A stretch of DNA of 36,563 nt, taken from positions 1 to 36,563 of IMG/VR virus record IMGVR_UViG_3300031730_000015; one strand, written 5' to 3'. This DNA is from a virus. A program made the position numbers and the translations under genes. Position 1 is the stretch's first letter; the number at the start of each line of letters is the position of its first letter. The notes below the pieces were generated by a model that saw only the letters and a list, made by a program, of their open reading frames with translations, searched no databases and had not been told where the DNA came from. Below, piece after piece: positions 1-36,563 of the stretch.

Positions 1-156
1 GCCACCGCCGCCGCCGCCGCCACCGCCTACGCCGCCGACGACGCGCGTCGCGTGATCCGTACTCAAAAGCTGAGAGAGATGTACCTGGACCTCCTCACGA
101 AGGTAACGGCCAATGCGAGCGAAGCTCGCGAGGCGGAAGCGACGGTAGCAACGTGA
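1..156 (+). CDS. C-terminal end of an unknown Ala-rich early protein (5' truncated)
   Basis: The frame is open from base 1 to a TGA at 154-156. It encodes an Ala-rich tail that begins on a run of GCC/ACC codons and continues with [16 protein letters not shown] and then a short amphipathic helix. The stop overlaps the GTG start of the Bet gene (GTGA), so it belongs to the same operon. Its composition fits the missing C-terminus of the protein begun at 35980. I infer that the two are one gene split by the contig ends in a low-complexity GCC tract. Function unknown. Confidence 0.6.
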
Positions 157-1061
157 GCGCTATTGTTCATTCGCAGTCGCAGGACTGGTCGCGCGACCAG
201 ATGGACCTGATCAAGGCCACGTTTGCTGCGGGCACGACAGACCACGAGTTCCAGTTGTTCGTGCAGACGTGCAAGCGCCTGGGGCTCGACCCGTTCGCGC
301 GTCAGGCATTCTGCGTGAAGCGCGGCGGGGTTGCGCAGACGCAGGTGTCAATCGATGGCCTCCGCGTCGTTGCCGAACGCTCGGGCGAATACGAGGGGCA
401 GACTGCCGCGCAGTGGTGTGGCAAGGACGGCGCCTGGCGTGACGTCTGGCTGGAGGGTGCGCCGCCCGCCGCCGCACGCGTGGGCGTCTATCGGCGCGGT
501 CATCGCGAGCCGATGTACGCCGTGGCTCGGCACGTGTCGTTCGCGCAATCGTCCACGACTTGGACGAAGATGCCCGACATCATGCTCGCGAAGTGCGCGG
601 AGGCGCAGGCGCTACGCAAGGCGTTCCCGCAGGACCTCTCGGGCATCTACACGCCCGATGAGATGGGGCAGGCCGAGAACGATCCCGAGACGCAGCCTAT
701 CAGCGCTCCGCTTGCCACGTACGCACATGGCCCCGAGGAGCGCGAGCGATCGCAGAAGCAGAACGCGTCGCGACCGAGCATCGACGAAGCGAAGGCCACG
801 GCGGACGGCTGGATCAACACGTTCCGAACGTTCGTTCACGTGGACGAAGTCGTCAAATGGCTGCCGACCATGATCGGCGCGTGGGACGTGAGCGACAAGC
901 GGCACCGAGGGCGCGTCTACAAAGCGTGCCTCGCGCACGTCGAGACGGGCATCGTCGAAGGGCTGAGCGACATCGGCCTCAAGGAAGCGTGGGAATACCA
1001 CCTTGGCATCGCGCGCGGGACGATTCCGACGGCGGTCGTCGAAGCGGAGGTGATGACGTGA
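153..1061 (+). CDS. bet: Phage recombination protein Bet (RecT/Redbeta family)
   Basis: A 302-residue single-strand annealing recombinase. Family members coat ssDNA and anneal complementary strands during phage recombination and concatemer formation. The core has the Bet hallmarks GLDPFARQ (residues 44-51), QVSIDGLR (64-71) and [13 protein letters not shown] (147-159). The last ~120 residues are an extension with no recognised domain. The start is GTG at 153, overlapping the previous stop. It is the third gene of the rightward early operon if the ends are joined. No exonuclease partner of the Exo, RecE or YqaJ type is recognisable next to it, so it may work alone or with a host nuclease. Family assignment is firm; the partner question is open. 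Confidence 0.93.
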
Positions 1062-1588
1062 ACATCGCAGAGCGTCAACGCCAGTACGCGATCGGCGAGC
1101 AGGTCGGCATGATCACGTTCATCGGCGACGGCACGAAGAAGCTGCGCCGCTGCGAGATCACCGAAATCCACGGACGCGGTGCGAAGGTGAAGTTCCTTGA
1201 GGGCTCCAAGGGCGGCGCGTTCGTCTTCTGGAACCAGATCGAGAAGCTCGAAGGTGCATCGCTGCCCGCGCGCGTCGAGCCGCCTGCTCCACGCGAGCCC
1301 GTCATCCTTCCGCCGCCGCCCGTGGTGCTGCCGAAGGTCGCACCGAAGATGAAGCCGGCGCGCGTCGGCGCCACCTCGGACGATCTCGATGCGCTGATTC
1401 AGATGGCGAACGAGGTCGCGAACGACATCGCCGTGCAGCAGGCACAGCGGTTCGCGCAGATCAAGGCGCTCGAAGCCGAGGCGAAGGCTATCGCCGACGA
1501 GATCGAGCGGCTGCGTGAAGAGCACAGGCAGACGCACGAGCGCACCGAAGCGCTTCGCAAGCTCGGTGCGATGCGGGAGGGCGCATGA
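1058..1588 (+). CDS. Unknown early protein: small beta N-terminus plus coiled coil
   Basis: Starts at GTG 1058, which overlaps the Bet stop (GTGA), and ends in an ATGA overlap with the methyltransferase start. The product is 176 residues. Residues ~13-65 are short alternating beta-like segments with basic residues, compatible with an SH3- or KOW-like fold. Residues ~70-95 are a Pro-rich linker. Residues ~105-170 are a charged heptad-like coiled coil ([15 protein letters not shown]). I do not recognise the family. Placement directly after Bet suggests an accessory recombination or DNA-binding role, but that is inference. An upstream in-frame start would run inside bet and is unlikely. Confidence 0.75.
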
Positions 1589-2871
1589 GCGGCCTCATGG
1601 TCGATCTCTTCGCGGGCGGTGGCGGCACGTCCACGGGCATCGAGCAGGCGCTCGGTCGTTCGCCCGACATCGCCGTCAACCACGACCCGATCGCGATCGC
1701 GATGCACGAGCGCAACCATCCGCGCGCGTTGCACTTCTGCGAATCGGTCCGCGTGCTGAAGCCGCTCGACGCGACGGGCGGACGTCCGGTGTCGCTGCTC
1801 TGGCTCTCCCCCGATTGCACGCACTTCTCGAAGACGAAGGGCGGGAAGCCGCGTGACGCCGAGATCCGATCCCTCGCCGAGGTGGGCATCGATTGGGCGA
1901 AGGACACGCGGCCCACCGTCATCATCCTCGAGAACGTCGAGGAGTTCGTAGGGTGGGGACCGCTCGACGTGCACAACTACCCGATCAAGGCGCGCGCAGG
2001 CGAGATGTTCAACGAGTACGTCTCCAAGCTCCGCGCGCTCGGCTACGCGGTCGAGTGGCGTAATCTCGTGGCGTGCGACTACGGCGCGCCGACGAATCGC
2101 AAGCGCCTGTTCCTGATCGCACGTTGCGACGGCCACCCCATCGTGTGGCCGACGCCCACGCATGGGCCTGGACGCGCACCGTTTCGGACGGCCGCCGAGA
2201 TCATCGACTGGTCCCTCCCGTGTCCGTCCATCTTCGAACGCCCGAAGCAGCTCGCCGAGAAGACGCTCCAGCGCATCGCGCACGGCGTGCATCGCTACGT
2301 GCTCGGCACCGATCGGCCGTACATGGTCGGCGACCACGCTGCCGCCACGCTCGTGCACTCGGGCAACGGTGAGCGCACGGGACAGACGCCGCGCACGTAC
2401 GACCTGCGCAAGCCGCTCGGCACCGTCGTCGCAGGCGGCGTGAAGCATCGTCTCGTGGCTGCGTTCATCACGAAGCACTTCGGAGGCGTCGTAGGTCACG
2501 ACATGCATCGCCCGGTCGGCGCCGTCACCGCCCGCGACCATCACGCGCTCACGGCGGCGCTTCTGTCCGAGGGGGCTCACGAGGCTGCGGTGCGTGAGCT
2601 ACTCGCGCGCTTCCCGGCTGAGGAGCGCTACGCACGTCCGCTGTTTGGCGCGGGGGTCACGATTACGGATATCGGCTCGCGGATGCTCAGGCCGCGCGAG
2701 CTGTTCAACGCGCAGGGCTTCCCGTCGTCGTACGTCATCGACCTCGAAGTGAACGGGAAACGACTCACCGCAGAGCAGCAGACGCATCTCGCAGGCAACA
2801 GCGTGCCGCCCGTGTTCGCGGAGCGACTCGCGGCAGCAAACGTTCTCGAACGACAGGAGCGTGCAGCGTGA
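1585..2871 (+). CDS. C5 cytosine-specific DNA methyltransferase
   Basis: A 428-residue DNA (cytosine-5) methyltransferase that would transfer a methyl group from AdoMet to cytosine in a specific site, probably to protect phage DNA from host restriction. Visible motifs are I (DLFAGGGG, residues 7-14, AdoMet binding), the catalytic loop with Cys78 in SPDCTHFSK, VI (LENVEEF, ENV ~116-118), an NRKRLF segment near 178 and X (GNSVPP, ~404-409). The catalytic motif reads PDC-T-H-FS instead of the usual PPCQ-FS. A similar variant is known in phage enzymes. Start ATG 1585 has GGGAGG upstream and a 4-base overlap with the previous gene. No cognate restriction enzyme is adjacent. Confidence 0.93.
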   Translation: MSGLMVDLFAGGGGTSTGIEQALGRSPDIAVNHDPIAIAMHERNHPRALHFCESVRVLKPLDATGGRPVSLLWLSPDCTHFSKTKGGKPRDAEIRSLAEVGIDWAKDTRPTVIILENVEEFVGWGPLDVHNYPIKARAGEMFNEYVSKLRALGYAVEWRNLVACDYGAPTNRKRLFLIARCDGHPIVWPTPTHGPGRAPFRTAAEIIDWSLPCPSIFERPKQLAEKTLQRIAHGVHRYVLGTDRPYMVGDHAAATLVHSGNGERTGQTPRTYDLRKPLGTVVAGGVKHRLVAAFITKHFGGVVGHDMHRPVGAVTARDHHALTAALLSEGAHEAAVRELLARFPAEERYARPLFGAGVTITDIGSRMLRPRELFNAQGFPSSYVIDLEVNGKRLTAEQQTHLAGNSVPPVFAERLAAANVLERQERAA

Positions 2872-3101
2872 CCGACCGACTGCGCAGGTACGAATCGGCA
2901 CTTGTGGACATCCGCGAGAGCGGGTGCTTTCTGTTTCGCGGCGAACATGCGGTCGTGAGTCTCACGAACTGCGACGCATCGCGCGATGCGCTGGACTACG
3001 TGCTCCAACGCGTACGCGCCGAGATTGCAACGTCCGAATCCATCGCCCGCGGTGAGTGCGTCTCATGCGGCTACACCCCTTGCATGTGTGACCAGCAATG
3101 A
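2868..3101 (+). CDS. Small early protein with C-terminal Cys cluster
   Basis: Encodes 77 residues from GTG 2868 (GTGA overlap with the methyltransferase stop) and ends in an ATGA overlap with the next gene. The C-terminus has CVSCGYTPCMC, two close Cys pairs that look like a minimal zinc-binding knuckle. The first ~55 residues look like a compact alpha/beta domain. No family recognised. The strict overlaps on both sides make it a credible gene despite its size. Confidence 0.7.
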   Translation: MTDRLRRYESALVDIRESGCFLFRGEHAVVSLTNCDASRDALDYVLQRVRAEIATSESIARGECVSCGYTPCMCDQQ

Positions 3102-3457
3102 AGCTCCCTATCCTCCTCCACGCAGTTACCTCCGACGACGGCAAGCGGTGCGCGCCGGAGTGTATGCACCGAAATGGTGCGGACGACCTCTGCGAGGCAC
3201 TCGGACGGTCAATAACGTTCGACGGTGATGTGGGTGCGTGGGTTCGCGCCGACGCCTGCATCGCCGCGTCCGCCGCTGCCGTGGAGCACGCAGGAATCGC
3301 GATGTGCGACGTGGTCGATCTCGTTCAGGAGCACCTCGGACGAGCCGAAGCCGCGCGATTTCAGGAGGCGATCGAGGCGACGGATGGGCGCACCATCCCA
3401 CCCGTCGCGCTCGAGCCCACCATCGAAGGCGGCCGTGGGCTGGGCGGCGAGCGATGA
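3098..3457 (+). CDS. Hypothetical early protein, 119 aa
   Basis: Starts at ATG 3098 inside the stop of the preceding gene and ends in an ATGA overlap with the excisionase start. It has a Cys/His-containing N-terminal third (CAPECMHRNGADDLC, residues ~18-32), which may bind metal, followed by an acidic helical part. I do not recognise a family. It sits between the methyltransferase and the integration module in the rightward operon. Confidence 0.7.
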   Translation: MKLPILLHAVTSDDGKRCAPECMHRNGADDLCEALGRSITFDGDVGAWVRADACIAASAAAVEHAGIAMCDVVDLVQEHLGRAEAARFQEAIEATDGRTIPPVALEPTIEGGRGLGGER

Positions 3458-3771
3458 GCGCCGCTCGCCGCCCTACGCCGCTCGCAACGCAGTCGGAAGC
3501 GGCGGCGTACCTGCACCTCAGCCTGCGCGGCTTCTATCGGCACGTTGCCGGGAAGCTCGGACGCATCCGCATCGGCGGCCGTTGGATGTACGAATACGAG
3601 GACCTAGATCGATGGCTCGCCACGCAGAAGGTTGGACCCTCTACACCGACCCCCGTAACGGGTTCCAGATCTGCCGGTTCACGTGGCAAGGGAAGCGCCA
3701 CAACATCAGCACGCGCGAACGAGATCCTGCGAGCGCTTCGGAAGCGGCAGCCCGTATCTACGCCGACGTGA
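3454..3771 (+). CDS. xis: Excisionase-like helix-turn-helix protein (MerR/HTH_17 type)
   Basis: Starts at ATG 3454 (ATGA overlap) and encodes 105 residues. Residues ~10-57 match the small winged HTH found in excisionases: ATQSEAAAYLHLSLRGFYRH, then a wing with RIGGRW and a closing DLDRWLA. The remaining ~48 residues are a basic, low-complexity tail. It lies immediately before the integrase and overlaps its first 160 bases in another frame, so both are made from one transcript. It probably biases integrase towards excision by bending attP/attR DNA. A role as a small transcription regulator cannot be excluded. Confidence 0.8.
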   Translation: MSAARRPTPLATQSEAAAYLHLSLRGFYRHVAGKLGRIRIGGRWMYEYEDLDRWLATQKVGPSTPTPVTGSRSAGSRGKGSATTSARANEILRALRKRQPVSTPT

Positions 3772-4757
3772 TCGCTGGTCGTGCGGTGGCATCGCAGCGC
3801 CGCGCTTCGAGCATCGGTCCCACGGTCAGCGAGATCGCCGCCCTGTGGGCGAACGGTCTTCGGCTCTCTCCCGAGACCGTCGCGGTCTATGCGATGTATG
3901 CGCAGTCGATCTGGAACGAGCACTTCCGGATGATGGACGCGATCGACGACGCTTCGGTCTCCACGTACATCATCACGCGCCTTGGTTGCGTGACGCGCTC
4001 GACGGTCTGCAAGGAGCTGTCCGCGCTCCGGGGCTTCCTGCGGTGGTGCAAGGTGCACGGCCACCTGAGCGTCATCCCGCACATCGAGAGCCCGCCTGCG
4101 AGCACTACGGGCACGCGGAGCCCCATGGGCACGCGGCAGACGGTGGAGCTTTCGGAGGAGGAGCTAGACCGTGTGCTCGAAGCGATGCCGGAGCGCACGG
4201 GCGGTGGACGCGGGGGCAATCCCGCGCGCGCGTTCTTCACAGTGCTCGCCGAGACGGGGCTACGCCGCTCGACGCTCTTCCGTCTGCACGCGCCGGGCGA
4301 CTACTACCCGGGGCGCTCGACGCTCCGGATACGTGGCGAGACGGACAAGGCGCGCTTCCACCGCGAGGTAGCGATCACCGCACGAGCTCGGGCCGTGCTC
4401 GACGCCGTGTGCCCCGAGGTCGGGCCGATCTTCAAGCGCGTGGACTACCGGGAGACGATTCGCCGTGCGGGCCGCGATGCCGGGCTCGAACCGCATCGAG
4501 CAGCGCGCCTGAGCTTCCACGACTTCCGGCACGCCCGGACGACGCACCTGCTCGAGCGCACGAAGAACCTGGCCGGCGTCGCGTATCTGCTCGGGCACAC
4601 GAATATCACGACCACAAACCGCTACGTCCGCCCCAACCAGCGGGCAGGCGAAGCGGCCCTAGCCGATGCATTCCGGCCACCAAGTGGCCACCGCGCGAGA
4701 ACGACGTCGAAGACGAAGAAGAAGCCGAAACCGAAATCGCCCCGTGGGAAAGCCTAG
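3612..4757 (+). CDS. int: Tyrosine recombinase, phage integrase
   Basis: A 381-residue site-specific recombinase for integration and excision at a tRNA-Leu gene. The start ATG 3612 is chosen because GWTLYTDPRNGFQIC onward reads as an N-terminal arm-binding domain. Longer upstream readings run through the excisionase. The catalytic set is complete: Arg218 (ETGLRRS), Lys246 (ETDKARF), His303-x-x-Arg306 (FHDFRHA), His329 (LLGHTN) and nucleophile Tyr338 (NRYV). A very basic tail (KTKKKPKPK) ends it. The TAG stop at 4755-4757 directly abuts the attP core. Confidence 0.96.
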   Translation: MARHAEGWTLYTDPRNGFQICRFTWQGKRHNISTRERDPASASEAAARIYADVIAGRAVASQRRASSIGPTVSEIAALWANGLRLSPETVAVYAMYAQSIWNEHFRMMDAIDDASVSTYIITRLGCVTRSTVCKELSALRGFLRWCKVHGHLSVIPHIESPPASTTGTRSPMGTRQTVELSEEELDRVLEAMPERTGGGRGGNPARAFFTVLAETGLRRSTLFRLHAPGDYYPGRSTLRIRGETDKARFHREVAITARARAVLDAVCPEVGPIFKRVDYRETIRRAGRDAGLEPHRAARLSFHDFRHARTTHLLERTKNLAGVAYLLGHTNITTTNRYVRPNQRAGEAALADAFRPPSGHRARTTSKTKKKPKPKSPRGKA

Positions 4758-4812
4758 TGCGAGAAGCGGGACTCGAACCCGCACGCCTCACGGCGCTGGA
4801 ACCTAAATCTAG
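4758..4812 (-). other. attP: attP core: 3' half of a tRNA-Leu(UAG) gene
   Basis: Read on the minus strand from 4812 to 4758, this is the 3' part of a tRNA-Leu. Anticodon stem-loop: 5' strand 4812-4808, loop TTTAGGT with anticodon TAG at 4805-4803, 3' strand 4800-4796. A short variable arm follows (4795-4783), then the T arm GCGGG-TTCGAGT-CCCGC (4782-4766), acceptor strand TTCTCGC (4765-4759) and discriminator A (4758). The D arm and 5' half are missing. One base pair of the anticodon stem is mismatched, and the CCA position reads CTA, so identity ends there. This fits an attachment site that restores the host tRNA on integration. Phage genes on both sides mean this is attP, not attL or attR. 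Confidence 0.85.
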
Positions 4813-4821
4813 CGCAGCACT

Positions 4822-4865
4822 GCATTTTACGTGGATTACGCACGGCGCCGTGTGCCACGAAATGC
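4822..4865. repeat. Nested inverted repeat beside attP, possible bidirectional terminator
   Basis: The outer arms GCATTTTACGTGG (4822-4834) and CCACGAAATGC (4855-4865) pair apart from a 2-base bulge. Inside them is a perfect palindrome CACGGCGCCGTG (4841-4852). The element lies exactly between the convergent integrase (+) and amidase (-) genes. It could end both operons or be part of the attP recognition region. There is no clear U-tract, so the terminator role is inference. Confidence 0.5.
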
Positions 4866-4909
4866 CAGGAAATCGCGTTCGGGCATGTGATTCTGGCTAC
4901 TGTGGCCAC

Positions 4910-5479
4910 TCAGCCGTAGCCGTGGCTTCGCAGCCACCGCATGACGAGCCCGCCGCAGTCGATCTTGCGCTTGCTCACGTGGATGTGCTCGCAGTGGCCC
5001 GCGAACTTCCGCACGTCGATTACGTCGTAGCCGGGCGCCGTGACGCGGGGGATGCCGAAGCGCTCGGAGAGCTCGTCGGCGAGTGCCACGATCGTTGCGT
5101 ACTGCGCGGGCGTGAAGTCGAGCGCCACGAACGGGCGACCGTGCGCACGCGCCGCTACGGTGTCGCGAGGGAACTTGGACGACACGTTCACGGCGACGGC
5201 GGGGTTCACGATCTCGATGCCGACGAGGCGCCCGTTCGCGCGCGAGCCCGCGTGGTAGCAGACCGTCGTCGCCGGGTCCGCGCAGCGCTTCAGCGCGCCG
5301 TCGTAGCCGATGACGTAGTGGATGCTCAGCCCGCGATGCTGGAGCGTCCGCACGACGGCGTCAGGCGCGCCCTGGCCCGCCGTCCAATGCCAGACGACGC
5401 CCGCGACCGGCTCCTTGCGAAGTCGGCAGTCGGCGCCGCCTGGAGCCCACACGTAGTCGGGGCCGGCCGGGGCGTTCAC
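4910..5479 (-). CDS. N-acetylmuramoyl-L-alanine amidase (endolysin, Amidase_2 type)
   Basis: A 189-residue peptidoglycan amidase, cutting the bond between N-acetylmuramic acid and L-alanine for host lysis. Zn-ligand candidates are His31 (VVWHWTAG), His162 (FAGHCEHIH) and Cys175 (KIDCGG). The family features SIHYVIGYDG (52-61) and HAGSRANGRLVGIEI (76-90) are present. The start GTG 5479 overlaps the stop of the upstream gene. Starting further upstream would add Arg-rich antisense-like sequence. No signal peptide is seen, so release should depend on a holin. It is the last gene of the leftward operon. Confidence 0.9.
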   Translation of the reverse strand: MNAPAGPDYVWAPGGADCRLRKEPVAGVVWHWTAGQGAPDAVVRTLQHRGLSIHYVIGYDGALKRCADPATTVCYHAGSRANGRLVGIEIVNPAVAVNVSSKFPRDTVAARAHGRPFVALDFTPAQYATIVALADELSERFGIPRVTAPGYDVIDVRKFAGHCEHIHVSKRKIDCGGLVMRWLRSHGYG

Positions 5480-5688
5480 GGCGTGTCGCTCCGGTCGGGC
5501 TCGCCGTGCCGCAACTTGTCGTGGAAGCGACGATCGATCTCGTCCTGGACCTTCTTCTCGTGACGTCGCCGCCACGGTCCGCGGAACAGGCGCATCACGC
5601 CGCCGATGAACTTGCCGACCTTCGGGACCTTTTCGATCTCGTCGATCCACGGCGTCTTCGGGGGAACCTCTTCGAGCTTCGACATCAT
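5476..5688 (-). CDS. Small basic protein of the lysis region, 70 aa
   Basis: Starts at ATG 5688 in an ATGA overlap with the upstream tail-like gene (a second ATG is at 5685) and ends in a GTGA overlap with the amidase. A short amphipathic stretch (VGKFIGGVMRLFRGPW, residues ~23-39) is followed by a highly charged tail. It is too short and polar for a standard holin. Function unknown; a membrane-peripheral lysis helper is possible. Confidence 0.7.
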   Translation of the reverse strand: MMSKLEEVPPKTPWIDEIEKVPKVGKFIGGVMRLFRGPWRRRHEKKVQDEIDRRFHDKLRHGEPDRSDTP

Positions 5689-6191
5689 TGGCCTCCGAGC
5701 ACCCAGTAGGACGTGGCGGTCTCGCGGTAGACGAGCACCGTCTGTGCGAGCACGCCGTTGTTCGCGCTCACTGCCGAGTCCGGCACGGGCGACATGTTCG
5801 CGTCGGCGGCCGCGCCGTTGATCGTGCACGTCGCGGCCGTCAGAAAGTTCCACCCGAACGCCTGGTTGTTGATCTTCGAGCAGCGCCGCGGAGGCGTGCC
5901 CGGCACCCAGAGCGCGACCTGCGCCTCGGACGGCAACGTGACGTTGACGACGCCCGCTGCGTTCGAGAGTGCGATGTGCTCCGCGGCGCTGTTCCAATCG
6001 TATGCGGCGTCCGGAACGACCGTCACAGCGTTCTGGAGCAGCGCGAGCGCCGCTGCGAGCGTCGCGGACGACACGCCTTCGATGCCCGTACCTGCCGCGT
6101 TGAGGCGCAGCAGCTCGAGCGCGGCGACGACGCCGATCGGCGCGACACGCGGGCCCGGTCCGACCGCGAGCGTGTCTGCGACGGCGCTCAC
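5685..6191 (-). CDS. Probable tail-fibre or virion surface protein
   Basis: A 168-residue protein from GTG 6191 (overlapping the 54-residue gene upstream). The C-terminal two thirds have the beta-strand pattern common in phage fibres: strands around VVNVTLPSEAQVALWVPG, then N-Q-A-F-G-W-N-F, a TINGAAADAN turn and the closing TSYWVLGG. The N-terminal part is Ala/Leu-rich and helical. It lies between lysis genes rather than with other tail genes, a common place for late fibre genes. Assignment is by pattern, not by a family I can name. Confidence 0.6.
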   Translation of the reverse strand: MSAVADTLAVGPGPRVAPIGVVAALELLRLNAAGTGIEGVSSATLAAALALLQNAVTVVPDAAYDWNSAAEHIALSNAAGVVNVTLPSEAQVALWVPGTPPRRCSKINNQAFGWNFLTAATCTINGAAADANMSPVPDSAVSANNGVLAQTVLVYRETATSYWVLGGQ

Positions 6192-6352
6192 TTGTCACCC
6201 ACCAGCGGCTGCGGCGCAGCGATGCCGCCCGCGATCGCGAGCACGCTCACGCCCTCGACGACGCGGCCCATGCAACACAGGACGACGCCTGCGGTGAGCG
6301 CGAGCCCGAACGCAACCGCGCTCGGAACGTTCCAGACCTTCTCTTCATTCAT
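6188..6352 (-). CDS. Small two-segment membrane protein, holin candidate
   Basis: Encodes 54 residues from ATG 6352. The start lies 8 bases inside the upstream gene, and the stop overlaps the next start (GTGA). Residues ~9-28 are a hydrophobic segment (VPSAVAFGLALTAGVVLCCM) and ~31-46 a second one, separated by a Gly-Arg turn, with a short hydrophilic tail ending in GDK. Size and topology fit a class II holin, and the amidase gene lies downstream in the same operon. No sequence family is recognised. Confidence 0.6.
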   Translation of the reverse strand: MNEEKVWNVPSAVAFGLALTAGVVLCCMGRVVEGVSVLAIAGGIAAPQPLVGDK

Positions 6353-6773
6353 GGCCACCTACCTCTTCGTGCTGCGTCGGCATCACTGCCGGGGTATCGT
6401 TTGCGGGCGTGACGCGGTTGCGCTCGAGCAGGAACACGCGCCGGGCGAGCGCGGCGTTGCGCCGCTCGCAGTCGTCGTTCCGCTCGTCGAGCTTGAGCAC
6501 ACGCGCTTCACGCTCGGCGTCGCGTGCTTCGAGCATCTCGACGCGTGCGCCGAGGTCGCCCACCTGCGCGCCACGGAGATCGCTCTCGGTGCGCGACTGG
6601 TCGAGCCTGTCGCCGAGACGACGGCAGTCCTCGTCGCGCCGCTCGAGCACGCGCGCAAGGGCGCTGTCTTCGCGCTCTCCACGTGCCGTGCGCGCCGCGA
6701 ACGTCTTGCCGAGCACGCCCGCGACAGTGCCCACTGCGCCTGCGAGAACTCCGACTATGGTAGGGTCGATCAT
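6345..6773 (-). CDS. Membrane-anchored coiled-coil protein (i-spanin-like candidate)
   Basis: A 142-residue protein from ATG 6773 (ATGA overlap with the lipoprotein gene upstream). An N-terminal hydrophobic segment (residues ~4-22, TIVGVLAGAVGTVAGVLG) is followed by ~95 residues of charged heptads rich in Arg, Glu, Asp and Leu, then a Pro/Thr-rich tail. This matches inner-membrane spanins (Rz type): one N-terminal anchor and a periplasmic coiled coil. The adjacent lipoprotein gene strengthens the idea of a two-component spanin. An alternative is a holin-like or tail-length accessory protein. Confidence 0.6.
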   Translation of the reverse strand: MIDPTIVGVLAGAVGTVAGVLGKTFAARTARGEREDSALARVLERRDEDCRRLGDRLDQSRTESDLRGAQVGDLGARVEMLEARDAEREARVLKLDERNDDCERRNAALARRVFLLERNRVTPANDTPAVMPTQHEEVGGHE

Positions 6774-7189
6774 TGCGATGCCTCCGCGCGCGTGAGCACG
6801 CCGTCCCAAAGCCTCGGGTCCTGATGGAGCGCGTCGCTGCGGTTCCACGGGAGCGCGCCGTCTACGCGCGTGAGCTGATGGCCCGTGCACGCGCTCAGCC
6901 AATGCACGGTCTCGTGTCGTACGAGCGCCCGCGTCGTCGCGTCGTCGAGCCCGTCGCGAATGACGAGCGTGTCGCCGAGCGTGAACGCCAGCGTGCACCA
7001 TCCGCCGTCGCACGCGGGCAGCGGCTCGAGCGCGATGTCGGGCTCGTGGCAGTCGTCGGCGGGCAGCGTCGCGTCGGCGCGCCACTCGATGCGCACGCGG
7101 TCCACGTCGGACGCGTAGGGCGTCTGCGATGCGGGTACGCCACGCGGATCGCACGCGATGACGGTGGCGAGGATGAGCGGGAGCTTCAT
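6770..7189 (-). CDS. Lipoprotein with HEXXH zinc-metallopeptidase motif
   Basis: 139 residues from ATG 7189. MKLPLILATVIAC is a short lipoprotein signal with lipobox V-I-A-Cys13. The mature protein contains HETVH (residues 92-96), the zinc-protease consensus HEXXH, with a nearby CTGH and His122 in DALHQDPRLW as candidate further ligands. Four Cys occur in the mature part. It overlaps the coiled-coil membrane protein gene downstream (ATGA) within the lysis cassette, so it could serve as an outer-membrane lysis or envelope-processing protein. Asp at +2 would mean inner-membrane retention in E. coli, but the host rule is unknown. Catalytic activity is inferred from the motif alone. Confidence 0.72.
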   Translation of the reverse strand: MKLPLILATVIACDPRGVPASQTPYASDVDRVRIEWRADATLPADDCHEPDIALEPLPACDGGWCTLAFTLGDTLVIRDGLDDATTRALVRHETVHWLSACTGHQLTRVDGALPWNRSDALHQDPRLWDGVLTRAEASQ

Positions 7190-7479
7190 GGCTTTCCCTG
7201 CGCTCGCGCTTGCGCCGGAGCCGGCAGGCCCGGGCGCTTGACGTTCGCCATGTTGACGCTCTGCCCGCGCAACGACGCGTGCTCTGCGCCCGTCACGGAC
7301 CACGTGCCGTCTTCCATCTCCAGTGGCTCCGCGATCACCTGGGGAGGCAGCGCGGCGTGATTGATGTGCGGCCCCGGCCCCACGTTCGTGTACGTTGGAG
7401 GCACCCACGTTGCGGCCGCTCCATTGATCGCGGCGTTCGCGGATGTGCGATTCGGGAAGCTGCGTCCAGGAACGATCAT
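7186..7479 (-). CDS. Hypothetical late protein, 97 aa
   Basis: Starts at ATG 7479 in an ATGA overlap with the lectin-like gene upstream and overlaps the lipoprotein gene downstream in the same way. The sequence is rich in Pro, Asn, Ala and Gly (NGAAATWVPPTYTNVGPGP), suggesting a partly extended virion protein. No signal peptide, membrane segment or known domain is seen. Confidence 0.65.
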   Translation of the reverse strand: MIVPGRSFPNRTSANAAINGAAATWVPPTYTNVGPGPHINHAALPPQVIAEPLEMEDGTWSVTGAEHASLRGQSVNMANVKRPGLPAPAQARAQGKP

Positions 7480-8204
7480 GCGGCAAACCTCGCGAGTTGA
7501 TACGCGTTGACGTTCGAGACCTGCTCGGCAGTCAGGAGTGACGGGAACGCGATGATCTCGCCGACTGCAGCGAGCACAGTCGTTCCGAGCGTCCATGTCA
7601 CCGTGGACAGAGTGCCGTTCGTGGCCGTGTTGCTGCTCAGTGTGCCGCCCTGAGCGACGTCGTTCCGGAAGGAGTCCGGAGCAGATGATGCGACAGTCCC
7701 GAACGGATACCTGAGCGCCTTGCGGTACTTCGTGTTCACCGCGTCTGCGCTCGTGAAGTTCAGCTGGTCAAACCCAGCAGCGCCGTACAACGCGATCGCG
7801 TCGCCCGCCGCATACAGCGAGCCGGCTACACCGCCGCTCGTCACCATCGGGCGCGCTGCAATCGCCGTGACGGGCCTGTACACGTAGCAAACGGTGACGT
7901 TCGCGTAGCCGCCCGTGATCGAGCACGTCATCGTCTGCGCGCCAGCGAAGTCGGCGGTCGGCTGATTGCCAAGATTCGCGTTTGACGCGTTGTATGTCGG
8001 GCGCGACGCGTCGGTCCCTTGGACGAAGTGATTGCCGTTTCCTGTGAGGTCTGTCCACGACGCGATCTTCGTAGCCGCGAGCGTGTACGAGTCGCGTAGC
8101 CAGAAGATTGGCGAGTAGAGCATCGGCGTGAATGCGGCGGCCGGCATGCCGTAGATCGCTCCACGGCGCCCGACGATTCGTCGATGTGTGCCGGGCCGCG
8201 TCAT
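7476..8204 (-). CDS. Lectin-like (LamG/concanavalin-like) virion protein
   Basis: 242 residues from ATG 8204. After a basic N-terminus, the sequence has the opening signature of LamG/ConA-like beta-sandwich domains: FWLRDSYTLAATKIASWTDL, the SGNG-type turn TGNGNHFVQ, then NLGNQPTADFAGAQTM, and a C-terminal EIIAFPSLLTAEQVSNVNAY. Such domains in phage tails bind carbohydrates. It may therefore help recognise the host envelope. It overlaps both neighbours by 4 bases. No catalytic glycanase residues can be claimed. Confidence 0.75.
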   Translation of the reverse strand: MTRPGTHRRIVGRRGAIYGMPAAAFTPMLYSPIFWLRDSYTLAATKIASWTDLTGNGNHFVQGTDASRPTYNASNANLGNQPTADFAGAQTMTCSITGGYANVTVCYVYRPVTAIAARPMVTSGGVAGSLYAAGDAIALYGAAGFDQLNFTSADAVNTKYRKALRYPFGTVASSAPDSFRNDVAQGGTLSSNTATNGTLSTVTWTLGTTVLAAVGEIIAFPSLLTAEQVSNVNAYQLARFAA

Positions 8205-8536
8205 CAGGGGCTCGCGGGGGCGATGAGCAGGAAGCCCGCGCCGGATGCGATGGTGCGGTAGTGCGTGCAGCCAGGCGGCACGACCCACTCCTCCTTGAAC
8301 CCGCTCAGGATGCGGAGGCTGTTCGCGCTCACAGTCGGCGCGGCCATCCCGGCGATGCCGAAGATGATGTTCACGTCGGCGCCGATGGCCTGGAACACGA
8401 GGAACGCGTTCGAGCCACCGCTGCCGAGGTACGGGATCGCCGCCTCAGCTGTTGCCGCTGCACTCACCGCCACGGACGTGACGCGCCCGTCCATCGGACC
8501 GATACGCGTTGCTGCTGCTGATACATCGACTGCCAT
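8204..8536 (-). CDS. Small virion protein, 110 aa
   Basis: Starts at ATG 8536, 3 bases after the stop of the large upstream gene, and ends in an ATGA overlap with the lectin-like gene. It is rich in Ala, Gly and small beta-formers, with a conserved-looking EEWVVPPGCTHYRTIASG segment. That pattern is common in small beta-structured decoration or tail proteins. I cannot place it in a named family. Confidence 0.65.
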   Translation of the reverse strand: MAVDVSAAATRIGPMDGRVTSVAVSAAATAEAAIPYLGSGGSNAFLVFQAIGADVNIIFGIAGMAAPTVSANSLRILSGFKEEWVVPPGCTHYRTIASGAGFLLIAPASP

Positions 8537-8539
8537 GGC

Positions 8540-11164
8540 TCATTGCCTCCGTGATCGGGGGGTGTAAGGGGTGTCCCACTCGCTCGTGGGCGCTTCTGTG
8601 CTCGGCTCGACGACGCGCGCTTGCGCGGGCGCGCTCTGCCGCATGTGGAGCGGCTCGTAGTCCCGGTTGTCCCAGGGCACGTTCTCCAGCTCGTCTGCGA
8701 CGTCGGGCTGCGTGCGCGCGAGTTGCTGCAGCGCGACGCCGAAGCCTCGCGGGCCGCTCGACTGATGCGCCTGCAAGAGCTGTTCGGCGTACGTGCGAGT
8801 CGCGGGGTTGTCGTTGAGTCTGCGGACGATGTCGCGCGCGAGCATGTCGGCGCGAGCTTCGTTGGCCGTTGCGGATGCGCCTGCGCTTCGACCGCGCAGG
8901 AAGTTGTCGGCGATATGGTCTTCGACGATGCGGCGCGTGAAGCCGCGCTGATCCGTGACGCCTCCGCGCGTGAGGCGCTCCATCTCCGCTCGGCGTCCGA
9001 GCTCTTCGACAACGGGAGCCGCACGCTGTCCGGGCGTCCGCGGTGCGGGCGCCGGAGCGGGCTCGACGTTCGGCGCATCCCATCGTCCGAGATCGGGCGC
9101 AGGTGCCGGGCGACGCGGGAGCGGAGGCGGTGCGACGGGCGCGCGCTCGGGTATCGGCTGAGGAACCTCGCCGAGCGTGATGTCCTCGACCTCGTCCATG
9201 CTGACGGGCCAGGGACGATCCTCTTGCGTCGCATGTGAGAGAGCCCCGCGCTCTGCGCGCTGCTCCGCGGCAACGACGTTCGACTGCGCACGGCGCACAC
9301 CGCGCGCGTCCAGCTCACCGGGCGCAACAGTGCTGCCACGTGCCGGCGCTACCTGTGGGGTGCCGTACTGTCGCTCGAACGACTGCTGCGCTTGGTAGGA
9401 TCGCTCTGAGCCGGGCGCTCGCGAAGCAGATGACGTGGCGGAATCCGCCAACTGACCGCGCTCGATGGTGGCTCGCGTCTGCGGCGAGACGGGGAAGAGA
9501 TCGAATGCGTCGTCGGCGACGTCGGTGGTCGTCGGCCGCGCTGAGACGGGCGGATTGGTGACGGCCTGGAATGCGTCGGTCGAGATCTCTTCGGGCACTC
9601 GCCCGCGTGCTCGTGCGCCGGCGCGCACATTGGGATTCGTGCCGGCCTGCGTAGACGCGCCCGTCGAGCGGCCTTCGCGCTCGAACTCGCGACGCATCTG
9701 CATCTCGAGCGTGTCGTTGGGGTCGAACGGGATCGCGTTGGGATTCGCCGGATGCACGTCGTGCGGATCGGGCGCGATGTCGTCGGTCCAGCGTCGTGCC
9801 GATGGCACGTAGTTCGGGTCCGGCGCGGGATGCAGCGTCACGTCGTCGTTGAAGCGGCCCGCCTGCGCGCCTTCGGGCATGCCGAGCACGACCTCGTCTT
9901 CGACCATCGGCGCGGGCGCCTGTCGTTGCGCGAGCGTCGCGCGACGCTGCACCTCAGGCGTCGAAGGCACGGAGCGACGCGGGGACATGCCGCTCGCATC
10001 GAGGTCGCGTGCAAGGCCCCGGACGCCGCCTTCGTACGTGCTCTCGATTCGCTCGAGATCGGCCGGCGTCGCGTTCGGGTGTGCGGTCTGCACGCGGCGC
10101 ACGGCCGCGCGGAACTCGTGCTGGTCGCGCTGCAGACCCATATCGGCGAGCTCGGGGTCAGCGTCGATGCGCGCCTGCTGCTCGGGCGTGAAGTCGCCAC
10201 CGGGAACGGGCGTGCCTTCGGGTGCGCCGCGGAGCCATCGAGCGGCCCCTGCTGCGCCTTCGCCCACGAGCTGACCGGCTGCACCGCCAGCGGCGCCGTA
10301 GCCCGCTCCTGCGAGCGTATCCGTCGCCTGCTCGCGCGCGGTGCCCTGAGCGTGGCCGAGACCCTGCGCACCGCCGAATGCGCCGCCCATCAACGTGGAC
10401 TGCCCGACACGTCCCGCGACGCTGCGCGCGTTCGCGCCGGGCATCGCGAGCGCGGGGAGCGCGCTGCCGAGGATCTCGCCACCCATGTACGATCGCGGTG
10501 CCGCGGTGCGCGCGGTCTCGTTCTCGGTGCGCACGCGATCGCGCTCACTCTCGTACGTCGCGCGCGGAGCTTCCGCGAAGCCGCGTGGCTGCGCCTGTCG
10601 GTCCCACGGATGCACGCTGGCGCCTGCGAGCTCGTCGCCAAACCCCAGCGTCACGCCCTGAACGGTGCCAGCCCGTAGCGCCTCGAGGTTGTCGCTGTCC
10701 ATCACGAGGCCGTCGATGAGGCTGCGGTCGTACGCCGCGTCACGTCGTCGGTCGCGATCGACGTTGCGCTCGAGCTCGGCACGGTGCGTGGCCTGCCGCG
10801 CCTGCGTCACGGGCTGCTGCGCTTCGAGCTGCGCGATCGTGCGGCCTGCGATGGCCATCGGATCTTGCGAATGCAGCGAGTCCACGAACGACGGGCGCGC
10901 GTCGCCGATGACCTCGATCTCAGGAACGGTCATCTCGCGCGCAGGAGCGACGTCCGTGCGCGGACCGCCGATCTCGATGTCGTCGTCATCGGGAAGCATC
11001 TGCGCCTCGCCGATCTCGACGTCCGGCTCGACGCGGGCGGCGCCGATCTCGACGTCGTCGATCTCGATGCCACCACGACGGCGCGGACGCGGACGCGAGG
11101 TCACACCCATCATGTCGAAGTACGACCGCGCGGCGTTTGCCTGGGGCCTGCGTGGCTCAGTCAT
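8540..11164 (-). CDS. Large low-complexity virion protein, probable ejection protein
   Basis: 874 residues from ATG 11164 (ATGA overlap with the upstream gene). It is strongly enriched in Ala, Arg, Pro, Glu and Gln with long disordered-looking regions. Residues ~33-69 hold three acidic repeats ending in EIG. An Ala/Gly-rich stretch (~195-300) includes LGSALPALAMPGANARS and GAGYGAAGGAAGQL. Position after the tail genes and pairing with two other low-complexity proteins match the three internal ejection proteins of P22-like phages. Residues ~566-574 carry GQLADSATS, also present in the scaffold as GQLAESATS. Role is inferred from context. Confidence 0.65.
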   Translation of the reverse strand: MTEPRRPQANAARSYFDMMGVTSRPRPRRRGGIEIDDVEIGAARVEPDVEIGEAQMLPDDDDIEIGGPRTDVAPAREMTVPEIEVIGDARPSFVDSLHSQDPMAIAGRTIAQLEAQQPVTQARQATHRAELERNVDRDRRRDAAYDRSLIDGLVMDSDNLEALRAGTVQGVTLGFGDELAGASVHPWDRQAQPRGFAEAPRATYESERDRVRTENETARTAAPRSYMGGEILGSALPALAMPGANARSVAGRVGQSTLMGGAFGGAQGLGHAQGTAREQATDTLAGAGYGAAGGAAGQLVGEGAAGAARWLRGAPEGTPVPGGDFTPEQQARIDADPELADMGLQRDQHEFRAAVRRVQTAHPNATPADLERIESTYEGGVRGLARDLDASGMSPRRSVPSTPEVQRRATLAQRQAPAPMVEDEVVLGMPEGAQAGRFNDDVTLHPAPDPNYVPSARRWTDDIAPDPHDVHPANPNAIPFDPNDTLEMQMRREFEREGRSTGASTQAGTNPNVRAGARARGRVPEEISTDAFQAVTNPPVSARPTTTDVADDAFDLFPVSPQTRATIERGQLADSATSSASRAPGSERSYQAQQSFERQYGTPQVAPARGSTVAPGELDARGVRRAQSNVVAAEQRAERGALSHATQEDRPWPVSMDEVEDITLGEVPQPIPERAPVAPPPLPRRPAPAPDLGRWDAPNVEPAPAPAPRTPGQRAAPVVEELGRRAEMERLTRGGVTDQRGFTRRIVEDHIADNFLRGRSAGASATANEARADMLARDIVRRLNDNPATRTYAEQLLQAHQSSGPRGFGVALQQLARTQPDVADELENVPWDNRDYEPLHMRQSAPAQARVVEPSTEAPTSEWDTPYTPRSRRQ
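9435..9457. repeat. Palindromic repeat A, copy 1
   Basis: A 23-base stretch that matches 21216-21238 except at one base. It contains the odd palindrome TGGCGGA-A-TCCGCCA (9436-9450). In copy 2 the central base is T. It lies inside the large ejection-like gene. It could be a protein-binding site or the coding trace of a shared peptide. Confidence 0.6.
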
Positions 11165-13557
11165 CGATCACCTCGCGGTCGCTGCGATTCGAAGTAGAGC
11201 CGCTGCCCCTCGGGGTACGCCGTCCCGCCGTCGTCGAGCTCGTCCTGCGCTTCAGTGCGCTGGCGGCGGATCGCGTCGAGGAACGCGCGGGGTGGCGCTG
11301 CCCACGAGCCTGCGCCGAAGCTGCTGTAGTAGCGGCTGAGCTCGTTCGCGGTGACGTTCGCGCCGCCGAACGTCTTAAAGTACTCGTTCAGGTGGTTGTA
11401 GATGCGCGCGCGCAGGTCGGTGACCTCGCGACTCGACGCGATCGCGGCCGGCACGCCGGAGTTGGCGTGGAGCGCAGCCTGCACGATGAGGTTTCCGTTC
11501 GGCCCGCGCATGACGCGATCGAGCTCGCTTCCGAGGCTCTGCAAGCGCTGCTCGCGACGGTGCACAGGCGCGTAGTGGCGCACGTACTCGACGACTTCGG
11601 CCTGCTGCTGAGGCGTGCGCTCGCGCGAGCCCGCGCCCGTCATCACGAGCTGGTCCTCGGCGCCTTCGCCGAGCCCGCGATCCACGGCGGCTGCGGCTGC
11701 CGCACGCCCTCGCGGCGTGTTCACGTCCACGCCCATGCGACGCGCGGCGCCCTGAATCAGGTACTCCTGATAGGCGAGGTTGCGATCTGCTTCGACCTCT
11801 GCATCGGTCGGCGGACGCGCGCGCAGGTCCACTGCGCCACCCGGAGCGACGGGAGGACGCTGCCCACCCGCGAGGCGATCGATCGTCCACTGCGCGAGCG
11901 CTGCGGGGTCGTTGGCGACCTCGGGAGGCGGCTGCGCGCTCTGTGCTGCCTGAGACGCTTGCGGAGCTCGCGGCGCACCACCTGCGGCACGGGGAGCGGC
12001 CGTTGACGTCGGTGCCGCACCTTGCGGACGCGCGATGGTCGGCCGCACCTGTCCATCCGGCCCGACGATCGTGGGCGGCTCGCCCTGCGCGGGATCGTAG
12101 TAGACGGGCCCGGACTCGCGTTCCGCGCGTGCATTGGCGCCGTAGCCGTAATCCACGCCACGACCACCGCCTGTGCCGCCGAGCCTGCCGCCACGTCGCT
12201 GTCCACCCGAACGCTGTCCCTGTCGGAACGCACGCGGGTTGCTGCGGCGCTCGTCGTCGATGACGGCGCGCAGATTCTCGATCGTGGACGCCATGCTGCG
12301 GGCGTTCATGCCGGACGTGTCGAGGTCCACCCACGGCTGGAGGATGCGCGCGGCCTCCTCGGGCAGGCCGTTGATGAGCGCGTCGTACGACGAGCGCAGG
12401 CCCTCCGCGTCTGCCGAGTCCACGTCGAACTCCGCGCTCGTGCGTCGTGCGTGCTCACTCGTCGCCGCTTCCGCCTGCGCGATGCGACGCTCGTCGAGAC
12501 CAGCGCGCCGCTCTTCGTTCTGACGGCGGAAGTCGAGCTGCTCACGCTCTTGCTGCCGCGCCTGCTCCTCGATACGCTCTTGCGCGCGCTGCTCGATGTT
12601 GCCGCGCGCGCTTTCTGCGATGCCTGCGCCCGCGTTGCCGAAGCCGCTCACGCCCGCGCCAAGGCCCGCGAGCCCGGGGCGACCTGCGGCCACGCCCGCG
12701 ATGCCGAGGATGCTGCCGAGCGCCTGCCCGATGCCGCCCGCGATGCCTGCGGCACGGGATACACGCTGGTCGCGAGCGTCGCGCATGTCGGGGCGCGCCT
12801 TCGCGAAGCCCGGGTCTGTCGGCACCTTCGGCTGCACGGCGCCGATCATGTCTTCGTCGTCTTCGACGATCGGGGCCGCTTCACTCACGGGCGCGAGCGA
12901 CGCCTCTGGCTCCGCACCGAGCACGAAGTCTTCGTCTGCCTCGGGAACGCCCGCCATCACGCCGGGAGCTCGAAGCGGCGTCGACGCCTGAGGCGCCTGC
13001 GTGCGGAGACTCTGCCCGCCGAGATCGATCGCGCTCGTGTGGAGCTGCGGGCGCGGCGGCGGATTCGGCACGCCAAGCTCACGCGCGCTCGCGTCCATGA
13101 TCGCGGCGTCGTTCTCCGGCGAGTCCTCGTGCTCACCGACGATCGGGAGCGCCTGCACGCGCGCACGCTGCTCGGGGGAGAGCGGCGCCATGCTGCGATC
13201 GACGGCCGCTTGTCGCGTCGCCTCGGGGTCCGGCGTGGTAACCGTTTCCACGCCGCCGAGGGAGAGCAGACGCGCGGGCGCGCTCGGGGCGAGTCCCACG
13301 CGCTCGCCGAGTCGCGATGCGGCAGCGCCGATCGAGTCGATACCGCTCGTGTCGAATGCTTCGCGCTCGTCGCGGTCCATGGGTCGAATGTCCGCTTCGC
13401 TGCGGCCTGAGTCGTTGCCGGGGCCGGGTTGCGTCGCGCCGATCGAGTCGATCTCGGGCAGCGCTTGCGGGTTCGTGCGGCGCTGCTGGCGCACGCGTCC
13501 ACGCGCCATCAGACGGCGTGCACGAGGGCCCAGCGGCATTGCGTCTGGCTCAGCCAC
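11161..13557 (-). CDS. Second large virion protein, probable ejection protein
   Basis: 798 residues if the start is GTG 13557, which has GGAGG eight bases upstream. A GTG at 13566 (801 aa) has the GGAGG directly against it and is less likely. The N-terminal ~260 residues are acidic and disordered with repeated D-x-IGA motifs. A Gly/Ala-rich hydrophobic stretch follows (GIAGGIGQALGSILGIAGVA, ~284-303), then an Arg/Glu/Gln coiled coil and a Pro/Ala linker. The C-terminus (FKTFGGANVTANELSRYY) resembles an internal-protein end domain. The hydrophobic part could insert in membrane during DNA ejection. Inference from order and composition. Confidence 0.65.
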   Translation of the reverse strand: MAEPDAMPLGPRARRLMARGRVRQQRRTNPQALPEIDSIGATQPGPGNDSGRSEADIRPMDRDEREAFDTSGIDSIGAAASRLGERVGLAPSAPARLLSLGGVETVTTPDPEATRQAAVDRSMAPLSPEQRARVQALPIVGEHEDSPENDAAIMDASARELGVPNPPPRPQLHTSAIDLGGQSLRTQAPQASTPLRAPGVMAGVPEADEDFVLGAEPEASLAPVSEAAPIVEDDEDMIGAVQPKVPTDPGFAKARPDMRDARDQRVSRAAGIAGGIGQALGSILGIAGVAAGRPGLAGLGAGVSGFGNAGAGIAESARGNIEQRAQERIEEQARQQEREQLDFRRQNEERRAGLDERRIAQAEAATSEHARRTSAEFDVDSADAEGLRSSYDALINGLPEEAARILQPWVDLDTSGMNARSMASTIENLRAVIDDERRSNPRAFRQGQRSGGQRRGGRLGGTGGGRGVDYGYGANARAERESGPVYYDPAQGEPPTIVGPDGQVRPTIARPQGAAPTSTAAPRAAGGAPRAPQASQAAQSAQPPPEVANDPAALAQWTIDRLAGGQRPPVAPGGAVDLRARPPTDAEVEADRNLAYQEYLIQGAARRMGVDVNTPRGRAAAAAAVDRGLGEGAEDQLVMTGAGSRERTPQQQAEVVEYVRHYAPVHRREQRLQSLGSELDRVMRGPNGNLIVQAALHANSGVPAAIASSREVTDLRARIYNHLNEYFKTFGGANVTANELSRYYSSFGAGSWAAPPRAFLDAIRRQRTEAQDELDDGGTAYPEGQRLYFESQRPRGDR
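13227..13252. repeat. Palindromic repeat B, copy 1
   Basis: 26 bases that match 20203-20228 at 23 positions. The core is the imperfect palindrome CGTGGTAACCGTTTCCACG (13234-13252). The copy at 20210-20228 is its exact reverse complement, while the flank GGTCCGG is in direct orientation in both. This copy lies within the second ejection-like gene. Confidence 0.6.
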
Positions 13558-14443
13558 GAGTGCCACCTCCGAAGGGGTTGGTGGGCACGAGCCCGCGCGC
13601 TCGCGTCCGAGCTCGGCGCGACGCCAGCGGGCCGCTAAGCCCGGTGGGGTTCGCGGCCATCATCGGGGAGGGCACGCCGGATGCGACGCGTGTCGAGGGC
13701 GCTGCGGTGCGACCTGCAGGCGCTGCCGTCCGCGCCGAGCTTCCGCCTGCGCCGCCTCCACCGCCCGAAGCCGAGTCCTTTGAGAAGGCGCTATAGAGCG
13801 AGCCGCCTGCGTTCGCGAGGCCGCCGATCATCTGCCCGATCTGCTGGACCTTGTCCCACGGCTTCTGCGCGAGCGCCTCCGACCGGTCGAGGTGGTAACC
13901 CGCCGACTGAGCGTTGGCGCCCGTGAGCATCTGGCCGCCCTGCTGCTGCATGCTGCCCGCCTGCATGCCTTGGCCGACGAGACCGCCGCCGAGTCCGGCC
14001 ATCGCGTCCGTCGCGGAGAGCGATCGTTGCTGCGCGTCCTGCGCGACCTGCGACTGCATCTGCTGCGCGCGATCCGCGCCGCTCTGCTGCGCCTGAAGCT
14101 GCGCCGCCACCTCCATGCCGCTGCCGCCCATGCCGCGCATCTGAGCGTCCTGCACGATGCCCTGTCGCTGCGACTGCTCGTACTGCGCCGCCTGCGCGTT
14201 GGCCTGCTGCTGCGCCATGCGATCCGCGTCGGTGAAGCCCGTCGTTGCGAGCTGCGAGTAGCGGTCGAGAGCCTGCGTCTGCGCCGCCTGCCCGACAGGA
14301 TCGACGTAGTCGCGGGACATGAAGTCCTGACCGATGTCCTGATTCTGCTGCATGAGCTGCTCGGCTTCGGCGCGCTCTGCCTTCACGGCGCCGCGTCGCT
14401 TCTCGCGTCGCTCCCGGAACTTCTTGACGAGACCTCGTGCCAT
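13550..14443 (-). CDS. Gln-rich internal virion (ejection-type) protein
   Basis: 297 residues from ATG 14443, one base after the previous stop. A basic N-terminus (KKFRERREKRRGAVKAER) leads into a Gln/Ala/Met-rich helical region (residues ~60-190, e.g. MRGMGGSGMEVAAQLQAQQ). Then come a Gly-rich hydrophobic segment (IGQMIGGLANAGGSLYSAF) and a Ser/Gly/Pro-rich tail. This composition and the GMGGSG-AAQL-AQQ pattern are typical of small internal proteins in podoviruses, ahead of two larger ones, as here. The exact role in ejection is inferred. Confidence 0.7.
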   Translation of the reverse strand: MARGLVKKFRERREKRRGAVKAERAEAEQLMQQNQDIGQDFMSRDYVDPVGQAAQTQALDRYSQLATTGFTDADRMAQQQANAQAAQYEQSQRQGIVQDAQMRGMGGSGMEVAAQLQAQQSGADRAQQMQSQVAQDAQQRSLSATDAMAGLGGGLVGQGMQAGSMQQQGGQMLTGANAQSAGYHLDRSEALAQKPWDKVQQIGQMIGGLANAGGSLYSAFSKDSASGGGGGAGGSSARTAAPAGRTAAPSTRVASGVPSPMMAANPTGLSGPLASRRARTRARGLVPTNPFGGGTRG

Positions 14444-14444
14444 C

Positions 14445-14813
14445 TCAGGCCCCCAGCACGAGGAGACGCGCCTCGTAGCGCCCGGCTGCGAGGCCGGAGA
14501 ATGCGGTGGTGGTGACGAGCCCTGCGCCCTCGAACTGCCAACCGAAGGCGACGTTGCTCGAGACGCCGGTCGCGACGTTGACGAGGCGCACGAGCACGCA
14601 GCCCATCGGCGGCGCCGTGTAGCGCGACTGCACGGAGAGCGTGGCCACGGGACCCGTGAACTCGACGTCTAGGATCTGCGCGTCCATGTTGCCCGCGAAC
14701 GTGAGCCCACGATTCATGCGCGTGGTCACGTCCTGCGCGAACTGCGTGACGCGCTGCCACGCAACGGCGGCAGCATCGCGCGCAGTCCACTTGTACGGCT
14801 GCATGTCGCTCAT
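14445..14813 (-). CDS. Small conserved-type podovirus virion protein
   Basis: 122 residues from ATG 14813 (ATGA overlap). The segment MNRGLTFAGNMDAQILDVEF (residues ~33-52), followed by beta strands with PPMGCVLVRL, resembles a small virion protein found next to tail genes in many podoviruses. It lies between the tail hub-like gene and the internal proteins. I cannot give a specific role; a tail or stabilising component is likely. Confidence 0.65.
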   Translation of the reverse strand: MSDMQPYKWTARDAAAVAWQRVTQFAQDVTTRMNRGLTFAGNMDAQILDVEFTGPVATLSVQSRYTAPPMGCVLVRLVNVATGVSSNVAFGWQFEGAGLVTTTAFSGLAAGRYEARLLVLGA

Positions 14814-17677
14814 GCGCGATTCCTCCCGACGCGCTCGCCGCTGCCCAGCGCGTTCAGCGTCACGGCGCCGAGCGAGAACCACGACTTCGCCTGCGTGAGC
14901 GTGAAGCCCACGCGCAGGCCCCAATCGAGCGCGACGTCGTTCGGCACGGAGCACGTGATCACGTCGGGCGCGAAGAGCTTCGACTCGGCCACGTACGTCG
15001 CGTCGAGCGCGTCGTCCGTGATCCAGCCGAGCACCGTCTGCGGCTCTTCGGTGTCCTGCACGCCGCTCGGCGCGTAGTTGCTCTTGAAGTACGCCTTCAT
15101 GCGGAGGAGGAGCGCGCGGAGGTCGAACGCGAACGACACCGCCACGTTCCGCTTCTCGACGCCGACGTCACCGAGCGTGCGCGACGTCCAGATGACGCGG
15201 ACGGGAAGGCCCTCGACCCACGTCGCCGTGCCGGTACCCGGCGCAGACGGCGCGGAGACCTCGAAGACGGTCGCGCTCGTCACCACCTCGACGACGCAGA
15301 GCACGCCGTTCACCACCATCGTATCGCCGACCGTTGGCGTCCACTCACTGCCTGCCGTGATCGTGATCGACCACTTCGCGCCGCTCGCAACAGCGCCCGT
15401 CACGGCGCACGTGTTCGGCGCGTTGAAGTAATCGCCGCTCGCGGGCGAGGTTGCATCCGTGATGGGCGTGCCGAGCATCGTGCGCAGGTCGAACTGCGTG
15501 CCCATCACGTAGCCCGTGGCGAACGTCGCAGAGCCGTACACGCCGATCCATGACGACGTCATCGAACGCCGAGTCGTCCACGTCGTCCACGCGCCCGTCT
15601 GCACGTTGAACGCGAGCGCCGTCGAGCCGAACGCGAAGACGACGTGCTGCGCGATCGGGGACGCGACGCTCGTGAGCTTCGCCGAGGAGAGCAGGTAGAA
15701 CGCAGGCCCGAACGAACGCCGCATCGTCTCGAGCACGTCCTGCCCGAACGGCTGCGCGCCCGCCTCGGTGACGGCCATCGGTCCGCGCGAAGACATCATG
15801 TACGCGACGTCACCGAGCTGCGTGATCCACTCGCCCGCGTAGTCGCCCACGGGGATCGGCAGGACGGTGTTGTCGATGAGCTCGAGCGAGAGCGTCTCGG
15901 GCGCGTTGCCGTAGAGCTGAAAGATCCCGTCGTGCTTGAAGATGAGCGCGCTCTGCTTGAGCGTGAGCACGCGCAACGCTGCTTTCGACGAGTCGCCCAC
16001 GTCCTTGAAGTTCAGGAGCGGCACAGCATCGGGGATGTCGTTGCGCGAGATCGCGATGCGGCCGTCACCGCCTTCCTGCTTGCTCGTGATGCCCGTCACG
16101 CGGTCGAGGACGCGGTCGAAGGCGTTCGGCTTCGTGCTCCTGATGACGAAGCTCGTCGTCGAGAGCGATGCGCGCTCGAACGTCATCTGCACGTTGCGGA
16201 ACTCAGGCGCGCCGCCCGCGGGATCGCTTCCGATCGCGTGAAGCAGCACGTCTTTGCGACGCCCCGCTGCGTTGTTCCACCTGTATTCCAGGTCGGAATA
16301 GCCGCCCATCTGGTTTCCGGCGTGCGCTTGGAACCACAGGGTGTCGTCCACCGTAGCGAACGCCGCCTCTTTCGCGAACATGCGAAACTGCGTCCCGGAC
16401 ACCGTTGTATCGGTGACGGAGATCCAGTCCCATGCGATGAGCCCGCCCGCAGCGACGGTGCTGAGTGCGTTCGCGCTCGCGACGGCCGAGCCCGCACCGA
16501 CGTTGATGCTGATGATGATCGTGTCGGCTGGAAACTTTGCGTCCGCAATGCCTGGGCGCGCCGCGCCGACGTTCGACGTGATGTACTGGCCGACTGCGAG
16601 ATACGAGACGTCTGCAGCGCTGAGGCCCGTGATGTCTGGTAAGCCGATCGTGACCGAGCCCGTGATCGTCTTCGTGCAGATTGTCTGCTGCGGGTCGGCC
16701 GCGATGTCGCCGATCGCCTTGCACGTGACGACGACGCGATGCGGGCTCTTGTACCCGAGATAGAGCGTCATCCCGTTGTAGGTGCAGATGTCGCGCGCGT
16801 ACGACGGCCGCGTGTTCGCCTGCAAAGCGCCGAACTGCGTGCTGTTCGTGTAGAGCGGTGGACCACTCCAGTCGGCGTCCGCGAGCCTGTCCGTGAACTC
16901 CGGCACGACGCCTGCCGTGATCGGCAACACCGCACGCAGGCGCATGAAGTCGCTGGGAACGCCTGTGGCCGCGGCGAGAACGGGTGCGCGATACAGCCAT
17001 AGCTCATCGCCCGTCTGGAGCGCGTCGAAGCTGCTGTTGACGTTGTACGGCGTGTACGCGAAGCCCGCCGCATTGAGCACGATCTGCACGTTCACCGCTA
17101 CGCCGGTCACGTTGCGCACGATGAGTGGCGCGGTGGGCGGGGAGAGCATGAGCGTGCCGTCCGTGCGCCGACGCGCGAGCACGAGCCGATACGCAACGCT
17201 CTGGTTATTGGGCAACCACTCTGCGCCTGCGCCCGTCACGAGCAGAGACATCGGCATCGACGGTGCCGGGAGGCCCGCGCGATAAGCGACCGTGCCACCG
17301 GAGAGCGGCATCTCGCAGACGCCGTCCTCGCTCGTGAACAGGAAGCGCCCCTTCACGTAGTCGCTATGCACCGAGCCCTGAAGGAACGCGGTCGGCCCCG
17401 TGATCGTCTGCACGCCGTACTGGCGCATGATCCACGCGGCCCCGTTGTAGCCCCACACGTAGTCGCCGTTTCCCGTGATGTAGCGGCCGTGCAGCACGTC
17501 GTACGCACCCGCCTTCAACGTGGCGTCCACGCTCATCACGATCGACGGCCGAGGCTCGATGAGCCCGCGACGCTGGATGACGACGTTCTGCGCCTCGACG
17601 AGCGCGCCGTCCGCAGCGCCAGAGAACGGACCCGGGTCCGTCTGCAAGCCGTCCATCGCGAGCGTCGTCGCCTTCAT
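14810..17677 (-). CDS. Large tail protein (tail hub / tail tubular B-like)
   Basis: 955 residues from ATG 17677 (ATGA overlap with the adaptor gene). The N-terminus (DGLQTDPGPFSGAADGALVEAQNVVI) has the pattern of podovirus tail hub and tail tubular proteins, which join the portal-adaptor complex to the fibres. The body is beta-rich, with propeller-like strand repeats in the first half and Thr/Val-rich domains in the second. It follows the head-tail adaptor directly, matching the P22 order gp4 then gp10. Domain identity is from order and composition rather than a motif. Confidence 0.78.
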   Translation of the reverse strand: MKATTLAMDGLQTDPGPFSGAADGALVEAQNVVIQRRGLIEPRPSIVMSVDATLKAGAYDVLHGRYITGNGDYVWGYNGAAWIMRQYGVQTITGPTAFLQGSVHSDYVKGRFLFTSEDGVCEMPLSGGTVAYRAGLPAPSMPMSLLVTGAGAEWLPNNQSVAYRLVLARRRTDGTLMLSPPTAPLIVRNVTGVAVNVQIVLNAAGFAYTPYNVNSSFDALQTGDELWLYRAPVLAAATGVPSDFMRLRAVLPITAGVVPEFTDRLADADWSGPPLYTNSTQFGALQANTRPSYARDICTYNGMTLYLGYKSPHRVVVTCKAIGDIAADPQQTICTKTITGSVTIGLPDITGLSAADVSYLAVGQYITSNVGAARPGIADAKFPADTIIISINVGAGSAVASANALSTVAAGGLIAWDWISVTDTTVSGTQFRMFAKEAAFATVDDTLWFQAHAGNQMGGYSDLEYRWNNAAGRRKDVLLHAIGSDPAGGAPEFRNVQMTFERASLSTTSFVIRSTKPNAFDRVLDRVTGITSKQEGGDGRIAISRNDIPDAVPLLNFKDVGDSSKAALRVLTLKQSALIFKHDGIFQLYGNAPETLSLELIDNTVLPIPVGDYAGEWITQLGDVAYMMSSRGPMAVTEAGAQPFGQDVLETMRRSFGPAFYLLSSAKLTSVASPIAQHVVFAFGSTALAFNVQTGAWTTWTTRRSMTSSWIGVYGSATFATGYVMGTQFDLRTMLGTPITDATSPASGDYFNAPNTCAVTGAVASGAKWSITITAGSEWTPTVGDTMVVNGVLCVVEVVTSATVFEVSAPSAPGTGTATWVEGLPVRVIWTSRTLGDVGVEKRNVAVSFAFDLRALLLRMKAYFKSNYAPSGVQDTEEPQTVLGWITDDALDATYVAESKLFAPDVITCSVPNDVALDWGLRVGFTLTQAKSWFSLGAVTLNALGSGERVGRNRA

Positions 17678-18591
17678 CAGTAGCGCCTCCGTCCGAAGGC
17701 ACCACGAAGCGACGAGCCGCCTTGGATGACGAGCTGCGGCGACGCCTCCACGCGATTCGACTGCGCTGCGACGAGGCCCGAGACGTACTCGTCTACGGCA
17801 TCACGGATCGTGGCTGCGCCATCGCCGTCGCCCCACTCCTCGAGGAGCTCGGCAGACGCGAGGTGCGTCAGGAGCACGTTGAAGCGCTCGGGCACGGGTA
17901 CCACGCACGTGGTGTCTTGGAGGCACACGTAGTCGCCCACGGAGACCTTGCCGAGGAGCCCGGCCGCGAACGTGAAGACGCCCGCCGCCTGCGTCGCCGT
18001 AGCAGCCTGCACGGGGATGCCGAAGGGCGGCTTCGCGCGCACGACGTCCACGACCTGCGACGCTGCCCACGTGCCGCCCGTGGTCGTGAGCGTCGTGGCC
18101 CCAACCACCGTGACGATGGCGCACGTGTTCACCTTCACGAGGACGGACGGACGACGACGGTACGCGATGCGCAGCGTGAGCCCCGACGTAGACGGGACGG
18201 GTAGCAAGCGCAGTGTGTCGTCTTCGAGCGCGAAGAACGACGGCTCCGAAGCGGTGACGCCCGTGCCCTCGTACTGCCACGCGTTCGCTTCGGCGAGACG
18301 CTCGATGGGGTACGGACGGCCGTTCGGCATCACGACGAGCACCTGCCGGATCGTGCCGCTGACGGCGCGCTCCGGGAGCTTGTACGTGCCGTCTGCGGAG
18401 GTGACTGCGAAGTCCTCCCGCATGATGCCGTACTCCTCACGCAGGTTCGTGAGGATGGGATCGACGCGCGAGAGCAAGACCTCGTACGCGATCTTGAGCA
18501 TCTGCGGGTCGCTGAACTTCGCGTTCGTACCCGTGGGAAGGTTCGACTTCCGCTTCATGTCGGCGAGGAGCTCGTCTGCGGTCCAGACCAC
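17677..18591 (-). CDS. Head-tail adaptor/connector protein
   Basis: 304 residues from GTG 18591. The N-terminus is helical, with DPQMLKIAYEVLLSRVDPIL (residues ~28-47) and a YKLPERAVSGTIRQVLVV core, typical of podovirus gp4-type adaptors that extend the portal. The C-terminal part (~235-285, LLTHLASAELLEEWGDGDGA) is helical again. A beta insert lies in the middle (~140-225). It sits between coat and tail hub genes. Start choice is moderate: GTG with a weak GGTG upstream. Confidence 0.78.
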   Translation of the reverse strand: MVWTADELLADMKRKSNLPTGTNAKFSDPQMLKIAYEVLLSRVDPILTNLREEYGIMREDFAVTSADGTYKLPERAVSGTIRQVLVVMPNGRPYPIERLAEANAWQYEGTGVTASEPSFFALEDDTLRLLPVPSTSGLTLRIAYRRRPSVLVKVNTCAIVTVVGATTLTTTGGTWAASQVVDVVRAKPPFGIPVQAATATQAAGVFTFAAGLLGKVSVGDYVCLQDTTCVVPVPERFNVLLTHLASAELLEEWGDGDGAATIRDAVDEYVSGLVAAQSNRVEASPQLVIQGGSSLRGAFGRRRY

Positions 18592-18621
18592 GCGATCACC
18601 GTCATGAAGCGAGAGGCGAAC

Positions 18622-18651
18622 GCCCGGGCCTGCACCATCGCAGACCCGGGC
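18622..18651. repeat. Strong hairpin between coat and adaptor genes
   Basis: Arms GCCCGGGCCTGC (18622-18633) and GCAGACCCGGGC (18640-18651) form a 12-pair stem with one wobble on the minus-strand RNA and a 6-base loop. No U-tract follows on the minus strand. It occupies the only gap between coat and adaptor. It may protect the coat mRNA 3' end or reduce read-through into the tail genes. Confidence 0.6.
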
Positions 18652-18660
18652 CCAGGAGGA

Positions 18661-20004
18661 TCAGAGCGAGGCGTTCACGATGCCGGTGCACTTGAGCGAC
18701 GTGTTGAGCACGTCGGCCACGACACCGAGATCGGCGTAGCGGCGCACCTCGAAGCCGTTCTTGTCCGGGAGGTCGAGCATGAGACTCTCGTCACCCGGCT
18801 TGTTCGCGATGCCGAACGTGGGCATCGCCGAGCCGATGAGGTGCCAGTCGGACGCGCGGATGAAGAACGCGTGCCCGGCCTTGATGTAGCTCGAGGCCAC
18901 GACCTTCACGGGGCCGACCGGGGTGTCGAAGATGACGCCCGCGCCGCCGTTCTTGAGCTTGTTGACCTGCTCCGGCGTGGTGTACCGGCGCAGCGCCTGC
19001 TGCTCGGTGATGAGATCGATCTGCGTGTACGGCGAGCAGAGGAAGATGTACGGCTCGTCGTCCGTGTTGCGCTCGCCCGCGCCGCCCTCGAAGTCCGCCG
19101 CGTCGCCGCTGTTGATCGAGAGGATCGCGGTGGCCTGGAGGAACTTCGTGATCGTCATCGCGCCGCCCACCGCGAAGGTGTTCGAGCGCCACAGGCCGTA
19201 GAGGCTCACGTCGATGCCGAGCACCGTGCCGGTGCCGCCTGCACTGGTCGTGATGATCGAGTCGATGCCGTCCGTCCAGTTGCCCTTCGAGTTGAAGGGC
19301 ACGATCACGTCGGTCGCGACGATGCCGACGTAGTCGCCGGCCGCTGCGAGGACGATGGTCACCGCGCGCGTCGCGGCGTTCACGAGGCTGATGCGAGCCG
19401 CGCCGGTGGCGGTGCGCTTCGTCGCGCCGGGCGCGTCGTTGGTGCCCGCGATGTAGATGTCGATGGGCATGCCCTCTGAGCTCTTGAAGAGCCCGGCCGC
19501 CCACGTTGCCTTCGAGATGATCGCCGTGAAGGTCGCCACCGCGAGCGCGCCGACACCGCCGGCATCGATCGTGCCGATGGACTGCCCGCCGTAGATGACC
19601 TGCATCTCGACGCCGTGCGCGGTCGCCTCGATGAGGCGCTGCATGTAGATGTCCATGACGGGCAGGAACGCCTGCTTGGACGTCTCGCCCTTCGACAGGA
19701 CGCCGTACGGCACCTGCGAGCGGTTCATATACTCGCAGCCCTTGGCCTTCGCGGTCTTGATCTGACCGGCCTGGGCGTCGTTCAACGTGATGAGAGTCCC
19801 GTAGTTGGACCCTCCATTCCACGTGTGACCGTGCGGGAGCTGGAGCGACACGCCCCACATGTACTCGTCACCGATCTTGAGCTCCTCCTTGAAATCCAGC
19901 ATGCGCTGGACCTTTGCGGAGCTCGGGACCGGATTGCGAAGACCCTCGACATAGCGCTTCTTGAACGCCTCGGTCGTGGTCACTGATTCTGCGACGTTTG
20001 CCAT
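18661..20004 (-). CDS. Major capsid protein (HK97-fold, P22-like coat)
   Basis: 447 residues from ATG 20004. It directly follows terminase, portal and scaffold in transcription order, which fixes its role as coat protein. The N-terminus (EAFKKRYVEGLRN) is helical. The spine-helix region (~105-135, KQAFLPVMDIYMQRLIEATA) leads into an inserted beta domain, and the C-terminal axial segment GFEVRRYADLGVVADVLNTS closes the fold, as in HK97-type coats of this size. It is preceded by a 322-base gap with a terminator, so it may be expressed separately from portal and scaffold at a high level. Confidence 0.85.
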   Translation of the reverse strand: MANVAESVTTTEAFKKRYVEGLRNPVPSSAKVQRMLDFKEELKIGDEYMWGVSLQLPHGHTWNGGSNYGTLITLNDAQAGQIKTAKAKGCEYMNRSQVPYGVLSKGETSKQAFLPVMDIYMQRLIEATAHGVEMQVIYGGQSIGTIDAGGVGALAVATFTAIISKATWAAGLFKSSEGMPIDIYIAGTNDAPGATKRTATGAARISLVNAATRAVTIVLAAAGDYVGIVATDVIVPFNSKGNWTDGIDSIITTSAGGTGTVLGIDVSLYGLWRSNTFAVGGAMTITKFLQATAILSINSGDAADFEGGAGERNTDDEPYIFLCSPYTQIDLITEQQALRRYTTPEQVNKLKNGGAGVIFDTPVGPVKVVASSYIKAGHAFFIRASDWHLIGSAMPTFGIANKPGDESLMLDLPDKNGFEVRRYADLGVVADVLNTSLKCTGIVNASL

Positions 20005-20202
20005 AGCTGAAACCTCGTCTCGTGTGAGAGGGGTTCCGCTTGGTGACCGCTGTGCAGCGCGCTCTAGGCGTAGCTGCTACCTGCGGTGACGGGCCGACGA
20101 ATCGCCTGTGGGTGGGCTGCGGCCAATCCGCAGCAACAAACGTAAGACTACGGGCGAACGGCTATGCCGCTACCCATACGTTCAATACGGTGCGCGCGTG
20201 CC

Positions 20203-20228
20203 GGTCCGGCGTGGAAACGGTTACCACG
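20203..20228. repeat. Palindromic repeat B, copy 2
   Basis: Matches 13227-13252 at 23 of 26 bases. The 19-base core (20210-20228) is the reverse complement of the other copy. This copy is intergenic, between the terminator and the coat start, where a regulatory protein could act. Confidence 0.6.
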
Positions 20229-20238
20229 TCTCGGCGCT

Positions 20239-20275
20239 CCAAATAGAAACGCCGCCCACATCATTGTGAGCGGCG
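20239..20275 (-). terminator. Rho-independent terminator after the scaffold gene
   Basis: On the minus strand the arms CGCCGCTCAC (20275-20266) and GTGGGCGGCG (20259-20250) form a 10-pair stem with one G-U and a 6-base loop. TTTCTATTT follows (20249-20241). This is the clearest terminator in the window. It separates scaffold and upstream genes from coat. Partial read-through or a new promoter would then set coat levels. Confidence 0.8.
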
Positions 20276-20326
20276 CGAGGCGTGAGAACCGGCCTTGCGC
20301 GCATCCTATCAGGATACGCGTCGGTG

Positions 20327-21301
20327 TCAGCCTCCGTTGTATCCGCGATCTGCGGCGCGCTGAAAGCTCGCAGAGCTGCCGGGGCGGAACGTCGTGTGCT
20401 TCGAGAACTTGCCGTTATCTCGCGGCTGCGTGTGCGCGTGATGGTTGACCGTCTGCGGGATGGGCGCCGCGCGCGCGACGCTCGCCTGCGCGATCGCGGT
20501 GATGACGTCGGGGCCGAGGAGCTTCGCGCGGTCCGCAGGTGACATCATCGTGATCACCGACTTCGCGATGTCCTGGAGCTTGGCCATCGCTTGCGGCATC
20601 GCCTCGCTCAAGCTCATCTGCGTGCCTGCGTCCTTGCAGTCCTCGTGCATGCCCCAGAGGAGCACGGAGAGGTGCTCGCGAAGCGGTCCGGCTTCCGCGG
20701 GGACGCCAGCGCGATCCATGTGCCGCGCGAACGCCTTCTCGTACTTCTCGTCCTGTGCTGCCTCGGCCTGCTGCTCCTGCGACATGCGCTCGTGCTCTTG
20801 GCGCTGCTGCTCCATCTGCACGCGTCGCTGTTGCTCTGCGCGGAGCTCGCGGAGCTCCTTCTGCTCGGGCGTGAGGTTGCGTTCGGCCTCGAGATGCCGC
20901 TGCATGTGCGTGAGCATCTGCTCGGGGTCGAGTCCGGCCTCCTGCCACGCGCGCATCGCGTACTCGGGGTTCACGAGCGCCTGCGCGAGCATCTGCTGCC
21001 GCTGCTTCAGGCTCGCGTTCTCCTGCTTGACGGCCTTCGCTTCCTCGAAGCGCTGATCGGCGGAACGCACGCGCTGCGTGTCGCGCTCGATGTCCTGCCA
21101 CTTCCGGCGCGACTCCTTGCCGTCCACCTTCCCGACGTGCACCCACGCCTTCTCGACGGGATCCCACACGAGCGGGGACTGCGGTGTCTCGGTCGCGGAT
21201 GCCCCGGTGGTTGAGGTGGCGGATTCCGCCAACTGACCTGCGCCCGTGGATGCGGGTGCTGCTGATGCCGGCGCGGCCGGCGCTGCTACTGCGTCTGACA
21301 T
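20327..21301 (-). CDS. Scaffolding protein
   Basis: 324 residues from ATG 21301, with AGGAG upstream. An Ala/Pro/Ser-rich disordered N-terminus (~1-50) is followed by a long Gln/Glu/Arg helical region (~70-190, e.g. KQENASLKQRQQMLAQAL). The C-terminus is short, basic and Gly-containing. Scaffolds of P22 type are elongated helical proteins of about 300 residues that bind coat by a basic C-terminus. Its place between portal and coat matches. It shares GQLAESATS with the ejection-like protein at 8540-11164. Confidence 0.8.
   Translation of the reverse strand: MSDAVAAPAAPASAAPASTGAGQLAESATSTTGASATETPQSPLVWDPVEKAWVHVGKVDGKESRRKWQDIERDTQRVRSADQRFEEAKAVKQENASLKQRQQMLAQALVNPEYAMRAWQEAGLDPEQMLTHMQRHLEAERNLTPEQKELRELRAEQQRRVQMEQQRQEHERMSQEQQAEAAQDEKYEKAFARHMDRAGVPAEAGPLREHLSVLLWGMHEDCKDAGTQMSLSEAMPQAMAKLQDIAKSVITMMSPADRAKLLGPDVITAIAQASVARAAPIPQTVNHHAHTQPRDNGKFSKHTTFRPGSSASFQRAADRGYNGG
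21216..21238. repeat. Palindromic repeat A, copy 2
   Basis: Matches 9435-9457 at 22 of 23 bases. The palindrome TGGCGGA-T-TCCGCCA lies at 21217-21231. It is inside the scaffold gene. The Leu codon in the repeat is TTG in both copies, uncommon in this GC-rich genome, which suggests conservation at the DNA level. Confidence 0.6.
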
Positions 21302-21311
21302 GGTGACTCCT

Positions 21312-23483
21312 TCACGCCGTCGCCGGCATCTCCGTGGCTGCTACGTCGGCGCCGCCGATGCCTGTGGGCGGAAGCCCGGCACCTGCGCCCGTGGGTACTG
21401 GTCCGCCGACGTTCGGCGGTGACTCTTGTGCGGGCTGCTCGCCCTCGCCCGGCTGCGCATCGCCGCCCTGTCCGGGAGGCGGCGCAGGGGGCGCCATCGC
21501 GGCCATCATCACGCTCGGCAACGGCTGCTGACCGAGCGCGGCGCAGATGTCCGGCGTCTTGCGCAGGAGCGCCTGCATGTGCTGCTGGATGTGCTCGTTC
21601 GTCACCATCACGCCAGGCTTCTGCGTGCCGTCTTCGTTCGGCATGCGCAGATCGGGATCGTCGAGGTTCGTCGAGTGCTCGGCGATGTGCGCGCGGTCGT
21701 CGTCGGTGTCGAAGACCATGCACTGCTTCCCCTCGCGCAAGCGCTCGTTCTCGGCCTCGATGAGCTTCTGCGCGGAGCTCGGCTTCTTCGTGATCGGCTC
21801 GAGTCGCCCCGTGCTCTGAACCTCGAGGTATTGCTCCGCGGTGATGACGACGCCGGGACCTGCCTGCCAGAGCTTGTCCGCGACTTCCTTGCGTCCCGCG
21901 CTCGAGCGCATGATCGCGGCGTCGAGCTGCATGTCGATGCCGTCGATCGACGCGATGTCGGCCGCCTTGAACTTCGCCACGTCGGACGTGTACGTGTTGC
22001 CGGTCACCTGGATGATGCGCTCTTCGGTGGCGAAGCGTCGGAAGCGCAACGTGCTGCCGAACATCATGTCACCGAGCCCATCGACGTACGCGCCTTGGAG
22101 CGACGACACCGACTGCTGCGCGAGCGCGGAGAGCGTCGCGAGCGCCTCGCCGGACTGCGACTTCGAGGCATCGCCCATCACGGTGTCGTTGACGCCCGCG
22201 ATCATCGTGAGATCGTCCTGGTACGACTGCCGTGCGGCCATGAGCGGTTGGAGGATGCCCGGGTCGAGCGACACGAACTCCGGCTTCACGGTGCCGCGCA
22301 CCTCGTGGAACGCCTTCATTTGCGTGCTCTTGTCCGTGTTGAGCATCGAGCCTTCGGGGATGAAGAGCACGGGCTTGCCGTAGTTCTCGATGGTCGAGAT
22401 GATGGCGGTGAGCACCGAGTCCGAGCACTGCTGGAGGCCGCAGAGGTCCCACAGGAACGAGTGGCCGTTCTTCGTGCCGGGCTCGTACTCGGCGATCATC
22501 TCGTAGTGCGCGAGGTCGTCGTACAGCGCCTTGTCGAGCGCGATCAGCTTCGAGCCGAGGAGCATCGCGTAGACACCCTCGGGCACGAGGATGCTCGGGG
22601 GCGAGAAGAGCTCGTAGACGGTCACGGTGTCGCCGTTGCGTCGCCGGCCGTCACTGAGCCCGTCGAGGCGCAGGTTGTCGCGGATGGTCTCGAGCTCGGT
22701 GCGCGTGTCCGTCTCGCGGATGTAGTCGGCGAGCTGCGGGTGCTGCTGCGCGAGCTTCCAGCGGTTGACCTGGCGCGCGACGATGAGCCACTCGTGCTCG
22801 CTCGTCTCGTCGAGGTCGATGTCTCGCACTACTTCGTCGGGCCGCTTCGCCGTGATCCTGATGTCGCCGTCGTAGCGCTGCCGGCCCTGTGCGTCCTGGC
22901 CGAGCGGCTTGCCTGCGCGCTCGTCCCACGTCGCAGAGAGCCAGCCTTCGCCGTAGAGCTGCATGAAGAGCTCGGCGCGCTTGCCCTGCTGCTCGCCCTT
23001 CTTCTTCGTGAGCACGAAGTCCAAGAGCGCGTTGCACGCGTTGACCTGCGCAACGGCCTCAGCCGACGACGCGATAGAGCGCGCGGAGAACGACGGCCGC
23101 GAGCCCGCCACCATGACCGACACGGCGCGCGAGTAGCGGCCGAGCAGGTTGGCGCGGGTGCCGATCATCTCGCCCTTCTCGCCGCCCTGGGTGACGTCGG
23201 TGGCACGCAGGCCCGAGTCGCTGTCCCTTGAGAACTGCAAGCGCGACATGCGGCGCCACACGTCGGCGCGCCCGCTCGAGCGCATGCGCTCCGCGTAGGC
23301 GTTGATGCGACGCAGCATCTGCGCTGCGACGGCGTCGGACACGTACTGCGGGATCTCGACCGCCTCGGGGTCTTCGGGCGTCGGCGCGGGCTCCCTGTAC
23401 GCGGCGAGCGCGAGCCAGTACGTCTTGCCCGGGTCGGGCCGTTGTGCCCGCTGCGGGGCCGATGTAGCGAGCTGCATGGTCAT
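21312..23483 (-). CDS. Portal protein (P22 gp1-like)
   Basis: 723 residues from ATG 23483, which overlaps the terminase stop (ATGA). A second ATG at 23477 has AGGAG at the better 6-base distance, so initiation may occur there (721 aa). The length matches P22-type portals (about 725). Visible parts are an N-terminal helical wing region, DVTQGGEKGEMIGTRANLL, a TIYELFSP-like segment (TVTVYELFSPPSILVPEGVY) and a C-terminal Pro/Gly-rich tail (residues ~660-723). The portal forms the dodecameric vertex through which DNA is packaged and ejected. Confidence 0.88.
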   Translation of the reverse strand: MTMQLATSAPQRAQRPDPGKTYWLALAAYREPAPTPEDPEAVEIPQYVSDAVAAQMLRRINAYAERMRSSGRADVWRRMSRLQFSRDSDSGLRATDVTQGGEKGEMIGTRANLLGRYSRAVSVMVAGSRPSFSARSIASSAEAVAQVNACNALLDFVLTKKKGEQQGKRAELFMQLYGEGWLSATWDERAGKPLGQDAQGRQRYDGDIRITAKRPDEVVRDIDLDETSEHEWLIVARQVNRWKLAQQHPQLADYIRETDTRTELETIRDNLRLDGLSDGRRRNGDTVTVYELFSPPSILVPEGVYAMLLGSKLIALDKALYDDLAHYEMIAEYEPGTKNGHSFLWDLCGLQQCSDSVLTAIISTIENYGKPVLFIPEGSMLNTDKSTQMKAFHEVRGTVKPEFVSLDPGILQPLMAARQSYQDDLTMIAGVNDTVMGDASKSQSGEALATLSALAQQSVSSLQGAYVDGLGDMMFGSTLRFRRFATEERIIQVTGNTYTSDVAKFKAADIASIDGIDMQLDAAIMRSSAGRKEVADKLWQAGPGVVITAEQYLEVQSTGRLEPITKKPSSAQKLIEAENERLREGKQCMVFDTDDDRAHIAEHSTNLDDPDLRMPNEDGTQKPGVMVTNEHIQQHMQALLRKTPDICAALGQQPLPSVMMAAMAPPAPPPGQGGDAQPGEGEQPAQESPPNVGGPVPTGAGAGLPPTGIGGADVAATEMPATA

Positions 23484-24949
23484 CTCCTGAACGCGTCGAG
23501 GACGCTCGATCCGGGCCCGGTTCTCTGCTGCTGCAGGATGGCCGCCACCGCGGGCGACACCTGCGCGTCGGCGCGGTTGCGAGGCGGCACGATCGGCGCG
23601 GGGTTGCGTCCCCACTCCACGGCGCGCACGGCGTACTTCATCATCGCGACACCATCGAAGTGGTGGTGCTCGGTGCGCTCGAAGTCGGTCCCGGCCTTGT
23701 TCCAGATGCCGTACTCCATGTGCGCGCGCACGGTCGTACAGCGCGGATGGATGATGACTTCATGGTCCTCGACGCGGCGACGTAGGCGGTTGAGCGCCGC
23801 AACGGCGTCCTGCTTCTCGGCCATCGCGAACGGGATGCCCTCGCGCAAGAGCGTCTTCCCGTCCTCCGACCACTCGCGGCTTCCCTCACGCATGTCGGCG
23901 AGCGTCTGAAGCGACGCGTCCGCCCATCGGCGCAGAGGCTCCTTGTCGCCCCAGATCTCGCGCTCCTTGGCGAGGACGGCCTTTCCGACCGCGGAGCCGC
24001 TGTGGTGCCGCAGCACGAGCTCGTGCTCGATGACGAGGGCTGCCAGCGCGAAGTGGTAGTACCCGAAGCCCACGACGCTGAGGTCGTTGAAGCCGGTGTC
24101 TGCGATCGTGTAGCAGTCGAAGTTGCGCGGGCGCTCGACTTCGAGCTCGATCCACTCCTTGTGCACCTGGTACTCGGGCACGAGTGCGCGTTTCTCGTCG
24201 GTCACGAAGAGCGCGAAGTACTCGCGCTTGCACGTCGTCGAGCCGCGCCCGCCAGCCTTGCGGATCGCGTCCTCGCGCTGGACGTCGGTAATGTGCTCGA
24301 CCTCATCGAGCGTGCACTCGTCGTACGCGTAGTCTGGGTTGGTGCCCGACTTCGCCTCGATCGCGTAGAACTTGAACGCGTGCTCGGGGCTCTCGGGCGG
24401 CGTGCTGCTCATGATGAGCACACCCGATGTCGTGATGAGCTGCGGTTCGAGGATGGACTCGACGATGTACGTCAAGTCGTCCACGAATGCGGCCTCGTCG
24501 ATGATGATGAGATGCCGCGTGCGGCCTCGCAGACGATTGCGGTTCGCACCGTCGCAGCCTGCGAGCTGGATGTAGGAGCCGTTCGGGAACGTCCACCGCA
24601 GACGCTGCACGTTGTACGTGTACCGAACGCGCGGACCGTCCGGCCCTTCGAGGATGGCCGTCACCTCGTTCTCTGCGATGTCGCGCGCGTCGTTCTGCGT
24701 CGGAGCCGCGTACGTGATCGCCACCTTCGAGCGCAACGCCTCCTCGATCGCGAGCGCCACGAGCGCGCGCGTCTTCCCGCCGCGCCGTGACCAGTTGAGC
24801 ACGAAGCGCTTCGGCTTACGGGCGCGCCACTTCGCGACCATCCGCCGCTGACGACGTGAGAGCACGTGCCCCAGCGATCCGCGCTTCCACGCGTTGCGCT
24901 CCGCGAGCGCGTCCAAGGCGTCGAGCGCCGTTCGGTGCGGTGCGCTCAC
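23480..24949 (-). CDS. terL: Terminase large subunit
   Basis: 489 residues from GTG 24949 (GTGA overlap). This is the packaging motor and nuclease. Walker A is SRRGGKT (54-60), Walker B LIIIDE (147-152), followed by a coupling segment SSTPPES (181-187). The C-terminal RNase H-like nuclease has Asp284 in IADTGFND and a later HHFDGVAMMKYA. A longer reading to 25063 would only add Arg-rich sequence antisense in character. It pairs with the small subunit at 25911-26429, separated by four small genes. Confidence 0.94.
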   Translation of the reverse strand: MSAPHRTALDALDALAERNAWKRGSLGHVLSRRQRRMVAKWRARKPKRFVLNWSRRGGKTRALVALAIEEALRSKVAITYAAPTQNDARDIAENEVTAILEGPDGPRVRYTYNVQRLRWTFPNGSYIQLAGCDGANRNRLRGRTRHLIIIDEAAFVDDLTYIVESILEPQLITTSGVLIMSSTPPESPEHAFKFYAIEAKSGTNPDYAYDECTLDEVEHITDVQREDAIRKAGGRGSTTCKREYFALFVTDEKRALVPEYQVHKEWIELEVERPRNFDCYTIADTGFNDLSVVGFGYYHFALAALVIEHELVLRHHSGSAVGKAVLAKEREIWGDKEPLRRWADASLQTLADMREGSREWSEDGKTLLREGIPFAMAEKQDAVAALNRLRRRVEDHEVIIHPRCTTVRAHMEYGIWNKAGTDFERTEHHHFDGVAMMKYAVRAVEWGRNPAPIVPPRNRADAQVSPAVAAILQQQRTGPGSSVLDAFRR

Positions 24950-25341
24950 ACGCCTCCGTAGATGATGGGCAGCACAGGCGGCACGGGAAGGCGCGCTTCG
25001 CATAGGAGCGGCTCGAGCCCTGTCGGGAATGGCCCGTAGAGTAGCTGCATCTCGACGAACCAATCGCGCTCAGCGTTGATCCCGTTGACGATCGCGAGCG
25101 CGAACTCTGAACCGCCCGCGCGGAGCCTTCGCATGCTGAGCGTGTGCATCCGCTTGTAGCGCTTCGAGTCCCACGTGTGACACGCCCGGTCCTTGCGCCA
25201 TCGACCGTTCTTCCACACGTAGCCGGAGCGCGTGTACGTGCCCTTCCATCCGCGACACATGCGGCTGCGCGGAGCCTCGCGGATGCGACGCTCGAGATCG
25301 CGACGCGACCACTCCTCGATGTCTGCCGAGATCCAGATCAT
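24946..25341 (-). CDS. Hypothetical basic protein upstream of TerL, 131 aa
   Basis: From ATG 25341 (ATGA overlap), ending in a GTGA overlap with TerL. It is rich in Arg and Trp, with KGTYTRSGYVWKNGRWRKDR (~33-52), and a more hydrophobic C-terminus (FVEMQLLYGPFPTGLEPLL). The basic aromatic surface suggests nucleic-acid binding, perhaps a packaging accessory. No family recognised. Confidence 0.7.
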   Translation of the reverse strand: MIWISADIEEWSRRDLERRIREAPRSRMCRGWKGTYTRSGYVWKNGRWRKDRACHTWDSKRYKRMHTLSMRRLRAGGSEFALAIVNGINAERDWFVEMQLLYGPFPTGLEPLLCEARLPVPPVLPIIYGGV

Positions 25342-25520
25342 TCGCGCCCCTCAGCCTTGCGCTTGCACGACTCGCAGGTGACGGCCGCGAAGAGCGAGGT
25401 ATGCGCCGTGCGTAGGTGCCCTTCCGCTGCGCCCAGGAACGCTGCACCACACGCGTAGCGGTACTCGTACCTGCTGCCGGGGTGGTCGGTCATCCATAGC
25501 GACGTGTGCACGAGCTTCAT
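25338..25520 (-). CDS. Small Cys-containing protein, 60 aa
   Basis: ATG 25520 overlaps the previous stop (ATGA). It contains a single Cys at YACGAAF and a later CESCK, compatible with a small zinc site. It is one of three consecutive Cys-rich small proteins between the terminase subunits. Function unknown. Confidence 0.65.
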   Translation of the reverse strand: MKLVHTSLWMTDHPGSRYEYRYACGAAFLGAAEGHLRTAHTSLFAAVTCESCKRKAEGRE

Positions 25521-25723
25521 TCGCCGCTCCACACGCCGCGAGGCACACGCGGGCCGAAGGTTGGCAACGTCCTACCGATCGCGCGGATGTCCTCGGGGTA
25601 GCAACGCGTCACCGGACCTGCGATGACGGGTCCGGGCGTGATCTTGTATGCCGGAGCGAACTCAGCGCATGGGCACGACGTGAAGTACCAGGGGACCGGA
25701 AGACGGCAACGTGGACACGTCAT
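25517..25723 (-). CDS. Small zinc-ribbon-like protein, 68 aa
   Basis: From ATG 25723 (ATGA overlap). It opens with CPRC and has SCPC 14 residues further on, a typical four-Cys zinc-ribbon spacing. A Pro-rich C-terminus follows. Its position suggests an accessory to packaging or late gene expression, without direct evidence. Confidence 0.7.
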   Translation of the reverse strand: MTCPRCRLPVPWYFTSCPCAEFAPAYKITPGPVIAGPVTRCYPEDIRAIGRTLPTFGPRVPRGVWSGE

Positions 25724-25914
25724 CCCCGCACTCCCTTCGCTGACCCGTCGCTCGGGTCGTACGTGATGGGCTCGTAGGTCGGCTCGGTCGTCTCGGTGAT
25801 GAGCACGCTTCCGCAGTACGGGCAGCGCGGGAGCCCGTTCCAATAGCCCGTCCTCGACGACGACCGCTGTATCCGCGCGTCCGGACAGTCCACATGCTTG
25901 AACCAGCGCGTCAT
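25720..25914 (-). CDS. Small zinc-ribbon-like protein, 64 aa
   Basis: From ATG 25914 (ATGA overlap with small terminase). HVDCPDA and CPYCG (residues ~30-35) give His/Cys pairs for a zinc site. The C-terminus is acidic and Thr/Pro-rich. Overlaps on both sides support it as a gene. No named family. Confidence 0.68.
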   Translation of the reverse strand: MTRWFKHVDCPDARIQRSSSRTGYWNGLPRCPYCGSVLITETTEPTYEPITYDPSDGSAKGVRG

Positions 25915-26429
25915 CCGCAAAGCTCCTCGATCACGGCGATCACACGGGGGTCGTTGCGCACCATCAGCCACTGCTCGAGCGCCGCTTCGACGTCGGGCGT
26001 GAGCGACACCTCCAGCGCGACTGCGCCGGTGTGCTCGGTCTTCGTGGGGGCGGCGTAGCCCATCATGTCGATGAGGCCTTTCAGCGCACTCACCTGGACC
26101 GTGCCGGGCATCGTGACTTCCGCCTCGATGAAGTCGTCCTTGCCGCCGATGATGCGGACTTCCTTGACCATGCCCATGCCCATCGCGGTCAGGCGCACGG
26201 CTACTTCCTGGGAGGTCGCAACGCCAGCTTCGATGACCTTCGCGCGATGCTTCTCGATCTCCAGCATCACCCGAGCATTCCCGAGCAACCTCCGAGCCTG
26301 CACGTCGAGAACTGCCTCGTTTCCAGCGTATCCAGCCTGCTTGGCCGCCTGTACGCCGACGCCCTTCGCCGGGCCCACGTAGGCCAGGACGAATGCCATC
26401 TGTCGGTCGCTGAGGGGCTTGTCGGCCAT
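25911..26429 (-). CDS. terS: Terminase small subunit (Terminase_2/XtmA type)
   Basis: 172 residues from ATG 26429 (TGATG with the upstream stop). The N-terminal HTH region LSDRQMAFVLAYVGPAKGV then AAKQAGYAG and ARRLLGNARVMLEIEKHR is the standard XtmA-like DNA-recognition pattern. The rest carries the oligomerisation and TerL-binding part. It would choose the pac/cos site to start packaging. A start further upstream would overlap the previous gene entirely. Confidence 0.9.
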   Translation of the reverse strand: MADKPLSDRQMAFVLAYVGPAKGVGVQAAKQAGYAGNEAVLDVQARRLLGNARVMLEIEKHRAKVIEAGVATSQEVAVRLTAMGMGMVKEVRIIGGKDDFIEAEVTMPGTVQVSALKGLIDMMGYAAPTKTEHTGAVALEVSLTPDVEAALEQWLMVRNDPRVIAVIEELCG

Positions 26430-26749
26430 CAGTCCGTGCCCTCGATCCCCGTACCGAACTCCATCGGCTCCGAGCGCATGCAGATGCCGACCAGCTCGAG
26501 CGCGGCTGCCTTGTGCGCGTCGGTGTCCGGCGTAACCTCGCACACGTCGTAGGAGGCTGCGTCGAGGCGCTCGACAACCTGCTCTGCGGTCCCGAGCACG
26601 GTCACGTAGTCCCGCGTCTCGAGCACGAGCGTGGCTCGCTGGCTTCCGCTCTCCTTGACCATGAGGATGGCTGCGGGGCGCACGAAGACTCGCGTGCGGT
26701 GGCCATACTCGTCTGTCGTGGTCGTCTCGAACTCGAGGAAGTCGCCCAT
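26429..26749 (-). CDS. Small beta-rich protein, FlbD-like pattern, 106 aa
   Basis: From ATG 26749 (TGATG). Residues ~20-65 read as a short barrel: VFVRPAAILMVKESG, TLVLETRDYVTVLGTAEQVV. This resembles the small FlbD-like fold. The C-terminal ~40 residues are helical with a Cys. Function unknown. Confidence 0.68.
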   Translation of the reverse strand: MGDFLEFETTTTDEYGHRTRVFVRPAAILMVKESGSQRATLVLETRDYVTVLGTAEQVVERLDAASYDVCEVTPDTDAHKAAALELVGICMRSEPMEFGTGIEGTD

Positions 26750-27042
26750 CAGTGCGGGTTCCTATCCCAGCCCCTGCGCTGCGCCTCGGCGTCGTACCGG
26801 GCCTGCTTGTCCTTGACCTCCTTCAGCTCCCTGCGGGCTTCGACGAGGTACTCGTTGACCTTCGTCGCGGCAGTGGCTGTCATCTCCTGGACGACGGTGC
26901 CCACGTTTGCGATCTGCTCGTTCGCGTGTCGGACGAGCCCGTGCATCGCCCGGTCGCGGTGCGCGTACCAGCGCTCTGCGATGATGTAGGCGCATCCGAG
27001 CTGCGTGGCGCAGATAAGCAGCGTGATGAGGACGGCGATCAT
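26749..27042 (-). CDS. Single-pass membrane protein with coiled coil, 97 aa
   Basis: From ATG 27042 (ATGA). Residues 2-23 are a hydrophobic segment (IAVLITLLICATQLGCAYII), followed by a helical charged region (EYLVEARRELKEVKDKQARY). A Cys within the hydrophobic part does not make a good lipobox. It could be an extra spanin-like or membrane-anchoring protein; the location far from the lysis genes argues for another role. Confidence 0.65.
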   Translation of the reverse strand: MIAVLITLLICATQLGCAYIIAERWYAHRDRAMHGLVRHANEQIANVGTVVQEMTATAATKVNEYLVEARRELKEVKDKQARYDAEAQRRGWDRNPH

Positions 27043-27308
27043 GCGGCCCTCTCTGCGATGCGCGCATCTCCGATGCGGACGCTCTCGTCGATGGAGAGGC
27101 GCGCGATGATACGGCCCTGCCACACACGTGTCTTCACACGTGACCGACGCACGGCGAGCGGCATCCGGTAGCGAGCGGCGTGGAGCTGCCGATCGGTCAC
27201 GAGCACGTCGATGATCGGCACCACGAGCGCCTTCGCGTCCCCGTATGCGTTCGGCGTGTCGCCGCTCGCGCGGCGCATCTGACGTTGGATCCTTCGTACT
27301 GCGCTCAT
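27039..27308 (-). CDS. Hypothetical basic protein, 89 aa
   Basis: ATG 27308 overlaps the upstream stop (ATGA), and the gene ends in ATGA with the membrane protein gene. Very basic with alternating beta-like strands (ALVVPIIDVLVTDRQLH). No domain recognised. Confidence 0.62.
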   Translation of the reverse strand: MSAVRRIQRQMRRASGDTPNAYGDAKALVVPIIDVLVTDRQLHAARYRMPLAVRRSRVKTRVWQGRIIARLSIDESVRIGDARIAERAA

Positions 27309-27487
27309 CGTCCCCACCTTCCGAATATGTAGGCTTCCAACTGGTGACACCGCGCGGTGAGATCCACCTGCTCGCGGGTCGTGCATACGGCGAGCTCGCG
27401 CATCCAGCGCTCTCGCGCGCGCCTCGGGACGCCCATCATGTCGAGCGTCTCTTCGGTGCTGCGCATGGGTCGCGTGATGCGGGTCAT
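27305..27487 (-). CDS. Hypothetical protein, 60 aa
   Basis: ATG 27487 (ATGA overlap on both sides). Mostly helical: RSTEETLDMMGVPRRARERW, with one Cys. It may be a small HTH-like or structural adaptor protein. Unrecognised. Confidence 0.6.
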   Translation of the reverse strand: MTRITRPMRSTEETLDMMGVPRRARERWMRELAVCTTREQVDLTARCHQLEAYIFGRWGR

Positions 27488-27762
27488 GCGCCACCGTGGG
27501 TCGCGCGGAAGCACCACTCACGGACCGCCGCATCCGCAGCACGGTCATACGGGCCGAGCGGCAGTTCCTTGCAGTCGCCGACGCGGTACCAGCGGTGGCC
27601 GTGGTGCTGATACAGCACGCCGTTGACCTCGACGAGGTCCACCCGTTTCACGACCACCGTGATCTTCGGGTTGTACGCCCGGTCGATGGCTCTTGCGGTG
27701 AGCGGGAACCAGGCGAGGAACGCCAAGAACGCGAGGCCGAGCGCGATTTCGGGCCAGGGCAT
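27484..27762 (-). CDS. Membrane-anchored small protein, 92 aa
   Basis: ATG 27762 (TGATG). An N-terminal transmembrane segment (residues ~5-21, EIALGLAFLAFLAWFPL) is followed by a beta-rich soluble part (KITVVVKRVDLVEVNGVLYQ). The soluble part is likely cytoplasmic or periplasmic depending on topology. Unknown function. Confidence 0.65.
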   Translation of the reverse strand: MPWPEIALGLAFLAFLAWFPLTARAIDRAYNPKITVVVKRVDLVEVNGVLYQHHGHRWYRVGDCKELPLGPYDRAADAAVREWCFRATHGGA

Positions 27763-27977
27763 CACAGGAGCTCCATCTCGTCCACGGCGCGCATCGCGAA
27801 GGCCTTGGCCATCTCGCCGTTGCACTCGGGGAACGACTCTGCGACCTCGACGTCGTCGATCACGACGGTGCCCTTGCCCACGATCCACGTGCGCGGACCG
27901 TCGTCCACCGTGTCTTCGTAGAGCACGACGCATCGCACGCGCTTCGGCGCCTTCATGGGACGCTGTTCCTTGCTCAT
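27762..27977 (-). CDS. Hypothetical acidic protein, 71 aa
   Basis: ATG 27977 (ATGA with the regulator upstream). The basic start (SKEQRPMKAPKRVR) is followed by beta strands and an acidic helical end. Unrecognised; supported by overlaps with both neighbours. Confidence 0.62.
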   Translation of the reverse strand: MSKEQRPMKAPKRVRCVVLYEDTVDDGPRTWIVGKGTVVIDDVEVAESFPECNGEMAKAFAMRAVDEMELL

Positions 27978-28207
27978 TTGGCGACTCCTTCGAGGGCGAC
28001 GCGCCCGGCGTCGGTGATGCGGATGGAACGAGCCGTCGCGTAGTCGCGGTCCACGTAGCCGTTGCGCTCGAGCAACAGCACCATGTCCCGCGTCACGCCC
28101 TTTGACGTGCCGGCCTCAGCCGAGATTTCCGCGAGTGAAGGCGGGTAGCCGTTCCGCGTCGCTATCGACCGAATCGCCTTCATATAGTCCCGCTGACGCT
28201 TCGTCAT
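27974..28207 (-). CDS. LexA-type winged-helix regulator without protease domain
   Basis: 77 residues from ATG 28207. The sequence TKRQRDYMKAIRSIATRN, GYPPSLAEISAEAG and DMVLLLERNGYVDRD follows the LexA N-terminal DNA-binding domain. It ends before any catalytic Ser/Lys domain. It would bind DNA as a small regulator that cannot self-cleave. A GTG at 28246 would add 13 residues outside the homology. A 75-base gap precedes it, holding an inverted repeat GGGATA-N6-TATCCC (28272-28289), so it could have its own control. Confidence 0.72.
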   Translation of the reverse strand: MTKRQRDYMKAIRSIATRNGYPPSLAEISAEAGTSKGVTRDMVLLLERNGYVDRDYATARSIRITDAGRVALEGVAK

Positions 28208-28282
28208 TCCATACCCATGGTTCTGCACGTTTGGGTCATTGACCACCCATACGTTGGTACGGGTACGGTGTGGGATACGGCG

Positions 28283-28669
28283 TTATCCCGCGGCCTGCTT
28301 CGGGTACGGCACGGTCTTCCGGACTTCGCGCTCTTCGGCGTTTCCTCGGCGGTACATGCCGGCGCGTTGCGGGGATGTTGCGGGCAGGTTGTCCACGCCC
28401 AGCGTGCCCTTTGCGATCTTGCCTACCTGACTGCCCGATGCGCCGAGAGAGCGCGCCACCTCGGTCACGGACTCCCCCGCTGCGACGCGTCTGCGTACCT
28501 CGGCGACGTTCTCCTCGGTGCGCTTGAGCGGCTGCCCGTTCTTGTGCGTGGGGATGACGTCGTCGAGCGCGGCCGCGTTCGCTGCGTGAGCGCGCGCGCA
28601 GTGGACGCATGGGTAGGTCTTCGTCTCGTGCAGACCGCACGGACTGTGAGCGTGGGAGCGGCCGATCAC
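28283..28669 (-). CDS. Cys-pair and helix-turn-helix protein, 128 aa
   Basis: GTG 28669 is chosen for GGAGG five bases upstream and the GTGA overlap; an ATG at 28681 is an alternative. CVHCARAH near the N-terminus could bind zinc. The middle (ENVAEVRRRVAAGESVTEVA, then RSLGASGSQVGKIAKG) is a resolvase-type HTH. It probably binds DNA; the target is unknown. The TAA stop sits in the inverted repeat that precedes the LexA-like gene. Confidence 0.7.
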   Translation of the reverse strand: MIGRSHAHSPCGLHETKTYPCVHCARAHAANAAALDDVIPTHKNGQPLKRTEENVAEVRRRVAAGESVTEVARSLGASGSQVGKIAKGTLGVDNLPATSPQRAGMYRRGNAEEREVRKTVPYPKQAAG

Positions 28670-28884
28670 TGCATCCTCCATCCGGCGACGCCGTCTTCGG
28701 CCACGAAGCGGACCATGCCCATGTAGCGCGCGGTCGCGAGCAGCCGATGCGTGTGGGTCACGCCGCGCCCGATGCGCGCCGCGATCGCGCGGTGATGCAT
28801 CGGAGCCGAATGCTTGCCAGGCGTGGCGGCTATCAGCGCGGGAAGCTGCGTCTTCCATCCGCGTGGGTAGGGTCTGACCGTCAT
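28666..28884 (-). CDS. Small winged-helix-like protein, 72 aa
   Basis: ATG 28884 (ATGA with RusA). The order HHRAIAARIGRGVTHTHRLL, then YMGMVRFVAEDGVAGWRM, reads as an HTH helix pair and a two-strand wing. A small DNA-binding role is likely. No named family. Confidence 0.65.
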   Translation of the reverse strand: MTVRPYPRGWKTQLPALIAATPGKHSAPMHHRAIAARIGRGVTHTHRLLATARYMGMVRFVAEDGVAGWRMQ

Positions 28885-29303
28885 CGCTTCTTCTCCTTCG
28901 GCGCGCGTGGCGCCTTCGCTTTCGGTGGTGGGTCAGGGAGCACGAATACCGTCACGCGAATGCCGGGCTCGTCGTGTGTCCACAGGCGCTTGACGTGCAG
29001 CTCGTCGATCTGGGAGTCGTCGTCCCAGACGATGCCGTTGAGGGCGTCACACGCTTGCTTGGCGATGTTGTCGAGGTCGGTGCGGCCACGCGTTGGGAAC
29101 GCGGCTTCGATGGCCACGAAGTAGCGGAGGCCGCGTATCCATCCGCTCGGGAGCGCTGCAACGGCCGAGAGCGCCACGAGGTTGCGATACGCGGCGCTCG
29201 TCGGGTCCACGAACGTGAAGCCCTTGCCGCGCGCCGCTCGCTTCCACGAGCGCGGGTTGCCGGGGACGTGGAACGTCAGAGCGGGCGGTCCGATGTGGCT
29301 CAC
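28881..29303 (-). CDS. rusA: RusA-family Holliday junction resolvase
   Basis: 140 residues from ATG 29303 (ATGA with DnaB). RusA resolves four-way junctions after recombination, and in phages also branched DNA before packaging. Family marks: FHVPGNPRSWKR (11-22), the acidic active-site cluster DLDNIAK (76-82), DALNG (86-90) and DDDSQI (94-99). A basic tail ends it. With Bet it gives the phage annealing and resolving functions. Confidence 0.93.
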   Translation of the reverse strand: MSHIGPPALTFHVPGNPRSWKRAARGKGFTFVDPTSAAYRNLVALSAVAALPSGWIRGLRYFVAIEAAFPTRGRTDLDNIAKQACDALNGIVWDDDSQIDELHVKRLWTHDEPGIRVTVFVLPDPPPKAKAPRAPKEKKR

Positions 29304-30739
29304 CGCTCACCGTCCCAGGGCTCGCCGTCGCCGTCCTCGCCCCGCATGCGCGCATCGGGCCGGTAGCCGTACTCGTCCACGAAGCGCGTGCATTCACCCT
29401 CGAAGCGGCAGTGCACGGTGCCCGTCGAGCCCGCGCGCAGCTTCGCGATGATCACCTCGGCTTTGCCGTCGTCGTCGCCCGCCTCGATCTCGCTCTTCGA
29501 CCACTTGTCTTCCTTCAGGCGACCGGCCTTCTTCTCGGCCGCGTAGTAGCCGCGTCGGTAGACGAAGAGCACGCCGTCTGCGCTCTGCTCGATCTCGCCC
29601 GAGTCACGCAGGTGATGCAGCGATGGGCGCTTGTCGCCCGTCTTCTCGCACTCGCGGTTGAGCTGGGAGAGCGCGAGCACGGGGCACGCGAACTCCTTCG
29701 CGATTTCTTTCAGCGCCCGCGCGATCTCGCTGATCTCCTGCTCGCGTGAGTCCGTGCGCATGCCGCTGCGCATGAGCCCGATATGGTCCACGACGATGAT
29801 GCCGAGCTTGATCGCGCTCTTCGCGACGGCGCGACGAAGACGTGCGCGGAGCTGCGGGATAGACAGGCCCGATGTCTCGTCGATGAGCATCGGCATCGAC
29901 TGCATCTCGGTCGCGGCAGCGCTCACCAGCGGCCAGTGTCCGGCCTGGAGCTTGCCCGTGCGGATCGCCGACGCGGGCACGCCGCTCGCGAGCGAGACGT
30001 GACGCTCCTCGAGCTCGAGCTTCGTCATCTCGAGCGAGAACACGGCCGCCATACGGTCGCCGCCCTTCGCTACCGCTCGAGCAGACGCGAGTGCGAGCGA
30101 CGTCTTACCCATGCCGGGGCGCCCGGCGAGAATGTACAGGCAGCCGTCGTTGTAGCCGCGCAGACGCTCGTCGAGCGCGGTGAGTCCTGTCGGTGACCCC
30201 ATGGGATAGACCTTTCCGGTGGCGATGTCTTCGATGCGCTGAAGCGTGGGGATGGGGTTGATGCGCTCGAGCGAGCCCTCGGCCCGCAGGCTGATCGTCG
30301 CTTCGAACACGCGTTGCTGCGCCTCCTCGAGGAACGCTTTCGTGTCGTGCTTTCGGTCGTAGCCGCGTCCGACGAGATCGTGCATCACGCCGATCAACGT
30401 GCGTCGCTGGGCGAGCTCGATGATCTCGCGGGCGTGGAGCTCGGGCTCGCACGACGGGAGCACGCTGTTCGTGATCGCGAAGAGCGTCTCGTCGCCGCCG
30501 ATGGGCGCGAGCTTCCCGGTGCGCACGAGCTCGTCGCGCACGGTCACGTGGTCCGGCGTGAGTCCTCGTGCCTTGCAGCCGAGGATCGCGCGCCAGATCT
30601 GTCCGTACGAGTCGCCGTAGAAGTGCTCGGGTTTGAGCGTGTCGCACATGTCGAGCGCCGATGCGTCGATGAGCACGGCCGCGAGCACGGCGCGCTCGAG
30701 GTCGAGCGAATGCGGCGGGAGGCGCATGACGTCGATCAC
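29300..30739 (-). CDS. dnaB: Replicative DNA helicase, DnaB family
   Basis: 479 residues from GTG 30739 (GTGA overlap). N-terminal DnaB_N domain (SLDLERAVLAAVLID, 11-25) and RecA-like C-terminal motor: Walker A GRPGMGKTS (206-214), Walker B IIVVDH (314-319), SQLNRE (358-363) and the DSGEIEQ sensor (379-385). The Walker B reads VDHIG where many have IDYLQ. The acidic, Gly-rich tail is short. It would unwind DNA at the phage fork, loaded by the organiser encoded just upstream. Confidence 0.95.
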   Translation of the reverse strand: MIDVMRLPPHSLDLERAVLAAVLIDASALDMCDTLKPEHFYGDSYGQIWRAILGCKARGLTPDHVTVRDELVRTGKLAPIGGDETLFAITNSVLPSCEPELHAREIIELAQRRTLIGVMHDLVGRGYDRKHDTKAFLEEAQQRVFEATISLRAEGSLERINPIPTLQRIEDIATGKVYPMGSPTGLTALDERLRGYNDGCLYILAGRPGMGKTSLALASARAVAKGGDRMAAVFSLEMTKLELEERHVSLASGVPASAIRTGKLQAGHWPLVSAAATEMQSMPMLIDETSGLSIPQLRARLRRAVAKSAIKLGIIVVDHIGLMRSGMRTDSREQEISEIARALKEIAKEFACPVLALSQLNRECEKTGDKRPSLHHLRDSGEIEQSADGVLFVYRRGYYAAEKKAGRLKEDKWSKSEIEAGDDDGKAEVIIAKLRAGSTGTVHCRFEGECTRFVDEYGYRPDARMRGEDGDGEPWDGER

Positions 30740-31680
30740 GCGCTCGCCTCTGCTCTGGCTACGCCCTTGCGGGCCGCTCGCAGCCGCTCCACGGCATCAC
30801 ATTCCGAATCCGTGCCTCGGGCCGCTTCGAGCGCGGCAGAGGCGTCGGCGAGCTCCTGGCGCGCAGGAGACAGCACGGGGGCAGGCATCGTCGCGGCCGG
30901 TGGCGCGCTCGCGCTCGTCGGACCCTGCGTGAGCAAGCGCACGCGCTCGCTCACCAGCGCCCCGAGCTTCGCGCCGCCCTTGCGGCACCAGTCGTCGGCG
31001 AAGAACGCGTCGAGCAGCCTCGGGGCATCGGCGTCCGTGGTCTCACGAGCGAGATCGAGCCAGGGACCGCCGCCCATCGGCTGCGTGGCCTGGCCGTGGG
31101 GCACGATGCCCGGGAGCGCCACGGCGAAGCGCTCGAGGTAGCCCAGTCGGAGCCGTTCGGCCCTGGTCGCGGCTGGGCTCTTGGGCGGAGCCTCGGCTAC
31201 GCGCACCGAGAGTGCGTTAGCACTCTCTCCGGGTCGGGTCGGGTCGGGTCGGGTCGGGACCGAGATTTCCCTCGGCCCTTCCCCGGTGCGTCCCCCCGTT
31301 TGTCCCCGGGGGACATTGGCCGGGACACCCTCACGCGCGTCCCTCTGTCGCTTCTTCTTGTCCCGCTCGTGTTCCCTCTTCCGCTCGACGCGTTCCTTCA
31401 TTGCCTCTGCCTGGTGGTGCGCGTAGTCGTGGATCTCGAAGTGGTCTCCGCAGTCGATCCACAAGCCCGGCACGAGCTCGTCAGTGAAGGTGGTCATCTG
31501 CTTCGAGGTCCATCGCCCGTGGTGGTTCAGAGAGGCAACCAACGCCTTCTCAATGCGCCCATCCGTGACCGCGCGATTCGCGAAGTGCAGTCCGTTCGAC
31601 CACAGGCGATACGCGCCATCGGACAAGCGGAGGAGCTTCGGGTGGAGCGGCATCGCGTCCTCTGTGCGGACCCACGTCAT
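30736..31680 (-). CDS. Replisome organiser-like protein (winged-helix initiator/loader)
   Basis: 314 residues from ATG 31680 (TGATG). The N-terminal ~100 residues carry the pattern seen in phage initiators: MTWVRTEDAMPLHPKLLRLS, AYRLWSNGLHFANRAVTDG. A Lys/Arg-rich linker follows, then a Pro/Thr repeat PTRPDPTRP (~160), and a helical C-terminus with FFADDWCRKGGAK. Adjacent to DnaB, it probably binds the origin and loads the helicase. The gene contains a hairpin and G-tract (31208-31258), a candidate origin. A start further upstream would run into unrelated sequence. Confidence 0.78.
   Translation of the reverse strand: MTWVRTEDAMPLHPKLLRLSDGAYRLWSNGLHFANRAVTDGRIEKALVASLNHHGRWTSKQMTTFTDELVPGLWIDCGDHFEIHDYAHHQAEAMKERVERKREHERDKKKRQRDAREGVPANVPRGQTGGRTGEGPREISVPTRPDPTRPGESANALSVRVAEAPPKSPAATRAERLRLGYLERFAVALPGIVPHGQATQPMGGGPWLDLARETTDADAPRLLDAFFADDWCRKGGAKLGALVSERVRLLTQGPTSASAPPAATMPAPVLSPARQELADASAALEAARGTDSECDAVERLRAARKGVARAEASA
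31208..31258. repeat. Hairpin plus G-quadruplex-type tract in the replication gene
   Basis: A perfect 8-pair stem GAGAGTGC-gtta-GCACTCTC (31208-31227) is followed by six GGG runs at exact 5-base spacing (31231-31258, units GGGTC). Downstream is a palindrome TGTCCCC-G-GGGGACA (31301-31315) and a second GGGACA at 31322. The whole set could be an origin or its control. Confidence 0.65.
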
Positions 31681-31793
31681 CAGTACTTCCCCCCAACGGC
31701 CTGACGTGCCGTTCTCTGACGCTCGAGCATGTCGAGGACCTCCTGTGCGCGCGCGATGGTCTCTGCGGGTGTGAGCGGGCGCGGGCGGCTCAT
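31680..31793 (-). CDS. 37-residue microprotein
   Basis: ATG 31793 overlaps the upstream stop (ATGA), and the TGA overlaps the next ATG (TGATG). The product, opening MSRPRPLTPAETIARAQEVL, is mostly one helix. Its place in the unbroken overlap chain supports it; there is no other evidence of function. Confidence 0.55.
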   Translation of the reverse strand: MSRPRPLTPAETIARAQEVLDMLERQRTARQAVGGKY

Positions 31794-32074
31794 GCGTCAC
31801 CGCGCCCGAGCGCGAGAAGGAAGAGCACGCAGCATGTGGCGTGCGCGAGATGCGGCAGACCTGTCTCGGGATCGGCGTGCTGTCCGCCAAACCACGCTAC
31901 GAGATGGCGCTGCGTCGCGGCGAAGTAACGCTCGCGCGCATTCGGCACGAGACGCCAGTTGCCCTCGCCGTACTTACGTGCCCCGAAATCGAGTACGGCG
32001 ACGACGTCACCGAGCGCGTTCCACGGAACGAGATGCCACGGGGCCTTACCCGTGTCGTCCTTGCGACCGCTCAT
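31790..32074 (-). CDS. dATP/dGTP diphosphohydrolase-like protein (DUF5664 type)
   Basis: 94 residues from ATG 32074 (ATGA with a frame of the upstream gene). It has the family pattern: KDDTGKAPWHLVPWNAL near the N-terminus, FGARKYGEGNWRL (30-42), RYFAATQRHLVAWFGG, and DPETGLPHLAHATCCVLFLL at the end. Proteins of this kind in phages are linked to purine nucleotide hydrolysis for modified-base pathways. Here no partner PurZ-like gene is seen. Activity is inferred from family. Confidence 0.78.
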   Translation of the reverse strand: MSGRKDDTGKAPWHLVPWNALGDVVAVLDFGARKYGEGNWRLVPNARERYFAATQRHLVAWFGGQHADPETGLPHLAHATCCVLFLLALGRGDA

Positions 32075-32075
32075 G

Positions 32076-32511
32076 TCAACCCGCTCCGAACAGGTCGAGC
32101 TGCGCTTCGCTCTCCGGCACGGCGGCCGTGCGAGGCTTTGGCGCCTTCAGCGCCTCTCGCGCGGCGTCCACGCTCTCCAGCCATGCCGCCGCGTACCCCT
32201 TCGGACGCACGAGCACGCAGGTTCGCGGACGCGCGTTGCCGAGCATCACCGCGCCCGAATGGTACGCGAGGAGCGTCAGCGTGCCGAGCGACTGGCTCGA
32301 CTGCGCGACGACCTTCTCGACGCCATGCTGCGCGATGACGCGCACGAAGTGCTCGGCCGTGCTCTGCGGCATGTCGATGAAGATGCGCAAGTCCGCGTCG
32401 CGTGACCGCGCTGCACTTCGGGAGGAACGCCCCCCCCCCGTGCTCGGCCTTGAAACAGCGCTCGCACGCGCAGATGAGATCGAGCGTCTCGGCTGCCTTC
32501 TTCGTCTTCAT
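32076..32511 (-). CDS. Clamp-motif protein, frame broken at a ten-G run
   Basis: ATG 32511 (ATGA overlap; GAGG upstream) opens a frame (MKTKKAAETLDLICACERCF) that continues past G10 (32439-32430) as Arg-rich, shadow-like sequence. The frame that looks real downstream (RIFIDMPQSTAEHFVRVIAQ, to stop 32076) has no start with a ribosome site. Removing one G joins both into 144 residues. The end QLDLF (32102-32088) matches the beta sliding clamp-binding consensus. Either a sequencing indel, a slippery phase-variable tract, or programmed shift. Its place next to replication genes fits a clamp partner. Alternative: TTG start at 32390 for the second part. Confidence 0.6.
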
Positions 32512-33026
32512 GCTGCCTCGTCGATTTCGTTGCCGAACGACGTCCACCCCGGACGCTGGGCGCGCGCGAACAAGCGCACGTACGGACCATCCGCGAGCTG
32601 CTCTACGAGCTCGTAGAACGCGGCGGGCTTCTGCGAGTGCTTGCCGACCGGCGCGGAGAAGCGCGAGCGCACGGAGCGGCTACGTGGCTTCCATCGGCCA
32701 CGCGTCGCGACGAGGCACGTCTCGTGCGATGCGCGCACGTAGTGACCCATGCCGAAATGCGGCTTGCCGGTGATGGTCGTCTTCTCCCAGACGATCTCTG
32801 TCTTGAGCGTAAATCCCCACGCCCTCACGACGTCGAGCGCATCCTGCTGCATCGACGACACGCGCCAGAGCAACAGCAACGCATCGGGAGCGAGCGGCGG
32901 CAGCTCGAACGTACAGACGTCCGGCGTGCGCATGCATACGTAGTGCGACGTCGCGCCACGCTTCGGACCCGGCAGCGAGTCGCCGAACTTCCACGGCGGG
33001 TCGGCCTCAAGGACGGCGAACGTCAT
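32508..33026 (-). CDS. MT-A70-family adenine methyltransferase
   Basis: 172 residues from ATG 33026 (ATGA). The catalytic DPPW is at residues 9-12, followed by KFGDS. The segment HETCLVATRG and the KP-rich region near GKHSQKPAAFYELVEQL follow the MT-A70/phage N6-adenine methylase pattern, ending in RPGWTSFGNEID. It would methylate adenine in DNA, probably for restriction escape or regulation. It sits beside an HNH nuclease; whether they cooperate is unknown. Confidence 0.87.
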   Translation of the reverse strand: MTFAVLEADPPWKFGDSLPGPKRGATSHYVCMRTPDVCTFELPPLAPDALLLLWRVSSMQQDALDVVRAWGFTLKTEIVWEKTTITGKPHFGMGHYVRASHETCLVATRGRWKPRSRSVRSRFSAPVGKHSQKPAAFYELVEQLADGPYVRLFARAQRPGWTSFGNEIDEAA

Positions 33027-33376
33027 GCGGCCACCGCCTCTCGACGCAGCGCTTCGAGACGCTTGCCTTCGCTACGGTCGATCGGTCGCGCGCATGCTCG
33101 CCGGATGCGACGCGCGATGCCGTCTGTGGTCACGCCGCGTGCACGCTCGTACGCGAGCCACGAGCGCAGCGACTTCGCCTGCTTCGCGCTGTTGCAGCGA
33201 AAGCACGCGGTGACGAGATTGCTCTCGTGATGCGAGCCACCCATCTCGACGGGCGTCACGTGGTCGAGCGTGAGCAGGCCACCCTGCGCTTCGCAATAGA
33301 CGCAGGTGAACGCGTCGCGTGCGTAGATCGCGAGACGTCGCGCGGGGCGACACCACTTCGAGCCGTTGTTGCTCAT
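33023..33376 (-). CDS. HNH endonuclease
   Basis: 117 residues from ATG 33376 (ATGA). Zinc pairs CVYC (25-28) and CFRC (58-61) bracket LDHVTP (37-42) with catalytic His39, and Asn53/Asn62 complete the HNH module. The C-terminus is basic and helical. In phages such genes act in packaging, homing or DNA processing. No portal or terminase is adjacent, so the role is open. Confidence 0.88.
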   Translation of the reverse strand: MSNNGSKWCRPARRLAIYARDAFTCVYCEAQGGLLTLDHVTPVEMGGSHHESNLVTACFRCNSAKQAKSLRSWLAYERARGVTTDGIARRIRRACARPIDRSEGKRLEALRREAVAA

Positions 33377-33576
33377 GTGACCTCGTGGATGCGGCAGGCC
33401 ATGCATGTGACGCGTGCGGGATCGGCGCTGATGAGTAGGTCGCGCACGCTCGAATCCATCGGCGGCGTCTTGTGGTGGCGCACGCACTTCGCGGTGAGGT
33501 GGCCGTCCTTGCGACGTGCACGCAGGTGCACGGTGACCTGGCGAACGCCTTGGAGGTTGCGGGCGGTGATGCTCAC
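33373..33576 (-). CDS. Small basic Cys-containing protein, 67 aa
   Basis: GTG 33576 overlaps the upstream stop (GTGA), and the stop overlaps the HNH start. It begins SITARNLQGVRQVTVHLRAR, then KCVRHHKTPP, and ends near TCMACRIHEV. Cys/His spacing suggests a zinc site. A longer reading to 33720 is Arg-rich and unlikely. Confidence 0.66.
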   Translation of the reverse strand: MSITARNLQGVRQVTVHLRARRKDGHLTAKCVRHHKTPPMDSSVRDLLISADPARVTCMACRIHEVT

Positions 33577-33806
33577 GACGCACCCATGTCGCGCGCGGCC
33601 CGCGTCAGAGCGTCGCCGAGACCGAGCGCGTCGTCGGCGTTCATGTCGTGCGTGCGCTCGTCGAGCACGAGGCGGACGACACGTGTGCCGCGGTTCGCGA
33701 GCACTTCGCAGTGGAAGCACTCACGCACGACCGCGCGCCTGCACCACAGGTACATCGCGCACGCGCCCGCGATTGCGCCGAGAGAGGCGAGGAGAGCGAA
33801 CATCAC
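33573..33806 (-). CDS. Small membrane protein, 77 aa
   Basis: Starts at GTG 33806 or ATG 33803 (the overlap reads GTGATG). An N-terminal hydrophobic segment (FALLASLGAIAGACAMYLW, residues ~3-21) and a soluble tail with ECFHCEVL follow. Likely one-pass membrane protein; function unknown. Confidence 0.62.
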   Translation of the reverse strand: MMFALLASLGAIAGACAMYLWCRRAVVRECFHCEVLANRGTRVVRLVLDERTHDMNADDALGLGDALTRAARDMGAS

Positions 33807-33925
33807 CGCTCACCCCCGTCCAAGAGCCAGAGCGCGAGATCGATCGCGCCGCTCACAGCGCGAACGAAGACCGTGCCGACCGATCGCGCGATGCAAACGC
33901 CGCAGCAGACAAGGGCGAGCTTCAT
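33803..33925 (-). CDS. 40-residue hydrophobic microprotein
   Basis: ATG 33925 overlaps the upstream stop (ATGA), and the TGA overlaps the next start. The product is hydrophobic (KLALVCCGVCIARSVGTVFV, then AIDLALWLLDGGER), with three Cys near the start. It is short but keeps the overlap chain intact. A small membrane or secreted peptide is likely. Confidence 0.55.
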   Translation of the reverse strand: MKLALVCCGVCIARSVGTVFVRAVSGAIDLALWLLDGGER

Positions 33926-34287
33926 TGCGTCCTCCCGCTCGCGCACATCGTGCGACAGGGATCCGTCGTGACGCGGTCACATGGCCACGAGCGATTCGGC
34001 GCGTAGTCCGGTCCCTCGATGCACGCGCGCACGTGGACGCCGAACAAGTCCTCGGCCGTGACGTGACACTGCCTGACGAGGTCTTCGCCTTCCTCGTCGC
34101 TCTTGGGGTTCGCTGCCGCGGCGCACTCGACGACGAAGCGCGCAGCGTCGTCGCGGCGCGCGAGCGGGATGACCTGCGAGGTCGCGATGTGCCACTCGGG
34201 CTCGCCGCCACACCCCTGCGTGGCGAGACACGTCATCGCCGCGATGAGCAGCGCGACGAACGGGAGGAGGATGAAGCGCGCGTTCAT
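33922..34287 (-). CDS. Secreted Cys-containing protein, possible lipoprotein, 121 aa
   Basis: ATG 34287 overlaps the Cro-like stop (ATGA). The signal-like N-terminus is MNARFILLPFVALLIAAMTC, then LATQGCGGEPEW; two candidate Cys, neither with an ideal lipobox. The mature part has several Cys (QCHV, RACIEG, PCDRV, PCRTMC), likely disulphide-bonded outside the cytoplasm. As the second gene of the leftward operon it could be an early membrane or superinfection-related protein; inference only. Confidence 0.65.
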   Translation of the reverse strand: MNARFILLPFVALLIAAMTCLATQGCGGEPEWHIATSQVIPLARRDDAARFVVECAAAANPKSDEEGEDLVRQCHVTAEDLFGVHVRACIEGPDYAPNRSWPCDRVTTDPCRTMCASGRTQ

Positions 34288-34523
34288 GCGGCCCTCCGCT
34301 TCTGCTTCGTCGCGCGCTTGCGCTTCGGGGCGGTGGGCTCGCAGAGGTCTGCGATGGTGACGGCGCCGTTGGTGGCGGCGCTGATTTTCGCGGCAGTCGC
34401 GTACTTCGGAACCGAGCGCCTTTGTCGGATAGCCGCGATGGTCGTGTAGAAAACCCCCGCTTCTTTCGCGATGCGCGCGTGCTCACCGTACCCTTGCCTA
34501 CGGATATAGGTGTCGAGATCCAT
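34284..34523 (-). CDS. Cro/YdaS-like HTH regulator, first gene of the leftward operon
   Basis: 79 residues from ATG 34523. MDLDTYIRRQGYGEHARIAK, GVFYTTIAAIRQRRSVPK and the closing ATNGAVTIADL follow the small Cro/YdaS pattern, with a Lys/Arg tail. The promoter -10 (34530-34535) lies so close that the message is probably leaderless. It opens the long lytic chain, so a Cro role is likely. It faces the XRE gene at 34604 across overlapping promoters. Confidence 0.82.
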   Translation of the reverse strand: MDLDTYIRRQGYGEHARIAKEAGVFYTTIAAIRQRRSVPKYATAAKISAATNGAVTIADLCEPTAPKRKRATKQKRRAA

Positions 34524-34529
34524 GTACCA

Positions 34530-34558
34530 ACGCTACATGGTTGACACTACAGCGTCAA
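34530..34558 (-). promoter_or_regulatory. Leftward promoter with two tandem operators
   Basis: Minus strand: -35 TTGACG (34558-34553), 17-base spacer, -10 TAGCGT (34535-34530), ending six bases before ATG 34523. Operators ACGCTGTAGTGT (34555-34544) and ACCATGTAGCGT (34541-34530) match ACGCTGTAGCGT at 11 and 10 of 12 positions and are 14 bases apart, covering both promoter boxes. Confidence 0.75.
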
Positions 34559-34570
34559 GGCACTTAGTTA
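34541..34570 (+). promoter_or_regulatory. Rightward promoter for the XRE gene
   Basis: A perfect TTGACA -35 (34541-34546) overlaps the leftward -35 in the same operator. A weak -10 TTAGTT (34564-34569) or TAGTTA (34565-34570) follows at 17-18 bases. This makes one switch with back-to-back, mutually exclusive promoters. Confidence 0.55.
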
Positions 34571-34603
34571 ATCCAGGCGTGCGATTGCACCTAGATACAG
34601 CGC

Positions 34604-35050
34604 GTGCACTCTACGGAGATGAAGAGCGAAACCCCGCAAAGGCCCGACATCGGACCGCGCCTGGTTCAGGTCGCCCTCGACGCTGGCTACAGCATGAGCA
34701 GCCTCGGAAGAGCGCTCGGGGTTGCAAATACGACCGTCGTTGCATGGAAGAATGGCAGCGAGCCGCGCGTTGCGTTTGTGGACCGGGTCGCGGTCCTAGC
34801 GGGGAGCTCTTTGATGTTCATCATTCGTGGTGTCCGCGAAGCGGACGTGGGTGCGCCACCTCCGGAGCTGGGGGAATGGCGCGATCGCATGGCGCCGGCC
34901 GACGTGACCGACGCCGAGCTGGCGACGCTTGCAAGCGTCCGGTTCGCCGTTCAGCACCCGGGGCCGCAGTGGTACGCGTTGGCGCTGGCGGGTATACGCT
35001 CGAGCCCGGTGTCGATGGCTACGGAGATCCGGAAGCGCGCGGCGCGCTAG
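34604..35050 (+). CDS. XRE-family HTH protein, candidate lysogeny repressor
   Basis: 148 residues from GTG 34604, or 143 from ATG 34619; neither has a well-placed ribosome site. The HTH lies at about residues 20-66: QVALDAGYSMSSLGRALGVA, TTVVAWKNGSEPR and a VAVLAG end. No cleavage-type peptidase domain follows; the C-terminal ~75 residues are helical. It faces the Cro-like gene across shared operators. The TAG stop shares the CTAG with the stop of the convergent lipoprotein gene. Repressor function is inferred from position. Confidence 0.78.
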   Translation: MHSTEMKSETPQRPDIGPRLVQVALDAGYSMSSLGRALGVANTTVVAWKNGSEPRVAFVDRVAVLAGSSLMFIIRGVREADVGAPPPELGEWRDRMAPADVTDAELATLASVRFAVQHPGPQWYALALAGIRSSPVSMATEIRKRAAR

Positions 35051-35559
35051 AAGCCGAAGCAGTCGCCAACGTCGGCGAATAGCTGGGCGCGGTCGAGATC
35101 GCAGTCGGCCTTCTTCGTGCCCGTCAACATGTGACACGGCTCCGCGTCGGCGCATGGGTACGCCGCGTCATATGCTGCGTCACACGCATCAAACCCAGCC
35201 GGGTCACAAGTCTCGGCGTGGTCGGTGTAGCAGTCGTATCGCTGACCTTCGACAGACAGCCGGCAGGCGGTGAGTTCCTCGAACCGAGGGTACAGCGCAC
35301 CGACGTCGAGGACACAGAGCTCCTCCGCGGCGGTCAACGGGGCAATGTTGTCCGATACACATGCCTGCTCAGACGGGTATTCGTACGCGGCCCAGAAGCA
35401 CGAACAGTCCGCCGCGTCGGCCAGGTCGCTCACTTCCGATCCTTGGATGAGGAGGAGACCTGTGGCGCTCTCGTCTGACGAACAGGCCGTGATGAGCAAT
35501 ACGAAGGCGGCTCCAAAGCGTGTGCGCATACGGGAGTCTCGCGCGATTTGCGTCGCCAT
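35047..35559 (-). CDS. Cys-rich secreted lipoprotein, possible lysogenic-conversion gene
   Basis: 170 residues from ATG 35559, favoured by AAGGA six bases upstream; ATG 35529 would give a shorter signal. The signal ends in the lipobox I-T-A-Cys26 (FGAAFVLLITAC), followed by SSDES. Some fifteen Cys are spread through the mature part (DCSCFW, PCADAEPCH, KADCDLD), typical of disulphide-rich exported proteins. It is convergent with the XRE gene and lies beside the operators, the usual place for genes expressed from a prophage. Function unknown. Confidence 0.75.
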   Translation of the reverse strand: MATQIARDSRMRTRFGAAFVLLITACSSDESATGLLLIQGSEVSDLADAADCSCFWAAYEYPSEQACVSDNIAPLTAAEELCVLDVGALYPRFEELTACRLSVEGQRYDCYTDHAETCDPAGFDACDAAYDAAYPCADAEPCHMLTGTKKADCDLDRAQLFADVGDCFGF

Positions 35560-35571
35560 GTCGATTCCTTG

Positions 35572-35600
35572 TTGACGCTGTAGCGTTGACGCTGTAGCTT
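35572..35600 (+). promoter_or_regulatory. Early rightward promoter with two tandem operators
   Basis: -35 TTGACG (35572-35577), 17 bases, -10 TAGCTT (35595-35600). Operators ACGCTGTAGCGT (35575-35586, perfect palindrome arms) and ACGCTGTAGCTT (35589-35600) are 14 bases apart, the same spacing as at 34530-34555. GGAGG (35609-35613) and ATG 35621 follow. Likely controlled by the same repressor as the leftward operon. Confidence 0.75.
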
Positions 35601-35620
35601 CTGGGCTCGGAGGCGAGACC

Positions 35621-35983
35621 ATGGACCAGGCACAACGGACCCGCGATGACGTAGAACTGCTGGCGCTTCAGGCGAAGCACGCCCAATCGAAGGGCGTCAT
35701 GAGCGCGCTCACCGGCATCGAAGCTGGGCAGCGCGTGCGATTCGCACTCGGCGCGTTCGGCGACCAGGTGGAGGCGACCGTCGAGCGCGCGACGCACGCG
35801 GGGACGACGTCGCTGATCGACGTGCGCTTCGACGACGGCGTCGAAGGGCTCGCGTGGACGACGCCGGGGCTCGGCGGGCCGCGCTTCGTGCGTATGGGCT
35901 GGGTGCGCCCGAGCGACATCGCGAGCGTCGTCGTCCTCGCAGACGCGACCGACCTCGACGACGAAGACGAGGTGGCGGCATGA
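35621..35983 (+). CDS. First gene of the early rightward operon, 120 aa
   Basis: ATG 35621 with GGAGG seven bases upstream, ending in ATGA with the next gene. An N-terminal helix (DVELLALQAKHAQSKG) is followed by a compact beta part (QRVRFALGAFGDQVEATVER, LIDVRFDDGVEGLAWTTPG) and an acidic tail. The beta part could be an SH3-like fold. No family recognised. Its place directly behind the operator-controlled promoter means immediate early expression. Confidence 0.75.
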   Translation: MDQAQRTRDDVELLALQAKHAQSKGVMSALTGIEAGQRVRFALGAFGDQVEATVERATHAGTTSLIDVRFDDGVEGLAWTTPGLGGPRFVRMGWVRPSDIASVVVLADATDLDDEDEVAA

Positions 35984-36563
35984 GCGCGATCATCTTCACC
36001 GCCCGCGTGGGCGCGTTCGGTCGGCGCGCTGCGTCGCATCTCATTCGCGTCACGAAGACCGGTAGCGTCACCGTCTCGGACGGCTCGCGTTTTACCCGCG
36101 ACCACGACCTGTCCGCGAAGCAGGTGGAACGTGTGCGAGCACTCGCCAACGCGAGCCGTGTCGCTGCGGGTGCAACGGCACCGAGTGCGCCCGCGATGAC
36201 GCGTCACGAGCTGATCGCGAAGCTGCAATCGTTCCACGCGTGCGACGAGTCGATTGCATGGTTGCGTGCGCAACCGTTCGCGACTGCGGCGGAGTGTTGG
36301 GCGGCGTGCGAACGCAGCGAGTGGATGTTGTGGCTCATCACGCCGCATCGCATCGCGTTCGACAAGAGCGTCTACGTCGGGCTCGCCTGCGACTTCGCGG
36401 AGCGCGTGCTGCCGATCGGTGAGGCGTGGTTCGAGAAGAACGGACCCGAGCACTCGAAAGCCGCTCAGGAGCTGATCGCCGCGATCCGTGCGGGAACCGT
36501 CACGGAAGCGCACCGCCAAGCGGTGTGGGCTGCGCGACGCTTCGCGTGGGATCGTAACGCCGC
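35980..36563 (+). CDS. Early protein truncated by the window end
   Basis: Open from ATG 35980 (ATGA overlap) to the window end, 194 codons, no stop. An N-terminal beta part (TKTGSVTVSDGSRF) is followed by a Trp/Cys-rich helical region CDESIAWLRAQPF, AAECWAACERSEWMLWLI and FAERVLPIGEAW. This CxxxxxWL and W-xx-C-R-xx-W-MLWL pattern recurs in phage and actinobacterial/myxobacterial hypothetical proteins with long Ala-rich ends. The fragment at 1-156 supplies just such an end. Probably one ~245-residue protein. Confidence 0.7.
   Translation, partial: MSAIIFTARVGAFGRRAASHLIRVTKTGSVTVSDGSRFTRDHDLSAKQVERVRALANASRVAAGATAPSAPAMTRHELIAKLQSFHACDESIAWLRAQPFATAAECWAACERSEWMLWLITPHRIAFDKSVYVGLACDFAERVLPIGEAWFEKNGPEHSKAAQELIAAIRAGTVTEAHRQAVWAARRFAWDRNA

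Follow-up and report, generated by a model that had tools for sequence, protein, structure and literature searches.

The question raised by this locus is whether one type of binding site, present as a tandem pair at the start of two operons that leave the same region in opposite directions, serves as the genetic switch of a temperate phage. The DNA analysed (the window) is the whole of virus record IMGVR_UViG_3300031730_000015, 36,563 bases with a GC content of 67.7%, and probably belongs to a temperate phage of Sandaracinus-like myxobacteria. With a probability of about 80%, we believe that the region is the immunity region (the lysis/lysogeny switch) of this phage, that it follows the plan of lambda in mirror image, and that both of its regulators act on both pairs of sites (Table 1).

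Table 1. Features of the window on which the argument is built (positions in the window).
Feature	Position	Strand	Remarks
O-left 1, candidate operator, ACCATGTAGCGT	34530..34541	-	10/12 to consensus; contains -10 TAGCGT
O-left 2, candidate operator, ACGCTGTAGTGT	34544..34555	-	11/12; beside and partly over -35
O-right 1, candidate operator, ACGCTGTAGCGT	35575..35586	+	12/12; perfect 5-2-5 palindrome
O-right 2, candidate operator, ACGCTGTAGCTT	35589..35600	+	11/12; contains -10 TAGCTT
Predicted leftward promoter, TTGACG-N17-TAGCGT	34530..34558	-	-35 TTGACG 34558-34553, -10 TAGCGT 34535-34530; cf. homologous locus L111 (TAGCGT, N17)
Predicted rightward promoter, TTGACG-N17-TAGCTT	35572..35600	+	-35 TTGACG 35572-35577, -10 TAGCTT 35595-35600
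Cro-like HTH regulator, 79 aa	34284..34523	-	first gene of leftward operon; PHROG_35 and phrog_9425 repressor families
XRE-type regulator, 148 aa	34604..35050	+	N-terminal HTH, short C-terminal domain; homologues in L111 and L116
Lipoprotein ORF	35047..35622	-	probable start 35559, lipobox ITAC
DnaB helicase and replication-initiation protein	29300..31890	-	leftward operon
First gene of rightward operon, 120 aa, no assigned function	35621..35983	+	GGAGG precedes start
Second gene of rightward operon	35980..36563	+	extends off contig end
RecT-like annealing protein	153..1061	+	phrog_2780, E 6e-61; rightward operon beyond contig break
DNA methyltransferase	1585..2871	+	rightward operon; 54% identical to L116 methyltransferase
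Integrase	3225..4757	+	phrog_1, E 1e-33; end of rightward operon

All four sites resemble a 12-bp palindrome, ACGCT-GT-AGCGT. In each tandem pair the sites start 14 bp apart with 2 bp between them, and the left pair is read on the minus strand, the right pair on the plus strand. The original prediction had given the positions, the numbers of matches to the consensus (10, 11, 12, and 11 of 12), the 14-bp spacing, and the overlap with promoters, and every one of these was exact. Single-site matches are at chance level, but the pairing and the position of the sites are above chance. Nine 12-mers with at most two mismatches are found in the window, 5.6 are expected, and 14 of 100 shuffled sequences reach nine; four further matches with two mismatches lie at positions 2263, 2793, 5336, and 30236. 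If each site may carry at most two mismatches and a pair at most three in total at a spacing of 14 bp, the window contains no other pair, and 200 Markov shuffles produced none. At 23 of 29 positions, the right element (29 nt) is identical to the left one (the best match in 60 shuffles was 17–21). A third site per operator, sought at two mismatches, was not found. The scan for the 12-mer proposed with the original prediction is thus divided in its outcome: single sites occur elsewhere, which counts partly against it, and pairs are unique in the window, which counts for it.

Both pairs overlap a TTGACG-N17-TAGC[GT]T promoter in identical register, with the upstream site at the -35 hexamer and the downstream site containing the -10 hexamer. 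By hand, the hexamers match the sigma-70 consensus at only 8 of 12 positions, and a promoter scan with a threshold of 9 of 12 listed neither promoter. Because the match to the consensus is weak, our promoter calls are based on position and comparison, not on consensus strength. The spacing of the sites and the promoter layout are connected: TTGAC and TAGC are 9 bp apart in one unit, and the 23-bp offset between -35 and -10 minus these 9 bp gives 14 bp, so that each repeat unit supplies one promoter element.

The gene content agrees with the idea that the leftward operon is lytic and the rightward operon early. In the leftward operon the Cro-like HTH gene is followed by genes for an HNH protein, an MT-A70 protein, a replication-initiation protein, and DnaB, and then by terminase, portal, structural, and other genes; replication, terminase, portal, and structural genes support a lytic role. 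The reading of the rightward operon as an early recombination/integration operon is supported if the genome is circular or permuted, which it probably is, being merely interrupted at the contig ends. Beyond the break, in the left part of the contig, the plus strand encodes RecT, then a Gam-like protein, the methyltransferase, and the integrase. Positions 1-155 in frame 1 (stop at 154-156) resemble, when read by eye, the C-terminal end of the second rightward gene. Both contig ends (36540-36563 and 1-30) fall into a GCC-rich run within what appears to be a single gene, and it is likely that the assembly broke there. Joining the ends directly is out of frame, so some bases must be missing at the junction, whose sequence was not recovered; a search for a terminal repeat in the window found none. 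That the rightward operon reaches RecT and the integrase hence assumes a circular or permuted genome, and continuity across the break is something we infer.

Between the two operator pairs lie the XRE gene and the lipoprotein gene. By position, the XRE protein is CI-like. A Pfam scan of it gave only a weak HTH match and no S24/LexA-type self-cleavage domain, with about 70 aa remaining. AlphaFold models from single sequences were too low in confidence to be of use (pLDDT 46 and 47 for the two regulators). The Cro-like ATG lies 6 nt past the -10 hexamer (TAGCGT-N6-ATG; 34524-34535), hence the gene is probably leaderless, and its L111 homologue also appears to be leaderless (TAGCGT-N7-ATG). It had been proposed that expression of the XRE and lipoprotein genes continues when both operons are shut. 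This part of the proposal is unsupported since the sites overlap the likely promoters of both genes: the XRE gene has a sole good -35 candidate, TTGACA at 34541-34546 on the plus strand, which overlaps the site at 34544-34555, and the stretch immediately upstream of the lipoprotein gene is taken up by the right pair. For the XRE gene, autoregulation is at least as likely as staying on. The lipoprotein itself is cysteine-rich, its gene is absent from the L111 and L116 loci, and weak similarity to it is found in two genomes of the family (G152 and G383). It is a candidate lysogenic conversion gene.

Does the same arrangement exist in other phages? A search with the Cro-like protein in 379 genomes of the phylum led to L111 (in G347), and a search of the family with the L111 protein led to L116 (in G180). 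L111 lies in a 9.4-Mb genome of the phylum and L116 in a 10.3-Mb genome of the same family; both are Polyangia, and both loci are apparently prophages. Like the window, they have divergent Cro-like and XRE genes around a gap with 12-bp 5-2-5 palindromes. Unlike the window, their half-site is ACGGT instead of ACGCT, their cro-side sites are 34 instead of 14 bp apart, and they lack the lipoprotein gene. The Cro-like proteins at the same place are 39% (L111, over 61 residues) and 33% (L116) identical to that of the window. XRE proteins are only 22–28% identical across loci; that of L111, encoded divergently from the Cro-like gene, resembles the window's XRE protein in its C-terminal part (28% over 110 residues). 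The L111 operon beyond the XRE gene ends in an integrase. In L116 the Cro-like and XRE homologues are accompanied by MT-A70 and replication-initiation homologues, which lie downstream of cro; the opposite side carries a methyltransferase with 54% identity to the window's.

The gap between the Cro-like and XRE genes contains ACGGCGTACCGT (8518) and ACGGTGTACCGT (8552) in L111 and ACGGTCCTCCGT (10483) and ACGGTCGAGCGT (10517) in L116, 34 bp apart in each case, and the palindromes have the forms ACGGT-GT-ACCGT and ACGGT-CG-ACCGT (ACGGTNNACCGT). The L111 cro promoter reads TTGCGC-N17-TAGCGT-N7-ATG, compared with TTGACG-N17-TAGCGT-N6-ATG in the window. On the far side of the L116 XRE gene are ACGGAGCACCGT (9799), ACGGTCGACCGT (9814), and ACGATCGACCGT (9858), so that palindromes flank this gene on both sides; the second L111 cluster (9114, 9129) has imperfect sites that do not qualify as palindromes by our criterion. 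Site spacing in these loci is thus 34 bp on the cro side and about 15 bp on the other. To quantify the clustering we counted 5-2-5 palindromes with an ACGNT half-site (over 18 kb for L116) and shuffled the gaps by composition in 2000 trials. In L116, five of six such palindromes fall within 285 bp flanking the XRE gene (shuffled mean 0.022; 0 of 2000 reach five). In L111, three of five fall in the short gaps, a number never reached in 2000 trials (shuffled mean about 0.02). Across these loci, the site type is conserved with one symmetrical change of the half-site, from ACGCT to ACGGT. The presence of such sites at matching places in independent prophage loci also bears out the claim that both operon starts share a site type.

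The two regulators may have changed together with their sites. Recognition-helix residues of the Cro-like and XRE proteins are RWQT and RWQT in L111 and RWAT and RWQT in L116, both with half-site ACGGT; in the window they are FYTT and ANTT with half-site ACGCT, and only TT is common to both helices. In the more distant locus L139 (4201-5000) the stretch PNSVYRYERG is present in both the Cro-like and the XRE protein, and copies of a 13-mer, CGTACTAACCGAT, lie on either side of the XRE gene: the same plan with a different operator. We therefore suggest, tentatively and at less than even odds, that in a family of Polyangia phages the CI-like and Cro-like helices are matched and change together with the 12-bp operator (ACGGT with RWxT, ACGCT with xxTT), the pair spacing shifting by about two helical turns, from 14 to 34 bp. 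This proposal draws on three to four loci.

Other searches returned no close relatives. In viral contigs there was none for the XRE protein or for DnaB, the L111 proteins and the Cro alignment retrieved nothing from viral sequences, and the operator-pair pattern had no match in viral and genome collections (84,980 genomes in the genome set). A tblastn search of phage records yielded nothing beyond general DnaB matches, weak terminase relatives, and matches confined to the HTH. The Cro-like match in L004 is fortuitous, the protein being of a different kind, and most further XRE homologues are chromosomal regulators. Among them, L132-L138 and L143 are chromosomal XRE proteins of related genomes with the same HTH and short C-terminal domain; the phage repressor may descend from, or have founded, a host regulator family. 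A terminase relative in G359 (35–38% identical) was set aside, the early part of its region having no homologous Cro/XRE pair. This region (G359:C1:950000-970000; L110, L153) is phage-like: it encodes a portal protein and further structural proteins homologous to those of the window phage but has a different early region, and suggests module exchange between late and early genes.

How would the switch work? The XRE protein (in the role of CI) and the Cro-like protein (in the role of Cro) would bind the 12-bp palindromes as dimers. The left pair would cover the leftward promoter (cro-like, replication, packaging, and structural genes), which would play the role of pR, and the right pair the rightward promoter (RecT, methyltransferase, and integrase), in the role of pL. 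Bound protein would block RNA polymerase at both promoters, the two sites of each pair being placed at the -35 and over the -10, respectively. In the lysogen, the XRE protein would silence both operons; once the prophage is induced, the Cro-like protein would occupy the same sites and lower its own promoter and that of the repressor. Spacings of 14 and 34 bp differ by about two helical turns, so two proteins bound to a pair would be on a similar side of the helix. The sites, their pairing, the gene content, and the recurrence of the palindrome type in homologous loci are observed; which protein binds, whether as a dimer, that it represses, and the role of each promoter we infer. Shared control of both operons is well supported. 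The original prediction was of one repressor for both operons; the site type is indeed shared by both starts, but there are two candidate proteins for it, the XRE and the Cro-like protein.

We favor the immunity region because the pairs are unique and beyond chance, the operon content is like that of lambda's two early operons, the same palindrome type occurs in the same gaps of L111 and L116, and helix residues are shared within loci. Against it stand the divergence of the XRE proteins (22–28%), window helices that share only TT, weak promoter hexamers, the imperfect second cluster of L111, and the missing third site. One could also argue that only the Cro-like protein binds the sites and that the XRE protein acts elsewhere, for example at GTGCGATTGCAC, a near-palindrome at 34579-34590 just upstream of the XRE gene, which would make the sites an autoregulatory and lytic-stage device and not lysogenic operators. 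The Cro-like gene does begin at the left pair, and the Cro-like proteins are the better conserved regulators across loci (39 and 33%). But sites like GTGCGATTGCAC are about as frequent as chance predicts (14 against 13.4 expected) and are not repeated at the right operon, and the recognition helices of both regulators are alike within L111, L116, and L139; we consider this explanation unlikely.

Two further explanations dispense with phage repressors altogether. The repeats could be duplicated promoter elements (TTGAC...TAGC), arisen by a 14-bp slippage at the right promoter, the left element being similar only through shared -35 and -10 hexamers. With TTGAC and TAGC 9 bp apart, a 14-bp copy automatically yields the 23-bp offset of a promoter with 17-bp spacing, and single sites are not enriched. 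Conservation, however, spans the whole palindrome, including bases outside the hexamers, and the homologous loci retain the palindromes and not the TTGAC/TAGC layout, some sites being off the hexamers (10483 in L116, 8552 in L111), which makes duplication very improbable. The idea that these are sites for a nucleoid protein or a regulator of the host, which the presence of same-family XRE proteins at chromosomal loci in related bacteria might suggest, is hardly credible given that the paired operator is absent from the 84,980 genomes and that changes in the sites accompany changes in the adjacent phage regulators.

If the immunity-region reading is correct, the region works like that of lambda and has its layout. 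In lambda, the repressor gene lies between two operators, one for cro, replication, and late genes and the other for recombination and integration; each operator has three 17-bp sites 23–24 bp apart, cro is divergent from the repressor gene, and there is a rex gene. Here, too, the Cro-like gene is divergent from the repressor gene with operators between them, the same operators precede another early operon, located beyond the repressor gene (also in L116), and replication genes are on the cro side, recombination and integrase genes on the other (given continuity across the break). The lipoprotein gene is in the position of rex but on the opposite strand, reading away from an operator. In contrast to lambda, the sites are paired 12-mers 14 bp apart, the 148-aa repressor has no detected S24 self-cleavage domain, and the cro-like gene is apparently leaderless. 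That the 14-bp spacing is unlike lambda had been pointed out correctly, but it is not a fixed hallmark, as the spacings of 34 and about 15 bp in the homologous loci show.

A second comparison is with mycobacteriophage BPs, whose small repressor gp33 recognizes a 12-bp palindrome, CGACATATGTCG, with good and degenerate copies paired at several promoters, 5–8 bp apart or 17–20 bp from start to start; immunity is integration-dependent, and the attachment site is inside the repressor gene (PMC4557955). Our phage shares the pairs of 12-bp palindromes at several promoters but has 2 bp between copies instead of 5–8 bp. Its integrase gene (3225-4757) is far from the repressor gene.

The switch is ordinary in kind: paired 12-bp palindromes are already known from BPs, and this phage is a new example. 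To our knowledge, no genetic switch has been worked out for any temperate phage infecting Sandaracinus-like myxobacteria, and a brief literature search for prophage repressors in Myxococcota found none. The locus provides an operator that can be tested, along with two candidate regulators and two variants found in nature. Switches of this kind also prompt one to ask how a prophage is induced when its short repressor has no self-cleavage domain. Of most interest is the possibility that regulators and operators change together across these phages. If true, the matched change of helix and operator would be a natural series from which to read how a phage changes its immunity type.
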